A stretch of DNA of 64,000 nt from Mesorhizobium metallidurans STM 2683. GTDB taxonomy: Bacteria > Pseudomonadota > Alphaproteobacteria > Rhizobiales > Rhizobiaceae. Made by a program: the position numbers and the translations under genes. The stretch is taken from positions 1 through 64,000 of the forward strand of contig NZ_CAUM01000023.1 of the NCBI RefSeq assembly GCF_000350085.1, in the 5' to 3' direction. Shown piece by piece: positions 1 through 64,000 of this stretch. Numbering within the stretch: position 1 is the stretch's first letter; each line of letters starts with the position of its first letter. The notes beneath the pieces are model-generated. The model saw nothing but the letters and a program-made list of their open reading frames with translations. It ran no database searches and was not told where the DNA came from.

Positions 1-16
1 ATGAAGGCCTTATCAT
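1..16 (-). CDS. Start of a downstream gene, probably hydantoinase B subunit (partial)
   Basis: An ATG on the minus strand at 16-14 overlaps the stop of the hydantoinase-A gene in an ATGA arrangement, and only five codons lie inside the window. HyuA-type genes are usually followed directly by the HyuB partner, so that is the likely identity. The translated residues are too few to show it. Confidence 0.35.
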
Positions 17-2097
17 AACTGCCTCACCTCTATGATGATGTTGCCGTCGGCGTCCGAGCGTGCCCGGTCACCGGGTTCGAGCACGGTGGTGGCGTCCATC
101 TGTTCGAGGATCGCCGGCCCTTCGATGATGGCATCGAGCGGCAGTTTTTCGCGTGCGTAGACCGGCGTATCGTGCCACGTGCCGGCATACCAGACCGGCC
201 GGATCTCGCGCCGTGCCTTATCGAGCGTTTTGGCGCGCCCGGCGGGGTCGATCAGGCGCGCCAGATCGATCGCCGGACGCACGCCCGTCACCGATGTGTT
301 GAGATTGACCAGATTGGCGCGGATCTCCGGCAGCTCGACCTTGAAGCGGGCGAAATAGGCCTTTTCGAAAAGCTGCTGCAATTCGTGCCGAGTCACCGAG
401 GACGATGGCAGCGGCACGTTGATGATATGGGTCTGGCCGACGAACTGCATATCGGCGGAATGGGTGACGCGGATCGTTTCCGGCTTCACCGCTTCCTTGC
501 CGATCAGCTCCTCGCCTTCATTTCGGTGCCGTTCCAATACAGCATGAAGCTTGGTTTCATCGAGGCCGGCCACCGGCTGATTGACCGTGTTGACGAAATC
601 ATGGCGGAGATCGGCGACAACGCAGCCGAGGGCATTGGTGATGCCGGGCCGCGCCGGCACCAGCACCTTTGGCAGGCCGAGTTCGCGCGCCAGCGCGGTC
701 GCATGCAGCGGCCCGGCGCCGCCAAAGGCGAACAGCGCGAAATCGCGCGGATCGTGGCCGCGCGAAACCGAGACCATGCGGATGGCGCCGGCCATCTTCA
801 TATTGCCGAGCCTCAGCACCGCGCCCGCCGCCTCGACGCCGGACAGGCCGGTCGGCTTGCCGATCTTGTCCTCGAAGATGCCGGTGACGCGCTCGACCGT
901 GACCGGGTTTTCGACCGCAAGCAGCTTCTTCGGCGCCAGCCGTCCCAGCACCAGATTGGCGTCGGTGATGGTCGGCTCGCTGCCGCCGCGCCCATAGCAG
1001 ATCGGACCGGGATTGGCGCCGGCACTTTCCGGGCCGATCTGGATCAGGCCGGCCGCATCGACGCGGGCGATCGAGCCGCCGCCGGCGCCGACCGTATGCA
1101 CCGCCACCATCGGCACATGGATCGGCATCGCATATTCGATCTCGATCTCGTTCGAGACGGCAGGCTCGGCATTGCGGATCAGCGCCACGTCGGTCGAGGT
1201 GCCGCCCATGTCGTAGGTGACGAGGTTTTCGAAGCCCGCACGCTTTCCCGTATAGGCGGCGGCAATGACGCCGGAGGCCGGCCCGGACATCACGGTCTTG
1301 GCCGATTCACGTGTGACGAAACGGGCCGAGATCATGCCGCCATTGCCGTTCATGATCAGGAAGTCGCGGGCGTAACCCTTGGCCGCCAGCTCCTTGCGCA
1401 GCCTTTCGACATAGCGTTCGAGGATCGGCTGCACCGAGGCATTGACGGAAGCCGTCACGCCCCGCTCGAACTCGCGCGCTTCCGACAGCAGCGCATGGCC
1501 CGTCGTGATATAGCCGTTCGGCCAGAGTTCGGCGGCGATTTCGGCCGCGCGCCGCTCATGCGACGGGTTGGCGTAGGAATGCAGGAAATGGATGACGAGG
1601 GATTCGCAGCCGGCCGCGATCAACTGCGAAACCGCCGCGCGCATCCCGGCCTCGTCGAGCGGCTCGCGGATGGAGCCCGAGGCCTCGACCCGCTCCGACA
1701 CTTCGAGCCGGAGATTGCGGGGAATGATCGGCACGAATGTGCCGGTCATGCCATAGGGCTGCGGCCGGGTCCGCCGGCCAAGCTCGATCACGTCGCGAAA
1801 GCCGCTCGTGGTGATCATGCCGGTCCTGGCCAGACGGCGTTCCAGCACGGCGTTGGTGGTGGTGGTGGTGCCATGCACGATGAGATCGATGCTATTGACC
1901 GGAAAGCCGGTGACGCCGAGGGCCGAGACGACGCCGAAGGCCTGGTTGTCAACCGTGGTCGGGGTCTTGGCGATATGCACCCGGCCGCCGTTGCGGCCGT
2001 CGATCAGAAGCAGGTCGGTGAAGGTTCCGCCGACATCGATGCCGGCGACGACGCTGCCCAGGGAATCCAGCGCCCGCGCCGAAAAATTCTCTTTCAT
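13..2097 (-). CDS. Hydantoinase A / 5-oxoprolinase family subunit (HyuA-like)
   Basis: A 694-residue protein, normal length for the ATP-dependent hydantoinase/oxoprolinase A subunit. It has the N-terminal actin-like phosphate loop GIDVGGTFTD (about residues 20-29), a second motif HGTTTTTNAV near residue 75, and a central YDMGGTSTDVAL segment. Family members hydrolyse the ring amide of hydantoins or 5-oxoproline with ATP, and a related branch carboxylates acetophenone or acetone. The substrate cannot be read from sequence. The start at 2097 is the first ATG before the actin-like loop. The gene runs out of the window and its stop overlaps the ATG of the next gene, presumably the B subunit. The 233-bp divergent gap to fpr carries a GntR-like operator candidate. 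Confidence 0.85.
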   Translation of the reverse strand: MKENFSARALDSLGSVVAGIDVGGTFTDLLLIDGRNGGRVHIAKTPTTVDNQAFGVVSALGVTGFPVNSIDLIVHGTTTTTNAVLERRLARTGMITTSGFRDVIELGRRTRPQPYGMTGTFVPIIPRNLRLEVSERVEASGSIREPLDEAGMRAAVSQLIAAGCESLVIHFLHSYANPSHERRAAEIAAELWPNGYITTGHALLSEAREFERGVTASVNASVQPILERYVERLRKELAAKGYARDFLIMNGNGGMISARFVTRESAKTVMSGPASGVIAAAYTGKRAGFENLVTYDMGGTSTDVALIRNAEPAVSNEIEIEYAMPIHVPMVAVHTVGAGGGSIARVDAAGLIQIGPESAGANPGPICYGRGGSEPTITDANLVLGRLAPKKLLAVENPVTVERVTGIFEDKIGKPTGLSGVEAAGAVLRLGNMKMAGAIRMVSVSRGHDPRDFALFAFGGAGPLHATALARELGLPKVLVPARPGITNALGCVVADLRHDFVNTVNQPVAGLDETKLHAVLERHRNEGEELIGKEAVKPETIRVTHSADMQFVGQTHIINVPLPSSSVTRHELQQLFEKAYFARFKVELPEIRANLVNLNTSVTGVRPAIDLARLIDPAGRAKTLDKARREIRPVWYAGTWHDTPVYAREKLPLDAIIEGPAILEQMDATTVLEPGDRARSDADGNIIIEVRQL

Positions 2098-2330
2098 TGT
2101 CGAAACCCGAAATGCCCGGACTATGGATATGTCTTAGTTTGGAAAGGTGTTTTACGGCGGTCTCTTGACGCAAATATCATTTGTATACTAATAAATTCCG
2201 GACACAAGAGCTTACCGCTTCGGAGTGTGCAACCGCACGCTGGAACCTGACCGGTTCGGGCGCGCAGGAGAAGGTTTGGCGCCCCGGGCCTGAAGATTAG
2301 GTCTGAAGTTGGGCCAGAAGGTTAGGTTTG
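2098..2330. promoter_or_regulatory. Divergent hyuA/fpr intergenic region with a GTATAC-centred operator candidate
   Basis: TTTGTATACTAA (2180-2191) fits the GT-N2-AC core bound by FadR-group GntR regulators. It lies just after a TTGACG hexamer (2165-2170), with a possible -10 (CTAATA or TAATAA) near 2188-2194 reading toward fpr. Inferred from pattern only. No regulator gene is adjacent inside the window. Confidence 0.3.
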
Positions 2331-3158
2331 ATGAACACCACATCCGCGTTCAACACCGCCGGCGCCCGCCCGCTGCAATTCCCTATACCGGCCAATGTCC
2401 ATGCCGAAACCGTCGTCTCGGTGAAGCACTATACCGACCGGCTGTTTTCGTTCCGCATCACCCGGCCGCAGTCGCTGCGCTTCCGCTCCGGCGAGTTCGT
2501 CATGATCGGCCTGCCCAATGCCGAGAAGCCGGTGTATCGCGCCTATTCCGTCGCCAGTCCGGCCTGGGACGACGAGCTGGAATTCTTCTCGATCAAGGTG
2601 CCGGACGGCCCGCTTACCTCCGAACTGCAGAAGATCCAGGTCGGCGACACCGTCATCATGCGGCAGAAGTCGACCGGCACGCTGGTGCTCGATGCGCTGA
2701 CCCCCGCAAAACGGCTGTTCATGATCTCGACCGGCACCGGTATCGCGCCCTTCGCCAGCCTGCTGCGCGATCCCGATACCTATGAGAAGTTCGATCAGGT
2801 CATCCTGACCCACACCTGCCGCGACAATGCCGAACTCACCTATGGCCAGGAACTGGTCGCGGCATTGGAGAACGACCCGCTGATCGGCGAACTGACCGGC
2901 GGCCGCGTCACGCTCTACAATTCCACGACGCGTGAAGAATCGTCGCGCATGGGCCGCATCACCGCGCTGATCGGTTCGGGCAAGTTCTACAGCGACCTCG
3001 GCATCGACAAGCTCGATCCCGAGACCGACCGCATCATGATCTGCGGCTCGATGCACATGCTGAAGGACGTCAAGGAACTCGCCGAAAGCCTGGGCTTCCA
3101 CGAAGGCTCGCTGCATCAACCGTCGAGCTTCGTCGTCGAGCGCGCTTTCGTCGGCTGA
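2331..3158 (+). CDS. fpr: Ferredoxin/flavodoxin-NADP+ reductase
   Basis: A 275-residue FAD enzyme that exchanges electrons between NADPH and ferredoxin or flavodoxin, important for redox balance and Fe-S supply. The FAD-binding motif RAYS is at residues 70-73. The NADP loop STGTGIAP is near 133-140, and CGSMHML near 245 is the second NADP segment. The protein ends in ERAFVG, the extended C-terminus of bacterial subclass-IA reductases, where it lies over the flavin. A TTG three bases upstream is in frame, but the ATG at 2331 lies better behind AGAAGG and is preferred. It stands alone, with hyuA divergent upstream and deoC downstream after 151 bp. Confidence 0.93.
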   Translation: MNTTSAFNTAGARPLQFPIPANVHAETVVSVKHYTDRLFSFRITRPQSLRFRSGEFVMIGLPNAEKPVYRAYSVASPAWDDELEFFSIKVPDGPLTSELQKIQVGDTVIMRQKSTGTLVLDALTPAKRLFMISTGTGIAPFASLLRDPDTYEKFDQVILTHTCRDNAELTYGQELVAALENDPLIGELTGGRVTLYNSTTREESSRMGRITALIGSGKFYSDLGIDKLDPETDRIMICGSMHMLKDVKELAESLGFHEGSLHQPSSFVVERAFVG

Positions 3159-3185
3159 GGGGCAGGCGCTTCGTTCCAAATCAAG

Positions 3186-3203
3186 TTTGACCTTTCGGTC
3201 AAA
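3186..3203. promoter_or_regulatory. 7-bp inverted repeat upstream of deoC
   Basis: TTTGACC-TTTC-GGTCAAA is a perfect inverted repeat with a four-base centre, the shape of many TetR-family operators. There is no T-run on either strand, so it does not look like a terminator for fpr. Confidence 0.4.
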
Positions 3204-3251
3204 AACCAGCTGCTTTGACGGCCTTTTTCCGTTATGACCGCGTGAAAGACT

Positions 3252-3270
3252 CGTGAAGTACGACTTCACG
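3252..3270. promoter_or_regulatory. 8-bp inverted repeat 40 bp upstream of deoC
   Basis: CGTGAAGT-ACG-ACTTCACG is a perfect inverted repeat ending 39 bp before the deoC start. The position suits an operator or a leader hairpin of the deoC-aldehyde dehydrogenase unit. The binding protein is unknown. Confidence 0.4.
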
Positions 3271-3309
3271 GGCTATCTTCGGCATGATCGCTGAACAAAG
3301 GGGCAGGAG

Positions 3310-4365
3310 ATGAGCAGCACAATCCGCGAGGCCGGCCTTGGTGGCGGCGCTTCCAAGGTCACGCCGCTGCCGGCACGCACCGCCGCCAACACGCCCGTGC
3401 CGCCAGACCATGCCATCGCCCGCAATCCAGGCATGCGGCTCGATCTCGGCTTCATGGAATCGGTGCGCAGCGTCAATCGCTCGGCGCTGGAACACCGCGT
3501 CGCCAGCCTGACCAAGCGGCGCTCGATCAAGGCCGACAACCAGGCGGCCTGGCTGCTGCGCGCGGTGGCCTGCATGGACCTGACGACGCTGAACTCCAAC
3601 GACACCGAGGAGCGCGTGCGCCGGCTCTGCGCCAAGGCGATCAACCCGTTCCGCCGCGACATCGTCGAGGGCCTTGGCATTACGGGCGAAACTATCCGTC
3701 CGGCGGCGGTCTGCGTCTATCATCCCTTCGTCGCCACGGCCGTCGACGCCGTGCGCGGCACCGGCATCCGTGTCGCCGCCGTTTCCACCGCTTTCCCGCA
3801 CGGCCTCGCGCCGCTGTCGACGCGCCTGCAGGAAATCGAGGCCTCGGTCCGCGACGGCGCCGACGAGATCGACGTCGTCATTCCGCGCGGCCTGGTTTTC
3901 GGGGCCAAATGGCAGGAACTCTATAACGAGATCGTTTCGATGCGCGCCGCCTGCGGCGAGGCGCATCTCAAGGTCATTCTCGGCACCGGCGATCTCGCCA
4001 CGCTGCGCAATGTCATGCTGGCCTCCATGGTGGCGATGATGGCCGGCGCCGATTTCATCAAGACCTCGACCGGCAAGGAAAGCGTCAACGCGACGCTGCC
4101 CGTCGGCCTCGCCATGGTGCGCGCCATCCGCGCCTATTTCGAGGAGACCGGCTATCTCATCGGCTTCAAGCCGGCCGGCGGCATTTCCACGGCCAAGGTC
4201 TCGCTCGACTGGCTGGTGCTGATGAAGGAAGAACTGGGACGGCCTTGGCTGGAGCCGGAGCTGTTCCGCTTCGGCGCGTCGAGCCTTCTGACCGACATCG
4301 AGCGCCAGCTTGAGCACCATCTGACGGGCCACTATTCGGCCAATCACCGCCACGCGATGGCTTAG
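3310..4365 (+). CDS. deoC: Deoxyribose-phosphate aldolase
   Basis: A 351-residue class I aldolase that splits 2-deoxyribose-5-phosphate into glyceraldehyde-3-phosphate and acetaldehyde in deoxynucleoside catabolism. The Schiff-base lysine is K251 in DFIKTSTGK. The second lysine lies in GFKPAGG near residue 290. It is about 90 residues longer than the E. coli enzyme at the N-terminus, as in the longer DERA branch. The ATG at 3310 follows GGGGCAGGAG. The next gene is an aldehyde dehydrogenase, which could oxidise the acetaldehyde product, so the two probably form one pathway unit despite a palindromic repeat between them. Two inverted repeats upstream may be operators. Confidence 0.95.
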   Translation: MSSTIREAGLGGGASKVTPLPARTAANTPVPPDHAIARNPGMRLDLGFMESVRSVNRSALEHRVASLTKRRSIKADNQAAWLLRAVACMDLTTLNSNDTEERVRRLCAKAINPFRRDIVEGLGITGETIRPAAVCVYHPFVATAVDAVRGTGIRVAAVSTAFPHGLAPLSTRLQEIEASVRDGADEIDVVIPRGLVFGAKWQELYNEIVSMRAACGEAHLKVILGTGDLATLRNVMLASMVAMMAGADFIKTSTGKESVNATLPVGLAMVRAIRAYFEETGYLIGFKPAGGISTAKVSLDWLVLMKEELGRPWLEPELFRFGASSLLTDIERQLEHHLTGHYSANHRHAMA

Positions 4366-4394
4366 ATCAGAGTTTTGAACGTGGAGTTCCTTCG

Positions 4395-4554
4395 CGCCCC
4401 CCTCTGTCCTGCCGGACATCTCCCTCTCCAGGGGGGAGATTGGATGTCATCCCAGCTTTCGCCAATTTTCAACGTTGTAAGATTGGCGATGCGGTCGAAG
4501 CTGCCAATCTCCCCCCTTGAGGGGGAGATGTCCGGCAGGACAGAGGGGGGCGCC
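4395..4554. repeat. Rhizobial palindromic intergenic repeat, about 160 bp (copy 1)
   Basis: The two ends are long inverted arms built on CCCCTCTGTCCTGCCGGACA and its complement, with a second nested pair around CTCCCCCCTTGAGGGGGAG. A close copy sits at 11933-12090 in the opposite orientation, shown by the shared internal GATTGGATGTCAT segment. It lies between deoC and the aldehyde dehydrogenase and probably folds in mRNA. Confidence 0.85.
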
Positions 4555-4601
4555 GTAGAGCGCCTGCCAAAATCGAAATCTTCCTCGCGAAAGAGTTCTC
4601 C

Positions 4602-6974
4602 ATGAACATTCTCGAACGCTATCACGCCATGGAATATGGCCCGGCGCCGGAGGCGCGGAATGAGGCCGATGCCTGGCTGGCAGCGCGCGATTTCGGCAAG
4701 GTGCTGTTCATTGGTGGCGACTGGAAAGCCGCCACAAGCGGCAAGACTTTCGAGACCAGCGATCCCTCCTCCGGCAAGCTGCTGGCCAAGGTGTCGGATG
4801 CCGGTGTAGCCGATATCGACGCGGCGGTTTCGGCCGCCGCGAAAGCCCTGCCGAAATGGTCCGCGTCCTCCGGCTATCAGCGCGCGAAAGTGCTGTACGC
4901 CATCGGCCGCGCCATGCAGCGCCACCAGCGCCTGTTCGCGGTGCTGGAATCGATCGACAATGGCAAGCCGATCCGCGAAAGCCGCGACATCGACGTGCCG
5001 CTGGCAGTCCGCCATTTCATCCACCATGCCGGCTGGGCACAGGCGCTGGACAGGGATTTTCCGGATCACAAGGGCGTCGGCGTCGTCGGCCAGATCATTC
5101 CGTGGAATTTTCCGCTGCTGATGCTGGCCTGGAAGATCGCGCCCGCCCTTGCCGCCGGCTGCACGGTGGTGCTGAAGCCTGCAGAGTTCACGCCGCTCAC
5201 CGCCATCCTGTTCGCCGAGATCTGCGGACGCTCCGGCGTGCCGAAGGGCGTCGTCAACATCGTCCAGGGCGGCCCGGAAGCGGGTGCGGCGATCGTCAAT
5301 CATGCAGGCATTCAGAAGATCGCCTTCACCGGTTCGTCGGAAGTCGGCAAGATCATCCGGAAAGCCACCGCGGGGTCCGGCAAAAAACTGTCGCTGGAGC
5401 TTGGCGGCAAGTCGGCCTTCGTCGTCTTCGAGGACGCCGATCTCGACAGCGCCGTCGAGGGTCTGGTCGACGGCATCTGGTTCAACCAGGGCCAGGTCTG
5501 CTGCGCCGGTTCGCGGCTGCTGGTGCAGGAAGGCATAGCCGACGCCTTCATCGCCAAGGTCAAGGTGAGGATGAGCCGGCTGCGCGTCGGCAGCCCGCTC
5601 GACAAGAACACCGATATCGGCCCGCTGGTCGATTTGAGCCAGCTCGACCGCGTCAAGGGCCTGGTCGCGGAAGGGGCGAAACAGGGCGCCGTCTGCTGGC
5701 AGCCGGACGCAGCCCTGCCATCCTCTGGCTACTACCATCTTCCGACGTTAGCCACCAGTGTTTCGCCGGCTAATATCCTGGCCCAAGAAGAAGTATTCGG
5801 GCCGGTTCTTGCGACCATGAGTTTCCGCAACACAGAGGAAGCGATCGAGCTCGCCAACAACACCCGTTACGGTCTGGCCGCCTCGGTGTGGAGCGAGAAC
5901 GTCAATCTCGCTTTGCATGTCGCGCCGCAGTTGAAGGCCGGTGTCGTCTGGGTCAACGGCACCAACATGTTCGATGCCGCCTGCGGCTTCGGCGGCTACC
6001 GCGAAAGCGGCTTTGGCCGCGAAGGCGGACGCGAGGGCATGTTCGAATATCTCGCGGCAAAACTGCCGCTTGGTCCGGTCGTCAAGCCGGCGGCGGCTTC
6101 GGTCCAACCCGTCGAGAGGTCGGAAGGCGACGCCATCGATCGCACGGCAAAGCTGTTCATCGGCGGCAAGCAGGTCAGGCCGGACGGCAACTATTCGATT
6201 GGCATTGCCACCGCCAAGGGCAAGCTTGCCGGCGAAGTCGGCCTCGGCAACCGCAAGGACATCCGCGACGCCGTCGCGGCTGCCCGCGCCTGCAAGGGGT
6301 GGCCGGAGGCGACCGCCTATAATCGTTCCCAGGTGCTCTACTATCTGGCCGAAAACCTCTCCGGTCGTGCCGATGAATTCGCCGCCCGTCTCACCGAGCT
6401 TACCGGCGCCGCCGCCAAGGCGGCGCGTGAAGAGGTCGAGCAGTCGATCGAGCGGCTGTTCCTCTATGCCGGCCTTGCCGACAAGTTCGAAGGCCGCGTG
6501 CATCAGCCGCCGGCCCGCGCGGTCACGCTGGCGTTGCACGAGCCGGTCGGCGTCGTCGGCATCGTGGCGCCGGACAATGCGCCGCTGCTCGGATTGATCT
6601 CGCTGGTGGCGCCGGCGCTCGCCGTGGGCAACACCGTGGTGGCCGTGCCTTCGGAAAAATATCCGCTGCTGGCCACCGACCTCTATCAGGTCATCGAATA
6701 TTCCGACGTTCCGGCCGGCGCCATCAACATCGTCACCGGCCGCAGCGCCGAGCTCGCCGGCGTGCTGGCCAAGCACGACGATGTCGACGGGCTCTGGATC
6801 TTCGCCGATGCCGAGACCTGTGCCAAGGCGGAAGCGGACTCCGTTGGCAATCTGAAACGTGTGTGGACCGGTAACGGCCGCAGCCTCGACTGGACATCGG
6901 CTGACGCGGCAGGCGATGCCTTGCTGCGCCGTGCGGTCGAGGTCAAGAACGTCTGGGTGCCCTACGGCGATTGA
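4602..6974 (+). CDS. Two-domain aldehyde dehydrogenase (ALDH16-like)
   Basis: A 790-residue protein, far longer than an ordinary aldehyde dehydrogenase (about 490). Residues about 35-500 form a complete domain with IIPWNFPL, the general-base motif LELGGKS (about 265) and catalytic cysteine C300 in GQVCCAGSR. Residues about 525-790 repeat the nucleotide-binding half (EPVGVVGIVAPDNAPLL) but stop before any catalytic cysteine. One active plus one truncated inactive domain is the architecture known for bacterial ALDH16. It probably oxidises the acetaldehyde made by DeoC to acetate with NAD+. The ATG at 4602 has only a weak ribosome site, AAGAG. Family assignment is strong; the acetaldehyde substrate is inferred from context. 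Confidence 0.88.
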   Translation: MNILERYHAMEYGPAPEARNEADAWLAARDFGKVLFIGGDWKAATSGKTFETSDPSSGKLLAKVSDAGVADIDAAVSAAAKALPKWSASSGYQRAKVLYAIGRAMQRHQRLFAVLESIDNGKPIRESRDIDVPLAVRHFIHHAGWAQALDRDFPDHKGVGVVGQIIPWNFPLLMLAWKIAPALAAGCTVVLKPAEFTPLTAILFAEICGRSGVPKGVVNIVQGGPEAGAAIVNHAGIQKIAFTGSSEVGKIIRKATAGSGKKLSLELGGKSAFVVFEDADLDSAVEGLVDGIWFNQGQVCCAGSRLLVQEGIADAFIAKVKVRMSRLRVGSPLDKNTDIGPLVDLSQLDRVKGLVAEGAKQGAVCWQPDAALPSSGYYHLPTLATSVSPANILAQEEVFGPVLATMSFRNTEEAIELANNTRYGLAASVWSENVNLALHVAPQLKAGVVWVNGTNMFDAACGFGGYRESGFGREGGREGMFEYLAAKLPLGPVVKPAAASVQPVERSEGDAIDRTAKLFIGGKQVRPDGNYSIGIATAKGKLAGEVGLGNRKDIRDAVAAARACKGWPEATAYNRSQVLYYLAENLSGRADEFAARLTELTGAAAKAAREEVEQSIERLFLYAGLADKFEGRVHQPPARAVTLALHEPVGVVGIVAPDNAPLLGLISLVAPALAVGNTVVAVPSEKYPLLATDLYQVIEYSDVPAGAINIVTGRSAELAGVLAKHDDVDGLWIFADAETCAKAEADSVGNLKRVWTGNGRSLDWTSADAAGDALLRRAVEVKNVWVPYGD

Positions 6975-7159
6975 GAGTTTCCAGTTGAATGACGATCGTG
7001 TTCGGGCTTGACGCCCGGATGTGTGTTCTTTAACGAGAAAAAACATTTTTATCAGTGAACTGCAGAAGCACAGGCCGCATGATAGCGCCTGACTGGCACA
7101 TGACGCCTTGGCCGTCCGCAGATAAATGCGGATGACCCGAGCGGGCGAGGAGAAAAAGC

Positions 7160-7891
7160 ATGGCGGATTTGGCAGGCAAGGTCGTTGTCGTCACGGCGGC
7201 GGCGCAAGGCATCGGCCGGGCGAGCGCGCTGGCTTTCGCCAAGGCAGGCGCCGTGGTGCACGCCACCGACATCAACGAGGTGCTGCTCGCCGAACTCGGC
7301 AAGACATCGGGGATCAAGACCCGCAAGCTCGACGTGCTGAACGATGCGGCCGTCAACGCCGCCTTCGCCGAGATCGGCGCCGTCGACGTGCTGTTCAACT
7401 GCGCCGGCTTTGTCCATTCAGGCTCGATCCTCGATATGAAGGAGGCCGATCTGGATTTCGCCTTCAACCTCAATGTGCGCGCGATGATCCGCACCATCCG
7501 CGCCGTGCTGCCCGGTATGCTGGAGCGTGGCGACGGCGCGATCATCAACATGGCCTCGCTGGCCAGCTCGACCAAAGGTGTGCCGAACCGCTTCGTCTAT
7601 GGGCTGACCAAGGCGGCGGTGATCGGACTGACCAAGGCGGTCGCCGCCGACTATGTCGGCAAGGGCATACGCTGCAACGCGATCTGCCCCGGCACGGTCG
7701 AGAGCCCGTCGCTGCAGGACCGCATGCATGCGCAGGGCGACTATGAGGCGGCCCGCGCCGCCTTCATTGTCCGCCAGCCAATGGGCCGGCTGGGGACGCC
7801 CGAAGAAATCGCCGATCTCGCCGTCTATCTCGCCGGCGCCACCTATACGTCGGGACAGGCTTACAATATCGACGGTGGCTGGTCGATCTAA
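7160..7891 (+). CDS. SDR oxidoreductase, probable 2-keto-3-deoxy-L-fuconate dehydrogenase type
   Basis: A 243-residue short-chain dehydrogenase. The Rossmann glycines are in TAAAQGIGRA (residues 12-21), FNCAGF replaces the usual NNAG, and the catalytic pair is in YGLTK. The segment CPGTVESPSLQDRM and the C-terminal DGGWSI match the branch with human DHRS6/BDH2 and bacterial 2-keto-3-deoxy-L-fuconate dehydrogenase. The next gene, 31 bp downstream, is an FAH-family hydrolase of the type that follows this enzyme in non-phosphorylative L-fucose oxidation. The ribosome site is GAGGAGAAAA. The 185-bp leader includes AAAAAACATTTTT near 7038-7050, a possible operator core. Confidence 0.82.
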   Translation: MADLAGKVVVVTAAAQGIGRASALAFAKAGAVVHATDINEVLLAELGKTSGIKTRKLDVLNDAAVNAAFAEIGAVDVLFNCAGFVHSGSILDMKEADLDFAFNLNVRAMIRTIRAVLPGMLERGDGAIINMASLASSTKGVPNRFVYGLTKAAVIGLTKAVAADYVGKGIRCNAICPGTVESPSLQDRMHAQGDYEAARAAFIVRQPMGRLGTPEEIADLAVYLAGATYTSGQAYNIDGGWSI

Positions 7892-7922
7892 GAGGCCACC
7901 GGCCGCAATCAGGAGAAAAAGA

Positions 7923-8768
7923 ATGAAACTGCTGCGCTATGGCGACGCGGGGAGCGAACGCCCCGGTCTCATCGATGCGGATGGAACGATCCGCGACCTC
8001 TCCGCCCATGTCGCCGACATCGCCGGAACGACGCTCCATCCGGCGTCGCTGGACATGCTGTCGAAGCTCGATGCGAAATCGCTGCCGGCGGTTTCCGGCA
8101 GCCCGCGCATCGGCGCCTGCGTTGCCGGCACCGGCAAGTTCATCTGCATCGGCCTCAACTATTCCGACCATGCCGCCGAAACCGGCGCCACCGTGCCGCC
8201 GGAGCCGATCATCTTCATGAAGGCAAGCTCGGCCATCGTCGGGCCTGACGACGACGTGCTGATCCCGCGCGGCTCGGTCAAGACCGACTGGGAGGTCGAG
8301 CTTGGCGTGGTCATCGGCAAAACCGCCAAATATGTCAGCGAGGCTGAGGCGTTCGATTATGTCGCCGGCTACTGCGTCTCGCATGACGTGTCCGAGCGCG
8401 CCTTCCAGGCCGAACGGCAGGGCCAGTGGACCAAGGGCAAGAGCTGCGACACGTTCGGGCCGATCGGGCCGTGGCTGGTCACCAAGGACGAGGTGAAGGA
8501 CCCTCAGAACCTGCCGATGTGGCTGAAGGTCAACGGCAAGACGATGCAGAACGGCTCGACCAAGACCATGGTCTATGGCGTCGCCTATCTCGTTTCCTAT
8601 CTCAGCCAGTTCATGTCGCTGCATCCGGGCGACATCATCTCCACCGGCACGCCGCCCGGCGTCGGGCTGGGCATGAAGCCGCCGGTGTTCCTGAAGGCCG
8701 GCGACGTCGTCGAGCTGGGCATCGAAGGCATGGGTACGCAGAAACAGACGTTCAGGGCGGACGTCTGA
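7923..8768 (+). CDS. FAH-family hydrolase (2,4-diketo-3-deoxy-L-fuconate hydrolase-like)
   Basis: A 281-residue fumarylacetoacetate-hydrolase-fold enzyme. The core starts at FICIGLNYSDHAAETG. The metal ligands are in the DWEVELGVVIG segment, with two acidic residues of the E-x-E...D set, and GDIISTGTPPGVG closes the active site. This length and an N-terminal MKLLRYG are typical of the ureidoglycolate-lyase-like branch that also holds 2,4-diketo-3-deoxy-L-fuconate hydrolase. The ATG at 7923 follows AGGAGAAAAAG. Pairing with the preceding SDR supports a two-step cut of a 2-keto-3-deoxy sugar acid into pyruvate-type and lactate-type products. No fuconate dehydratase or L-fucose dehydrogenase lies next to it. 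Confidence 0.8.
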   Translation: MKLLRYGDAGSERPGLIDADGTIRDLSAHVADIAGTTLHPASLDMLSKLDAKSLPAVSGSPRIGACVAGTGKFICIGLNYSDHAAETGATVPPEPIIFMKASSAIVGPDDDVLIPRGSVKTDWEVELGVVIGKTAKYVSEAEAFDYVAGYCVSHDVSERAFQAERQGQWTKGKSCDTFGPIGPWLVTKDEVKDPQNLPMWLKVNGKTMQNGSTKTMVYGVAYLVSYLSQFMSLHPGDIISTGTPPGVGLGMKPPVFLKAGDVVELGIEGMGTQKQTFRADV

Positions 8769-8974
8769 GCGCCGTTCCTTCTCCCCTTGCGGGAGAAGGC
8801 GGATCGGCGCGTAGCGCCGAGACGGACGAGGGGTGCTGGAAGAAACGCGGCGAGAAAACATCGAAGGATTTTAGGCACTTACGCCTTCAAGGCAGCGATC
8901 CTTCCAACACCCCTCATCCGACCGAGCTTCGCTCGGCCACCTTCTCCCACAAGGGGGACAAGGGGTAGCCGGCG
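8769..8974. repeat. Palindromic repeat region between convergent genes
   Basis: It contains CCTTCTCCC/GGGAGAAGG (8778-8786 and 8792-8800), a GACGAGGGGTG...CACCCCTCATCCGACC pair, and a final CCTTCTCCCACAAGGGG. These are related, nested inverted arms in the style of rhizobial intergenic mosaic elements. It separates the convergent FAH hydrolase and ABC ATPase genes and may serve as a two-way terminator. Confidence 0.7.
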
Positions 8975-9973
8975 CTACTTCAGCACCTTGCCATCGGCCC
9001 CGAACCTATACGTCTTCGCCGGATCCGGCGTTGCGTAGAGCGTGGCGCCGGGTTCGGCGTTGTAGACGCCGAAGATACGCACTGTGATCAGCCCGGCCTT
9101 TTCGCAATCGAGATAAAGATTGGTGTCGGCGCCGAGATGCTCGGCATGGACCACCGTTCCCTTCCAGGTGCCGGATTTCGGATCGACGGTCAGATGCTCA
9201 GGGCGAACGCCGATGGTTTTGGCCGTCTCGCCCAGTCTCGCGCCATCAACGAAATTCATCTTGGGCGAGCCGATGAAGCCGGCGACGAAATCATTGGCCG
9301 GCGAATTATAAAGCTCCATCGGGCCGCCGATCTGTTCGATCCTGCCGGCGTTGAGCACGACGATCTTGTCGGCCAGCGTCATCGCCTCGACCTGATCGTG
9401 AGTGACATAGATCATCGTCGCCTTCAGCCGGCGGTGCAGCTGCGCGATCTCCAATCGCGTGTTGACGCGCAGCGCTGCATCAAGGTTCGAAAGCGGTTCG
9501 TCGAACAGAAAAAGCTTGGGCTCGCGCACCACGGCGCGGCCGATGGCGACGCGCTGGCGCTGGCCGCCGGAGAGTTCCGCCGGCCGCCTTTCGAGATACG
9601 GCTCCAGCGACAGCATCGAGGAGGCGATGCCGATGCGCCGCCCGATCTCGGCCGCCGGCGTGCCGGCCTGCTTCAATCCGAGGCCCATATTGTTCCTTAC
9701 CGTCAGATGCGGATAGAGCGCATAGGTCTGGAATACCATGGCGATGCCGCGCTTGGCCGGCGGCGTGGCGGAGACATCCTCGCCGTCGATGACGACGCGG
9801 CCCGAAGTCGAGTCCTCCAGTCCGGCAATGACCCTGAGCAAGGTCGACTTGCCGCAGCCCGACGGGCCGACGAAGACGACGAACTCGCCATCCGTCACTT
9901 CGAGGTTGATGCCCTTCAGCACCTCGACCGGCCCGAAAGCCTTCTTCACGTTCTCGATGTTCAGCGAGCCCAC
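8975..9973 (-). CDS. CUT1 sugar ABC transporter ATPase (UgpC/MalK-like)
   Basis: A 332-residue ATPase: Walker [10 protein letters not shown] (about 37-45), signature [14 protein letters not shown], Walker [13 protein letters not shown], and the H-loop [11 protein letters not shown]-terminal OB-type regulatory domain follows from about residue 240, as in MalK/UgpC. The start is GTG at 9973 behind AGGAA. It is the last gene of the minus-strand operon murQ-SBP-permease-permease-oxidoreductase-ATPase and energises that importer. The 15-bp gap after the oxidoreductase supports co-transcription. Confidence 0.92.
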
Positions 9974-9988
9974 GGCGTCGTTCCTGTT

Positions 9989-11050
9989 CTAGAGTTTGAC
10001 GGCGGCGCCACTGCGCACGCTCTCGTCGGCGGCAAGGCAGACGGCGAGCGACTTCACCGCGTCGTCCATATGGCGGGTCAGATCGATATCCTCTCGAACT
10101 GCCTTCAGCACGAAGGCCTGTTCGAGATCGCAGAGATCCTGATGGCCGGGTTCGCCTTCCATCGATAGCATCTCGTCAGGCCTGGCGAACCTGCCGTCCG
10201 GGCCGGTCGCCGCACTGTGCAAGCGAATGGTCGAGGTCTTGGTGTGGGTGTCGATGTCGTCGGACCTGACACCCTCTTTCATCACGATCGATACGCAGCC
10301 ATTCGGCGAGATGACGTCCTTCACGAAAAAGGCCGTTTCCGAAATCATCGGCCCCCAGCCGGCTTCGTACCAGCCAACCGAACCGTCATCGAACAGCACC
10401 TGCAGATGGCCGTAATTGTACATCGAGGGCGCCACCTCATCGGTCAACCGCAGCCCCATGCCGCGCACCTCGACCGGTTTGGCGTCGGTGATCTGCAGCA
10501 TCACGTCGAGATAGTGCACGCCGCAATCGACGATCGGCGACGTGGTCTGCATCAACTGCTTGTGCGTCTCCCAGGTATGACCCGAGGATTGCTGGTTGAG
10601 ATTCATGCGGAACACATAGGGGCCGCCGAGCTTGCGCGCCTCGGCAATCAGCCGGATCCAGGACGGGTGATGGCGCAGGATGTAGCCGATCACCAGCTTT
10701 TTGCCGTTGGCCTTGGCGGCCGCGACGACGCGCGTTGCATCGGCGACAGTGGTTGCCAGCGGCTTTTCGACGAAGACATGGCAGCCTGCCTCGAACGCCC
10801 TGACCGCATAGTCGGCATGGCTGTCGGAATAGGTGGCGATGCAGGCGACATCGGGTTTTTCGTCACGCAGCGCGTCGTCGAAAGAGTGCCTGATGCCGTA
10901 GCCGGAGAGCCCGCCCGGTAACGGCACGTCGGAACGGTTGATGAGTGCCGCGATCTCAAAACCCGGATTGGTGTGGTAGGCCAGCGCATGGCTGCGGCCC
11001 ATATTGCCGAGCCCGGCGACGACGACGCGAAGGGGTTTTTGCGAACTCAC
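9989..11050 (-). CDS. Gfo/Idh/MocA family NAD(P)-dependent oxidoreductase
   Basis: A 353-residue protein with the N-terminal Rossmann motif VVVAGLGNMGRSHA and the family catalytic-site motif VFVEKPLAT (about residue 95). The C-terminal half is the alpha/beta substrate domain with DCGVHYLDVM. The frame stays open far upstream, but the GTG at 11050 overlaps the permease stop as GTGA and places the Rossmann fold at residue 8, so it is preferred. Members oxidise or reduce sugars, amino sugars or inositols. Its place inside the murQ/CUT1 operon suggests action on an imported amino-sugar derivative. The reaction is unknown. Confidence 0.85.
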   Translation of the reverse strand: MSSQKPLRVVVAGLGNMGRSHALAYHTNPGFEIAALINRSDVPLPGGLSGYGIRHSFDDALRDEKPDVACIATYSDSHADYAVRAFEAGCHVFVEKPLATTVADATRVVAAAKANGKKLVIGYILRHHPSWIRLIAEARKLGGPYVFRMNLNQQSSGHTWETHKQLMQTTSPIVDCGVHYLDVMLQITDAKPVEVRGMGLRLTDEVAPSMYNYGHLQVLFDDGSVGWYEAGWGPMISETAFFVKDVISPNGCVSIVMKEGVRSDDIDTHTKTSTIRLHSAATGPDGRFARPDEMLSMEGEPGHQDLCDLEQAFVLKAVREDIDLTRHMDDAVKSLAVCLAADESVRSGAAVKL

Positions 11051-11886
11051 TTGACGGCTCCCGACGTAATGCCGCGGATCAATTGCCGCGAGAAGATGAC
11101 GTAGAGGATCAGCACCGGCATGATCGCCAGCGAGAGTGCTGCCAGGATCGCGTTCCAGTTGGTGACGAACTGGCCGAGGAAGAGCTGCGCGCCGAGCGTC
11201 ACCGTCTTGGTCTCTTCCGATGGCGCCAAAATCAGCGGGAACCACAGATCGTTCCAGATCGGGATCATGGTGAAGACGGCGACGGTTGCCATCGACGGCC
11301 TGACCAGCGGCAGCACCAGCCGGAAGAAGATGGTGTATTCCGATAGCCCATCGATGCGGCCGGCATTCTTCAAATCGTCGGACACCTGTTTCATGAACTC
11401 CGACAGGATGAAGACGGCGAGCGGCAGGCCTTGCGCGGTGTAGACAAGGATCAGCGCCGTCAGCGTGTTGACCAGCCCGCTCGCCACCATCAATTGCAGG
11501 ATGGCGACGGTGCCGAGGCGGATCGGGATCATGATGCCGAGCGCGAGATAAAGCCCCATCATCGTGTTGCCGCGGAAGCGATATTCCGACAGCGCGAAGG
11601 CGGCCATGGCGCCGAACAGCAGCACGAAGAACAGCGATGCGACCGTGACGACGAGACTGTTCTGGAAATAGTGGATGAAATCGCCCTGGCCGATGACCGT
11701 GGTGTAGCCGATCAGGTCGAAGGTTTTGGGCGTCGGCGGCGTCAGCGGCGCGCCGAAGATGCCGGCGCGGGATTTGAACGAATTCATGATCACGATGATC
11801 ACCGGAAACAACGCGATCACCGTGTAGGTCAACAGAATCGCGTGGGCGCCGATGCTGCGGGGAAGGGAGCGGGTTGCCGTGCTCAT
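11047..11886 (-). CDS. CUT1 sugar ABC transporter permease, MalG type
   Basis: A 279-residue inner-membrane protein with six predicted membrane spans. The cytoplasmic coupling (EAA) loop DLKNAGRIDGLSEYTIFF...LVLP lies near residues 180-205. It pairs with the MalF-type permease encoded 227 bp upstream, the gap being filled by a palindromic repeat. The ATG at 11886 follows AGGAGACTTTCCA. The stop overlaps the GTG of the oxidoreductase. Together with the solute-binding protein and ATPase it makes a complete CUT1 importer, which imports oligosaccharides or modified monosaccharides in known cases. Confidence 0.92.
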   Translation of the reverse strand: MSTATRSLPRSIGAHAILLTYTVIALFPVIIVIMNSFKSRAGIFGAPLTPPTPKTFDLIGYTTVIGQGDFIHYFQNSLVVTVASLFFVLLFGAMAAFALSEYRFRGNTMMGLYLALGIMIPIRLGTVAILQLMVASGLVNTLTALILVYTAQGLPLAVFILSEFMKQVSDDLKNAGRIDGLSEYTIFFRLVLPLVRPSMATVAVFTMIPIWNDLWFPLILAPSEETKTVTLGAQLFLGQFVTNWNAILAALSLAIMPVLILYVIFSRQLIRGITSGAVK

Positions 11887-11932
11887 TGGAAAGTCTCCTG
11901 ACGAGCTGCATTTCCAAGGAACGGCGCCAAGG

Positions 11933-12090
11933 CACCCCCCTCTGTCCTGCCGGACATCTCCCCCTCAAGGGGGGAGATCGGCAGCTTCGCCAAAGGCGTT
12001 CCTTTTGCGACGTCGGTGATTGGCGAAAGCAGTGATGACATCCAATCTCCCCCCTTGAGGGGGAGATGGCCGGCAGGCCAGAGGGGGGCG
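11933..12090. repeat. Rhizobial palindromic intergenic repeat (copy 2, inverted relative to copy 1)
   Basis: It has the same inverted arms as 4395-4554 (CCCCTCTGTCCTGCCGGACA and CTCCCCCCTTGAGGGGGAG) around a different centre. It lies inside the permease-permease gap of the murQ/CUT1 operon, so it is probably transcribed and folded in the mRNA. Confidence 0.85.
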
Positions 12091-12113
12091 TTCAAGCTCG
12101 ACATATCAGCCCC

Positions 12114-13037
12114 TCAGAACTGGTAACGACGCAGGCGCGTCTGCACGAGGAAGAGGTAGACGCACACACCGCCGAGGATGATCAGGAACATCATCGTGGC
12201 GATTGCCGCGCCCATGTTGGGATCGCCGACCTGCAGCTGGAAGCCGAAGAAGGCGCGGTAGAGGAAGGTGCCGAGGATGTCGGTCGAATAGTTCGGGCCG
12301 GCGAGCGCGCCTTGCGCGGTGTAGATCAGGTCGAAAGCGTTGAAATTGCCGACGAAGGTGAGGATCGAGATGATGCCGATCGACGGCAGGATCAGCGGCA
12401 GCTTGATCTTCCAGAACTGCGACATGCCGGTGATGCCATCGCATTCGGCGGCCTCGATCACCTCCTCGGGGATGGACAGCAATGCGGCATAAATCAGCAT
12501 CATCGGGATGCCGACGAACTGCCACACCGAGATCAGGCTGAGCGTGGTCAGCGCATATTCTTCCTTGCCGAGCCACGGCGTGAACAGGCTCTTGAGTCCT
12601 ATAAGGTCGAGCAGGTTCGGCGCCACGCCCCACAGCGGCGACAGAATCAGTTTCCAGGCGAAGCCGACGATGACGAAGGACAGGATGGTCGGCACGAAGA
12701 TCGCCGTACGGTAGAAGGCCGCGAAGCGCAGCTTCGGGCTGGACAACAGTGCCGCCAGCAACACCCCGATCGGGTTCTGCACCAGCATGTGGATGATGAA
12801 GAACCAGACATTGTTCCTGAGCGCATTCCAGAAATTGACCGACCAGTTGGGGTCGCCGAACAGCGTGCGGAAATTTTCCAGCCCGACGAAGACCTGCGAC
12901 TGGTCGATGTTACGGAACAGCGACAGCTGCAGCGTGCCGGCCAGCGGCAGGATCATGATCGCCGTATAGACGAGCAGCGCCGGTGCCAGGAAAACGCCGA
13001 TGTGCCAGCGGAACGGTCGTTTGGGTGCTGCGGCCAT
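12114..13037 (-). CDS. CUT1 sugar ABC transporter permease, MalF type
   Basis: A 307-residue inner-membrane protein. Six membrane segments are visible, beginning HIGVFLAPALLVYTAIMILPLAG. The coupling loop EVIEAAECDGITGMSQFWKIKLPLI near residues 205-225 carries the EAA---G pattern. It is the partner of the MalG-type permease in the same operon. The upstream gap to the binding-protein gene (about 250 bp) carries another palindromic repeat, which may lower expression of the membrane components relative to the binding protein. Confidence 0.92.
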   Translation of the reverse strand: MAAAPKRPFRWHIGVFLAPALLVYTAIMILPLAGTLQLSLFRNIDQSQVFVGLENFRTLFGDPNWSVNFWNALRNNVWFFIIHMLVQNPIGVLLAALLSSPKLRFAAFYRTAIFVPTILSFVIVGFAWKLILSPLWGVAPNLLDLIGLKSLFTPWLGKEEYALTTLSLISVWQFVGIPMMLIYAALLSIPEEVIEAAECDGITGMSQFWKIKLPLILPSIGIISILTFVGNFNAFDLIYTAQGALAGPNYSTDILGTFLYRAFFGFQLQVGDPNMGAAIATMMFLIILGGVCVYLFLVQTRLRRYQF

Positions 13038-13087
13038 GAGTTCGGTCCCCGCCGATCAGGTCTGGGCAAAATGCTTCTGTCGGCAGC

Positions 13088-13215
13088 GCTGCCCTCACCC
13101 TTACCCTCTCCCCGTGAAGGACGGGGAAAGGGGTCGCCAGCGTTGCGGCTTGTCCCTTCTCCCCGTCACCATACGGGGAGAAGGTGCCGGCAGGCAGATG
13201 AGGGGCGGCGCTGTC
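13088..13215. repeat. Palindromic repeat between binding-protein and permease genes
   Basis: A CCCTCACCCTTACCCTCTCC arm, nested CCCCGT...ACGGGG pairs (two, one of them CTTCTCCCCGT/ACGGGGAGAAG at about 13157-13183), and a closing GGCAGATGAGGGGCGG. It has the composition of rhizobial mosaic repeats and sits within the murQ/CUT1 operon, where stem-loops often protect the upstream binding-protein message. Confidence 0.7.
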
Positions 13216-13285
13216 GTTCGCAGTCGATGCTATCGAAAAACGCAGGGCCGTCCACTTGGAACGGCCCTGCCCGTTGCCTGAGCTC

Positions 13286-14545
13286 TTACTTGCCCGCCCT
13301 GTACCAGCTGTCGAGGCCGTCCTGCAGCTTCTTGGCGGCAGCTTCCGGCGTATCGGTGCCGTTGATGACGTTGGCCGATTCGACCCACGTCTCGTTCTCG
13401 AGGTTCGGCGTGCCGCGCGACAGGATCTGGTAGGTAGAGCGGATCGTCGACTTGCACTTGCCGCGCCAGGAGACGAATTCCTGGGCCAGCGGGTCTTCCA
13501 TCTTCACCGGCGTGTTGTTCAGGCTGAAGAAGCCCGGCAGCGCGTTGGCGTAGATGGTGGCGAAGTCGGGCGAGGCGACCCAGGACAGGAAGGTCTTGGC
13601 CGCATCGGCATTCTTCGAAGCAGCATTCAGACCCATGCCGATATCGGTATGGTCGGAGATGTAGCAGGTGTCGCCGGCCTTCTCGACCGGCGGCGGGAAG
13701 GCGCCCATCTTGAACTGCGCCTGGGTGTTGAACAGGCCGATCTCCCACGAACCGGCCGGGTAGATGGCGGCGCGGCCGAGCGTGAACAGGTTCTGGCTGT
13801 CGGGATAGGTCTGCGCCTCGAATCCGTCGCCGAGATAGGGCTTCCACCTGGCCAGCTCCTTGAAGGGCTCGACCCACTGCGGATCGGTGAGCTTCTGCTC
13901 GCCCTTGATCAGCGCCAGGCGGCCTTCCTCGCCCTTCCAGTAGTTCGGGCCGATGTTCTGGTAGCCCATGGTCGCCGCTTCCCAGAGGTCCTTGGTGCCC
14001 ATCGCCATCGGGATGTAAGTGCCGTCGGCCTTGATCTTGTCGAGCGCGGCGAAGAATTCGTCGCGCGTCTCCGGCACCTTGATGCCGAGCTTGTCGAAGG
14101 CGTCCTTGTTGTAGATGAAGCCGTGAATGACGGAGGCCATCGGCACGCAGAAGCTCGCCTTGCCGTCGTCGGTCTGCCAGGCGGCCTTGGCGACGTCGGA
14201 GAAGTTCTCCATGCCGGGCAGCGCCGAGAGATCGGCTAGGTTGCCCTTCTTGTAGAGTTCCAGCGACTTGTCGAAGGGACGGCAGGTGATCAGGTCGCCG
14301 GCCGAGCCGGCGGCGAGCTTGGCGCCCAGCGCCGCGTCGTATTCGGTCGGCGCCGACGGCGCGAACACCACCTTGATGCCCGGGTTCCTGGATTCAAAAG
14401 CCGGGATCAGCTTGTCCTTCCAGATGGCAAGGTCGTCGCCGCGCCAGCTTTCGATGTTGAGGGTTACGTCTTGGGCACAAGCCACCCCGGCGGAGCCGAG
14501 AATGCTCGTGCCGAGAAGAAGTGCCGTCAATAGTTTCGTTGTCAT
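13286..14545 (-). CDS. CUT1 sugar ABC transporter substrate-binding protein
   Basis: A 419-residue periplasmic protein with a Sec signal peptide (MTTKLLTALLLGTSILGSA..., likely cut after GVACA, about residue 24). The mature part is a family-1 extracellular solute-binding protein (MalE/UgpB fold) with the FEXRNPGIKV and YNKDAFDKLGI-type segments. It starts two bases after the murQ stop, with AGGGAG inside the end of murQ. Neighbouring murQ and the divergent nag genes suggest a ligand such as N-acetylmuramic acid, N-acetylglucosamine or a muropeptide/chitin disaccharide. The ligand cannot be read from sequence. Confidence 0.92.
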   Translation of the reverse strand: MTTKLLTALLLGTSILGSAGVACAQDVTLNIESWRGDDLAIWKDKLIPAFESRNPGIKVVFAPSAPTEYDAALGAKLAAGSAGDLITCRPFDKSLELYKKGNLADLSALPGMENFSDVAKAAWQTDDGKASFCVPMASVIHGFIYNKDAFDKLGIKVPETRDEFFAALDKIKADGTYIPMAMGTKDLWEAATMGYQNIGPNYWKGEEGRLALIKGEQKLTDPQWVEPFKELARWKPYLGDGFEAQTYPDSQNLFTLGRAAIYPAGSWEIGLFNTQAQFKMGAFPPPVEKAGDTCYISDHTDIGMGLNAASKNADAAKTFLSWVASPDFATIYANALPGFFSLNNTPVKMEDPLAQEFVSWRGKCKSTIRSTYQILSRGTPNLENETWVESANVINGTDTPEAAAKKLQDGLDSWYRAGK

Positions 14546-14547
14546 GC

Positions 14548-15507
14548 TCAGTCTCCCTGTTGACCTTTTTCAGGTTCGGTTTTGATGAGAACGGAGGCAT
14601 TGCGCCCCTTGCTCCCCTCGATCGCGGAAAGCGCCGGTCGCAGCTTCTGGCCGGTCCCTTCCAGTATCTTCTGCGCCGCATCGGCGCTGGCAGCACCGGC
14701 GGCGAGCAGAATGGCGGTCTTGACGGCGCCGCCGCTCTTTTCGAGCAAGCGCGCCGCATCGTCCCTGCCGCGCCCCGAGATGGCGGCGACGATGCGCGCC
14801 GCGCGGTCGCGCAGCTTGATGTTGTCGGCCATGAGGTTGACCATGTAGCCGTCATGGACGTGGCCGAGATGGATGGCGGTGAGCGTCGACAGCATGTTGA
14901 GCGCGATCTTCTGGGCTGTGCCGGCGCCCATGCGCGTCGAGCCGGCGATCAGCTCCGGCGGCGTTTCGAGCAGGATGGCGATGTCGGCCAGCCGCAACAG
15001 CGGCGCATCCCTGTTGTTGGCGATGGCAATGGTGGCGGAGCCGCGCTTGCGCGCCTCCTCCAGCGCCCTGACCGCATAAGGCGTCGAGCCGCTGGCCGAA
15101 ACGGCGATCAGGCAATCATCCTTGCCGATGCCGGCAACGGCGACCGCGGCCGCGGCTTCGCCGGTATCGTCCTCCGGACCGCCGGCCAGCGTCCTGAAGG
15201 CTTCGTCGCCACCGGCGATCAGGATGGCGATGCGGTCGCGCCTGATGCCGAAAGTACCCGGCAGTTCCAGCGCATCGGCCAGCGCCATCAGGCCTGAACT
15301 GCCGGCCGCGGCATAGGCGAGCTTGCCGCCGCCGTTCAGCCGGCCGGCGATGATCCCGGCCGCATCGGCTATTGCCGGAATGGCGCCGCGCACGGCCTTG
15401 GCGGCTTCGATCTGCGCATTGACTAACGAGGAAAGGATGGCGTCCGGGGCCTGGATGTCCAGCCCCTCGGCATTCTGGTGACGCGCTTCTGTGCGCTTCT
15501 CGGCCAT
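14548..15507 (-). CDS. murQ: N-acetylmuramic acid 6-phosphate etherase
   Basis: A 319-residue SIS-domain protein. The signature STRMGAGTAQKIALNMLST (about 185-205) is characteristic of MurQ. The two catalytic glutamates are retained in ALELPGTFG and GGPEDDTGEA. MurQ removes the lactyl ether from MurNAc-6-phosphate to give GlcNAc-6-phosphate in cell-wall sugar recycling. The frame is open for 19 more codons upstream, but the ATG at 15507 follows GGAGGGAACGGT and is preferred. It heads the minus-strand importer operon, opposite nagK. A paired direct-repeat operator lies 25 bp upstream of the start. Confidence 0.93.
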   Translation of the reverse strand: MAEKRTEARHQNAEGLDIQAPDAILSSLVNAQIEAAKAVRGAIPAIADAAGIIAGRLNGGGKLAYAAAGSSGLMALADALELPGTFGIRRDRIAILIAGGDEAFRTLAGGPEDDTGEAAAAVAVAGIGKDDCLIAVSASGSTPYAVRALEEARKRGSATIAIANNRDAPLLRLADIAILLETPPELIAGSTRMGAGTAQKIALNMLSTLTAIHLGHVHDGYMVNLMADNIKLRDRAARIVAAISGRGRDDAARLLEKSGGAVKTAILLAAGAASADAAQKILEGTGQKLRPALSAIEGSKGRNASVLIKTEPEKGQQGD

Positions 15508-15531
15508 ACCGTTCCCTCCAATCCACAAAAC

Positions 15532-15550
15532 AATACCAAAAAAATACCAC
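15532..15550 (-). promoter_or_regulatory. Direct-repeat operator upstream of murQ
   Basis: Read on the minus strand, GTGGTATT-N3-TTGGTATT has two octamers 11 bp apart. The same architecture appears before nagK at 15666-15684, pointing the other way. A likely target of the GntR regulator encoded at 16585-17367. Confidence 0.6.
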
Positions 15551-15665
15551 TTGTCCACACGCATTAACGAATTCGACGTCCCGGAATTGCCTTGCCGGCG
15601 AAATATGCGGATTTTTCAATAAAGTACGCCTTAATTTTTTTGAAACGGAAATTAACTCTTGGCTA

Positions 15666-15684
15666 TTGGTATTTTATTGGTATT
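15666..15684 (+). promoter_or_regulatory. Direct-repeat operator upstream of nagK
   Basis: TTGGTATT-N3-TTGGTATT, two perfect octamers 11 bp apart, ends 22 bp before the nagK start and so would overlap a promoter. It mirrors the site before murQ, so both divergent operons probably answer to one regulator. Confidence 0.6.
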
Positions 15685-15706
15685 ATCCGCCCGGAGGAGA
15701 AATCGC

Positions 15707-16588
15707 GTGAAACTCGTGCTCGGCATCGATGGCGGCGGCACCAGCTGCAGGGCGGCCCTTGCAACGGCCGACGGCAGCGTCCTCGGCCGCGCCAAAAGCG
15801 GTGCCGCCAACATCCGCACCGACCTCACCGGCGCCAGGGCCAATATCGTCGACGCAGCGCAGCAGGCCTTTGTCGCCGCGGGCAGGGATCCCGCACTGAT
15901 CCCGCAGACTCCGGCCGTTCTCGGCCTTGCCGGCGCCAATGTCGGCACCTACAGGCAGCAACTCGAAGCGATCCTGCCGTTCCGCATCAGCCGTGTCGAG
16001 ACCGACGCCGAGATCGCGCTGGAAGGCGCGGTTGGCTCCGGCGACGGCGCCATGGCCATACTCGGCACCGGCACCGCCTATATGGCGCGCAAGCAAGGCA
16101 AGTCGCGCGCCATCGGCGGCTGGGGGTTCCAGGTCGGCGACCAGGGCAGCGGCGCCCGCATCGGCCGCGACCTGCTCGAACAGACGCTGCTCGCCCATGA
16201 CGGCATCCGCCGGGGCTCGCCGCTGACCGAAGCCATGCTCGCCATCTTCCGCAACAACCCCGAGGATGTGGTCGAGTTCACCACCAACGCCAAGCCGGGC
16301 GATTTCGGCGGCTTCGCGCCCAAGGTCTTCGACCATGCTAAAAAGGGCGACACCGTCGCCAACTGGATCCTCGACAAGGCGGTCGCCGATGTCGAGGCAG
16401 CGCTCGGCGTGCTGGATCTCTCGGGCACCGCCCCGCTTTGCCTGCTCGGCGGGCTGGCGCCGCTCTATGCGCCGCGCCTGTCGGCGCGCTACCAGGCGCT
16501 CATGAAGCCACCGCTCGACGATGCGCTGGGCGGCGCGGTGCAGATGGCGGTGCGTCTTTTCGCCAGAGCAGCGGAGGCGGCGCGATGA
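15707..16588 (+). CDS. N-acetylglucosamine/N-acetylmuramate kinase, BadF/BadG/BcrA-type ATPase
   Basis: A 293-residue sugar kinase of the actin-like BadF/BadG group. It has phosphate-1 motif GIDGGGTSC (5-13), phosphate-2 ILGTGTAY, and the hallmark GGWGFQVGDQGSGARIG. The group includes eukaryote-type GlcNAc kinases and clostridial MurK, which phosphorylates both MurNAc and GlcNAc. With MurQ divergent and NagA downstream it most likely makes GlcNAc-6-P and/or MurNAc-6-P from imported sugar. The start is GTG at 15707 behind GGAGGAG. Its stop overlaps the gntR start as ATGA. Confidence 0.85.
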   Translation: MKLVLGIDGGGTSCRAALATADGSVLGRAKSGAANIRTDLTGARANIVDAAQQAFVAAGRDPALIPQTPAVLGLAGANVGTYRQQLEAILPFRISRVETDAEIALEGAVGSGDGAMAILGTGTAYMARKQGKSRAIGGWGFQVGDQGSGARIGRDLLEQTLLAHDGIRRGSPLTEAMLAIFRNNPEDVVEFTTNAKPGDFGGFAPKVFDHAKKGDTVANWILDKAVADVEAALGVLDLSGTAPLCLLGGLAPLYAPRLSARYQALMKPPLDDALGGAVQMAVRLFARAAEAAR

Positions 16589-17367
16589 GCGAGGCCGCCG
16601 ACCAGATCTTCGCCACGCTGAAGCAATCCTCGCAAAGCGGCGCGCCGCTTTATCTCCAGCTCAGGAAGAGCATCGAGGACGCCGTCAATCGCGGCCTGAT
16701 CGGACCAGGCGACGCGCTGCCTTCCGAGCGCGACATCGCCACGAAGGCCGATATTTCGCGCGTCACCGTGCGCAAGGCGGTGCAGGACCTGGTCAAGGGC
16801 GGCATCCTCATCCAGCGCCATGGCTCCGGCACTTTCGTCGCGCCGCGCATGGAGCGCGTCGAGCAATCGCTGTCGCGGCTGACGTCCTTCACCGAGGACA
16901 TGGCCCGGCGCGGCATGGCCGTGCGGTCGGCCTGGTTGGACCGCGGCCTTTATGCGCCATCGCCCGATGAGATGATGGTGCTCGGCCTGTCGTCGAACGA
17001 ACTGGTGGCGCGCGTGGCGCGCCTGCGCATCGCCAACGACACGCCGCTGGCGATCGAGCGCGCGGCGCTGTCGGCAAGCGTGCTCCCCGACCCGGCGGGG
17101 ATAGGGTCCTCGCTCTACGCGGCGCTGGAACTGACCGGCCACCGGCCGGTGCGGGCAGTGCAGCGCATCTCCGCCGCCAATCTCGGCGACAGCGACGCGC
17201 GGCTGCTTGAAGTGCCGCCCGGCATTGCCGGCCTGCATATCGAACGCATTTCCTATCTGGCGAGCGGCAAGGTGATCGAGTTCACCCGCTCCATCTACAG
17301 GGGCGACGCCTATGATTTCGTCGCCGAACTCCGGCTGAGCGGGCCGGGAGAAGAGGTCCGGCCATGA
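16585..17367 (+). CDS. GntR-family (HutC subgroup) transcriptional regulator of amino-sugar genes
   Basis: A 260-residue regulator. The N-terminal winged helix (about 20-90) includes LPSERDIATKADISRVTVRKAVQDLV and the wing HGSGTFV. The C-terminal UTRA ligand domain (about 105-250) is the type that senses GlcNAc-6-P or GlcN-6-P in NagR/YvoA. It overlaps nagK upstream and the SIS gene downstream by ATGA junctions, so it is autoregulated with the operon if it acts at the paired repeats at 15532-15550 and 15666-15684. That binding is inferred. Confidence 0.9.
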   Translation: MSEAADQIFATLKQSSQSGAPLYLQLRKSIEDAVNRGLIGPGDALPSERDIATKADISRVTVRKAVQDLVKGGILIQRHGSGTFVAPRMERVEQSLSRLTSFTEDMARRGMAVRSAWLDRGLYAPSPDEMMVLGLSSNELVARVARLRIANDTPLAIERAALSASVLPDPAGIGSSLYAALELTGHRPVRAVQRISAANLGDSDARLLEVPPGIAGLHIERISYLASGKVIEFTRSIYRGDAYDFVAELRLSGPGEEVRP

Positions 17368-18395
17368 ACGCAACCAAAACCCATATGCGGCGCGAGATCG
17401 AGGAAATCCCGGAAGCCACCGCCCGGCTGCTCGACGGTTCGGCAGCGGTGCTGACCGAAGCCGGACGCGGCATTCGCGAGCGTGATCCGCATTTCATCGT
17501 CACCGTCGCGCGCGGCTCGTCCGACCATGCCGCCACCTTCATGAAATACGCCGTCGAGCTGACCGCCGGCCTCGCCGTCGCCTCGGTCGGCCCGTCGATC
17601 GCCTCGATCTATGGCGCGAAACTCAGGCTCGCCGGCTCCGCCTGCCTCGCGATCTCGCAGTCTGGCAAGAGCCCGGACATCGTCGCTATGGCGCAAGCGG
17701 CAAGGGCCGGCGGCGCGCTGACCGTCGCCATCACCAACACCGCCGATTCGCCGCTCGCGCGAGCCTCGGATTACGCCATCGATATCCTTGCCGGGCCGGA
17801 GCTGAGCGTCGCGGCGACCAAGACCTTCGTCAATTCGGCGGTCGCCGGCCTCGCCCTGATGGCGCACAGCACCGGCGACGACAAGCTGCTGGCAGCGCTT
17901 GCCCGGCTGCCGGAGCATTTCCGCAAGGCGATCGCCTGCGACTGGATGGCGCTGGCCGGTGCGCTGAAGACGCCAAGATCGCTGTACATCCTCGGTCGCG
18001 GCCCGTCCTCGGCGTTTGCCAACGAAGCGGCGCTCAAGTTCAAGGAGACATGCGCCATGCATGCCGAGGCCTATAGCGCGGCCGAGGTCATGCATGGGCC
18101 GCTGGCGCTGGTCGGGCCGGGCTTTCCGGTGCTGGCGCTGGCCGCCCGCGATGCTTCCGAGCCGTCGGTCGCCGAGGCTGCGGACGCTTTGGCGGGCAAG
18201 GGCGCGGCGGTCTTCGTCACCTCGGACAAGGCAAAGAGCGCCCAGCCCCTGCCGCATGTCGCCACCGGCCATCCACTGACCGATCCGCTGACGCTGATCG
18301 TGTCCTTCTATGGCTTCGTCGAGGCCTTTGCCCGTCATCGCGGCCTCGATCCGGACCTGCCGCGCAATCTGCGCAAGGTGACGGAAACAGTATGA
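17364..18395 (+). CDS. SIS-domain glucosamine-6-phosphate deaminase (NagB-II type)
   Basis: A 343-residue protein with two SIS domains like the isomerase half of GlmS, but without the glutaminase half. Motifs include ARGSSDHAATF (about 50), SQSGKSPD (about 100), and GRGPSSAFANEAALKFKE, ending with the GlmS-like PRNLRKVTETV. This is the layout of NagB-II, which deaminates glucosamine-6-phosphate to fructose-6-phosphate and replaces classical NagB in many proteobacteria. It lies between gntR and nagA with four-base overlaps at both ends, which supports the deaminase role. An agaS-type substrate is the alternative. Confidence 0.88.
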   Translation: MNATKTHMRREIEEIPEATARLLDGSAAVLTEAGRGIRERDPHFIVTVARGSSDHAATFMKYAVELTAGLAVASVGPSIASIYGAKLRLAGSACLAISQSGKSPDIVAMAQAARAGGALTVAITNTADSPLARASDYAIDILAGPELSVAATKTFVNSAVAGLALMAHSTGDDKLLAALARLPEHFRKAIACDWMALAGALKTPRSLYILGRGPSSAFANEAALKFKETCAMHAEAYSAAEVMHGPLALVGPGFPVLALAARDASEPSVAEAADALAGKGAAVFVTSDKAKSAQPLPHVATGHPLTDPLTLIVSFYGFVEAFARHRGLDPDLPRNLRKVTETV

Positions 18396-19552
18396 GCGAC
18401 CGTTTTGCCCTGACTGGCGCCCGCATCTTCGACGGCGACGACTGGCACGAGGATGCGGCCCTTGTCGTGCGCGACGGCCTGGTTGAAGCCATCATTCCCA
18501 ATGGCGCCATTCCATCCGGCATCGATCGTATCGAGACCGGCGGCGGCATGCTGGCGCCGGGCTTCGTCGACCTGCAGGTCAATGGCGGCGGCGGCGTCAT
18601 GGTCAACGATCATCCCGATGTCGGCTCGATCGAAACCATCTGCCGGGCGCATGCGCCCTTCGGCACGACAGCACTGCTGCCGACGCTGATCACCGACACG
18701 CCCGACATCACCGCGGCGGCGGTTGCCGCGGGGGTTGAAGCGGCGCGGCGGAAAGTGCCGGGGTTTCTCGGCCTGCATCTTGAAGGTCCGCATCTGTTGA
18801 TCGCCCGCAAGGGCGCGCATGACCCGGCGTTGATCCGGCCGATGACGGATGCCGACCAGGCCGCGCTGATCGCCACGCGGCGGAAGCTGCCGGTGCTGCT
18901 GACGACGATCGCGCCCGAATCCGTCGAAGCCGCCCGCGTCTCGGTGCTGGCCGAGGCCGGCCTTGTCGTCAGCCTCGGCCATTCCGACACCTCCTATGCC
19001 ACGGCGCGCGCCTTTGCCGAGGCCGGCGCCACGATGGCCACGCATCTGTTCAACGCCATGAGCCAGATCGGCAATCGCGAGCCGGGGCTGGCGGGTGCTG
19101 CCATCGACATCGGCGCCTTCCATGCCGGCATCATCGCCGACGGCATCCATGTCGATCCCGCCACCATGGCGATTGCGTTGCGCGCCAAGAAGGGACCGGG
19201 CAGGATTTTCCTCATCACCGACGCCATGGCGACGATCGGTACCGACATGACCTCGTTCACGCTGAACGGCCGCACCATCTACCGCAAGGACGGCAGCCTG
19301 CGGCTGGCCGATGGAACGCTTGCCGGCGCCGATCTCGACATGATCACCGCCGTGCGCTTCGTCAATCGCGTCGTCGGGCTGGAGCTCTCCGAGGCATTGC
19401 GCATGGCCTCGCTCTATCCGGCCGAGGCGATCGGCCAGGCGCATCGGCTCGGGCGCTTCGTCAACGGCACCGCGGCGGACATCGTTGCGCTGTCGGATGA
19501 TCTCGACGTCAAAGGCGTCTGGATCGGCGGCGACAAGGTTTTCGAGGCTTAA
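18392..19552 (+). CDS. nagA: N-acetylglucosamine-6-phosphate deacetylase
   Basis: A 386-residue amidohydrolase that removes acetate from GlcNAc-6-phosphate. The N-terminal PGFVDLQVNGGGG replaces the usual H-x-H, as in single-metal NagA enzymes. Metal and active-site residues follow in HLEGPHL (about 130), GHSDTSY (about 197), THLFNAMS (about 217) and the catalytic aspartate in ITDAMAT (about 275). It is the last gene of nagK-gntR-nagB(II)-nagA, starting in an ATGA overlap. Its 3' end overlaps the stop of the convergent PRISE-type gene by four bases. Confidence 0.95.
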   Translation: MSDRFALTGARIFDGDDWHEDAALVVRDGLVEAIIPNGAIPSGIDRIETGGGMLAPGFVDLQVNGGGGVMVNDHPDVGSIETICRAHAPFGTTALLPTLITDTPDITAAAVAAGVEAARRKVPGFLGLHLEGPHLLIARKGAHDPALIRPMTDADQAALIATRRKLPVLLTTIAPESVEAARVSVLAEAGLVVSLGHSDTSYATARAFAEAGATMATHLFNAMSQIGNREPGLAGAAIDIGAFHAGIIADGIHVDPATMAIALRAKKGPGRIFLITDAMATIGTDMTSFTLNGRTIYRKDGSLRLADGTLAGADLDMITAVRFVNRVVGLELSEALRMASLYPAEAIGQAHRLGRFVNGTAADIVALSDDLDVKGVWIGGDKVFEA

Positions 19553-20619
19553 GGGATAAGCCGCTCGGCCCTTAGCTGCGCAAAAAGATCGAGGAACGAG
19601 CGTTCGGTCGACTGATAGTCGGTGAAGCCGAGTTCGCGGCTCTTGGTCATGTCGGTCATCACCTCGATCGGGCGGCCGAGATCGAGATCGGTATGCCAGG
19701 GCGAGGCCAAACGGTCGAGGTCGGCCTCCTTCAATCCGTATTTCGCCACCATGCCCTTCCAGATTGCCGGCGCGTCGGCCATCTCGGCTTCGAGCGGATG
19801 GATCGCACCGTCGAATCCGGCCGGCTCGACGCCGAACCATGCCGCCAGGCGCGGCCACAGCCAGTTCCAGCGGAAGAAGTCGCCATTGACGACGTTGAAG
19901 GCTTGGTTGCGCGCCGCCCCGGTGGTGCTCGCCCAGGCAAGGTGCTTGGCCAGGATGCCGGCGTCGGTGACGTCGCACAGGCCGTTCCACTGCCCGCCCG
20001 AACCCGGCCAGCGGAAAGGGCGGCCGGTCTCCTTGCAGACCGAGGCGTAGACGGCCAGCGTGCTGCCCATGTTCATCGCATTGCCGATCGCCTTGCCAAT
20101 GACAGTGTGCGGGCGGTGGATCGACCAGGTGAAGCCGTCGCGCCTGGCGGCGGCATAGACCTCGTCTTCCTGGGCGTAGTAGAAGTTCGGCAGGTCCAGC
20201 CTCGGCTGTTCCTCGCGCAGCGGCGTCACCGGCAGGAAGCCGCCCGATACATAGGCGTCGAACGGCCCAAGATAATGCTTCAGGCCGGTGACCAGCGCCA
20301 CGTGGCGCACGGATTTCTTCGGCGACAGCGCATCCAGCACATTCCTGACCATGGCGCTGTTGACCTCGATATTCTCCGCCTCGGTCGGGCGCCGCGACCA
20401 CGTCGTGAAGAACACATGCGTCGGCGCGACATCCGCAAGCGCTGCCTTGACAATCGTCGCGCTGAGCAGATCGGCGGCGACCGGTCGCATGCCCGGCACG
20501 TCGCCGCCCGGGTTGCGCGACAGGCCGTGAACCGTCCAGCCACGGCCAATCAGTTCACGGGCAAGATTGCCACCGATCATGCCGCTCGCGCCAACCACCA
20601 ATGCCGTATGATCTGCCAT
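19549..20619 (-). CDS. PRISE-family NAD(P)H reductase (progesterone 5beta-reductase/iridoid-synthase-like)
   Basis: A 356-residue extended SDR. The Rossmann glycines are in VVGASGMIGGN (8-18). In place of the classical YxxxK it has TGLKHYLGPF (K114) and NFYYAQED (145-152), which match the lysine and tyrosine motifs of plant progesterone 5beta-reductase and iridoid synthase. WSIHRPHTVIG is also conserved. PRISE enzymes reduce activated C=C bonds of enones. The bacterial substrate is unknown. The ATG at 20619 follows GAGGAG. It is divergent from the sugar isomerase gene and shares an intergenic operator candidate at 20722-20736. Confidence 0.85.
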   Translation of the reverse strand: MADHTALVVGASGMIGGNLARELIGRGWTVHGLSRNPGGDVPGMRPVAADLLSATIVKAALADVAPTHVFFTTWSRRPTEAENIEVNSAMVRNVLDALSPKKSVRHVALVTGLKHYLGPFDAYVSGGFLPVTPLREEQPRLDLPNFYYAQEDEVYAAARRDGFTWSIHRPHTVIGKAIGNAMNMGSTLAVYASVCKETGRPFRWPGSGGQWNGLCDVTDAGILAKHLAWASTTGAARNQAFNVVNGDFFRWNWLWPRLAAWFGVEPAGFDGAIHPLEAEMADAPAIWKGMVAKYGLKEADLDRLASPWHTDLDLGRPIEVMTDMTKSRELGFTDYQSTERSFLDLFAQLRAERLIP

Positions 20620-20721
20620 GCGTCATCTCCTCAGAGGGCCGGTTCGCACAACGCGAAAGCCGGCATTATTGTTTGTTACCGGCGAGGATAGAACGTCACG
20701 TCAAAGCGGCAACGGTCGTGT

Positions 20722-20736
20722 TGTTCAGAATGATAA
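20722..20736. promoter_or_regulatory. Palindromic operator candidate (TCA-N3-TGA family), site 1
   Basis: Read on the minus strand, TTATCATTCTGAACA. It lies between the divergent PRISE-type gene and the TIM-barrel isomerase gene, and is one of six related sites listed in this annotation. Confidence 0.5.
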
Positions 20737-20906
20737 AGTTTGGAGGCCACCTCGGCGACGGGACGTCGGCGGAATGCTCGATTTGATAATTCTTCCTGTT
20801 GCATCCCAAAAAGCCAAACGGAAGATGCCCGACTGGAGGAGCGGGTCGCCTTTGGACGATCCGGCAGGCGACGGCTTTCGCCCTGCAGCATTGAGGAGGA
20901 AATCGC

Positions 20907-21776
20907 ATGGCCAAGGTAGAGCTGCTGGCGGCGTACTGGACCATTTCCGGTGACCGATACCCGATGGGTCCGAGCGAAGTCAGTCCCTTCTCCTTGCGAG
21001 AGCGGGCCGAGGCGGCTTCCGCCGCCGGTTACACCGGCATGGGCCTGGTCTACCAGGACATCATGGCGAATGCGGTCAAGATCGGCCTCAAGGGCATCAA
21101 GCAGATCTTCGACGACAATGGCATCGTCCATGTCGAAGTCGAATTCCTCGGCGACTGGTTCGAAACCGGCGAGAAGAAAGCCGCCTCCGACAGGGTCAAG
21201 CACGATCTGCTCGAGGCGGCGGCCGTGCTTGGCGCGCGCGACCTGAAGATCGCGCCCAAAATGTATGCCGAGACGATCGACATCCCGCATTATGCGGCGG
21301 CCTTTGCCGAAGTCTGCGAGGATGCGCGGGCGGCCAACACCAATGTCGCGATCGAGATGCTGCCCTTCACCAACATACGCGACTTGAAGACGGCACGCGA
21401 AGTGGTGCGGCAGGCGGGCCAGGACAATGGCGGGCTGTGCATCGACATCTGGCACGTGGCGCGCGGCGGCATGAGTTATGACGAGCTTCGCGAGCTGCCG
21501 GCCAGCTATTTCAAATCGGTCGAGCTCAACGACGCCAAGGCGGAGGTCGTCGGCACGCTGTGGGAAGACACGCTCCATCATCGCCTCCTGTGCGGCGAAG
21601 GCGCGCTCGATCCGCGTTCCTTCATCAGGGCGGTCCAGGCCACCGGATTCAACGATTTCTTCTCGGTCGAGGTGCTCAGCGAGACCCACCGGCTGCTGCC
21701 GCTCAAAGAGCAGGCGAAGCGCTCCTACGATACGACGATGGCAATGTTCGAACCGGCGGAAAAAGTCGCCGGCTGA
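20907..21776 (+). CDS. Sugar phosphate isomerase/epimerase-like TIM barrel
   Basis: A 289-residue xylose-isomerase-like (AP endonuclease family 2) protein. The barrel carries the likely metal-site acids in VEVEFLGDWF, IEMLPF (E about 148), CIDIWHVARGG (D and H about 178-181) and SVEVLSE near the C-terminus. Such enzymes isomerise, epimerise or dehydrate sugars and inositol derivatives (IolE/IolI, allulose epimerase). The ATG at 20907 has a strong GAGGAGGAA site. It heads a co-directional run: isomerase, SDR, CUT2 importer, SDR. The exact reaction is not determinable. Confidence 0.82.
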   Translation: MAKVELLAAYWTISGDRYPMGPSEVSPFSLRERAEAASAAGYTGMGLVYQDIMANAVKIGLKGIKQIFDDNGIVHVEVEFLGDWFETGEKKAASDRVKHDLLEAAAVLGARDLKIAPKMYAETIDIPHYAAAFAEVCEDARAANTNVAIEMLPFTNIRDLKTAREVVRQAGQDNGGLCIDIWHVARGGMSYDELRELPASYFKSVELNDAKAEVVGTLWEDTLHHRLLCGEGALDPRSFIRAVQATGFNDFFSVEVLSETHRLLPLKEQAKRSYDTTMAMFEPAEKVAG

Positions 21777-21806
21777 TAAATCAAGAAACGATCGGGAGAG
21801 AGCAAA

Positions 21807-22607
21807 ATGCAGACAAATCTCGCTGGAAAAACGGTGCTGATCACCGGTGCGGCGCTCGGCATCGGCCGCGCCACCGCGCTCGCCTTCGCCAGGGAAGGTG
21901 CCCAGGTGGCGCTGGTCGACATCGACCGAGCAGGGGTCGATGCGGTGATCGCCGAAATCAAGGCGCTTAGCGCCAAGGCCAGCGCCGGCATCGGCGACCT
22001 CAGCACCGGCGACGGCGTCATCGGCGCGATGGGCGAGGCGCTGAAGCCGTTCGGCGGCTCGCTCGACGTTCTCGTCAACAATGTCGGATCGGGCGCGGTG
22101 CGCACCTTCGACCAGCTCACTGACGAGGAATGGGACAAGACCTTCCAGCTCAATTTCATGAGCTATGTCAGGGCGACGCGCGTGGCGCTGCCGATCCTGC
22201 GGCAGAGGGGCGGCGTCATCATCAACAACGCCTCCGATCTCGCCCGCCAGCCGGAGCCGGTACCGGTCGACTACAGTGCGTCCAAATCCGCCGTGCTGGC
22301 GCTGACCAAAGGCCTGGCGCGGGCCGAAGCGCCGAAGATCCGGGTCAATGCGGTTGCGCCAGGGCCGATCTGGACACCGTTCTGGTCGAAACCCGGCGGC
22401 TTCGCCGAAACAATGGGCAAGTTCCACAACATGCCGCCGAAGCAGGCCGTCGAGCACGAAATGAGTCTTAGGCAACTGCCGCTCGGGCGTCTCGGCGAGC
22501 CGGCGGAAGTCGCCAATGTCGTCGTCTTCCTGGCCTCCGATCTCGCCTCCTTCGTCACCTCCGCCGTCTGGGGCGTCGACGGCGGCTCGATCCGCAGCAT
22601 CATCTGA
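21807..22607 (+). CDS. SDR-family oxidoreductase
   Basis: A 266-residue classical SDR. It has the cofactor motif TGAALGIGRA (14-23), an acidic VDID after beta-2 (NAD preference), LVNNVGSG, and the catalytic YSASK. The C-terminal SSVWGVDGGS-type ending is ordinary. It follows the isomerase gene by 30 bp and probably acts in the same pathway. Two strong stem-loops follow, so transcription may end or weaken before the importer genes. The substrate is unknown. Confidence 0.85.
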   Translation: MQTNLAGKTVLITGAALGIGRATALAFAREGAQVALVDIDRAGVDAVIAEIKALSAKASAGIGDLSTGDGVIGAMGEALKPFGGSLDVLVNNVGSGAVRTFDQLTDEEWDKTFQLNFMSYVRATRVALPILRQRGGVIINNASDLARQPEPVPVDYSASKSAVLALTKGLARAEAPKIRVNAVAPGPIWTPFWSKPGGFAETMGKFHNMPPKQAVEHEMSLRQLPLGRLGEPAEVANVVVFLASDLASFVTSAVWGVDGGSIRSII

Positions 22608-22635
22608 TCCGCCGCCTCCGCACTTCCAGATTTGC

Positions 22636-22694
22636 GCATGATCCTTTCCGGGATCATGCACGGTAGGCGAAGCCGGCGCGCGCTTTGCCGGCTT
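22636..22694. terminator. Two tandem stem-loops after the SDR gene
   Basis: GCATGATCC/GGATCATGC (22636-22644 and 22651-22659, loop of six) and AAGCCGGC/GCCGGCTT (22670-22677 and 22687-22694). Both are perfect. No long T-run follows, so they may be mRNA 3'-end protectors rather than strict intrinsic terminators. Confidence 0.5.
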
Positions 22695-22726
22695 ACGAAC
22701 ATCCGCTGAGCGTCCGGCCCGCCATT

Positions 22727-22741
22727 CTATCAAAATGATAT
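22727..22741. promoter_or_regulatory. Palindromic operator candidate, site 2
   Basis: Read on the minus strand, ATATCATTTTGATAG. TATCA-TTT-TGATA is a perfect inverted repeat. It lies 95 bp before the CUT2 binding-protein gene start. Confidence 0.55.
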
Positions 22742-22835
22742 TCTTGCGTGTTGAAACGCTGGGGACGCCAGCGAACACTGTCCTAACATTGGCGCCGAGG
22801 GAAGAGGTCGGCGCCAATGATTGGGAGGAATGAAA

Positions 22836-23879
22836 ATGCAAAGCGTGTTCAAGACGAAACCGCGCCGCTCTGGCGTGGCTGCAATGATCCTATCGGGCGC
22901 CACGATCGCCGTGGCAGCGATGCTGATGCCGGCCAATGCTGAAAGCATCAAGCTCGGCTATTCCGCGCCGTTCCTGACCGATCCGTTCCAGGCGATCATG
23001 GCCAACCAGACGCTGAAGGCGGTCAAGGATGCCGGCATGGAGGCCATGCCGGCAACCAACGCCAATGGCGATGCCGGCAAGCAGGCGACAGACATCCGCA
23101 ACCTGATCTCGGCCGGCGCCAAGGTGCTGATCGTCAATCCGACCGACAGCCAGGCCATCGTGCCGGTGCTGGAATTCGCGGCGTCGAAGAACGTTCCCAC
23201 CGTGCTGATCGACATCGCCCCGGCCAAGGGCAAGTCGGCGATGATCGTGCGCGCCGACAACAAGGGTATCGGCGGCAAGGCGTGCGAGGCGCTGGGTGCT
23301 GCCATCGGCGGCAAGGGCAAGGTGCTTTCGCTGATGGGCGACCAGGCCACGACCAACGGCCGCGACCGCACGACCGGCTTCAACGAATGCATGAAGGCGA
23401 AATACCCCGATGTGACCATCATCGAGCAGCCGACATACTGGAAGACCGACAAGGCGACGTCGGCGGCGCAGACCGTGGTCACCACGACGCCCGATCTCAC
23501 CGCGATCTACATGCAGAGCGATTCGGTGATGCTCGCCGGCGTGCTCAACGTCTTGAAGAGCGCCGGCAAGCTGACGAAGGTCGGCGAACCGAACCATATC
23601 TTCCTGGCGACCGTCGACGGCACGCCCTACGCGCTGGAGAAGATCCGCGAGGACCTGCTCGACGTGGCGGTCGCCCAGCCGCTCGACCTCTATGCCAAGT
23701 TCGGCGCCTTCTATGCCAAGGCGGCCGCGGAAGGAAAGACCTTTACCGCCGGCCCGACCGACCATAACAGCGAGATCGTGCCGGTCGGCGACAATCTTAT
23801 GGACTATCTGCCGGCGACCGTCGTCACCAAGGCCAATGCCAGCGATCCGTCGCTCTGGGGCAACCAGACGGAAAAATGA
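22836..23879 (+). CDS. CUT2 sugar ABC transporter substrate-binding protein (RbsB-like)
   Basis: A 347-residue periplasmic binding protein. A signal peptide with two arginines (KTKPRRSG) and a hydrophobic stretch ends at PANA, about residue 35. The mature protein is the ribose/galactose-binding fold, with KLGYSAPFLTDPFQ, the NPTDSQAIVPVLEFA hinge region and QPTYWKTDKA. The ATG at 22836 is preferred over one six bases upstream because GGGAGG then has normal spacing. It precedes an ATPase and a single permease in the same direction. A perfect 13-bp stem-loop lies in the gap that follows. The ligand is unknown; polyol or rare sugar fits the neighbouring isomerase and dehydrogenases. Confidence 0.9.
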   Translation: MQSVFKTKPRRSGVAAMILSGATIAVAAMLMPANAESIKLGYSAPFLTDPFQAIMANQTLKAVKDAGMEAMPATNANGDAGKQATDIRNLISAGAKVLIVNPTDSQAIVPVLEFAASKNVPTVLIDIAPAKGKSAMIVRADNKGIGGKACEALGAAIGGKGKVLSLMGDQATTNGRDRTTGFNECMKAKYPDVTIIEQPTYWKTDKATSAAQTVVTTTPDLTAIYMQSDSVMLAGVLNVLKSAGKLTKVGEPNHIFLATVDGTPYALEKIREDLLDVAVAQPLDLYAKFGAFYAKAAAEGKTFTAGPTDHNSEIVPVGDNLMDYLPATVVTKANASDPSLWGNQTEK

Positions 23880-23883
23880 TCTT

Positions 23884-23925
23884 GCGATGCGCGGACCCCG
23901 CATGGAGTGAAAGTCCGCGCATCGC
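23884..23925. terminator. Intercistronic 13-bp stem-loop between binding protein and ATPase
   Basis: GCGATGCGCGGAC (23884-23896) and GTCCGCGCATCGC (23913-23925) pair perfectly around a 16-base loop, starting five bases after the binding-protein stop. No T-run follows. It probably stabilises the binding-protein mRNA and attenuates read-through. Confidence 0.6.
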
Positions 23926-23965
23926 GATCGTTTCTGACTGACTCAGGAATGCCCGGAGCCGACCG

Positions 23966-25474
23966 ATGAGCGCCGTCGAAACCTTTGCAGCCGAAGCACA
24001 CGGCATCAATAAGCGCTTCGGTCCGATCGAAGTGCTGCACGATGTCGGGATCTCGATCCCGGTCGGCGACGCGCGCGCTTTGGTCGGCCGCAACGGCGCC
24101 GGCAAATCGACGCTGGTCGGGCTGCTCACCGGCCTCTATGGCGCCAATGCCGGCGAGATCCGCCTCGGCGGCAGACCCGCGCCGTCGCTCGGCGACCGGC
24201 AGGGCTGGCGCGAGCGGGTGGCCTGCGTCTATCAGCGCTGGATGGTCATTCCCCACCTGACAGTGGCGGAAAACCTGTTCCTGAACAATCAGCCGCGAAA
24301 CGGTTTGGGGTTAGTCGACTCGCGCCGGCTGCGCGAAGAATCGATCGCCGTGCTCGACGATTGGGGTCTCGACGTCGCGCCCGATCTCGATGCCTGGCGG
24401 CTGACCGTAGAACAGCGCCAGATCGTTGAGATCGCGCGCGCCCTGTTGCAGGGAAGTCGTTTCATCATCCTCGATGAACCCACGGCCGAGCTCGAACGGC
24501 GCGAGGTCAATCGCCTGTTCGAGCGCATCCGCGGCCTGCAGGAGCAAGGCGTCACCTTCCTCTACATCTCGCATCATCTGGAGGAAATCTACGAGATCTG
24601 CCGCACCGTGACGGTGATGCGCGATGGCCGCGTCGTCGCCGACGCCAGGCTCGACGATTTGCCCAAGGACCGGCTGGTCGCCGCCATGGTCGGCGATTTC
24701 GCGGCATCGGGCGCAGGCAGGAAGAGCGGCGATTCCGCGAGCAAGGCGCAGATGGCGCCCGGTCTCGACATCGGCGGGCTCACCCTGAAGGACAGCCTGG
24801 AGGACATCAACCTCAGCGTCCATTGCGGCGAATGCGTCGGGCTGGCCGGGCTCGCCGGCTCTGGCAAGGACAAGATCGCCGAGGCCGTCGCCGGCCTGCT
24901 CGCTCCGGATGCCGGCACCATCGCCATCCACGGCACAAAGACGCCGCTCGGCGATGTCGGGGCGATGCGCGCGGCCGGCGTCGGCTATGTCGCGCGAGAC
25001 CGGCATGTCAGCGGCCTGTTCCCGCTGATGTCGATCGGCGACAATCTGACGACGACCGTGCTGCCGAAGCTCGGGCCGTTCGGTTTCGTCTCGACCGGCC
25101 GGCAATCCGACATGGTCGACCGGCAGATCGCCGAACTCGGTATCGTCGCGACCTCCGGCTCGCAGCCGATCGGCGAGCTCTCCGGCGGCAACCAGCAGAA
25201 GGCCATGGTCGGCCGCGCGCTCGCCTCGGACCCGAAGGTGCTGGTGCTGGCGGCGCCGACGCAAGGCGTCGACATCGCCTCGAAGGATGCACTCTACCGC
25301 ATCATCAATGCCGCCAGGGATCGTGGCATGGCCGTTCTCGTCGTGTCGGACGATCTCGACGAACTGGCGATCTGCGACCGGGTCGAGGTGATCTTCCGCG
25401 GCCGCCTGACGCGCAGCTTCGCCAGGGGCTGGAACGACCAGGACGTCGTCGCGGCAATCGAAGGACTGTACTGA
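23966..25474 (+). CDS. CUT2 sugar ABC transporter ATPase with degenerate second domain
   Basis: A 502-residue tandem ATPase. Domain 1 is intact: Walker A GRNGAGKST, LTVEQRQIVEIARAL as signature, Walker B FIILDEPTAELE, and H-loop SHHLEE. In domain 2 the signature LSGGNQQK is kept, but Walker A reads GSGKDK (residues 298-303). Walker B reads VLVLAAPTQGVD, with alanines at 429-430 where Asp-Glu is normal. ATP hydrolysis at the second site is therefore unlikely. The unit is complete with a binding protein 86 bp upstream and a permease two bases downstream. Confidence 0.9.
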   Translation: MSAVETFAAEAHGINKRFGPIEVLHDVGISIPVGDARALVGRNGAGKSTLVGLLTGLYGANAGEIRLGGRPAPSLGDRQGWRERVACVYQRWMVIPHLTVAENLFLNNQPRNGLGLVDSRRLREESIAVLDDWGLDVAPDLDAWRLTVEQRQIVEIARALLQGSRFIILDEPTAELERREVNRLFERIRGLQEQGVTFLYISHHLEEIYEICRTVTVMRDGRVVADARLDDLPKDRLVAAMVGDFAASGAGRKSGDSASKAQMAPGLDIGGLTLKDSLEDINLSVHCGECVGLAGLAGSGKDKIAEAVAGLLAPDAGTIAIHGTKTPLGDVGAMRAAGVGYVARDRHVSGLFPLMSIGDNLTTTVLPKLGPFGFVSTGRQSDMVDRQIAELGIVATSGSQPIGELSGGNQQKAMVGRALASDPKVLVLAAPTQGVDIASKDALYRIINAARDRGMAVLVVSDDLDELAICDRVEVIFRGRLTRSFARGWNDQDVVAAIEGLY

Positions 25475-25475
25475 G

Positions 25476-26492
25476 ATGACGAATATTTCGCTCGAAAAAG
25501 CCGCCATCGCCCGCCCGGGCCAGAGCCTGTTTGCCCGTTTCAGGCTGCGCGAACTGGTGCTGATCCCGGTCATCGCCGTCGTCATCGTGATCGGCAGCTT
25601 CGTCAGCTCGTCCTTCCTGATGCCGGAGAACCTGCTCAACATCCTGCAGCAATCCTCCGAACTGTCGATCCTGGTGATCGCGCAGTCGCTGATCCTGATC
25701 TGCGGGAAATTCGATCTCTCGCTGGAATCGACCGTTGGTATCGCGCCGATGTTCGCCGCCTGGCTGATGATCTCCGACGTCTCGATCGGCGGCTCCGGCA
25801 TCGGCATCAGCGGTTACGCCGGCATTGCCGTCGTGCTCGCCACCGGCCTGCTGATCGGGTTGATCAACGGGCTGCTGGTGGTCAAGCTCCGGCTCAACGC
25901 CTTCATCACGACACTGGCGATGCTGATCCTGCTGCGCGGCATCACGCTTGGCATCACCAACGGCCAGACGCTGTTCGACTTGCCGGAGGAGTTCCTCTAT
26001 CTCGGCAACGCGAAATGGCTGGGCATTCCCGCTTCGATCTGGATCGCCGGGCTGCTGTTCCTATTCTTCGGATTGATGATGCGCTATCATCGCATCGGCC
26101 GCGCCATCTATGCCATCGGCGGCAATCCGGAAGCGGCGCGCGTTGCCGGCATTCCGGTCGAGCGCATCACGCTTGGCGTCTTCATCATGGGAAGCCTGCT
26201 CGCCTCGCTTGCCGGCCTGCTGTTGACAGGCCGTATCGCCTCCGTGGTGTCGAGCCAGGGGCAGAACATGATCTTCTATGTCTTTGCCGCATCGGTGATC
26301 GGCGGCATCAGCCTCAATGGCGGCCAGGGCCGGATCATCGGAGCGCTGACCGGCGTGCTCCTGCTCGGCCTGCTGCAGAACGTGCTGACGCTCTCGCAGG
26401 TGGCGGCCTTCTGGATCGATGCCTGCTACGGCGCCATCATCCTGCTCGCGCTCATCATTACCCGGCTCAGCGGCGAGACGCCGCGCGCCTGA
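25476..26492 (+). CDS. CUT2 sugar ABC transporter permease (RbsC-like)
   Basis: A 338-residue inner-membrane protein with 8-10 hydrophobic segments. It has typical CUT2 permease motifs: LLNILQQSSELSILVIAQSLILICGKFDLSLES, VKLRLNAFITTLAML, YAIGGNPEAARVAGIPVER and GGISLNGGQGRIIGALTGVLLLGLLQN. The ATG lies one base after the ATPase stop. It is the only permease in this importer, so it would act as a homodimer. Confidence 0.93.
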   Translation: MTNISLEKAAIARPGQSLFARFRLRELVLIPVIAVVIVIGSFVSSSFLMPENLLNILQQSSELSILVIAQSLILICGKFDLSLESTVGIAPMFAAWLMISDVSIGGSGIGISGYAGIAVVLATGLLIGLINGLLVVKLRLNAFITTLAMLILLRGITLGITNGQTLFDLPEEFLYLGNAKWLGIPASIWIAGLLFLFFGLMMRYHRIGRAIYAIGGNPEAARVAGIPVERITLGVFIMGSLLASLAGLLLTGRIASVVSSQGQNMIFYVFAASVIGGISLNGGQGRIIGALTGVLLLGLLQNVLTLSQVAAFWIDACYGAIILLALIITRLSGETPRA

Positions 26493-26568
26493 CGCCTCTG
26501 ATATTCGCCGGACGGCATGGCGGACGCCGCCGTCGGCGGACCTCGTCTTTCAACAAGGAACTGTTTCG

Positions 26569-27372
26569 ATGACCTCCAGACCCACCCTCGCCCTTACCCT
26601 GCCGCAGACGGTCGTCGTCACCGGAGCGGCATCGGGGCTCGGCTATGAGCTTTGCCGATTGCTGCTCGACGCCGGCGTCGCCACGATCGGGGTCGACAGG
26701 GCAGCGGCTGTCGCCGACCTTGCCGGCGAAGCTGATTACAAGCATGTGGCGGGGAGCGTTTCGGATGAGCAGACCTGGCGCGCTGTAGAGGCGGAGCTCG
26801 AAAAATCCGGCATCATTTCGCTCGGCCTTGTCACGGCCGCCGCGATCCTCGACGTCGGCACCATCATCGAGACGAGCAAGGAGATGCTGGTGCGCACGCT
26901 TGACGTCAATGTCGTCGGCACGGCGATGGCGATCAAGGCGCTGCTGCCGCGCATGATCGACAATGGCGGCGGGCCGATCGTCGTCGTCGGCAGCGTCTCG
27001 GCGACCTTCGCCGAACAGCAGCTTGCCGCCTATTCGGCCTCCAAGGCCGCTGCCCGGGCGCTTGCCCGCACCGTCGCCATGGACCATGCGCGCCAGGGCA
27101 TCCGGGTCAATGTGCTCAGCCCCGGGCCGATGATGGCGGGCCTGTTCAAGCGGCATCTGGAGTCGGCCGCCGACAGCCAGAAATTCCTGGCGGCGCGCGC
27201 CGACCGCCAGCCCGGCGGCAGCATCCTCGACCCGAAGCAGATCGCGCTGTCGGTCGCCTATCTCCTGTCCGACCAATCGGGTGCCTTCATCGGCGCCGAC
27301 CTGATGGCCGATGGCGGCCTGTCGACCAGCTTCGATTTCAGGACGGGCGCGGAAGGCGCGTCGATCGATTGA
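26569..27372 (+). CDS. SDR-family oxidoreductase
   Basis: A 267-residue SDR. The cofactor loop is TGAASGLGYE (about 19-28), GVDR after beta-2 suggests NAD, and the catalytic motif is YSASK with SVSATFAEQQL before it. The usual NNAG is replaced by TAAAI. The last gene of the isomerase-SDR-CUT2 run, 76 bp after the permease, with AAGGAA eight bases before the ATG. Its role is presumably an oxidation step on the imported compound. A toxin-antitoxin pair on the other strand follows 19 bp downstream. Confidence 0.85.
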   Translation: MTSRPTLALTLPQTVVVTGAASGLGYELCRLLLDAGVATIGVDRAAAVADLAGEADYKHVAGSVSDEQTWRAVEAELEKSGIISLGLVTAAAILDVGTIIETSKEMLVRTLDVNVVGTAMAIKALLPRMIDNGGGPIVVVGSVSATFAEQQLAAYSASKAAARALARTVAMDHARQGIRVNVLSPGPMMAGLFKRHLESAADSQKFLAARADRQPGGSILDPKQIALSVAYLLSDQSGAFIGADLMADGGLSTSFDFRTGAEGASID

Positions 27373-27391
27373 AATTGGATTGGCTGGCTAA

Positions 27392-27709
27392 TCAATCGGG
27401 ATCGCTGACGTGATAAAGGGATTCGTAGTCACGGCCACCGTAAAACACGTTGGTAATTTCAACAGCATTGGTCACTCGGTAGGCGATGATGGCGGTCCGT
27501 TCAAACGGCACCATGCGCAGTCCGGGTTCCAGATCATCGCGTGGTCTGCCGCCATTCGGCACGTCGCCAATTTTCCGGCACCGGGCCACGATCCGCTGCA
27601 CAAAGCCTGACGCGGCGGTATCGCTTTGGCTGGCTTGGGCAATGATGCGGTAGATTCCCTGTAGATCGGAGATAGCTTGCGGCCGGTAGGTGACCTTAAC
27701 GCGCCGCAT
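27392..27709 (-). CDS. ParE/RelE-family toxin
   Basis: A 105-residue protein of the ParE/RelE fold. It opens VKVTYRPQAISDLQGIYRII, has a central GRPRDDLEPGLRMVPFERTAIIAYRV, and ends with the beta-strand EITNVFYGGRDYESL. Family toxins inhibit DNA gyrase (ParE) or cut mRNA (RelE); ParE is likelier given the antitoxin type. It overlaps the upstream antitoxin gene by 14 bp, the usual toxin-antitoxin layout. Confidence 0.88.
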   Translation of the reverse strand: MRRVKVTYRPQAISDLQGIYRIIAQASQSDTAASGFVQRIVARCRKIGDVPNGGRPRDDLEPGLRMVPFERTAIIAYRVTNAVEITNVFYGGRDYESLYHVSDPD

Positions 27710-27989
27710 TGCGGGTGGCTTTGCTCTCGTTTTCCATGAAACGGGTCATCTCCGCTTCCGCTTCTTCGGCCGTCAGGCTCGGACGAGGGTCATCCAACGA
27801 TGCCCGGATCTTTGCCCGCAAAACTGCGTTCACGGCTTCCTCTTCCCGATCGAGGGCGCGCAAGGCTGCCCGAATAACTTCGCTTGCGGAATCATAGGCG
27901 CCCGATGCGAGGCGAGCATCGACGCTATGTTGCTGTTTGCCAAGGGTGACAGTGATGGGCTTGCTGGTTCGCATCTCGATACCTTTCAT
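27696..27989 (-). CDS. ParD-like antitoxin (ribbon-helix-helix)
   Basis: A 97-residue protein. The N-terminal TSKPITVTLGKQQHSVDARLASGAYDSASEVIRAALR is the ParD ribbon-helix-helix DNA-binding domain, and the acidic C-terminal tail wraps the toxin. The ATG at 27989 follows TAAGGA at five bases. An internal ATG at 27974 behind AAAGG would give a 92-residue form starting MRTSKPITV and is equally plausible. It normally represses its own operon and neutralises the toxin encoded downstream. Confidence 0.86.
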   Translation of the reverse strand: MKGIEMRTSKPITVTLGKQQHSVDARLASGAYDSASEVIRAALRALDREEEAVNAVLRAKIRASLDDPRPSLTAEEAEAEMTRFMENESKATRNAAR

Positions 27990-28020
27990 TGCGATCCTTA
28001 TACCACATGGCATTACACTG

Positions 28021-28917
28021 TCATACAGATTTCGCTTGCTCTCTGCCAACGCCGGCAAGCTCGGCCATCTCCTTGACCAGCACGAACAGGTCGCGCTCGC
28101 CGTGGCCGTGCAGATAGGCGCTTTCGAATTGCTGCCTGATTTGCGCGGCGAGCGGCTGCGGCGCGTGGTTGGAGCGGCCGATATCGAGCAGGATGTCGAG
28201 GTCCTTCATGATCTGCGAGACGGCGAAGGCCGGCTCGTATTTGCCTTCGAGGATCATGGCGCGCTTGTACTGGATCAGAGGCGAGGCGACCGCGCTGTCG
28301 CAGATGACCTCCATCGCCGCCTCCAACCCGATGCCGCCCTTGCCGCTGAAGGCGAGCGACTCGGCCATCAGGGCCGCCGTCGCGCCGACCATGGCGTTGA
28401 CGGCCAGCTTCATGTAACGCGACTGCTCGCCGTCGCCGAGATAGAACTGCTTGCGGGTGTAGGCGGCGAGCAGCCGCTGCAGGCGCTCGAAATCGGCGCG
28501 CGGACCGGAAACCATCGTCGTCAGCGTGCCGGCCGCGGCAAGCGCGGTCGAGCCGGAGATTGGCGCGCGCAGATAGGCAACGTCGCGGGCTTCGAGCCGC
28601 TTTGCCACCAGGTTCGACGCCGAGGGCGAGACGGTGCTGGTGTCGACCCAACTCTGTCCCGCGCTCAGTTGCGCCGCCAGCGCATCGTCGCCGATGGCGA
28701 TATCGAGCAGCGCCGCATCGTCGGAAATCGCGGTGAAGACAACGTCGGAGCTTTCGGCGAGCGCAGCCATCGCCGAGACATGCTGATAGCCGTTGGCTGC
28801 GGCGCGTTCGCGGCCGGCATCGTTGCGGGCATAGGCGGTGATGGTGTGGCCGGCGTCATGCAGACGCCGCGACATGGGCAAGCCCATCTTGCCAAGGCCG
28901 ATCCACCCGATCCTCAT
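28021..28917 (-). CDS. Beta-hydroxyacid dehydrogenase (3-hydroxyisobutyrate/tartronate-semialdehyde type)
   Basis: A 298-residue NAD(P) enzyme. It has N-terminal GWIGLGKMGLPMSRRL (4-19), the substrate loop APISGSTALAAAGTLTTMVSG (about 115-135) and the catalytic-lysine helix MKLAVNAMVGATAALMAES (K about 168). Family members interconvert beta-hydroxyacids and semialdehydes. It is the last gene of the minus-strand run starting at the E1alpha gene, 52 bp after the CobW-like gene. It may handle a hydroxyacid made in that pathway; the substrate is not readable. Confidence 0.87.
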   Translation of the reverse strand: MRIGWIGLGKMGLPMSRRLHDAGHTITAYARNDAGRERAAANGYQHVSAMAALAESSDVVFTAISDDAALLDIAIGDDALAAQLSAGQSWVDTSTVSPSASNLVAKRLEARDVAYLRAPISGSTALAAAGTLTTMVSGPRADFERLQRLLAAYTRKQFYLGDGEQSRYMKLAVNAMVGATAALMAESLAFSGKGGIGLEAAMEVICDSAVASPLIQYKRAMILEGKYEPAFAVSQIMKDLDILLDIGRSNHAPQPLAAQIRQQFESAYLHGHGERDLFVLVKEMAELAGVGREQAKSV

Positions 28918-28969
28918 GGCTGTTCCTCGCTATTTTCGCGGCGCCGCGCCGTCTTACTCGCGCGTCGCC

Positions 28970-30142
<1,173 letters not shown>

Positions 30143-30162
30143 CTCACGCCTCGATCGTTACC

Positions 30163-31416
30163 TCAAAACACTTCGCAGCCGGGCAGGCCGCAGGAAATCA
30201 GCCGGTCGGACGGGAAGTTGGTGATGATCTCGCAGCCGTCCTTGGTGACGACCACCTCTTCCTCGATCCGGGCAGCACCGGTGCCGTCCTCGGCACCCTT
30301 CCACGTCTCCAGCGCAACGACCATGCCTTCGCGCAGCGGCGTGTTCTGGCCACGGAAACGCTTGGAGAAGATCGGCCGTTCCCACAGCGACAGGCCGACG
30401 CCGTGGCCATATTGCAATAGGAAGGCTTCCGCCTCGTCGCGATAGCCGAAATCCTGCGCGTCGGGCCAGACCGCCGCGACCTCGTCCGGCGTGATGCCCG
30501 GGCGGATCATGTCGATCGAGGCGCTGAGCCATTTCGAGGCGGTCTCATAGGCGTCGACCTGATGCTTGTTCGGCTCGCCGCAGATGAAGGTGCGGTAGTA
30601 GCAGGTGCGATAGCCATTGTAGGAATGCATGATGTCCAGGAAAATCATGTCGCCGGGCTGGATCATGCGGTCGGAGAAAGTGTGGGAATGCGGCCGCCCG
30701 CGCGAACCGGAAACCGAGTTCACGCATTCGACACGCTCCGATCCCATGCGGAACAACCGGTCGTTGGCAATGGCGACGAGTTCGTTTTCCTTGGTGCCGG
30801 GTCGGATGGCGCGGGCGATGTCGACATAGGTCGCGTCGACCATCGATGCCGCCACCTTGAGCAGTTCGATCTCGTCGAGGGTCTTGATCTCGCGGGCGTC
30901 GAGCAGGGCCTGCTGGCCGTCTACCACTTCGATGCCCTCGGCTTCGAGCGCCCGCAGCATGCCGAGCTCCATCAGGTCGATGCCGAGCGGCTCCTTCTCG
31001 ATGCCGTAATGAACCAGCGCCTTCTTGATCTGCCTGGCGAAGTCGCGCTGCACATTCATATGCGGCGGGATGGCGCCCTGCATGGTGGTGACGGGTGCGG
31101 CGACATTGTCGGCGATCCACGGCGAAGAAATGCGCTTGGCCGGCGGCGCCGGATCCCACAGGAAGGGCGAACCCTCGACCGGGCAAAGCGCATAGCGGAT
31201 GAACTTGTCGCGCGCCCACTCGCCGATATGGGTGGCGGTGACGTAGCGGATGTTGTCGAAGTTGAAGCACAGCACGGCGCCAAGGCCGGCATGGCGTATC
31301 GCACGCTGGGCGCGCGCCAGGCGCTCTTTCGAAAGCCGGCTGTAATCGACGCCCTGCTCCCAATCCTTCGCCATCTGGCCCCATGCGGCCGTGGAATAGG
31401 GACTGTTGTATTTCAT
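30163..31416 (-). CDS. M24-family (aminopeptidase P/creatinase fold) enzyme with altered metal site
   Basis: A 417-residue protein with a creatinase N-domain (about 35-175) and a pita-bread C-domain (185-417). The expected metal ligands are partly kept: D261 in IFLDIMHSYNGY, H338 in YGHGVGLSLWE, E370 in VALET and E385 in RIEEEVVV. The position of the second aspartate is C272 (RTCYYRTF). Canonical dimetal aminopeptidase activity is therefore doubtful. Non-peptidase members of the fold include creatinase and the DMSP lyase DddP. It lies 38 bp after the E2 gene and just before the CobW gene. Function unknown. Confidence 0.82.
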   Translation of the reverse strand: MKYNSPYSTAAWGQMAKDWEQGVDYSRLSKERLARAQRAIRHAGLGAVLCFNFDNIRYVTATHIGEWARDKFIRYALCPVEGSPFLWDPAPPAKRISSPWIADNVAAPVTTMQGAIPPHMNVQRDFARQIKKALVHYGIEKEPLGIDLMELGMLRALEAEGIEVVDGQQALLDAREIKTLDEIELLKVAASMVDATYVDIARAIRPGTKENELVAIANDRLFRMGSERVECVNSVSGSRGRPHSHTFSDRMIQPGDMIFLDIMHSYNGYRTCYYRTFICGEPNKHQVDAYETASKWLSASIDMIRPGITPDEVAAVWPDAQDFGYRDEAEAFLLQYGHGVGLSLWERPIFSKRFRGQNTPLREGMVVALETWKGAEDGTGAARIEEEVVVTKDGCEIITNFPSDRLISCGLPGCEVF

Positions 31417-31454
31417 TGACTATGCTCCTCCGCCATCACCTCGGATGGGTCTCG

Positions 31455-32804
31455 TTATCCAAATTCCGCGCCCCAATCGCGCTCTTCGAGCACGGCCTTC
31501 AGCCGTGACAGGAAAGCCGCCGAATAGGCGCCGTCAAAGGCACGGTGGTCGAAACTCTGGCCGACCATGCCGGTCAGCCTGGGCGCGACGAACGCCCCTT
31601 GCGGCGTCTCCACCACGCTCGCGCGCAGGCGGATTGCATCGGTCGACAATATGGCGACCTGCGGCGCGTTGATGATCGGCGCCGTGAAGGCCGTGCCGAA
31701 GGCGCCATTGTTCGAGATCGAATAGGTGCCGCCGGAAAAATCGTCACTGGTCAGCTTGCCGGCACGCGCCTTGTCGACCTGGCGGCCGATGGCACGGGCC
31801 AGACCGGGCAGCGTCAGGTCGTCGGCGTTGCGAACCACCGGCACGACCAGCCCGTTATGCGACAGGTCGACGGCGATGCCGAGATTGATTTCCGATGCCA
31901 GCACCAGCGTGCCGCCATCTAGCTGCGCGTTGACCTCGGGAAAATCGCGCAGCGCCAGGCAGATCGCCCGGGCGATGAAGGGCAGATAGGTCAACGACAG
32001 GCCGAAATCGCTCTTGAACCTTTCCTTGCGCTTCGACCGCACCGCTTCGACCTGGGTGAAATCGACTTCGATCGCCTGGAAGACATGCGGGATCGTGCGC
32101 CAGTTTTCGGCCAGCCGCTCGCCGGTGCGCTTGCGGATGGTGTTCAGCGTCACCACGCTGCCCGACGCTGCCGGCCTGGTGGCTTGCGCCGCCGCTGGGG
32201 CCGGGCTTTGCAACTGGGATCGTGGCGCGGCAAGGGCGGCGCGGACGTCCTTCTCGCCGATCTTGGTGGCGCCCGAGGCGGCGACGGTGCGGGCGATCGC
32301 CTCGGTGTCGAGGCCGTTCTGCGCGATCAGCCGGCGCGCCAGCGGGGTCACCCTGATACCGGACGGACTTTTGGCCGGTCCGAAGGATTCGATCGGTGTC
32401 GACACCTCTTCAAACGGCGAGGGTAGCTTGGCAGGCGCGGACCCATTGCCCGATGCGGCCAACGCCGAAGCAGGTGCAACCGTCGCGGCGCTGACAGGCG
32501 CGGGTTCGGCAGGCGCCGGTTTGACCGGTTCGGATCGGGCCGGCCCGGATGCCACGGCAGGTTTTGCCGCGCCGCCGATGACGGCGACCACGGCGCCGAC
32601 CTTGGCGACTTCGCCTGATTTGACCCTGATCTCGCCGAGCCGCCCGGCAACGGTCGACTGGACCTCCATCGTGACCTTGTCGGTCTCGATCTCGAAGAGG
32701 TTGTCGCCTTCGCTGACCTCGTCGCCCTCCTGCTTGAACCAGGCGAGGATCTTGCCTTCGGCGACCGTCTCGCCGAGCTGCGGCATCAGGATATCCGCGC
32801 TCAT
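31455..32804 (-). CDS. 2-oxoacid/acetoin dehydrogenase complex E2 (dihydrolipoamide acyltransferase)
   Basis: A 449-residue E2. The single lipoyl domain (1-80) carries lipoylated K43 in ETDKVTM. A proline/alanine-rich linker follows, then a peripheral-subunit-binding domain around TPLARRLIAQNGLD (about 155-190). The catalytic domain ends with the active-site DHRAFDGAY. The ATG at 32804 overlaps the E1beta stop as ATGA; the frame continues upstream only inside E1beta. It transfers the acyl group from lipoamide to CoA. No E3 gene is adjacent, so a shared E3 must be supplied elsewhere. Confidence 0.92.
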   Translation of the reverse strand: MSADILMPQLGETVAEGKILAWFKQEGDEVSEGDNLFEIETDKVTMEVQSTVAGRLGEIRVKSGEVAKVGAVVAVIGGAAKPAVASGPARSEPVKPAPAEPAPVSAATVAPASALAASGNGSAPAKLPSPFEEVSTPIESFGPAKSPSGIRVTPLARRLIAQNGLDTEAIARTVAASGATKIGEKDVRAALAAPRSQLQSPAPAAAQATRPAASGSVVTLNTIRKRTGERLAENWRTIPHVFQAIEVDFTQVEAVRSKRKERFKSDFGLSLTYLPFIARAICLALRDFPEVNAQLDGGTLVLASEINLGIAVDLSHNGLVVPVVRNADDLTLPGLARAIGRQVDKARAGKLTSDDFSGGTYSISNNGAFGTAFTAPIINAPQVAILSTDAIRLRASVVETPQGAFVAPRLTGMVGQSFDHRAFDGAYSAAFLSRLKAVLEERDWGAEFG

Positions 32805-33790
32805 CGCACCGATCCGTTCATGACCCGGCCGATCTTCTCGACGATGCGCGGCGCGTTGGGCAGCGCCAGGTCCTCGAGATGATCGGCGGCCGGCAGCGGG
32901 ATGTGCGGCGTGGTGATGCGCACGATCGGGCCATCGAGATCCCAGAACGCCTCGTCGGCGACGATCGAGGCGATCTCGGCGCCCCAGCCGCACAGGCGCG
33001 GGTTCTCCTCGACGGTGAACAGGTGGCCGGTCCTGGCGACGGAATTCAGGATGGTGTCGGTGTCGAGCGGCACCAGCGAGCGCACGTCGACGACCTCGCA
33101 GTCGATGCCGTGCTCTGCGGCCAGCGTCTCGGCGGCGGCCAGCGCGCGCGGCACCATCAGGGCCAGCGCCAGAATGGTGGCGTCCTTGCCGGGGCGCAGG
33201 ATCCTGGCGGTGCCGAGCGTGTCGAGGATCTCGCCGTCGGGCACCTCGCCCTTCACGGCGTAGAGCGACTTGTGCTCGTGGAAGATGACCGGATTGTCGT
33301 CGCGGACCGCCGCCGCCATCAGCCCGATGACGTCGATGGGCGAGGACGGCGCCACGACCTTGAGGCCCGGGATCATCATCGTCCAGTTCTCGATCGATTG
33401 CGAATGCTGGGCGCCGAAGCGGGCGCCGCCGCCATTGCCGGTGCGCACCACCAGCGGGCAGCCGAGCTGGCCGTTGGTCATGTAGCGCAGCTTGGGGAAC
33501 TCGTTGGCGATATAGTCGAAGCAGACCGCGGCGAAATCGGCGAACATGATCTCGGCGATCGGCCGCAAGCCGGTCATCGCCGCGCCCATCGCGGCGCCGA
33601 GGATCGCCTGTTCGGAGATCGGCGTGTCACGCACCCTGAGCGGCCCGAACTTCTCATAGAGCCCAACCGTCGACTTGAACACGCCGCCGGCCTTGGCGAC
33701 ATCCTCGCCCAGGAAGACGACATTGTTGTCGCGCTCCATCTCCTGGGCGATGCCGCGGGCCACCGCGTCGCGATAGGTCAATTCCGCCAC
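32801..33790 (-). CDS. 2-oxoacid/acetoin dehydrogenase E1 component, beta subunit
   Basis: A 329-residue transketolase-like beta subunit, normal length. Motifs include VVFLGEDVAKAGGVFKST near 25-42, RVRDTPISEQAILGAAMGAAMTGLRPIAEIMFADF (60-95) and QHSQSIENW. The GTG at 33790 (VAELTYRDAVARG) overlaps the E1alpha end by 13 bp and gives the standard N-terminus. Acts with the alpha subunit in TPP-dependent decarboxylation. The acetoin and branched-chain/pyruvate types cannot be told apart with certainty; nearby butanediol-dehydrogenase-like and SDR genes make acetoin worth testing. Confidence 0.92.
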   Translation of the reverse strand: MAELTYRDAVARGIAQEMERDNNVVFLGEDVAKAGGVFKSTVGLYEKFGPLRVRDTPISEQAILGAAMGAAMTGLRPIAEIMFADFAAVCFDYIANEFPKLRYMTNGQLGCPLVVRTGNGGGARFGAQHSQSIENWTMMIPGLKVVAPSSPIDVIGLMAAAVRDDNPVIFHEHKSLYAVKGEVPDGEILDTLGTARILRPGKDATILALALMVPRALAAAETLAAEHGIDCEVVDVRSLVPLDTDTILNSVARTGHLFTVEENPRLCGWGAEIASIVADEAFWDLDGPIVRITTPHIPLPAADHLEDLALPNAPRIVEKIGRVMNGSVR

Positions 33791-34806
33791 GACCAGCCTC
33801 CGTCGGCATAAACATCGGTGGTGAGGAGTTCGACAGGCGCCGACGGCGAGGCCTTGCAGGCCTCGGTGGCGGCATCGACCTTGCGCTTGCTCTCGGCGTC
33901 GATCGCCGCGACCTGCGCGTCGGAGATGCCGAATTCCCTGAGGCGTTCGCGGTAGATCTTGATCGGGTCGCGCTCGAGCCATTTCTCCAGCTCGCCCTCC
34001 GGACGATACTTGGCCGGGTCGGCGCGCGAATGGCCTGAATGCCGATAGGTCATGCATTCGATCAGCGAGGGGCCGTCGCCCTTGCGCGCCTTGGCAAAGG
34101 CGGCCTGCGCGGTGCGGTAGACGACGTCAGCATCATTGCCGTCGATGACGATCCGCTCCAGCCCGTAGGCCGAGGCCCTGTCGGCGGCCGGATGTTCGAC
34201 GGCCGTCACGTCGGCGATCGGCGTGTATTCCATGTAGAGGTTGTTCTCGCAGATGAAGACGACCGGCAGCTTCCAGATGGCGGCGAAGTTCAGCGCCTCG
34301 TGGAAGGCGCCGATATTGGTCGTGCCGTCGCCGAAGAAGCAGACGGAGACATCCTTCTGGCCGAGATATTGCGCCCGCCAGGCCGATCCGCAGGCGATCG
34401 GCAGATGCGCGCCGATGATGGCGTAGGAACCCATGACGCCGTGCTCGACGGAGGTGAGATGCATCGAGCCGCCCTTGCCACGCATCAGGCCGTTGTCACG
34501 CAGCATCAGTTCGCCAAGCACCTTCTCCATCGGCACGCCGCGGGCCAGCGTGTGCGCGTGGCCGCGATAGGTGCAGAAGGATTTGTCGCCCGGCTGCATC
34601 GCCACCGCGACGCCGGCCGCAATGCCTTCCTGGCCAAGCGAGAGATGGCTCGTGCCCTTGATCAGGTTCTGGAAAAAGAGATCGTTGGCTCTCTTTTCGC
34701 AGTCGCGGATCTCGACCTGGAGCCGATAGAGCTCGAGACGGATATCGGGACCGATATCGTCGTTTGGCAGGCCCGCGGCGCGGGACCCTTTCTGTTTCTC
34801 TCGCAT
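33778..34806 (-). CDS. 2-oxoacid/acetoin dehydrogenase E1 component, alpha subunit
   Basis: A 342-residue TPP enzyme subunit. The TPP/Mg motif is GDGTTNIGAFHEALNFA ... ENN (about 168-197). Substrate-channel residues lie in YRGHAHTLARG and GKGGSMHL, and the phosphorylation-loop region reads TYRHSGHSRADPAKYR. The frame extends 18 codons upstream, but the ATG at 34806 (MREKQKG) follows GGTGGAA and is preferred. It heads the minus-strand run E1alpha-E1beta-E2-M24-CobW-hydroxyacid dehydrogenase. Two operator candidates lie 64 and 143 bp upstream in the gap to the fusion regulator. Confidence 0.92.
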   Translation of the reverse strand: MREKQKGSRAAGLPNDDIGPDIRLELYRLQVEIRDCEKRANDLFFQNLIKGTSHLSLGQEGIAAGVAVAMQPGDKSFCTYRGHAHTLARGVPMEKVLGELMLRDNGLMRGKGGSMHLTSVEHGVMGSYAIIGAHLPIACGSAWRAQYLGQKDVSVCFFGDGTTNIGAFHEALNFAAIWKLPVVFICENNLYMEYTPIADVTAVEHPAADRASAYGLERIVIDGNDADVVYRTAQAAFAKARKGDGPSLIECMTYRHSGHSRADPAKYRPEGELEKWLERDPIKIYRERLREFGISDAQVAAIDAESKRKVDAATEACKASPSAPVELLTTDVYADGGWSWRN

Positions 34807-34869
34807 GTTATGGTTCCACCCTAGATGCCAGACCATGCCAAAATCGTCCGGACCGGGCATGGGCCATTA

Positions 34870-34884
34870 TTCTCATATTGAACA
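34870..34884. promoter_or_regulatory. Palindromic operator candidate, site 3
   Basis: TTCTCATATTGAACA, 64 bp upstream of the E1alpha start, so well placed to control the dehydrogenase operon. Confidence 0.55.
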
Positions 34885-34948
34885 ATCTCTTCCTTACCCT
34901 CGCCTCGATTGCATGCCCGTCTCCGGGCTTGCATTCAGCCCCAAAGGA

Positions 34949-34963
34949 TTCTCATTTTGAGAA
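34949..34963. promoter_or_regulatory. Palindromic operator candidate, site 4 (perfect palindrome)
   Basis: TTCTCA-TTT-TGAGAA, a perfect six-base inverted repeat and the best match to the six-site family. The neighbouring site is 79 bp away centre to centre. Confidence 0.6.
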
Positions 34964-35284
34964 AATGTGCGTGGGCAATATCGGTCCGCGGTGCTAGCAT
35001 CTGAACTGGGAGGAGCAGCGTCGGCCCGGCATCAACCGGGTGATCCGTCGCAACAATTGCTCCATGAGAACGATATTGGAACTGCCCGGCGCCGCGGAAA
35101 GCGCCTTGTCCGGCAAGGATTTCCCGGGCGTCAGGGCCATTGCCGGCGTGCCGGCATACCGGCGCATTGCGAAAGGAAGAAGAGCCGCGAAAAAGCGCTA
35201 TGCGAATGCGGCGCAGAGATTGGGTTCATGCCGTTTGGCGATGCGCTCGCGCAAGCGCGTCGCTTTTGCCGATGGGAGGATCCG

Positions 35285-37036
35285 GTGTTAGGTTTGGTCG
35301 AAGAGCTGCACGAAGGGCCGGTAACCGATCGAATGACCGATTACGAGCTGCTTCGCATCATCAATTTCCTCGAGCGCATCCGCGCGCCCTATGATGAGAA
35401 GCTGAACGCGGCGATCCCCGATCCGGTGTGGAACATCGTCCTCTATCTCATGAAGAGCCATCTGCGCGGCGACACCGTCACCATGTCGTCGCTGGCGTCG
35501 GTTTCCCAGATCCCGTTTCCGAGCGCCATGCGGCGCATCCACAGGCTGATCGACGATGGCGATGTCGAACAGATGAGCCGCAGCGCGACGGGAAAGTCGT
35601 ATTTCCTGGTTCCCAGCAGAAAGCTCAAATCCAATTTCGTCGCCTACGCCATCCGGGTGAAGGCGCTGCTTGCCGAAACCTTCGGGCTCGGCGGCGGCAG
35701 CGCCAATGCGGAGGAGTATTATTTCGGCGGCTCCTACCTTGCCGACCAGATCATCCCGCCGCTCAAGCTGATGGAAAACCGCCAGGCGCCGAGCCAGGAC
35801 CTGCGCTTCCTGCTGCACGACGACAACTACTTCTCGTCGATGCGCAACATGTGGTCGGACTTCCGCAGCAAATTGTCCTCGCGGCGCAATTTCCGCCTGG
35901 TGGCGCTGCCGGAGCTGCACAAGGAGATCTTCAAGAACGCGCGCCGCCCGGCCAGCGAATACGATGTCATGGCCGTGAACATCCCGTGGCTGGGCGAGGT
36001 CGTCAAACACGGGCTGGTGCAGCCGCTGAACAGTTTCCTGGTCGACAGCGGCATCAATTCGCTCGACTTCCACCCCAACATCTGGGCGACCGGAAACTGG
36101 GATACGGTGCAGTATGGCGTGCCGATCTACTGCACCATCGAGACGCTGGCGGTGCGCAAGGACCTGTTCGAGGGCCACGACCTGCACATGCCGACGAGCT
36201 TCGAGAAGGTGCTGGACGCGGCGCGCCAGCTTCACAACCCAAAGCGGGGCATGCACGGCATCGTCTGGAACGCAGCGCGCGGCATGCCGATCGCCCATTC
36301 CTTCATGTTCTTCATGGGCGCCTGCGGCACCCCTGTCATCAACGTGCCGATGGCGCGCGTCGCCTTCGACTACAGCCACATGGCCGGCGAGATGTACCGG
36401 CCGCGCGTGAACACCGAGCAAGGCATGAAGACGCTCGACTACATGCGCCGGCTGCTGGCCTTCTCGCCGCCCGACATACTGGTCATGGACTGGAACCGGG
36501 CGCTCGACTGCTTCATGCTCGGCCAGTCGGCGATGATCTATTGCTGGACGATGCGGGCCTCGCGCTTCGAGTACGACATCCGTTCGGTGGTCAAGCGCAA
36601 GGTCGAATATCTGCCGCATCCGCATGGGCCTGGTGGAGCCGTGGTCGGTCCCGTCGGCGGCTTTTTGCTGACCATCCCCGCCGGCCTGCCGCCGGAGCGC
36701 ACCAAGCTTGCCTTCGAGGCGATATCCTGGATGGCGTCGCCCGCCGCCATGAAGGAGCATGTCAAGAACGGCATACCGGTGGCGCCCCGCTTCAGCGTCA
36801 CCGCCGATCCCGAGGCGGCCGCGACGACGCCGATCGTGCGCATGGTCGACAGGCTGGCCAAGCAGAACAAGCTGCATGGCTGGCACCGGCCGCCGATCCC
36901 CGAATATACGCTCATCGAGAAGATCATCGGCGACGAGATCTTTGCCGCGCTCAACGGCGAGCTCACCGACCGCGAGGCACTCGAACGCTGCCAGAACGGC
37001 ATCGACAAGGTGATGCGGGCGGCGGGCCATTATTGA
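35285..37036 (+). CDS. Winged-helix/solute-binding-protein fusion, putative cytoplasmic sugar-sensing regulator
   Basis: A 583-residue protein with no signal peptide. Residues about 40-140 look like a MarR-type winged helix: VWNIVLYLMKSHLRGD, then TMSSLASVSQIPFPSAMRRIHRLIDDGDV, and the wing RSATGKSYFLVP. Residues about 160-575 resemble a family-1 extracellular solute-binding protein, with YDVMAVNIPWLGEVVKHGLVQPL, YGVPIYCTIETLAVRKDLFEG and GGAVVGPVGGFLLTIPAG. A periplasmic-type ligand domain is thus joined to a DNA-binding domain in the cytoplasm. The GTG at 35285 follows GGGAGGA; an ATG at 35333 is the alternative. It lies directly before a CUT2 importer. The regulator role is inferred from the architecture. 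Confidence 0.75.
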   Translation: MLGLVEELHEGPVTDRMTDYELLRIINFLERIRAPYDEKLNAAIPDPVWNIVLYLMKSHLRGDTVTMSSLASVSQIPFPSAMRRIHRLIDDGDVEQMSRSATGKSYFLVPSRKLKSNFVAYAIRVKALLAETFGLGGGSANAEEYYFGGSYLADQIIPPLKLMENRQAPSQDLRFLLHDDNYFSSMRNMWSDFRSKLSSRRNFRLVALPELHKEIFKNARRPASEYDVMAVNIPWLGEVVKHGLVQPLNSFLVDSGINSLDFHPNIWATGNWDTVQYGVPIYCTIETLAVRKDLFEGHDLHMPTSFEKVLDAARQLHNPKRGMHGIVWNAARGMPIAHSFMFFMGACGTPVINVPMARVAFDYSHMAGEMYRPRVNTEQGMKTLDYMRRLLAFSPPDILVMDWNRALDCFMLGQSAMIYCWTMRASRFEYDIRSVVKRKVEYLPHPHGPGGAVVGPVGGFLLTIPAGLPPERTKLAFEAISWMASPAAMKEHVKNGIPVAPRFSVTADPEAAATTPIVRMVDRLAKQNKLHGWHRPPIPEYTLIEKIIGDEIFAALNGELTDREALERCQNGIDKVMRAAGHY

Positions 37037-37059
37037 GCGGCGGCGTCGAGACCGGGCGC

Positions 37060-37166
37060 TAAAGCGCGTCGCGTTTGAACGGATTCATGCGACGCGCTTT
37101 AGGTTCCTGTTTTTATGCATGTCGTTATCGCAAAACCGCTGCGCACTTTTGCGCGACATACTTTAG
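37060..37166. repeat. Rhizobial palindromic repeat (two modules)
   Basis: Module 1: TAAAGCGCGTCGC (37060-37072) pairs perfectly with GCGACGCGCTTTA (37089-37101). Module 2: a 50-bp unit at 37117-37166 begins GCATGTCGTTATCGCAAAAC and recurs almost unchanged at 63651-63700, with a partial relative at 47946-47975. Confidence 0.8.
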
Positions 37167-37180
37167 GGGCTCCGGTCAAA

Positions 37181-37195
37181 GTCTCAAAATGATAA
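37181..37195. promoter_or_regulatory. Palindromic operator candidate, site 5
   Basis: Read on the minus strand, TTATCATTTTGAGAC. It is located 184 bp before the second CUT2 binding-protein gene. The rest of the gap (37196-37378) holds a 7-bp hairpin, AGACGCC/GGCGTCT (37240-37259), and the ribosome site GGAGGA. Confidence 0.55.
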
Positions 37196-37378
37196 ATTTT
37201 GCGGTTTGATCCGAACATCAGAACTGCAACTCTCCTGCTAGACGCCAGGGAGGGCGTCTCCAGTCAAATCGACCGGACCAAGCAACAGGAACGCCCCGGA
37301 ACCATGCGCCGGGCGCGACGGGGTCGGCTGCGCCGCAGCATGAGCCCCCGGCTGAAACGCAGGTGGAGGAACTTCTAA

Positions 37379-38533
37379 ATGAGCAACATCTCAAGACGCT
37401 TTGCCATGCTTTTGGTGGGCGCTGCCGGTCTGGCCGCTTTGGCTGCCCCTGTCCTGGCGCAGGACGCGAAATTCTACAGCGGCGCCCCGCGGACCTATCT
37501 CTACAATCCCGACACCGACGTCTGCTTCAAGGACACCTCGCAGTACAAGAAGGAAGGCCCCTACACGATCGGGTTTTCCAATGCCGGTCTCGGCGATTCC
37601 TGGCGCGTCGTGATGCTGCATTCCATGGAGGCCTCCGCCGCCAAGCATAAGGACCAGATCAAGAAGCTGATCATCACCGATGCCGGCCATGACGACGCCA
37701 AGCAGGTCGCCGACATCCAGGACCTGATTTCGCGCGGCGTTGATCTCCTGATCGTCAGCGCCAACACGCAGCAGGCGCTCGATCCGGCCGTGTCGCAGGC
37801 GATGGCGGCCGGCATCCCGGTGGTGATGGTCGACCGTCGCGTCGCTTCCGACAATTTCGTCACCTTCGTGACGGCGTCCGACGCCATGATGGGTCGCCTG
37901 TTCGCGCAGTGGATCGTCGAGAAGCTTGGCGGCAAGGGCAACGTCATCATGCTGGCGGGCCAGGCAGGCTCGAGCCCGTCCGAAAACCGAGAAAAGCCGG
38001 CGCGCGAGGTCTTTGCGCAGTATCCCGGCATCAAGGTGCTCGAAACCGTCTATTCCGACTGGTCGCCGGTCAAGGGCAAGCAGGTCATGCAGGCGATGAT
38101 CGCCAAGTACGGCAAGCAGATCAACGCGGTCTGGTCGGCACATGGCTTGCAGACCCCGGGTTCGATCGAGGCCTTCATCGAAGCCGGCTACAAGGATGGC
38201 GAAATCCCGCCGCACACCACGGCTGATGTCAACGGGCCACTGCAGATGGCGATCGAGCACAAAGTGCCGATGCTCGAAGTCGGCTATCCGCCGGCGATGG
38301 GCGGCATCTCGGTCGATGTCGCGTTGCAAGTGCTGGCCGGCGCGCCGGTGCCTTGCATCTACACGATCAACTCGCAGATCGCCGTCTCGGAAGGCGACAA
38401 CACGCCGTCGATCGAAACGCCGCTGCGGCTGACCGACCTGGTGGTGCCGAAGGGTGCGCCGGACATGCTGATCACCGGCGGCATGGGACCGGACTATGAT
38501 CCCAAGACCTTCAAGGTCGACTACCCGCAATAG
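37379..38533 (+). CDS. CUT2 sugar ABC transporter substrate-binding protein
   Basis: A 384-residue periplasmic protein. The signal peptide MSNISRRFAMLLVGAAGLAA... is cut near APVLA (about residue 27). The mature protein has the ribose-binding fold: YTIGFSNAGLGDSWRVVMLHSME, LISRGVDLLIVSANTQQALDPAVSQAMAAGIPVVMVDR and VNGPLQMAIEHKVPMLEVGYPPAMGG. The ATG at 37379 follows GTGGAGGA. It leads SBP-ATPase-permease-permease and then the oxidoreductase series. The ligand is unknown. Confidence 0.92.
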   Translation: MSNISRRFAMLLVGAAGLAALAAPVLAQDAKFYSGAPRTYLYNPDTDVCFKDTSQYKKEGPYTIGFSNAGLGDSWRVVMLHSMEASAAKHKDQIKKLIITDAGHDDAKQVADIQDLISRGVDLLIVSANTQQALDPAVSQAMAAGIPVVMVDRRVASDNFVTFVTASDAMMGRLFAQWIVEKLGGKGNVIMLAGQAGSSPSENREKPAREVFAQYPGIKVLETVYSDWSPVKGKQVMQAMIAKYGKQINAVWSAHGLQTPGSIEAFIEAGYKDGEIPPHTTADVNGPLQMAIEHKVPMLEVGYPPAMGGISVDVALQVLAGAPVPCIYTINSQIAVSEGDNTPSIETPLRLTDLVVPKGAPDMLITGGMGPDYDPKTFKVDYPQ

Positions 38534-38547
38534 TCTTCGATTTCGCC

Positions 38548-38582
38548 AGGGTGACCCGGGGGCAAGAGCCCTGGGTCATCCC
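38548..38582. terminator. Intercistronic stem-loop between binding protein and ATPase
   Basis: GGGTGACCC near 38549-38557 pairs with GGGTCATCCC near 38573-38582, with an inner GGGGGC/GCCC helix. There is no T-run. It occupies the same position as the stem-loop at 23884-23925 in the other CUT2 operon, probably tuning binding-protein excess. Confidence 0.5.
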
Positions 38583-38600
38583 GCAAATTGGACAGAGCGA

Positions 38601-40121
38601 ATGTTGAATCTTTCGGGCATTTCAAAGAGCTTCATCGGCGTGCAGGCGCTGTCGGGCATCAATCTCGACGTGCGCGCGGGCGAGATCCATGCGCTCGTCG
38701 GCGAAAACGGCGCCGGCAAATCGACCACGATCAAGATCGTGGCCGGCGTCTACAAGCCCGATGCCGGCCAGATGGAGTTCGAGGGCAAGCCCGTACAGTG
38801 GGCGAGGCCCGCCGACGCCAAGAACGCCGGCATCCATGTCATCTATCAGGAATTCGTGCTGTTTCCGCACCTGACGGTGGCCGAGAACATCTATCTCGGC
38901 CATGAGCGGCGCAACCGCTTCGGCTTTGTCGACCACGCGCGCACGCGCCAGGACGCATCCGACCTTTTGCGCAGGCTCGGCGTCGATATCGATCCGCAAA
39001 TCCTGGTTTCGGAGCTGACGGTGGCCGACCAGCAGATGGTCGAAATCTCCAAGGCGCTGGTCCACAAGGTCAAGCTGCTGATCCTCGACGAGCCGACAGC
39101 CGTCATCTCCGGCCGGGAAGCCGATCTCCTGTTTGCCAGGCTGGCAGCGCTCAAGGCAGAGGGCGTCGCCATCCTCTATGTGTCGCACCGGCTCGAAGAG
39201 ATCTTCCAGATCGCCGACCGCGTCACCGTCTTCAAGGACGGCGCCCATGTCGCGACCAAGGACATCGGCGACGTCACCCGCGACAGGCTGATCTCGATGA
39301 TGGTCGGGCGCGACCTGAAGGACATCTTCCCGCCGAAGAAGCCGAAAGGCGAACCGGGCAAGGTGGTGCTGAAGGCGGAGAACGTCTCCGTCGAGGGCCG
39401 CGTCAGAAATGCCGGCATCGAAGTCCGCGCCGGCGAGATCACGGCGCTGGCCGGCCTGGTCGGCGCCGGCCGGACGGAACTGGCGATGGGCATATTCGGC
39501 GGCCTGCCGATGTCGTCCGGCAACGTATGGATCGACGGCGAGAAGGTCGACACCATCACGCCGGCAACGGCGATCAGCAAGGGCGTCGGTTTCGTCACCG
39601 AGGACCGCAAGGGACAGGGGCTGGCGATGTTCCTCGATGTCGCCGCCAACATCAGCGCCGCCAACCTTTCGGCGGTGACCCGCAACGGCCTGATCGACCG
39701 GCGGCTGGAGAACGAGATCGCCCGCAAGGAAATCGACAATTACCGGGTCGTCTGCCGCGGTCCGGCGACCAGCGTGGCGACGATGTCGGGCGGCAACCAG
39801 CAGAAGGTGATCGTGGCGCGCTGGGCGCGCACCAGCCGCAAGGTGCTGATCCTGGACGAACCGACCCGCGGCGTCGATGTCGGCGCCAAGACCGAGATCT
39901 ACCGCATCATGCGGGGCCTCGCCGGGGAGGGCATTGCGATCCTGATGATCAGTTCCGAACTGCCCGAAGTGGTCGGCATGTCGGACCGCGTCATCGTCAT
40001 GCGCGAGGGCGCGATCAGCGGCGAGCTGACCGGAGCCAATATCAGCGAGGAAGCGATCATGAGCCTTGCGACCCAGCATCCGACCGGCAAGGTCCCAATA
40101 GACAAGGTCTTTGCCCAATGA
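38601..40121 (+). CDS. CUT2 sugar ABC transporter ATPase (tandem domains)
   Basis: A 506-residue tandem ATPase with both halves canonical for CUT2. Domain 1 has GENGAGKST, LTVADQQMVEISKAL and LLILDEPTAVI. Domain 2 has GLVGAGRTEL, MSGGNQQKVIVARWA and VLILDEPTRGVDVGAK. The ATG at 38601 (MLNLSGISKSF) is chosen because it puts the first Walker A at the usual residue 40. Its stop overlaps the next permease start as ATGA. It contrasts with the degenerate ATPase at 23966-25474. Confidence 0.94.
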   Translation: MLNLSGISKSFIGVQALSGINLDVRAGEIHALVGENGAGKSTTIKIVAGVYKPDAGQMEFEGKPVQWARPADAKNAGIHVIYQEFVLFPHLTVAENIYLGHERRNRFGFVDHARTRQDASDLLRRLGVDIDPQILVSELTVADQQMVEISKALVHKVKLLILDEPTAVISGREADLLFARLAALKAEGVAILYVSHRLEEIFQIADRVTVFKDGAHVATKDIGDVTRDRLISMMVGRDLKDIFPPKKPKGEPGKVVLKAENVSVEGRVRNAGIEVRAGEITALAGLVGAGRTELAMGIFGGLPMSSGNVWIDGEKVDTITPATAISKGVGFVTEDRKGQGLAMFLDVAANISAANLSAVTRNGLIDRRLENEIARKEIDNYRVVCRGPATSVATMSGGNQQKVIVARWARTSRKVLILDEPTRGVDVGAKTEIYRIMRGLAGEGIAILMISSELPEVVGMSDRVIVMREGAISGELTGANISEEAIMSLATQHPTGKVPIDKVFAQ

Positions 40122-41080
40122 CCGCGCTGGCTCCCATCAGACTGTCATCGAGGGTGCGCAAGAACCAGGGCGTCCTGGTCGTCGCCGTACTTCTGGTCAT
40201 CCTGCTGATCTTCGGCGCCTTCATTTCCGACCGGTTCCGGACCACCTCCAACATCCTCAACATTTTCGAACAGTCGACGGGCCTTGCCCTGGTCAGCCTC
40301 GGCCAGACCCTGGCGATCCTCACCGGCGGCATCGATCTTTCCGTCGGCTCGATGATCAGCCTGCTGTCGACCCTGACCTCCGGCCTGATCGCCGGGAAAG
40401 TATCAATGGTGCCGCCGGTGGCTATCGGCATTCTCCTGCTCGGCCTGCTGATCGGCATCTGCAACGGCCTGCTCATCATCTGGCTGCGCGTCCACCCGCT
40501 GATCGTCACGCTGGGTATGAGCGCGGTGCTGCAGGGCATCGTCCTGCTCTATTCGCTGGGGCCGGCGGGCTCTGTGCCGCCAAGTTTCAACTTCCTCGCC
40601 TATGGTAAAGTGCTCGGCCTGCCGATCGGCGCCGTCTTCATCCTCGTGCTCTTCCTGCTGGTGGCGCTGTTCCTGCGCTATGCCAGGCTCGGCCGCTACA
40701 TCTATGCTGTCGGCGACGACGAGGTCGGCGCGCGGCTGATGGGCCTGCCCAGGGCGCGGGTGATGCTGACGGTCTACGGGTTTTCCGGCTTCTGCTGCGG
40801 GCTGGCCGCCATCTACCTGACCAGCCGGTTCAGCGTCGGACAGCCCTATACCGGGCTCAACTACACGCTCGCCTCGATCACGCCGGTGGTCGTCGGCGGG
40901 ACGCTGCTCAGCGGCGGCAAGGGCGGCGTCTTCGGCACGCTGCTCGGCGTCTATCTCATCTCGCTCCTGAACAACGTCCTCAACTTCATGGACGTGTCGA
41001 TGCACTACCAGCTCATCGCCCAGGGCCTGATCGTGATCGCGGCGGTGTCGGTCTATGTCGAGAAGAAGAAGAGGGTCTGA
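40118..41080 (+). CDS. CUT2 sugar ABC transporter permease 1
   Basis: A 320-residue multi-span membrane protein with CUT2 motifs LAILTGGIDLSVGSMISL, IWLRVHPLIVTLGMSAVLQG, YAVGDDEVGARLMGLPRARV and SGGKGGVFGTLLGVYLISLLNNVLNF. It overlaps the ATPase gene by four bases and the second permease by one base, so translation is coupled. With the next gene it probably forms a heterodimeric channel. Confidence 0.93.
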   Translation: MTALAPIRLSSRVRKNQGVLVVAVLLVILLIFGAFISDRFRTTSNILNIFEQSTGLALVSLGQTLAILTGGIDLSVGSMISLLSTLTSGLIAGKVSMVPPVAIGILLLGLLIGICNGLLIIWLRVHPLIVTLGMSAVLQGIVLLYSLGPAGSVPPSFNFLAYGKVLGLPIGAVFILVLFLLVALFLRYARLGRYIYAVGDDEVGARLMGLPRARVMLTVYGFSGFCCGLAAIYLTSRFSVGQPYTGLNYTLASITPVVVGGTLLSGGKGGVFGTLLGVYLISLLNNVLNFMDVSMHYQLIAQGLIVIAAVSVYVEKKKRV

Positions 41081-42048
41081 TGGTCGATGTCTCTCAAGCA
41101 CGCGGCGCGGAGGGTCCGGCGATCTCGATGAAAAGCCGGCTGTCTTCCTATGCGCTGCCGATCTTCCTGATCGCCCTGATCGCCGTTTCGGGCATCGTCT
41201 CGCCGGCCTTCCTGTCGACCAGCAACATCTCCAATATGCTGCTGCAGGTCGCCCCGCTCGGCATCGTCGTCATCGGCCAGGCTTTCGTTATCATCCTGCG
41301 CGGCCTCGACCTTTCGGTGTCGTCGGTGATGGCCACCGCCGCGGTCATTGCGACCGGATTCTCCGGCCAGAACTCCGACGTGCTTTCGATCCTCTTGATC
41401 GCGGTCGGCATCGGCATCGCCACCGGCCTCGTCAATGGCTGGCTGGTGACCAAGCGCAGCGTTTCGCCGTTTCTCGCCACGCTGGCCACGATGATCGTGC
41501 TGCAGGGTTTTCGGTTTGCCTATACGCAAGGCGCGCCGTCCGGCAACGTGCCGCCGCTGTTTCGCCTGATCGGCTCGTCGACCTGGCATGGCGTGCCCTA
41601 CAACATGATGCTGCTCGTCGTGCTGGCGGTCGTCTTCGGCGTTGTACTGGCCAAGTCGCGCTTCGGCCGCGAGGTCTACATCACCGGCGGCAATCCGACG
41701 ACGGCGCGCCTGCTCGGCATCAATGCCGACCGCGTCACCATCATCGGCTATGTCATTTCCGGTGCGCTCGCGGCGATCGCCGGCCTGGTGCTGAGCGGCT
41801 ATGTCGGCATCGTCGACAATTGGGTCGGCCGTGGCTTCGAGCTGGATTCGATCGTCGCTGCGGTGATGGGCGGCATATCGCTGTCGGGCGGCCAGGGCGG
41901 CATCCTTGGCGGGCTGTTCGGCGCCGCCATCCTGGTCGTCGTCTTCAACGCCGTGCTGCTGTTCGGGCTGCCGGTGCAGTTGCAGATCATCATCAAGGGC
42001 ATGGTCATCGTTTTGGCCGCCGCCTTCTACGTGCGGCGGCGCATCTAG
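41080..42048 (+). CDS. CUT2 sugar ABC transporter permease 2
   Basis: A 322-residue membrane protein, clearly related to the preceding permease but not a recent duplicate. It has VIILRGLDLSVSSVMATAAVIATGF, YITGGNPTTARLLGINADRV and GGISLSGGQGGILGGLFGAAILVVVFNAVLLFGLP. It starts in a TGATG junction with permease 1 and is followed after 55 bp by an SDR gene with AGGAGGA, so the importer and catabolic genes form one long operon. Confidence 0.93.
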   Translation: MVDVSQARGAEGPAISMKSRLSSYALPIFLIALIAVSGIVSPAFLSTSNISNMLLQVAPLGIVVIGQAFVIILRGLDLSVSSVMATAAVIATGFSGQNSDVLSILLIAVGIGIATGLVNGWLVTKRSVSPFLATLATMIVLQGFRFAYTQGAPSGNVPPLFRLIGSSTWHGVPYNMMLLVVLAVVFGVVLAKSRFGREVYITGGNPTTARLLGINADRVTIIGYVISGALAAIAGLVLSGYVGIVDNWVGRGFELDSIVAAVMGGISLSGGQGGILGGLFGAAILVVVFNAVLLFGLPVQLQIIIKGMVIVLAAAFYVRRRI

Positions 42049-42103
42049 CAGCCGCCCGCGCAGTCGTCGGACGGCTCGCACACATCGTTCAGGAGGAACC
42101 AAA

Positions 42104-42871
42104 ATGGGCAGACTTCAGGACAAGGTCGCTATCGTCACCGGCGGCGCCCGCGGCATTGGCGGCGCGACGGTTCGCCGCTTCGTCGAGGAAGGCGCCAAGG
42201 TGGCGATCATCGACGTGCTGGAGGATGACGGCGAGGCGCTGGCGAAGGAGCTTTGCGATGGCGGCGCCGAGGCGATCTTCCTTAAGGTCGACATCACCAA
42301 GGAACAGGAGGTGCAGGCAGCGGTCGACAAGGTCGTCAAGAAATGGGGCCGCCTCGACATACTGGTGAACAATGCCGCGATCACCGGCGTCAACAAATTC
42401 GCGCATGAGGTGACGGTCGAGGAGTGGGACAAGGTCTTCGACGTCAATGTCAAAGGCACGTTCCTGTGCACCAAATATGCGGTGCGGCCGATGATGGAGC
42501 AGAAGTCCGGCGCCATCGTGAACTTCTCGTCGATCTACGGCCTCATCGGCAATGACGACATCCCGCCCTACCACGCCACCAAGGGCGCGACGCTGATGAT
42601 GAGCAAGACGGATGCGATCTGCTACGCGCCCTATGGCATCCGCGTCAACGCGGTGCATCCCGGCTCGACCATGACCGAGATCTTCATGAAGTGCGCCGAC
42701 ACCTATCCCAGGGGTAAGCAGGCCTATCTCGACATGATGAAGGAGAAGCATCCGCTGCGCCTCGGCGAGCCGGTGGATGTGGCTAACTGCGTGCTGTTCC
42801 TCGCTTCGGAGGAAGCGCGTTTCGTCACCGGCGCCAGCCTCGTCGTCGACGGCGGCTACACGACACAGTGA
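42104..42871 (+). CDS. SDR-family oxidoreductase
   Basis: A 255-residue classical SDR. TGGARGIGGA (12-21), IIDV after beta-2 suggesting NAD, LVNNAAITG, SSIYGLIG and YHATK as active site, and GASLVVDGGYTTQ at the end. The ATG at 42104 follows AGGAGGA. It is the first of three SDRs in this operon (with 44015-44794 and 47198-47917). Glucose-1-dehydrogenase-like or polyol/acetoin dehydrogenase activity is typical of the branch. The substrate is inferred only from the sugar importer upstream. Confidence 0.86.
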   Translation: MGRLQDKVAIVTGGARGIGGATVRRFVEEGAKVAIIDVLEDDGEALAKELCDGGAEAIFLKVDITKEQEVQAAVDKVVKKWGRLDILVNNAAITGVNKFAHEVTVEEWDKVFDVNVKGTFLCTKYAVRPMMEQKSGAIVNFSSIYGLIGNDDIPPYHATKGATLMMSKTDAICYAPYGIRVNAVHPGSTMTEIFMKCADTYPRGKQAYLDMMKEKHPLRLGEPVDVANCVLFLASEEARFVTGASLVVDGGYTTQ

Positions 42872-42893
42872 TTGCATTTCCGGAGACCAGATC

Positions 42894-43961
42894 ATGAAAG
42901 CCGTCCGATTCCACGCAGCCAGGGATATCAGGGTCGAGGACGTCGCCGAGCCGACAGCGCGGCTCGGTGCGCATGACGTGCTGATCAAGCCCGTCATCAC
43001 CGGGATCTGCGGCACCGACCTGCACGAATATATAGCCGGGCCGATCGTCACGCCTGTTACCCCGCATGTCTATAGCGGCGCGACCAACCCGCAGATCCTC
43101 GGCCATGAATTCAGCGCCGTCGTCGCCGACGCCGGTTCCGGGGTTACCAATGTGAAGGCTGGCGATCGCGTTTCGATCCAGCCGCTGATCTCGCCGCGCG
43201 ACGATTATTTCGGCCGGCGCGGGCTCTATCACCTCAGCCCGCAAATGGCCTGCGTCGGCCTGAGCTGGAAATGGGGCGGCATGAGCGAACTCGCCATCGT
43301 CAACGACTATAATGTCGTGCCGGTACCAAAGGGCGTCAGCGACATCCAGGCGGCGATGATCGAGCCGGCCGCCGTCGCCATCTACGGCACCGACCGCGGC
43401 GGCGTGCAGTCGGGATCGACCGTTCTGGTTTCCGGCGCCGGACCGATCGGCGCGCTGACGCTGCTGGCGGCCAAGGCGGCGGGCGCGGCACAGATCTTCG
43501 TCAGCGAGCCGAACCCCAACCGCCTTGCCAAGGCTAGGGAGTTGGTGCCCGACTGCATCGCCATCGACCCGGCCAGGGACAATCTCGACCAGATCATCTC
43601 CGACTTGACCGAGGAAGGCGTCGGCGTCGACGTGGCGCTTGAGTGCGTCGGGCTGGAGGCGAGCCTCAACGCTTGCGCCAGGGCGGTGCGCCGCCAGGGC
43701 AAGGTGGTGCAGACCGGCCTGCACATGAAGCCCGCCAGCATCGATGCGATGCTGTGGGCGCTGAAGGACATCACGGTCGAGGCGACCTGGTGTTACCCGG
43801 TGCAGGTATGGCCGCGCGTCATCCGCATGGTCGAGGCCGGCATCCTGCCACTCGAGAAGGTGGTGACGGCAAAAATCTCGGCCGACGACGTGGTGGAGAA
43901 GGGCTTCGAGGCCCTGCTCGACAAGGCCGGCAAGCACTTGAAGATCCTGGTGAGCGTCTAG
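42894..43961 (+). CDS. Zinc-type alcohol dehydrogenase (butanediol/sorbitol dehydrogenase-like) without structural zinc
   Basis: A 355-residue medium-chain dehydrogenase. The catalytic zinc ligands are in GICGTDLHEY (C38) and GHEFSAVVADAGSGV (H and E about 70). The NAD-binding loop is SGAGPIGALTLL (about 180-191). The lobe that normally holds four structural-zinc cysteines keeps its length, but its residues read ISPRDDYFGRRGLYHLSPQ, with none of the four cysteines. The closest pattern is the (R,R)-butanediol/L-threonine dehydrogenase branch. Second enzyme gene of the operon after the CUT2 importer. Confidence 0.85.
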   Translation: MKAVRFHAARDIRVEDVAEPTARLGAHDVLIKPVITGICGTDLHEYIAGPIVTPVTPHVYSGATNPQILGHEFSAVVADAGSGVTNVKAGDRVSIQPLISPRDDYFGRRGLYHLSPQMACVGLSWKWGGMSELAIVNDYNVVPVPKGVSDIQAAMIEPAAVAIYGTDRGGVQSGSTVLVSGAGPIGALTLLAAKAAGAAQIFVSEPNPNRLAKARELVPDCIAIDPARDNLDQIISDLTEEGVGVDVALECVGLEASLNACARAVRRQGKVVQTGLHMKPASIDAMLWALKDITVEATWCYPVQVWPRVIRMVEAGILPLEKVVTAKISADDVVEKGFEALLDKAGKHLKILVSV

Positions 43962-44014
43962 CTGCGGACGACCCCGCTGTCGCGACCCAACGCAATAACT
44001 GAGGAAATATCGAA

Positions 44015-44794
44015 ATGGCAAGCAATGCATTCGCGAACTATTCGCTCGAGGGCAGAACGGCAATCGTGACCGGTGCGGCCGGCGGCATCGGCAGCGCGAT
44101 CACCGAGCGGCTGGGTAGCCTCGGCGCGACGGTCGTGCTTGCCGACGTTACCGGCCGCGTGGTCGACGCCGCCAAGGAATGGTCGGACAAGGGGTTCAAG
44201 ACCAAGGGCGTCAAGGTCGACGTCACCAACAGCGCCGATGTCGAGAAAGCCGCGGCTCGCCTCAATGAGGAGTTCGGTGCGATCGACATACTGGTGGCCA
44301 ATGCCGGCATCTCCTACGAAAGCACGACCGCGGATCACTCCGACGAGGACTGGCGCCGCTGCATGTCGATCAACCTCGACGGCATCTTTTTTTGCGTGCG
44401 CTCCTTCGGCAAGCGCATGGTCGAGCGCAGGCGCGGCAGCGTCGTGTGCATTTCCTCGATCGCCGGCATCAAGGCGGTACGGCCGGAACTGCATGCCGGC
44501 TATGACGTCTCCAAGGCCGGCGTCGCCCATCTCTGCCGCGTCGTCGGCGTCGAATGGGCGCCCTACAATGTCCGCGTCAATGCGGTCGGGCCGGGCTACA
44601 CCGAGACCGAAATGCTGAAGAAGGTTGGCGCGGCGCAGCCCGAAATCATGGCGACCTGGATCAACGACACCCCGATGAAACGCCTGCTGCAGCCGGCCGA
44701 GATCGCGGCGTCTGTCGCCTTCCTGGCCTCTGATGCGGCGAGCGGCATCACCGGCCATGTGCTGATGACCGATGCCGGCTACTCGGCTTCATAG
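44015..44794 (+). CDS. SDR-family oxidoreductase
   Basis: A 259-residue SDR. TGAAGGIGSA (18-27), LADV after beta-2, LVANAGISYES, SSIAGIKAV, YDVSK as catalytic motif, and a C-terminal TGHVLMTDAGYSAS. It follows the alcohol dehydrogenase by 53 bp. Probably an oxidation step in the same sugar or polyol route; the substrate is not readable. Confidence 0.85.
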   Translation: MASNAFANYSLEGRTAIVTGAAGGIGSAITERLGSLGATVVLADVTGRVVDAAKEWSDKGFKTKGVKVDVTNSADVEKAAARLNEEFGAIDILVANAGISYESTTADHSDEDWRRCMSINLDGIFFCVRSFGKRMVERRRGSVVCISSIAGIKAVRPELHAGYDVSKAGVAHLCRVVGVEWAPYNVRVNAVGPGYTETEMLKKVGAAQPEIMATWINDTPMKRLLQPAEIAASVAFLASDAASGITGHVLMTDAGYSAS

Positions 44795-44845
44795 GATTCC
44801 TGTTGGAAGCAACGGGCAGAGACAGCATCAGAATCGGAACCGAGC

Positions 44846-45862
44846 ATGACTTCAGCGCAGGACAGGCCCGTCAGGGTGGCAATGGTTGGCCTCGGCTGGT
44901 GGGGCCGCAAGATGGTGGCGGTGCTGGAGGGCGCCAGGGCGCATCTCGACGTGGTCTGCGCCGTCGAACCCGCGCCCGGCGCCGAAGATTTCTGCGCCGA
45001 CCATGGCCTCAAGCTGACCGTGGAATACGCCGACGCCCTGAAGAATCCCGATGTTGAAGCCGTCATCCTGGCGACGCCGCATTCGCTGCACGAACAGCAG
45101 ATCGAAGATGCGGTGGCGGCGGGCAAGCATGTCTTTTGCGAAAAGCCGCTGGCGATGACCAAGGCCGGTGCGGAAAAGGCGGTGGCGTTGTGCAGAGAGG
45201 CAGGTCTTGTTCTCGGCATGGGGCATGAGCGGCGCTTCGAGCCGCCGATCGCCGGCATGCTGTTGGCGGCCGCCGATGGCCGCCTCGGCCGCATCCTGCA
45301 GGTCGAGGCGAATTTCAGCCATGACAGATTCCTCGGCCTCGATCCATCGAACTGGCGGCTGAACGCCAGGCAGGCGCCGGCGGCGGGCATGACCGCGACC
45401 GGCATCCATCTGACCGATCTTTCGGCGAAGCTGCTCGGGCCGGCGCGCGATGTCCGTGTCGCCTGCGAGAACCTGGCGTCGCAGATCCCGCAAGGCGATA
45501 CGCTGAGCGCGCATATCCGCTTCCATGGCGGTGGCACGGCCTATGTCTCGGCGACGCTCGCCACGCCCTTCGTCTCGCGCTTTGCCGTGTTCGGCACCAA
45601 GGGCTGGATCGAGGTGCGCGACAAGGCCCATGTCGAGGCGCCGGCCGGCTGGGTGGTCACCAGCGCCGCGACCGGCACGCCGATCGAAGTGGAAGAGGTC
45701 GGCCCGGCCGAACCGGTGCGCGACAATCTGGTGGCCTTTGCCGCGGCGGTGCGCGGCCGTCAGGCCTATCCGATCACCGGCGAGGACATGATCAACAACA
45801 TCGCCATCCTCGAAAGCATCATCAAGTCGGCGGCGACCGGAATGGTCGAGACGGTCGGCTGA
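44846..45862 (+). CDS. Gfo/Idh/MocA family oxidoreductase (paralogue of 54547-55545)
   Basis: A 338-residue protein. Rossmann motif VAMVGLGWWGRKM (10-22), VILATPHSLHEQQ, the catalytic FCEKPLAMT (about 98), GHERRFEPP, and the substrate-site stretch TATGIHLTDLSAKLLG. The same unusual blocks recur in the enzyme at 54547-55545, so the two are paralogues. The third family member in the window, at 9989-11050, is more distant. Members oxidise ring hydroxyls of sugars or cyclitols to ketones, or reduce them. Operon position suggests action on the CUT2 substrate. Confidence 0.87.
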   Translation: MTSAQDRPVRVAMVGLGWWGRKMVAVLEGARAHLDVVCAVEPAPGAEDFCADHGLKLTVEYADALKNPDVEAVILATPHSLHEQQIEDAVAAGKHVFCEKPLAMTKAGAEKAVALCREAGLVLGMGHERRFEPPIAGMLLAAADGRLGRILQVEANFSHDRFLGLDPSNWRLNARQAPAAGMTATGIHLTDLSAKLLGPARDVRVACENLASQIPQGDTLSAHIRFHGGGTAYVSATLATPFVSRFAVFGTKGWIEVRDKAHVEAPAGWVVTSAATGTPIEVEEVGPAEPVRDNLVAFAAAVRGRQAYPITGEDMINNIAILESIIKSAATGMVETVG

Positions 45863-45882
45863 ACGACAAGGGAGATATCGAA

Positions 45883-46860
45883 ATGCGCGCGCTGGTCTTT
45901 GAAACGCCGGACAAGCCTGTGATCGTCGACAGGCCGATGCCCGGCATCGGTGATGGCGAGGTCCTGATCAAGACCAGGACCGTCGGCATCTGCCATTCGG
46001 ATTACGAGCTGCTGGCGGGGCGCTACATCATCCCGATCTCCTATCCGGTGACGCCCGGCCACGAATGGTGCGGCGAGATCATCGAGGTCGGCCGCGGCGT
46101 CAAGGGCTGGAGCGTCGGCGACCGCGTCGTCGGCGAATGCGTGGTGCGCACGCCGGAGCGGCTGCACCATTTCGGTTTCTCGATGGATGGCGCCGACCGC
46201 GAGTATTTCTCCGTCAATCCGGACTGGCTGCACAAATTGCCCGAAGGCATCGACGACAAGCGCGCCTCGCTGATCGAGCCGTTCACCTGCGGCTTCTATG
46301 CGGTGCTGCGCTCGGGCGGCACCAATGCCAGCGAGACCGTGGTGATTTCGGGCGGCGGCACGATCGGGCTTGTCTCGGCCGCGGCCGCGATCGGCATGGG
46401 CGCACGCGTCATCGTCGTCGACCCGATCGCCCGCCGCCGCGAGGTGGCGCTGCGGCTGGGAGCGACTGAGGCCGTCGATCCGGCACAGGACGCCGTCGCG
46501 CAGGTCATGGAACTGACGGGCGGCAAGGGCGCCGATCTGGTGGTCGAGGCGTCCGGCCACGACGCCTCGCTTGCCAACACCTTCGAATTCGCCCGCGAGG
46601 ATGGCCGTGTCTCGATGGTCGGCATCAATATCGGCCGCAGGATCCCGGTCGAGCTCGGCACGATCCAGATCAAGAACCTGACCGTCAAGGGCTGCATCGG
46701 CTCGCCAGGCGTGTGGCCGGCGGCGATCCGTTTTCTGGAGCGGACCGGCATCGACCTGACACCGATCCAGACCCACACGTTCGGCCTCGACGAGGCCGTT
46801 GCCGCCTTCCAGCTCGGCAAGGATGCCGCCCAGTGCATCAAGGTCACGCTGACGGCCTGA
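45883..46860 (+). CDS. Zinc-type alcohol dehydrogenase, short form without structural zinc lobe
   Basis: A 325-residue medium-chain dehydrogenase. The catalytic zinc ligands are in GICHSDYELLAGRY (C37) and GHEWCGEIIEVG (H62, E63). The NAD loop is SGGGTIGLVSAAAA (about 155-168). After VGDRVVGECVV the usual four-cysteine lobe is missing and the protein is about 20 residues shorter than threonine/sorbitol dehydrogenases. It follows the Gfo/Idh/MocA gene by 20 bp. Acts presumably on a secondary alcohol in the same pathway. Confidence 0.85.
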   Translation: MRALVFETPDKPVIVDRPMPGIGDGEVLIKTRTVGICHSDYELLAGRYIIPISYPVTPGHEWCGEIIEVGRGVKGWSVGDRVVGECVVRTPERLHHFGFSMDGADREYFSVNPDWLHKLPEGIDDKRASLIEPFTCGFYAVLRSGGTNASETVVISGGGTIGLVSAAAAIGMGARVIVVDPIARRREVALRLGATEAVDPAQDAVAQVMELTGGKGADLVVEASGHDASLANTFEFAREDGRVSMVGINIGRRIPVELGTIQIKNLTVKGCIGSPGVWPAAIRFLERTGIDLTPIQTHTFGLDEAVAAFQLGKDAAQCIKVTLTA

Positions 46861-46879
46861 AACAAGGGAGAAGAACCAC

Positions 46880-47179
46880 ATGTCCGAGCAATTGACCGTC
46901 GTCGCGCATCTCGTCGCCAGGCCGCACAAGATCGATGAGACGAAGAAATTCCTGCTGTCGCTCATCGATGCGACCCGGGCGGAGCCAGGCTGCATCGACT
47001 ACGATCTGCACCAGGACGACGACAGGCCGGCCGAGTTCACCTTCTATGAAAACTGGAAGAACCGGGCGGAATGGGACAAGCACATGGAGACGCCGAACCT
47101 GCATGAGTTCGCCCGCCGCGCCGACGAACTGTTCGCGGTGCCGCCGCACATCCGGCTGATGACGATGATCAGCAAATAG
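46880..47179 (+). CDS. ABM-domain (YgiN-like) monooxygenase
   Basis: A 99-residue antibiotic-biosynthesis-monooxygenase-fold protein. Characteristic segments are TVVAHLVARPHKIDETKKFLLSLIDATRAEPGCIDYDLHQ and FTFYENWKNRAEWDKHMETPNLHEF. Small ABM proteins act on quinones or as cofactor-free oxygenases, and many remain uncharacterised. The AGGGAGAAG site and 19-bp gap place it in the operon. Its presence among dehydrogenases hints that a quinone- or enediol-like intermediate arises; that is inference. Confidence 0.86.
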   Translation: MSEQLTVVAHLVARPHKIDETKKFLLSLIDATRAEPGCIDYDLHQDDDRPAEFTFYENWKNRAEWDKHMETPNLHEFARRADELFAVPPHIRLMTMISK

Positions 47180-47197
47180 TTTTCGGAGAGGCCCTTC

Positions 47198-47917
47198 ATG
47201 GCAAAGCTTGATGGAAAGATAGCGCTGGTCAGCGGCGCGGCGCAGGGCATCGGCCGCGCGGTCGCCGAACTCTTTGCCGAGGAAGGCGCCACCGTCTATG
47301 CCGGCGACGTCAAGCCGGTGAAGCCGGCCAAGGGCATCGAGGCGCTGACGCTGGACGTCTCCAGGCCGGACGATTGGGAAAAGGCGGTCGAGACGATCCT
47401 CGCCCGGCACGGCAAGCTCGACATACTGGTCAACAATGCCGGCATCGTGCGCGCCTATGAGCAGCTCATGGAAACCGATCTCGACGCCTGGAACGCGGTC
47501 GTTGCCGTCAACCTCACCGGCAGTTTTCTCGGCATCAAGGCGGTGCTGCCGGCCATGCGCAAGGCCGGCAAGGGCTCGATCGTCAACTTCTCGTCGATCT
47601 GGGGCAGTGTCGGGGTCGCTGGCGCTGCCGCCTACAATGCCGCCAAGGGCGGCGTGCGCAACATGACCAAGAATGCCGCGGTGACCTACGCGCCCGAAAA
47701 CATCCGCGTCAATTCGGTTCATCCCGGGCTGATCCGCACGCCGCTCGTCGAAGCGCAGCCGGACGACATGAACGCCGGCATCATCGCGCAGACGCCGATG
47801 GGCCGGATGGGAACGCCGCGTGAGGTGGCCAATGGCTGCCTGTTCCTGGCGAGCGACGATTCATCGTTCATCACCGGCAGCGAGCTGGTGATCGACGGCG
47901 GCTACCTGGCGCAGTAA
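47198..47917 (+). CDS. SDR-family oxidoreductase
   Basis: A 239-residue SDR. SGAAQGIGRA (12-21), AGDV after beta-2, LVNNAGIVR, SSIWGSVGVAGAAAYNAAK as active site, and GSELVIDGGYLAQ at the end, similar to the SDR at 42104 (VDGGYTTQ). It follows the ABM gene by 18 bp. Third SDR of this operon. Confidence 0.85.
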   Translation: MAKLDGKIALVSGAAQGIGRAVAELFAEEGATVYAGDVKPVKPAKGIEALTLDVSRPDDWEKAVETILARHGKLDILVNNAGIVRAYEQLMETDLDAWNAVVAVNLTGSFLGIKAVLPAMRKAGKGSIVNFSSIWGSVGVAGAAAYNAAKGGVRNMTKNAAVTYAPENIRVNSVHPGLIRTPLVEAQPDDMNAGIIAQTPMGRMGTPREVANGCLFLASDDSSFITGSELVIDGGYLAQ

Positions 47918-47945
47918 GGCGCGCCGCGTTCAGACGCGATGCGCC

Positions 47946-47975
47946 TCGCTACGTGCTTTTGGGCGACATACAGTA
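47946..47975. repeat. Partial copy of the 50-bp rhizobial repeat module
   Basis: This stretch resembles the second half of the units at 37117-37166 and 63651-63700 (CGCTACG-GCTTTTG-GCGACAT). It is degraded and lies between the SDR and cupin genes. Confidence 0.55.
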
Positions 47976-47988
47976 GCGGAGGATTGAA

Positions 47989-48384
47989 ATGAATGTGACC
48001 AATGCAAGGATCGAACCGACCATCGAACATGGCGGCACATGCCACACCTATTTCATGGTGCCGAAGGAAGCGATGCGCGCCGAGACCGAAGGCTCCTATC
48101 TCGAATATGTCTCGGAGTTCGAGATAGCGGCCGGTTCGCATCTGGAGCCGCACCGGCACAACACGCATGAATTCTACTATGTGCTGAAGGGCCGCGCGCT
48201 GATGCAGATCGGCACTGAGAAGCGTGAGGTCGCGCCCGGCGACCTGATCCACATTCCGCCAAACGCCGTGCACACGATCGCGCCTGTCGGCGATGCGCCG
48301 CTGCGCGCGCTGGCCTTCGCCGCGAGTTTCCTGCCACCGGGCGGCGCCGGCGGCGAAGCCGAAAAAGCCGAGTTGCCCGGCTGA
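47989..48384 (+). CDS. Single-domain cupin protein
   Basis: A 131-residue beta-barrel cupin. Motif 1 is GSHLEPHRHNTHEFYYVLKG (metal ligands H-x-H and E) and motif 2 is PGDLIHIPPNAVHTI (third histidine). Such cupins can be sugar isomerases, lyases or small-molecule sensors. The last gene of the importer/oxidoreductase run, closed by an intrinsic terminator 45 bp later. Function not assignable. Confidence 0.87.
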   Translation: MNVTNARIEPTIEHGGTCHTYFMVPKEAMRAETEGSYLEYVSEFEIAAGSHLEPHRHNTHEFYYVLKGRALMQIGTEKREVAPGDLIHIPPNAVHTIAPVGDAPLRALAFAASFLPPGGAGGEAEKAELPG

Positions 48385-48428
48385 CAGGCGCCCGCCGTTT
48401 CCCTCCTTGCAAATTCCTCCCAGGACCT

Positions 48429-48459
48429 GGCTCCGCTACGCAAGTAGCGGGCCTTTTTT
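48429..48459 (+). terminator. Intrinsic terminator after the cupin gene
   Basis: CCGCTAC-GCAA-GTAGCGG (48433-48450) extended by GGC/GCC and followed by TTTTTT. It is the clear end of the operon that begins at 37379. Confidence 0.8.
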
Positions 48460-48487
48460 CTGGAGCCTCGGGCAAGGCCTCACCGGG

Positions 48488-48502
48488 GTTTCATATTGAG
48501 AA
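48488..48502. promoter_or_regulatory. Palindromic operator candidate, site 6
   Basis: GTTTCATATTGAGAA, 74 bp before the Old Yellow Enzyme start. Matches the family found at 20722, 22727, 34870, 34949 and 37181. Confidence 0.5.
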
Positions 48503-48576
48503 TCATTGCGCATGCCTTGCCCGTCCAGCTTTGGCATGGTCCGGCATGTTGGCGGCGCAAGGGAGGAAAATTTGGA

Positions 48577-49695
48577 ATGACGAGTGCTCTGTTTTCGCCG
48601 ATCTCGCTCAGAGCGCTGACCTTGCCGAACCGCATCGTCGTGTCGCCTATGTGCCAGTACAATTCGGTCGACGGTTCGGCCACGGATTGGCACATATTGC
48701 AGCTTGGCCAGTTCTCGCTGGGCGGCTCCGGCGGGCTGGTGATGACCGAGGCCACCCATGTCAACATGACTGGCCGGATCACGCTGAAATGCGCGACCTT
48801 GTGCACCGACGACAATGAGCGGGCGCTGAGGCGGATCATCGATTTCTGCCGGCAATATGGCGTCGCCAAGCATGGCATCCAGCTCGGCCATGCCGGCCGC
48901 AAGGGATCGACGCTGCCGCCGGCGCTCGGCGGCAAGCCGCTGACGAAAGAGCAAGGCGCCTGGCAGACGGTGGCGCCTTCGGCGCTCGCCTATGATCAGG
49001 GCTGGCATGTGCCGCGGGCGATGACGCTGGACGACATCGCGGAGGTCAAGGCGGACTACGTCGCCGCGGTCGGCCGTGCCGAACGCATCGGCTACGATCT
49101 GATCGAACTGCATGCCGGCCACGGCTACCTCATGCACCAGTTCCTGTCGCCGCTGTCGAATATGCGGACCGACGTCTATGGCGGCAGCCTCGAAAACCGT
49201 GTGCGGCTGGTACTCGAAACTTTCGAGGCAGCGCGGGCCGCCTGGCCACAGGACAAGCCGATGGGCGTGCGCGTCTCCGCCACCGACTGGGTGGATGGGG
49301 GCTGGACCATCGAGGATACGATCGTGCTAGCTGGGGAATTGAAGGCGCTCGGCTGCGACTATATCGACGCGTCCAGCGCAGCGCTTGATCCGCGCCAGAA
49401 GATCGCGCTTTCCCCCGGCTATCAGGTGCCCTTCGCCGAAGCGGTGCGGCGCGAGGCCGGTATCCCGACGATGGCGATCGGGCTGATCACCGGCGTGCGG
49501 CAGGCCGAAGAAATCATCGCCAGCGGCAAGGCCGACTTCGTCTGCATGGCGCGCGGTGCAATGTGGGATCCGCGCTGGGCCTGGCATGCGGCCGAGGAAC
49601 TGGACGCCGAGGCGCCTTATGCGCCGCGCGCCATGCCGGCTCATCCCAACGCGCGGACCTCCGTGTTCCCGAACCGGCAGAAGCCGGCTGCCTGA
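48577..49695 (+). CDS. NADH:flavin oxidoreductase, Old Yellow Enzyme (YqjM/XenA type)
   Basis: A 372-residue FMN barrel. SPMCQYNS near residue 24 carries the thermophilic-like OYE cysteine. Substrate histidines and FMN contacts are in QLGHAGRKG and ELHAGHGYLMHQFLSPLSN, and the C-terminal FVCMARGAMWDPRWAW is typical. These enzymes reduce activated C=C bonds with NAD(P)H. The ATG at 48577 follows GGGAGGA. It is transcribed alone, behind its own operator candidate, after the cupin terminator. Shared control with the CUT2 operons would tie it to the same pathway. Confidence 0.92.
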   Translation: MTSALFSPISLRALTLPNRIVVSPMCQYNSVDGSATDWHILQLGQFSLGGSGGLVMTEATHVNMTGRITLKCATLCTDDNERALRRIIDFCRQYGVAKHGIQLGHAGRKGSTLPPALGGKPLTKEQGAWQTVAPSALAYDQGWHVPRAMTLDDIAEVKADYVAAVGRAERIGYDLIELHAGHGYLMHQFLSPLSNMRTDVYGGSLENRVRLVLETFEAARAAWPQDKPMGVRVSATDWVDGGWTIEDTIVLAGELKALGCDYIDASSAALDPRQKIALSPGYQVPFAEAVRREAGIPTMAIGLITGVRQAEEIIASGKADFVCMARGAMWDPRWAWHAAEELDAEAPYAPRAMPAHPNARTSVFPNRQKPAA

Positions 49696-49706
49696 GCTCC
49701 GCTCCG

Positions 49707-51233
49707 TTAGCCGGCTTTCTGAGAAACGTAGAGATCCCTATAGGTCTCGCGCAGAACATTCTTCTGCACCTTGCCCATCGTGTTGCGCGGCAATTCGTCG
49801 ACAAAGATCACCTGCTTCGGGTGCTTGTATTTGGCGATCCGCCCGGCGACGGCGCCGACGATATCGGCAGCGGTAACGACTGAGCCCGGCGCCCGCACCA
49901 CGATCGCGGTGACGCCTTCGCCGAAATCCGGATGGGTGACACCGATGACGGCACTTTCGCTGACGCCTGCAAGGGCGTCGATCTCGCTCTCGACTTCCTT
50001 CGGATAGATGTTGTAGCCGCCGGAGATGATCAGGTCTTTTCCCCGCCCGGCGATGTGGACATAGCCGTCGGCGTCGATCAGGCCGAGATCGCCGGTGATG
50101 AAGAAGCCATCATCGCGGAACTCGGCCCTGGTCTTTTCCGGCATGCGCCAATAGCCGGAAAAGACATTGGCGCCTTTCACCTCGATCATGCCTACTTCGC
50201 CCTGGGCAAGCGGCCCGCCGCCGTCGGGATCGGCGATGCGCAGTGCGACGCCGGGCAAGGGGAAGCCGACCGTGCCGGCGCGCCGCTCGCCGTCATAGGG
50301 GTTCGACGTGCTCATGTTGGTCTCGGTCATGCCGTAGCGCTCAAGGATCGAATGGCCGGTGCGTTCGCGCCAGGCCTTGTGCGTCTCGGCAAGCAGCGGC
50401 GCCGATCCGGAGATGAACAGGCGGATGTTCTTTGCCGCCTGGCCGTTCAAGCCGTCCTGCTGCAACAGGCGCACGTAGAAGGTCGGCACGCCCATCAGCG
50501 CCGTGGCGCGCGGCAGCAGCGAGACGATGCGGGCTGGGTCGAATCTGGTTTCGAACAGCATCGAGGCGCCGGCCATCAGGATGACATTGGTGGCGACGAA
50601 CAGGCCATGCGTGTGGAAGATCGGCAGCGCATGGATCAGTACGTCGGCGCTGGTGAAACGCCAGTGGTCGACGAGCACCCTTGCATTCGAGGTGAGGTTT
50701 TCATGGCTGAGCATGGCGCCTTTCGAGCGGCCGGTCGTGCCCGACGTGTAGAGGATCGCCGCCAGATCGTCCGGTCCGCGCGCCACGTCATGGAAATCCG
50801 CAGACTGGCGCGAGGCCTGGTCGATCAGCGAGCCTTCGCCGTTGCGGCCGAGCGTCACGGTCGTGGCGCCCGATGCCTGCGCCAGCGGTTCGATATCGGC
50901 TGCCCTCTGGGGGTCGCAGACGACCAGGCGCGGTTCGGCATCGCCGAAGAAATAGCCGAGCTCGGTCAGCGTATAAGCGGTGTTGAGCGGCAGGAAGACG
51001 GCACCGGCGCGCAGGCAAGCGAGATAGAGCAAGACCGCCTCCGGGCTCTTCTCGACCTGGACGGCGACGCGGTCGCCCGGTTCGACGCCCAGTTGCAGCA
51101 GCGCGTGCGCCAGTTGCGCCGACCGGGCCAGCATGTCGCCATAGGTGAGCGAGCGCCCGTCATCTGTCTCCATCAAGAGCCGCCCTGGCGCCGGCATCCG
51201 GGCGCGAAACGCATCGAACAAATGATTGCTCAT
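49707..51233 (-). CDS. matB: Malonyl-CoA synthetase
   Basis: A 508-residue acyl-adenylate-forming enzyme. The ATP loop is YTSGTTGRSKGA (about 160-171), with RYGMTETNMSTSNP (about 300), and the hinge/C-domain motifs FITGDLG, GRGKDLIISGGYNIYPKEVE and PRNTMGKVQKN with the adenylation lysine. RYGMTETNM and the gene next to it identify MatB, which makes malonyl-CoA from malonate, ATP and CoA. The ATG at 51233 follows GGAGAG. It lies downstream of matA with a repeat pair between them. No malonate transporter gene is visible here. Confidence 0.92.
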   Translation of the reverse strand: MSNHLFDAFRARMPAPGRLLMETDDGRSLTYGDMLARSAQLAHALLQLGVEPGDRVAVQVEKSPEAVLLYLACLRAGAVFLPLNTAYTLTELGYFFGDAEPRLVVCDPQRAADIEPLAQASGATTVTLGRNGEGSLIDQASRQSADFHDVARGPDDLAAILYTSGTTGRSKGAMLSHENLTSNARVLVDHWRFTSADVLIHALPIFHTHGLFVATNVILMAGASMLFETRFDPARIVSLLPRATALMGVPTFYVRLLQQDGLNGQAAKNIRLFISGSAPLLAETHKAWRERTGHSILERYGMTETNMSTSNPYDGERRAGTVGFPLPGVALRIADPDGGGPLAQGEVGMIEVKGANVFSGYWRMPEKTRAEFRDDGFFITGDLGLIDADGYVHIAGRGKDLIISGGYNIYPKEVESEIDALAGVSESAVIGVTHPDFGEGVTAIVVRAPGSVVTAADIVGAVAGRIAKYKHPKQVIFVDELPRNTMGKVQKNVLRETYRDLYVSQKAG

Positions 51234-51244
51234 GTATCTCTCCA

Positions 51245-51293
51245 GAGCATGATGCCGAAAAGTGTGAAGCGGTTTTCGCACGACATCATGCTC
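51245..51293. repeat. Imperfect palindromic repeat upstream of matB
   Basis: GAGCATGATG at 51245-51254 pairs with CATCATGCTC at 51284-51293, with inner GAAAA/TTTTC pairing. This is a common rhizobial intergenic repeat form and directly abuts the matB ribosome site. Confidence 0.65.
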
Positions 51294-51309
51294 TATCCCT
51301 TTAGATTTG

Positions 51310-51360
51310 GAGCCGGATTCAGATTTCAGGTCGATTCGACCTGAAATCTGAATCCGGCTC
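51310..51360. repeat. 51-bp perfect palindrome at the matA stop codon
   Basis: The 25-base arm at 51310-51334 (starting GAGCCGGATTCAGATT) is exactly complementary to 51336-51360, with a single base between. The last base overlaps the matA stop codon. It would form a long hairpin in the matA-matB message or a cruciform in DNA. Confidence 0.85.
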
Positions 51361-52724
51361 TAGGGTTGGGCGGATCGACCAGGCGGCAAAAGCTGCGGCG
51401 CGGCCGGCCTCACTGCGGCTTTCGGCAGCAGGCGGCGCACGGTGGGTGCGGCCGCCACATCGTTTTTGGCAGCGAACAGCTCGTGGTTCTTCTCGATGTC
51501 GTCGAGCTTGTAGCGGTAATTGACCATCAGGCCATGCGCCTGCCGCAGAGCGCGGGGCGACAGGTCGCCGAAAAGGTTGATGCGCTCCAGCCGCGCGCCA
51601 TTGCCGAGATGGAACCGCGCGACCGAGTCGATGACCTTGCCGGAAGTGGTGCGGGCCTCGAGGAAATACTGCGCCGCCAGGGCAAGCAAGACCTCGCCTG
51701 CGCGGTCGCGCTGAGCGGCGTCCGCATGCCAGCCCTCGTTGGCGATAAGGTTCTGTGCCTCGGCGGCGGATGGGCTGGCCTGTTCGGCCAGCCAGCGGGC
51801 AAAACCCGGCACCGGCGACAGCGTGACGAAATCGGTCAGGCCGGGAAGGTCGCGGCGCAGATCCTCGACCACCTGCTTGATCAGGAAATTGCCGAAGGAA
51901 ATGCCGCGCAGCCCCTCCTGGCAGTTGGAGATGGAATAGAACACCGCCGTCGTCGCCTGCCGTGGCTGCACCGGCGGCCGTTCGTCGGCAAGCAGCTCGG
52001 CGATCGTCAACGGCATGGCGCGGGTGAGCGCGACCTCGACGAAGATCAGCGGCTCGTCGCCGAGCTGCGGATGGAAGAACGCATAGCAGAGCCGGTCGTC
52101 GGGCTCGATGCGGCGGCGCAGATCGTCCCAGGTGTGGATGGCATGCACCGCTTCGTAGCGGATGATCTTTTCCAGGATGTTGGCCGGCGTCGACCAGTCG
52201 ATCCGCCGCAGCACCAGGAAGCCGCGATTGAACCATGACGACAGAAGATGCGTGAAGTCGGCATCGACGATGGCAAGGTCGGGCGATGTTGTCAGCCGGG
52301 CAAGCAGATCCTCGCGCATGCGCACCAATGTCTCGATGCCGCCGGGCGCCAGGTTCAGGCGGCGCAGCAGCTCCTGCCGGGCCGGTTCGGCGGCATCGTG
52401 CAAAGCGAGCGCGGTGTGATCGTCGGGCGCGTCGCGATAGGCATCAACGGCATCGGCAAGCCTGCCGTGATCGGTGCCGAAACGATCGCGCAGCACATGC
52501 AGGAAGGCCAGCCTGCCGTCGGCGTCGAGGGTGCGCCAGCGCTCGAGTATTTCGCGGGCATAGGCGACACCCGACGCTTCGCCCTGGCTGGAAAGCAGGC
52601 GCGTGCATAGACGTGCCAGGCTGTCGGCCGAGACCGGCTCGTCGCCGCGAACGAGGTTCAGCATCATCCGGCCGCGATCGGCGATGGTGTTCAGGAGATC
52701 AGCAAAAAAGAGGCTGCGGTCCAT
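51360..52724 (-). CDS. matA: Malonyl-CoA decarboxylase
   Basis: A 454-residue protein of the MLYCD family. An N-terminal helical domain (to about residue 175) is followed by the acetyltransferase-like catalytic domain with HAIHTWDDLRRRI, YAFFHPQLGDEPLIFVEVALT, FYSISNCQEGLRGISFGNFLIKQVVE and FHLGNGARLERIN, all hallmark blocks. It converts malonyl-CoA to acetyl-CoA. The ATG at 52724 is chosen over a TTG three bases upstream because GGGAG then sits nine bases away. With matB it forms a malonate-use pair. The SDR gene is divergent upstream across an AT-rich control region. Confidence 0.92.
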   Translation of the reverse strand: MDRSLFFADLLNTIADRGRMMLNLVRGDEPVSADSLARLCTRLLSSQGEASGVAYAREILERWRTLDADGRLAFLHVLRDRFGTDHGRLADAVDAYRDAPDDHTALALHDAAEPARQELLRRLNLAPGGIETLVRMREDLLARLTTSPDLAIVDADFTHLLSSWFNRGFLVLRRIDWSTPANILEKIIRYEAVHAIHTWDDLRRRIEPDDRLCYAFFHPQLGDEPLIFVEVALTRAMPLTIAELLADERPPVQPRQATTAVFYSISNCQEGLRGISFGNFLIKQVVEDLRRDLPGLTDFVTLSPVPGFARWLAEQASPSAAEAQNLIANEGWHADAAQRDRAGEVLLALAAQYFLEARTTSGKVIDSVARFHLGNGARLERINLFGDLSPRALRQAHGLMVNYRYKLDDIEKNHELFAAKNDVAAAPTVRRLLPKAAVRPAAPQLLPPGRSAQP

Positions 52725-52786
52725 CAATCCTGACTCCCGAAAAGGAGCCCCCTGAAGAGGTCCGGAAAGGCATCCAATAGAGATTT

Positions 52787-52832
52787 AAAATATCGATATA
52801 ACTTTGACATATCAATAAAAATCGCTAAAAAT
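52787..52832. promoter_or_regulatory. AT-rich promoter/operator motif between matA and the SDR gene
   Basis: It contains TATCGATATA (52791-52800) then TTGACATATCAA (52804-52815, TTGA-N4-TCAA) and ATAAAAATCGC. Nearly the same order recurs at 55941-55985. TTGACA could be a -35 element for the plus-strand SDR gene. A candidate site for the GntR regulator at 53662. Confidence 0.5.
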
Positions 52833-52867
52833 GGAGAAGAGATATCTTGACTGGAGGATCGCCTTTC

Positions 52868-53638
52868 ATGGATGTGGCAGGACAGTTCACGCTGACCGGC
52901 AAGACCGCCTTCATCACCGGTGGCGGTGGCGGGCTCGGCGTCGCGGTGGCCGAAGCCTATCTCGCTTCCGGCGCCTCCGTCGTCATTTCCGATGTCGATG
53001 CCGACAAGGTCGACGCCGCGGTCAAGGGTCTTGAGTCCAAGGGCACGGTGATCGGTGCGCCCTGCGACGTCACCGATGCGGCCAGCGTTGCAGATGCCGT
53101 CGCCAAGGCCGAGGTCGCGCTCGGCAAGATCGACATTCTGATGACGGCGGCCGGGTTTGCCAGGCGCACCGCCGCGGTCGACCTGGAGCCTGAAGAATTC
53201 GATCGCATCATGGCGATCAACGTCAAAGGCACGTTCCTGCCGGCACAGGCGGTGGCGCGCGGCATGATCGCGCGTGGCCAGGGCGGCAAGATCATCACCA
53301 TCGGCTCGGTGCGCGGGCTTGTCGGCCATCCGCTCGGCTATGTCAGCTACGGCACCAGCAAGGGCGCGGTGCATCTGCTGACGCGTCAATTGGCGACGGA
53401 GTGGGCGCAGCATCGCATCAACGTCAATTGCATCGCACCGTCGGTCATCAAGACACCTCTTGCCGATTTCATCCTCAAGACAGCGGAAGTGCGCGATCTC
53501 TTCATGTCGCGCATTCCGTTCAACCGCCCTGCCGAACCGGAGGAATTTGTCGGCGCCGCGATCTTCCTGGCGGCCAGGGCTTCCGACTTCGTCACCGGCC
53601 ATGTCCTGTTCGTCGACGGCGGCAGCACCGCAGGCTAG
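52868..53638 (+). CDS. SDR-family oxidoreductase
   Basis: A 256-residue SDR. TGGGGGLGVA (16-25), SDVD after beta-2, LMTAAGFARR in place of NNAG, SVRGLVGHPLGYVSYGTSK as active site, and FVDGGSTAG at the end. The ATG at 52868 follows GGAGGA at nine bases; an in-frame TTG upstream is less likely. It shares an upstream motif with the FAH/dioxygenase operon, so it probably belongs to the ring-cleavage cluster. Convergent with the GntR gene. Confidence 0.85.
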   Translation: MDVAGQFTLTGKTAFITGGGGGLGVAVAEAYLASGASVVISDVDADKVDAAVKGLESKGTVIGAPCDVTDAASVADAVAKAEVALGKIDILMTAAGFARRTAAVDLEPEEFDRIMAINVKGTFLPAQAVARGMIARGQGGKIITIGSVRGLVGHPLGYVSYGTSKGAVHLLTRQLATEWAQHRINVNCIAPSVIKTPLADFILKTAEVRDLFMSRIPFNRPAEPEEFVGAAIFLAARASDFVTGHVLFVDGGSTAG

Positions 53639-53661
53639 AGCATCGCACCCAAAAGTCGCCG

Positions 53662-54435
53662 CTACAGCCGCCGGCGCGCCTTGCCTGAGGCCGCCTTCGG
53701 GTCTCCGCTCTGGCTGAAGCGCTCCATGCACAGTGCCGTCGTCAGGCGGTAGTGGTCGAGCAAGGCCTGGACCGCGCCGTCGGCATTGCCGTCGAGGGCG
53801 CGTTCGGCGATCAGGCGATGCTCGCCGAGCTCGTCGCGCTGGACGCCGGCGCCGCCGCGCGCCATCTGGCGGTAGCGATAGGCCTGGTCGGCAAGCTGGT
53901 CGCAGAACCCCACCAGCCAGCGCGACCGGCAGGCCGAAATCAGCGCGCGGTGGAAGGCGCGATGCAGCTTTTCCCAATCGGGATTGGTTGGGGCGGGATT
54001 GGTCGCATCTGAGCTGATCGCCAGGGGATCCTCAGGCAAACGGCGCGGCGTGCGCGACAGGCGGTGCAGCGCCAGCACGAGCTGTTCCTCCCACTCATGC
54101 GTGCGGTTGGCGATGGCTTCGCGCAGCGCCCGCTCTTCCAGCCAGCAGCGGGTGCGCGTCAGTTCCTCCAGCTCGGCCGCGCTGAGCGGCATGATGAAGA
54201 AGCCGCGCTGGTCGTGGCGGCCGAGCAGGCCTTCCGAGGCAAGCCGGTTGAGAGCTTCGCGAACGGGCGAAGCGCCGGCGCCATAACGGGAAACCACCCA
54301 TTCGACGCGCAGCTTGCTTTCGGTTTCGAGGACGCCGTGCAGCAAGTCATCGCGAAGCTGATGATAGACGGTGCTGGCGAGCGTGCTCTTGGACGCAGCG
54401 CCCTCGTCATTCAGATCGGCCGTTGCGTACGTCAA
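53662..54435 (-). CDS. GntR-family (FCD/FadR subgroup) transcriptional regulator
   Basis: A 257-residue regulator. The winged helix (about 20-85) has LASTVYHQLRDDLLHGVL and SPVREALNRLASEGLLGRHDQRGFFIMPLS. The helical FCD domain follows, with HRAFHRALISACRSRWLVGFCDQLADQAYRYR and EHRLIAERALDGNADGAVQALLDHYR. The start is TTG at 54435 behind AGGAG at five bases, as no ATG fits. It is the natural candidate to bind the paired AT-rich motifs at 52787-52832 and 55941-55985. FCD regulators sense organic acids; the effector is unknown. Confidence 0.88.
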   Translation of the reverse strand: MTYATADLNDEGAASKSTLASTVYHQLRDDLLHGVLETESKLRVEWVVSRYGAGASPVREALNRLASEGLLGRHDQRGFFIMPLSAAELEELTRTRCWLEERALREAIANRTHEWEEQLVLALHRLSRTPRRLPEDPLAISSDATNPAPTNPDWEKLHRAFHRALISACRSRWLVGFCDQLADQAYRYRQMARGGAGVQRDELGEHRLIAERALDGNADGAVQALLDHYRLTTALCMERFSQSGDPKAASGKARRRL

Positions 54436-54546
54436 TGCGGCTCCTGTTGCCTGCGTGGTGTTGCCCTTATCCGTGCCGTGGTCGGGCTCCTCGCCTATCC
54501 TACAATGTCGGGCTTGCGGCCCTCAAGGGCAAGATCGCGCTTCTGA

Positions 54547-55545
54547 TCAAAGGCGAACGACCGCGCCGTCCTGGCTTGCCGACGTAACGATGGCCTCGAA
54601 CAGCTTGATGTTGTCGAGAAGCTGCGCAGGGGTGAAGCGGTAAGGTTTCTCGCCGGCGACGGCAGCGGCCCAGGCCTCGAAATTCGCGGTGACCGTATCG
54701 GCCGGGTGATGGACCGTCACCTGGCGCGGCTCCTTTGTGCCGGTGCAGACGGTGACGGTCGTCGGCTTGCCCTGGTCGACATTGCCTTCGCTGACGATTT
54801 CGATCCAGCCCTTGTCGCCGAACACCGTGACGCGTCCATAATACGGCGTGCAGGACAAAAGGCTGATCGTGCCGCGCGCGCCGGATTTGAAGGTCAGCGA
54901 TGCCGTCACGAAATCGGTGGCGGGCGGCTCGAAGATCAGGCTCGACGTCTGCGCGCGGACTTCGGCGGGAGCGCCGAAGAAGGCGACGCAGAGATCGGTC
55001 TGATGGATGCCCGTCGCCGTCATCATGCCGGCCGGCGCGTGCCTCGGGTCCAGCCGCCAGTTCGAACGGTCGATGCCGCGGAACAGATCGTGGCTGATAT
55101 TGGCCTCAAACAACAGCGGCTTGCCCAGCGTGCCGTCGTCGAGCAGTTTCTGGGCCTGCTCGAAGCATGCTTCGTAGCGGCGCTCATGGCCGATGCCGAG
55201 GATCTTGCCGGCTTTCCGGCAGGCTTCGATGACGCGGGCCGCACCGGCGGCGCTCATGGTGAGCGGCTTTTCGCAGAACAATTCCTTGCCGGCGGCGATC
55301 ACCGCCAGGCACTGCTCCTCGTGCAATCGGTGCGGCGTGGCGAGGATCACGCCTTCGACGGCGTCGTCGGCAAGCACCGCGGCCAGATCGGCGGCATGGC
55401 CGACGCCATGCTGGCGAAGGAAATCCAGAGCGCCTTCCGGCGGCGCCGGATCGACGCCGTAGAGCACCTGGAAACGCACACTCTTGTCGAGGCACGAGAT
55501 GATCTGCTTGCCCCACCAGCCAAGACCTGCGACCGCGACACGCAT
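54547..55545 (-). CDS. Gfo/Idh/MocA family oxidoreductase (paralogue of 44846-45862)
   Basis: A 332-residue protein. VAVAGLGWWGKQI (3-15), VILATPHRLHEEQ, FCEKPLTMS (about 90), GHERRYE, NWRLDPRHAPAGMMTATGIHQTDL and FGDKGWIEI. All these blocks match the enzyme at 44846-45862. The ATG at 55545 follows GGAGA. The YciI-type gene lies just upstream on the same strand and the GntR gene downstream. Likely an NAD(P)-linked ring or sugar dehydrogenase of the same pathway; the reaction is unknown. Confidence 0.87.
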   Translation of the reverse strand: MRVAVAGLGWWGKQIISCLDKSVRFQVLYGVDPAPPEGALDFLRQHGVGHAADLAAVLADDAVEGVILATPHRLHEEQCLAVIAAGKELFCEKPLTMSAAGAARVIEACRKAGKILGIGHERRYEACFEQAQKLLDDGTLGKPLLFEANISHDLFRGIDRSNWRLDPRHAPAGMMTATGIHQTDLCVAFFGAPAEVRAQTSSLIFEPPATDFVTASLTFKSGARGTISLLSCTPYYGRVTVFGDKGWIEIVSEGNVDQGKPTTVTVCTGTKEPRQVTVHHPADTVTANFEAWAAAVAGEKPYRFTPAQLLDNIKLFEAIVTSASQDGAVVRL

Positions 55546-55579
55546 CCTGTTCTCCGATGTTGATCGACTCCGGGCTTCG

Positions 55580-55874
55580 TCAGCCCTGGCGCTTCTGGAA
55601 GGCGGTGATCGTCACGTCGCCCCAGACGCCGGCCCTTCCTGTAGGGATCGGCGCCATTGAACGCCTCGACTGCGCCGCGCCCGTCGGCGTCGACGATCAG
55701 CAGGCTGCCCTTCATCGTGATGCCGTCGTCTTCCACCAGCGGCCCGGACATAATGAGGGTGACGCCATAGGTCGCCGCCGTCGTCAGATGCGCCTTGTGC
55801 GCATCCTGGCTGGCCAGCCGGCGCTGGAGGCCGTTCTCACCGTCGAGGGCATGGATGGCGAAAAGCATGGGCAT
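55580..55874 (-). pseudogene. YciI-like protein gene with a +1 frameshift
   Basis: The N-terminal part, MPMLFAIHALDGENGLQRR ... GPLVEDD ... EAFNGADPYRK, is a normal YciI domain. After the lysine codon the frame is lost at a GGG run (minus-strand CCC at about 55633-55635). Dropping one G restores GVWGDVTITAFQKRQG and a stop at 55580, giving a 97-residue protein, the usual YciI length. Either a real frameshift mutation or a sequencing error. The ATG at 55874 has AGGAG. YciI-type TftG works beside a hydroxyquinol dioxygenase in 2,4,5-T degradation, so the linkage here to an intradiol dioxygenase is meaningful. Confidence 0.8.
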
Positions 55875-55940
55875 TTTTCTCCTGCATGGGGCTGAATCGG
55901 TCTGGTGTCCCGACTATAGGGAAACGCGCAGGGCTTTGCA

Positions 55941-55985
55941 ATAAAATCGATAATATATTGACATCAATAAAATTAGCGATTTTAA
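55941..55985. promoter_or_regulatory. AT-rich promoter/operator motif between yciI and the FAH gene
   Basis: ATCGATA (55946-55952), TTGACATCAA (55958-55967) and ATAAAATTAGC repeat the order seen at 52787-52832. TTGACA is a plausible -35 for the plus-strand operon starting at 56012. It lies between divergent units and could control both. Confidence 0.5.
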
Positions 55986-56011
55986 CAGAAGGCAGATTGC
56001 AGGAGGATTTC

Positions 56012-56890
56012 ATGCGCTTTGCGGTTTGCATCGAGGATGGCGAGCGGCGGCTCGGCGTCGTGCGCGGGACCGACATCGCCGTGCTGGGCTCGTCGAGCCC
56101 TGACTTGCTCGAGCTCATCAACTGGGGCAAGGACGGGCTCGCCGCGATCGCCAAACAGGTTGAGGTCCTGCCGCCCGCCGCCTGGCAGAAGCTGGCGACG
56201 ACGCCTTTGGCACTGCCCTTCGAACCGTCGGGTAAGATCGTCTGCCTTGGCCTGAACTACCGCGCGCATGCGCAGGAAGGCGGCTACGCGGTGCCGGATT
56301 ATCCGGCGATCTTCCTGCGCACGGCGACGTCGCTGCTGCCGGCGGGTGAGGCGATCATCGCGCCGCGCGTCTCGGAAAAACTCGATTTCGAGGCGGAGCT
56401 GATGGTGATCGTCGGACGCGCTGGACGCTACATTTCGGAGGCCGATGCGCTGGATCACGTGTTCGGTTACACATGCTTCAACGACGCCTCGATCCGCGAC
56501 TACCAGCGCAAGACGCATCAATGGACGCCCGGCAAGAATTTCGACAGGACAGGTGCGGTCGGCCCCGTCATCGTGACGGCGGACGAGCTTCCCGCCGGAG
56601 CTTCCGGCCTCGGCATCGCCTGCCGGCTGAACGGCGAGACGGTGCAGAATGCCAGCACCGCCGACATGATGGTCCCGGTCGCCATGGCGGTCTCGATCAT
56701 TTCGGAGTTCATGACGCTCGAACCCGGCGATATGATCGCCATGGGCACGCCGCAAGGCGTCGGCCACGCGCGCACGCCGCCGCTCTGGATGCGCCCCGGC
56801 GATGTGGTCGAGGTCGAGATCGAAGGCATCGGCATCCTGCGCAACGGCATCGCGGCCGAAGAGCCCGGGACACGCCCGGCAGCCAAGTGA
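56012..56890 (+). CDS. FAH-family hydrolase
   Basis: A 292-residue fumarylacetoacetate-hydrolase-fold protein. IVCLGLNYRAHAQEGG starts the core, KLDFEAELMVIVGRAG carries the metal-site acids, and GDMIAMGTPQGVG follows. It differs from the FAH protein at 7923 in its N-terminus and belongs to the 2-hydroxyhepta-diene-dioate/acylpyruvase branch that acts on ring-cleavage products. The ATG at 56012 has AGGAGGA. It leads FAH-dioxygenase-amidohydrolase, consistent with hydrolysis or isomerisation after ring opening. Confidence 0.88.
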   Translation: MRFAVCIEDGERRLGVVRGTDIAVLGSSSPDLLELINWGKDGLAAIAKQVEVLPPAAWQKLATTPLALPFEPSGKIVCLGLNYRAHAQEGGYAVPDYPAIFLRTATSLLPAGEAIIAPRVSEKLDFEAELMVIVGRAGRYISEADALDHVFGYTCFNDASIRDYQRKTHQWTPGKNFDRTGAVGPVIVTADELPAGASGLGIACRLNGETVQNASTADMMVPVAMAVSIISEFMTLEPGDMIAMGTPQGVGHARTPPLWMRPGDVVEVEIEGIGILRNGIAAEEPGTRPAAK

Positions 56891-56921
56891 GTGACAGGCC
56901 GGTACGGGAGGAGACGGCACC

Positions 56922-57785
56922 ATGCGCGACATCACCGCCGACAACATCACCGAAGCCGTGCAGCAGGCCTGGGGCAACGCGCCCCACCCGCGTCTGCATC
57001 ACCTGCTGCAGCGGCTCACCCACCATGTCCACGCCTTCGTCCGCGAGGTCGGGCTGACGCATGAGGAATGGCTGGCGACGATCGATTTCCTGTGGCGTGC
57101 CGGCCAGATCAGCGACGACAAACGCAATGAATTCGCGCTGCTGTCCGACGTCATGGGCGTGACCTCGCTGGTCGATCTCCTCAACGCGACGCCGGGCGCC
57201 ACCATCGGCAGTGTGCTTGGCCCCTTTTATTCGGATGACAGCCCGACAGTCCCCTTCGGCGCCGATCTGGTCAAGGACAATGAAGGCACGACCGTGCTGG
57301 TTACCGGCGTCGTGCGGGATACGGTGGGAAAGCCCATCTCCGGGGCAGTCGTCGACATGTGGCAGACCGACGCGAAAGGCGAATATGCCACGCAGGACGC
57401 GGCGCAGGACGACGACAATTTGCGCTGCAAGCAAGAATGCGATGCCGAGGGCCGCTATGCCTTCACCACCGTCGAGCCGGCGCCCTACACGATCCCGATG
57501 GACGGTCCGGTCGGCGCGATCGTGGCGGCGGCGGGCCGGTCGCCCTGGCGGCCGTCGCATTTCCACTTCATCGTCAGGGCTGAGCGCCACAAGCCGATCG
57601 TCACCGAAATCTTCTTCACCCATGACAAATTCGTCGACAACGACGCCGTCTTCGGCGTGCGCGAACCACTGGTGCGGAAGCTGGACGCCATGCGCGCCAG
57701 CGACGCCGGCCCGCCCGGCCTCGAACGACGGCCGGACAAGCGGCTCGATTTCGATTTCACGCTGGTGCCGCTGATCCGCTCATGA
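56922..57785 (+). CDS. Intradiol ring-cleavage dioxygenase (hydroxyquinol/catechol 1,2-dioxygenase-like)
   Basis: A 287-residue dioxygenase. An N-terminal helical dimerisation domain (about 1-95) is that of the catechol/hydroxyquinol group. All four Fe(III) ligands are visible: Y in DMWQTDAKGEY (about 157), Y in PYTIP (about 190), and the two histidines of PSHFHF (about 215). These enzymes cut between adjacent hydroxyls of catechol or hydroxyquinol to give muconates or maleylacetate. The YciI gene nearby favours hydroxyquinol. It overlaps the amidohydrolase gene as ATGA. The exact aromatic substrate is not readable. Confidence 0.9.
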   Translation: MRDITADNITEAVQQAWGNAPHPRLHHLLQRLTHHVHAFVREVGLTHEEWLATIDFLWRAGQISDDKRNEFALLSDVMGVTSLVDLLNATPGATIGSVLGPFYSDDSPTVPFGADLVKDNEGTTVLVTGVVRDTVGKPISGAVVDMWQTDAKGEYATQDAAQDDDNLRCKQECDAEGRYAFTTVEPAPYTIPMDGPVGAIVAAAGRSPWRPSHFHFIVRAERHKPIVTEIFFTHDKFVDNDAVFGVREPLVRKLDAMRASDAGPPGLERRPDKRLDFDFTLVPLIRS

Positions 57786-59155
57786 CGCAAGAGCCGCGCA
57801 CCCTCATCCGCAACGCCATCGTGCTGTCGATGGATGACAGCGTCGGCGATTTTCTCGACGGCGACGTGCTTGTCGTCGGTGACCGGATCGCCGCCGTCGG
57901 GCAGAACTTGCAGGCGGATCAGGCCGAGGTGATCGACGGGCGCGGGCGCATCGTCATCCCCGGCATCGTCAACGGCCATATGCACACATGGCAGACCGCT
58001 CTGCGCGGCCTCACCTCCAACATGACGCTGCTCGAATATTTCCGCTGGGTGCACCGGGGCCTGGCTACAGCCTTCCGGCCCGAGGACATTTACATCGCCA
58101 CGCTTGCGGGGGCGATCGGCCAGATCAATGCCGGGGCGACCACGCTCGGCGACTGGTGCCACAACAATCCGACGTCAGACCATACCGATGCCGCGGTCGA
58201 GGCGTTGTTCGAGAGCGGCATACGCTCGGTCTTCCTGCACGGATCGCCGAAGCCCGATCCCAAACCCGGCCAGCCGCATTTTTCCGAAGTGCCGCTTCCG
58301 CGCCACGAGATCGAGCGCCTGCTGCGCGGCCGCTTTGCCGGCCGCGACCAGTTGGTGACGCTCGGGCTCGCTATCCTCGGGCCGCATTATTCGACCATGG
58401 ATGTCGCCCGCGCCGATTTCCGGCTGGCGCGCGAGCTCGGCATGGTCGCCTCGATGCATCAGGGCGGCGGCGAGGCCAAGACGCCGGGCGGCTGGGAGAG
58501 GCTGGAGGCCGAGGGGCTGGTCGGACCCGGCATCAATGTCGTGCATGGCAACAATCTGAGCGACGAGCAGATCAGGCGGTTCGTCGGCGCCGGCGTCTCG
58601 TTCACGGTGACGCCGGAGAACGAAATGACGCAAGGCCACGGCTTTCCCATCACCGGTCGGGTGCTGGCGGCCGGCGGGCAGCCGTCCTTCGGCGTCGACA
58701 TCGAATCGCTGGTTTCCAGCGATATGTTCACGGTGGCGCGCATGGCGCTCGCCTGCCAGCGCTCGCTGGACAATGATCTGTCGCGCCGGACCACAGGCGA
58801 GATCCCCGGAGCCTGCATGGTCTCTACCCGCGATGCGCTGCGCTGGATCACCCTGGAAGGCGCAAGGATGCTGGGGCTGGACGACAGGATCGGCTCACTG
58901 ACGCCCGGCAAACAGGCCGACATCGCCATTTTGCGCGCCACGGACTGGAACATGTGGCCGGTTCACGATCCCTATTCGACCGTCATTATGCAGTCGAATG
59001 TCGGCAATGTGGAAACGGTGATGATCGCCGGCCAGTCCAGGAAGCGCGACGGAAAGCTCTTGTGGGACGATGCGGAGGGGGTGAAACGCGACCTCGAGGC
59101 TTCGGGCAGGCGTATCGTGTCGCAGCTCGGCATCCCGACGCAGTTGAATGGCTGA
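57782..59155 (+). CDS. Amidohydrolase (TRZ/ATZ/SAH-deaminase-like)
   Basis: A 457-residue metal-dependent hydrolase. The metal site is formed by NGHMHTWQTALRG (H-x-H about 62-64), the histidine in VASMHQGGGEAK (about 225), VVHGNNLSDEQ (about 250) and the aspartate in FGVDIESLVSSDMF (about 305). The ETP-type proton-donor region reads MHQGGGE. This branch deaminates or dechlorinates N-heterocycles and nucleoside-like rings (triazine, guanine, SAH deaminases). Translational coupling to the ring-cleavage dioxygenase suggests that an amino-substituted or N-containing compound enters the pathway. That is inference. Confidence 0.87.
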   Translation: MTQEPRTLIRNAIVLSMDDSVGDFLDGDVLVVGDRIAAVGQNLQADQAEVIDGRGRIVIPGIVNGHMHTWQTALRGLTSNMTLLEYFRWVHRGLATAFRPEDIYIATLAGAIGQINAGATTLGDWCHNNPTSDHTDAAVEALFESGIRSVFLHGSPKPDPKPGQPHFSEVPLPRHEIERLLRGRFAGRDQLVTLGLAILGPHYSTMDVARADFRLARELGMVASMHQGGGEAKTPGGWERLEAEGLVGPGINVVHGNNLSDEQIRRFVGAGVSFTVTPENEMTQGHGFPITGRVLAAGGQPSFGVDIESLVSSDMFTVARMALACQRSLDNDLSRRTTGEIPGACMVSTRDALRWITLEGARMLGLDDRIGSLTPGKQADIAILRATDWNMWPVHDPYSTVIMQSNVGNVETVMIAGQSRKRDGKLLWDDAEGVKRDLEASGRRIVSQLGIPTQLNG

Positions 59156-59191
59156 GGCGCGGCGTCAGCCGGTCCCTCTGTCAACCGCCCC

Positions 59192-59869
59192 TCAGCCGGC
59201 CGCGTTGTCCGCCGCCGTCCTGATCGCCTCGATGTTCGCCCGATAAGCTTCGACGCTGTCGCCCTTGAAGATGGCCGCACCCGCGACCAGCACGCTGGCG
59301 CCGGCGGCGGCGACGAGCGGTGCCGTTTCGGACGAGACGCCGCCGTCGATCTCGATGCGGATCGGCCGGTTGCCGATCAGTGCCTTTACCCGCTTCACCT
59401 TGTCGACGATGGCCGGAATGAACGCCTGGCCGCCGAAGCCCGGATTGACGGTCATGATCAGGATCAGGTCGAGCCGGTCGAGCACATATTCGACAGCACT
59501 TTCCGGCGTTGCCGGATTGAGCGACACGCCGGCCTTCTTGCCGAGATTCCTGATGGTCTGCAGCGAACGGTCGAGATGCGGCCCGGCCTCGGCATGAACC
59601 GTCATGCCGTCGCAACCGGCCTCGGCGAAGGCCGCCAGATAGGGATCGGCCGGCGCGATCATCAGATGGCAGTCGAAGAACGCCTTGGTGCGGTTGCGGA
59701 TCGCCTTGATGACCGGCGGGCCGAAGGTGATGTTGGGCACGAAATGCCCGTCCATGACGTCGAGATGGATCCAGTCGGCGCCGGCCGCGGCCACCGCCTC
59801 GACCTCGTCGCCGAGCCTGGAGAAATCCGACGCCAGCACTGATGGAGCGATCAGGGTTTTTTTGCTCAT
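59192..59869 (-). CDS. rpe: Ribulose-phosphate 3-epimerase
   Basis: A 225-residue TIM barrel of the pentose-phosphate/Calvin pathway, converting ribulose-5-P to xylulose-5-[14 protein letters not shown] (7-19), [17 protein letters not shown] (metal H and D), [14 protein letters not shown] (catalytic D replaced region near 140) and EIDGGV (about 175) are hallmarks. The frame is open upstream, but the ATG at 59869 ([10 protein letters not shown]) is the family start. Convergent with the amidohydrolase, 36 bp apart. Probably a monocistronic housekeeping gene. Confidence 0.95.
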
Positions 59870-60174
59870 GATCCGGCCTTTCCAGGCGCCGTTGGTTGCG
59901 GGCGCTTCGTCTGGATCGACTGCTAGACCATGATCTGGAAAAGGGAAAGTCGGTATTTGCTGTGCAGGCAGCCGGCCGGCGAATCGCCCCACCCGTATGA
60001 GATTTCACTCGCCGGCGATAAGGTGCTTGCAAACGGTGGAACCTCTGGTTTTCCAGTCATGGGGCTGTCCTTTTCGGGTCGCGCCATGCGGCGCCTGAGC
60101 ATCAGTCGCGGACGGACGCGGAAAGGTCCATGGGGATGCTGTAGCAAAGGGTGATGGATGCATTGCGCAGAATG
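59870..60174. other. Rpe-dnaK divergent spacer, left part
   Basis: The gap between rpe and dnaK is 454 bp in total. This part should hold the rpe promoter, but I see no clear promoter hexamers, repeat or RNA gene in it. A 74-codon frame crosses on each strand without a convincing ribosome site or family motif. Confidence 0.4.
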
Positions 60175-60204
60175 CTTGCGCGTTGCGCAGCCTGTTCTTA
60201 TATA
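60175..60204 (+). promoter_or_regulatory. dnaK: Heat-shock (RpoH) promoter candidate for dnaK
   Basis: CTTGCG (60175-60180), a 16-base spacer, then CTTATATA (60197-60204). This fits the alphaproteobacterial sigma-32 pattern CTTG-N16-18-CYTAT-T. The transcript would start near 60211 and have a leader of about 110 bases before the ATG at 60324. Confidence 0.6.
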
Positions 60205-60323
60205 CGCGCCAAGCCGTTCAGCGCCGGAATGCCGGTTGCTGGAACGGAATTTCTTGTGAACAGGGGCTTTCGTCGGAACGCCTTACGGGTCCTGAGAGCC
60301 TGCTTAGCGGAGAGACTAGAAAA

Positions 60324-62240
<1,917 letters not shown>

Positions 62241-62267
62241 GCCGTCTTACGGCAAAATAAAGCAGAG

Positions 62268-62293
62268 AGCCCGGCGCACAGCCGGGCTTTTTT
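62268..62293 (+). terminator. Intrinsic terminator after dnaK
   Basis: AGCCCGGC-GCACA-GCCGGGCT (62268-62288) followed by TTTTT. It lies between dnaK and dnaJ, so dnaJ is likely expressed by partial read-through or its own promoter. Confidence 0.9.
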
Positions 62294-62454
62294 GCAACCT
62301 CTTGCAAAAAAGAGCGGGCTTCACCCGAAAAAATGCGGGCAACCCCTTCGCGACACTGGCATCCCGGCCCCATCGCACCTAAATCGAAACGGCAGTGCCG
62401 GCAAAAGACACGAACAATGCCTCAAGACGTTGAGCATCCGGACAGCGGGAAAAA

Positions 62455-63585
62455 ATGAAAGCTGATTTCTACGAAACGCTGGGCGTCCAGAAAGGTGCCG
62501 ACGACAAGGAGCTGAAGAGCGCTTTCCGCAAGCTTGCCATGCAGTTCCATCCCGACCGCAATCCCGGCGATCACGCCTGCGAGCACAAATTCAAGGAAAT
62601 CAACGAGGCCTACGAGACGCTGAAGGACCCGCAGAAGCGCGCGGCCTATGATCGCTTCGGCCACGCCGCCTTCGAGCAGGGCGGCATGAATGGCGGCGCG
62701 CATGGTTTTGGCGCCGGCGGCTTCGCCGACATCTTCGAGGATATTTTCGGCGACATGATGGGCGGGCGCCAGCGCCGTTCGTCCGGCGGGCGCGAGCGTG
62801 GCGCCGATCTGCGTTACAATATGGAAATCACGCTGGAAGAGGCGTTCTCGGGCAAGACCGCGCAGATTCATGTCCCAGCCTCAATCTCGTGCACGGAATG
62901 CTCCGGCAGCGGCGCCAAGCCTGGCACCCAGCCGGTCACCTGCTCGATGTGCAACGGCCACGGCAAGGTGCGCGCGACGCAAGGCTTCTTCTCGATCGAG
63001 CGCACCTGCCCGCAATGCCAGGGGCGCGGCCTGACCATCAAGGAACCGTGCCCGAAATGCGCCGGCCAAGGCCGCGTCACCGAGGAGCGCTCGCTGTCGG
63101 TCAACATCCCGGCCGGCATCGAGGACGGCACCCGCATCCGGCTTGCCAATGAGGGCGAAGCCGGTCTGCGCGGCGGCCCGTCCGGCGATCTCTATATTTT
63201 CCTCGCGGTCAAGCCGCACGAATTCTTCCAGCGCGACGGCGCCGATCTCTATTGCAAGGTGCCGATCTCGATGACGACGGCCGCCCTTGGCGGCTCCTTC
63301 GAAGTGGCGACGCTGGACGGCACGCAGACCAAGGTGAAGGTGCCGGAAGGCACCCAGAATGGCCGCCAGTTCCGCCTGAAGGGCAAGGGCATGCCGGTGC
63401 TGCGCCAGCCCAATGTCGGCGATCTCTATATCCAGACCGCGGTCGAGACGCCGCAGAGCCTGTCGCGCCGCCAGCGCGAGCTGCTGGAAGAGTTCGAGCA
63501 GCTTTCCTCAAAGGACAATTCGCCCCAGTCGAGCGGCTTTTTCGCCCGCATGAAGGACTTTTTCGAAACCTTCGGCGAGCGCTGA
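62455..63585 (+). CDS. dnaJ: Chaperone protein DnaJ (Hsp40)
   Basis: A 376-residue type I J-protein. The J domain has the HPD motif at residues 32-34. A Gly/Phe-rich stretch (about 75-110) follows, then a zinc-finger domain with four CxxCxGxG repeats ([32 protein letters not shown], about 143-206) and two beta-sandwich substrate domains. It stimulates DnaK ATPase and delivers substrates. It is 214 bp after dnaK, beyond a terminator. Confidence 0.98.
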
Positions 63586-63650
63586 AGCAATTCCAGCCGG
63601 CAGGGTGTAGAATAGGCCTGCTCGCAGGGCTTTGGATTTTCGTTTTCGAG

Positions 63651-63700
63651 GCATGTCGTTATCGCAAAACCGCTACGCACTTTTGCGCGACATGCCTTAG
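63651..63700. repeat. 50-bp rhizobial repeat module between dnaJ and pmtA
   Basis: It starts GCATGTCGTTATCGCAAAAC and ends in GCGCGACATGCCTTAG. It differs from 37117-37166 at only three positions (G/A and a CC/TA-type change) and is itself an inverted repeat (GCATGTCG...CGACATGC). Confidence 0.8.
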
Positions 63701-63789
63701 CGTCATCAACACCTTATGCGGGCATTCGCCTTGCCTTGGACTGCTTAACTGCTAAGTAGCGTCCCGGGGGAGCGTTCAGGAGAACTCGC

Positions 63790-64000
63790 ATGGCACGTGG
63801 TCCCGGATTGCGAAAAGCGCTGGCGGAAAAGTTCGACGACGAACTGAAATTCTTCAAGGGCTGGATCGACAAACCGAAGACGGTCGGTTCGATCGTGCCG
63901 ACCAGTTCCATCACGGCGCGCAAGATGGCCTCGATCGTCAATCCGAAATCGGGCCTGCCGGTGCTCGAAGTCGGGCCAGGCACCGGCGTCATCACCCGCG
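63790..64000 (+). CDS. pmtA: Phospholipid N-methyltransferase, partial (5' end)
   Basis: The first 70 codons are in the window. The protein begins MARGPGLRKALAEKFDDELKF, followed by KTVGSIVPTSSITARKMAS and the SAM-binding motif I VLEVGPGTGVITR. These match the Sinorhizobium/Mesorhizobium PmtA type, which methylates phosphatidylethanolamine to phosphatidylcholine. The position right after dnaJ is also the rhizobial arrangement. The ATG at 63790 follows AGGAG at seven bases. The C-terminal two thirds are outside the window. Confidence 0.85.
   Translation, partial: MARGPGLRKALAEKFDDELKFFKGWIDKPKTVGSIVPTSSITARKMASIVNPKSGLPVLEVGPGTGVITR

Follow-up and report, generated by a model that had tools for sequence, protein, structure and literature searches.

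The window, as the whole stretch of 64,000 nucleotides from Mesorhizobium metallidurans STM 2683 is called here, holds a gene for a protein in which a winged helix is joined to a solute-binding domain. The gene lies between a divergent run of enzyme genes and a CUT2 importer, with candidate operators in the intergenic DNA on both sides:

28021..34860, reverse strand: divergent run of genes for an NAD_binding_2 dehydrogenase, a CobW-like protein, an M24-like protein, a lipoyl E2, E1-beta and E1-alpha
34870..34884, unstranded: second candidate operator, two mismatches, just 5' of the divergent E1-alpha gene
34949..34963, unstranded: candidate operator, the perfect palindrome TTCTCA-TTT-TGAGAA, sole exact TTCTCA-NNN-TGAGAA in the 6.23-Mb genome
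35333..37036, forward strand: fusion gene (winged helix plus solute-binding domain), 567 aa
35420..35686, forward strand: MarR-like winged-helix domain, residues 30-118 of 567, placed by profile comparisons
35822..37012, forward strand: family-1 solute-binding domain, about residues 164-560 of 567, with Pfam SBP_bac_1 at 35954-36754
37181..37195, unstranded: third candidate operator, two mismatches, 5' of the CUT2 importer operon
37379..38533, forward strand: CUT2 periplasmic binding protein (Peripla_BP_4)
38601..40121, forward strand: CUT2 ATPase (ABC_tran), also seen as a longer ORF
40154..42048, forward strand: two CUT2 permeases, 40154-41080 and 41128-42048 (BPD_transp_2)
42104..45862, forward strand: oxidoreductases 3' of the importer, namely an SDR, a Zn-dependent dehydrogenase, a second SDR and a Gfo/Idh protein

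The M24, E2 and E1-beta labels in the divergent run derive from the translations as read and from annotated relatives.

The reading frame of the fusion is open on the forward strand from 35285 to 37036 and yields 583 aa when counted from the GTG at 35285, where the preliminary description had placed the start. The frame stands, while the start probably shifts to the ATG at 35333, giving 567 aa, because 108 of 120 relatives among the matches listed are 565-569 aa long. An in-frame stop is also found immediately 5' of the equivalent methionine in two loci (L007 and L032). The GTG is kept as an alternative start because the nearest relatives (80-81% identity) are recorded at 580-581 aa.

The second half of the protein is a solute-binding domain. 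SBP_bac_1 is the sole Pfam match of the window protein (6.5e-21, residues 224-490 of 583, 76 bits vs a cut-off of 26), and NCBIfam returned no match at E up to 0.01. A profile built from 43 sequences aligns this half to 5iai with an E-value of 9.7e-47, covering chain residues 37-420 of 422, and also matches 1eu8 (trehalose/maltose) and 4rya (sorbitol). The full-length family-1 domain that had been proposed for about residues 160-575 is thereby confirmed.

For the first half, the preliminary description had suggested a MarR-like winged helix at about residues 40-140. Pfam finds no winged-helix match in the window protein's own N-terminus; it assigns MarR_2 to the N-terminal domains of 16 of 37 relatives (best 4.2e-6), and other winged-helix families to fewer of them. 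A search of the PDB with the N-terminal profile gave 29 sequences at E up to 10, of which 16 are named MarR or SlyA and two fall below 0.01, the best at 0.0011. Profile-profile comparisons were made with domains from the same genome, using 14 of 51 MarR_2, 14 of 46 GntR and 7 of 10 IclR matches; the probabilities were 93.1% for MarR, 93.0% for IclR and 27% for GntR, against 0.06-0.30% for four unrelated families that served as controls, and the match spans residues 30-118 of 567. These results support the suggested winged helix, which is best termed MarR-like, as its scores to MarR and to IclR are nearly equal. The domain is conserved throughout the fusion family. It also resembles MarR-like domains that stand at or near the C-terminus of other proteins (L064-L066, L076-L087), in several of them behind a receiver domain.

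A search of genome contigs recovered 53 distinct fusion loci, 46-99% identical and mostly named as Alphaproteobacteria, and the scoring of 8000 candidates gave 708 proteins at E up to 0.001, so the fusion is no chance join. Judged from these searches, it belongs to a family numbering hundreds of such fusions. A further 13 full fusions were confirmed in whole genomes, and the window's own genome carries a single copy. The N-terminal profile has matches at E up to 0.01 in 12 of 101 related genomes (7 of the 12 being full fusions, own genome included) and, at the level of the class, at 1e-8 in 20 of 385 genomes (8 of the 20 being demonstrated full fusions, again with the own genome). In the phylum, the whole profile is matched by 4 of 299 genomes at 1e-100, the own genome among them. 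Relatives are found on 32 plasmid records as well, the distant ones at 35-39% identity. Weaker matches of the N-terminal profile in other genomes turned out to be other proteins; of ten that were run through Pfam, eight were non-members and two were members. The search for proteins with the same domain order and for their neighbours thus returned a family near which CUT2 genes recur.

In the window the importer (37379-42048) begins 343 bases past the stop codon of the fusion; its binding-protein gene is the next gene, followed by those for the ATPase and both permeases, as expected from the earlier statement that the fusion sits directly before a CUT2 importer. Of 54 loci, the window included, 48 have CUT2 genes in the vicinity of the fusion, and four of the six loci without them are on stretches shorter than 14 kb. 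Other recurring neighbours are Zn-dependent dehydrogenases, SDRs, Gfo/Idh, PRISE-like, YCII and NAD_binding_2 proteins. No other regulator recurs among the annotated neighbourhood clusters. The set of M24-like protein, E1-alpha, E1-beta and lipoyl protein seen at 28021-34860 is found again with the regulator and CUT2 importers in distant Rhodobacterales (L093, L094, L098, L100). That the fusion delivers solute to a CUT1 importer encoded next to it was considered and dismissed, as CUT1 permeases like those of Aminobacter lie nearby in 1 of 54 loci (BLAST with one reference pair); an exception is Aminobacter, where a CUT1 importer adjoins the fusion on pUSP2.

The palindromes of the window were first spotted by reading its intergenic DNA, and their arms are separated by a spacer of 3 bp. 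The perfect site (34949) and a weaker one (34870) lie between the fusion gene and the divergent operon, and another weaker site (37181) precedes the importer. At up to two mismatches the window holds four sites; shuffled versions have a mean of 1.3, and four or more are present in 9 of 100. A site at 48488 was taken as chance. Genome-wide, the uniqueness of the perfect site is alone informative because matches at one mismatch are not enriched (2 places for the pattern vs 3 for a backwards control). As the count in the window is not rare by itself, the case for operators depends on comparison across loci.

For this comparison, any 6-bp dyad with a spacer of 0-9 was searched for in the divergent intergenic regions of loci grouped by the recognition helix of their fusion, and each group was set against the best of 30 shuffled sets. 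An ungrouped first look had also yielded many chance palindromes, and the grouped test alone was kept. Group E is the remainder, three unlike loci, and L016 was left out because its fusion gene was not called. In clade A, to which the window belongs, TTCTCA with spacer 3 is found in 9 of 11 loci, tied with overlapping versions of itself (shuffled best 6); in clade B, TATCCG with spacer 3 is found in 17 of 20 (shuffled best 7); and in clade C, CATCCA with spacer 3 is found in 13 of 16, an overlapping form with spacer 7 reaching 14 (shuffled best 7). These motifs keep largely to their own clades. The A motif is absent from all 42 loci of other clades, the B motif occurs in 4 of 16 C loci and 0 of 17 elsewhere, and the C motif in 1 of 11 A loci and 0 of 26 elsewhere; TGTCCA is scattered over the groups (1/11, 2/20, 3/16, 1/3 and 1/3). 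Permuted half-sites reach at most 6, 4 and 1 loci in A, B and C, and direct-repeat versions 1, 0 and 1. The half-site sequence follows the fusion's recognition helix.

Identity in the arms is 0.93, 0.82 and 0.83 for A, B and C among non-redundant loci, vs 0.28, 0.40 and 0.34 in the flanks, values for the arms that are biased upward because the sites were chosen by motif. Similarly, motif matches number 0.70 per kb of intergenic and 0.047 per kb of coding DNA, an enrichment that is partly circular because the motifs were derived from those intergenic regions. Recurrence of the palindrome at separate promoters of one locus is, as far as sequence can tell, less dependent on shared descent. It is found at two intergenic regions in the window, L001-L004, L006, L032 and Aminobacter, and at three in L022 and L040. 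Among the eight clade-A loci that have a CUT2 binding-protein gene, seven carry a site before it, L011 being the miss. Eight annotated plasmid loci were scanned as well: four contain such a palindrome (L092, L095, L098, L100), and by the criterion used none was found in the other four (L093, L094, L096, L099).

A follow-up set consisted of 13 loci outside the derivation of the motifs, of which 12, at 29-71% identity to the first set, were counted; L059 was not, because it is 98.6% identical to L032 (including it would give 5/13). A site within one mismatch of the expected type is present in 4 of the 12, vs 0 of 12 reversed sequences, with L058 carrying the clade-A type and L062, L070 and L072 the TCC type; the remaining 8 of 12 have no site within one mismatch. 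At two mismatches the excess is slight (6/12 vs 4/12 reversed).

With the domain make-up and the clade-specific palindromes at promoter positions computed here, and with the missing leader described below, the fusion very likely works in the cytoplasm as a one-component transcription regulator that controls the importer and the catabolic genes. We infer that its winged helix would bind the palindromes as a dimer (TTCTCA-NNN-TGAGAA in the window's clade) at the promoters that drive the divergent catabolic operon and the adjacent CUT2 importer, and probably at the promoter of the fusion gene as well. The family-1 solute-binding domain would be the effector domain, its presumed effector being either the imported compound, which would resemble a sugar or a polyol, or an intermediate derived from that compound. 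Closing of this flytrap around the effector would alter DNA binding, and the protein would most likely be a repressor released by its ligand, a direction of control that is favoured because the sites sit between divergent genes. Judged from the enzymes encoded nearby, the substrate may be a polyol or a cyclic polyol.

Two rival explanations, each improbable, accept part of this evidence. According to the first, some other regulator reads the palindromes, and the fusion has a different function, such as that of a cytoplasmic adaptor for the importer. Binding of the palindromes by the fusion is a prediction from sequence, the relatives have intergenic DNA in common through descent, and part of the loci have no sites, all of which leaves this reading some room; it has little chance of being right, however, because the half-sites shift with the recognition helix of the fusion and the annotated neighbourhood clusters offer no other recurrent regulator. 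In the second, the operators are bound by the fusion and its solute-binding half provides structural or dimer contacts alone, with no sensing of a small molecule. This would agree with the variation of neighbouring pathways between clades while the domain stays conserved, and ligand binding is a prediction; yet conservation across the family is strong over the whole of the solute-binding half, as expected of a working receptor (a comparison at the level of the whole domain), and a purely structural role is accordingly quite unlikely. A one-component regulator that would sense what the importer brings in is therefore preferred.

A cytoplasmic location was examined by hydropathy and start analysis, with gene starts as called automatically. 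Over 12-residue segments of the first 70 residues, hydropathy in the window protein peaks at 1.14; the 53 fusions have a median of 1.14 (range 0.77-1.69) and 45 neighbouring CUT2 binding proteins a median of 1.91 (range 0.72-2.71), so that the ranges overlap. By these two means no hydrophobic leader or export signal was found in the window protein or the 53 fusions, which, together with the stop before the methionine in L007 and L032, bears out the earlier claim that a signal peptide is absent, and export of the protein was rejected. That the fusion might still be a normal, exported solute-binding protein whose N-terminus was misread, as its sole Pfam match and its database names would have it (solute- or substrate-binding protein and one hypothetical protein, among those listed), is scarcely credible given the lack of a leader across 53 fusions, the family-wide conservation of the N-terminal winged helix, the stop codons just mentioned and 53 of 54 loci without a nearby CUT1 permease by the one reference pair, Aminobacter pUSP2 with its adjoining CUT1 importer aside. 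The missing leader and the clade-specific palindromes near promoters thus support what had been proposed at the outset, a cytoplasmic regulator tied to the adjacent importer.

Members of the MarR family are small, stand-alone dimeric proteins. The fusion is like them in its winged helix by profile and in the palindromic sites between divergent genes, and unlike them in that this domain heads a protein of 567 aa (583 from the alternative start) with a solute-binding domain, and in that the window protein has no Pfam MarR match. To the family-1 (MalE-class) solute-binding proteins, such as 5iai and 4rya, it is homologous over the full-length domain, but it has no leader, has gained a winged helix and is usually found without a nearby CUT1 permease. 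LacI/GalR and Btr/YbbB regulators likewise join a cytoplasmic binding-protein fold to a DNA-binding domain, as is proposed here; their binding-protein classes and HTH types differ from those of the fusion, and neither a LacI-type HTH nor a periplasmic-binding-protein-like domain was matched in the window protein (Pfam, E up to 1).

The closest precedent in overall plan comes from SgrR of E. coli and DsvR of Vibrio, which PMC13060122 describes as transcription factors with an N-terminal HTH and a C-terminal SBP_bac_5 domain. The order of an N-terminal HTH and a solute-binding domain is shared with the fusion, while the solute-binding domain itself is SBP_bac_5 in SgrR and DsvR and SBP_bac_1 here. 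SBP_bac_5 is absent from the window protein in Pfam at E up to 1, where SBP_bac_1 is the only hit. SgrR_N (PF12793) is not among the 20 Pfam families listed for the 37 N-termini. The fusion is kept apart from SgrR because its solute-binding class is another one and because the tests for SgrR-specific domains failed. The earlier remark that this architecture was unrecognised therefore holds in part: the general plan has a forerunner in SgrR and DsvR, and for the version with SBP_bac_1 behind a winged helix no description was found in the open-access literature.

A group of proteins annotated as exported sugar-binding proteins are hence most likely transcription regulators, and with both operators and target operons predicted, their regulons and ligands can be tested directly. 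The family would show how the receptor of an importer became a cytoplasmic sensor, and it lends itself to work on the evolution of DNA specificity because its half-sites change with the recognition helix.

In some clades the neighbourhood also includes an intradiol dioxygenase and an iron alcohol dehydrogenase (maleylacetate reductase in RefSeq), both below every NCBIfam cut-off tried; in L014, a 3-oxoacid CoA-transferase subunit and a 3-oxoadipyl-CoA thiolase score above theirs. Such ring-cleavage genes were seen beside the fusion and sugar-type importers at L031:3747-5684, L014:9716-12320, L092, L095 and L099, and may form part of a pathway that turns a cyclic polyol into hydroxyquinol. By formula, a deoxy-inositol such as quercitol would fit, as C6H12O5 minus H2 minus 2 H2O gives C6H6O3. 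A more far-reaching idea, put forward tentatively and rather unlikely to hold, is that in several clades the regulons would serve a CUT2-imported, sugar-like ring compound that is converted by dehydrogenation and loss of water to hydroxyquinol and then to 3-oxoadipate, a pathway proposed from gene content, and that an undescribed family of regulators would read the cyclic polyol with a flytrap moved to the cytoplasm.

Two minor observations concern the importer and its surroundings. In many loci of relatives, represented by L024:9714-12263 and neighbourhood cluster 8 (median 818 aa, 26 loci), the ATPase of the CUT2 importer is fused with a permease into one protein of about 820-850 aa with ABC_tran twice and BPD_transp_2, for which the window has separate genes. 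In the gap between the fusion and the importer, a G+C-rich inverted repeat with GCGTCGC / GCGACGC-like arms was noticed by eye at about 37060-37105 of the window; it is possibly a terminator or a dispersed palindrome.
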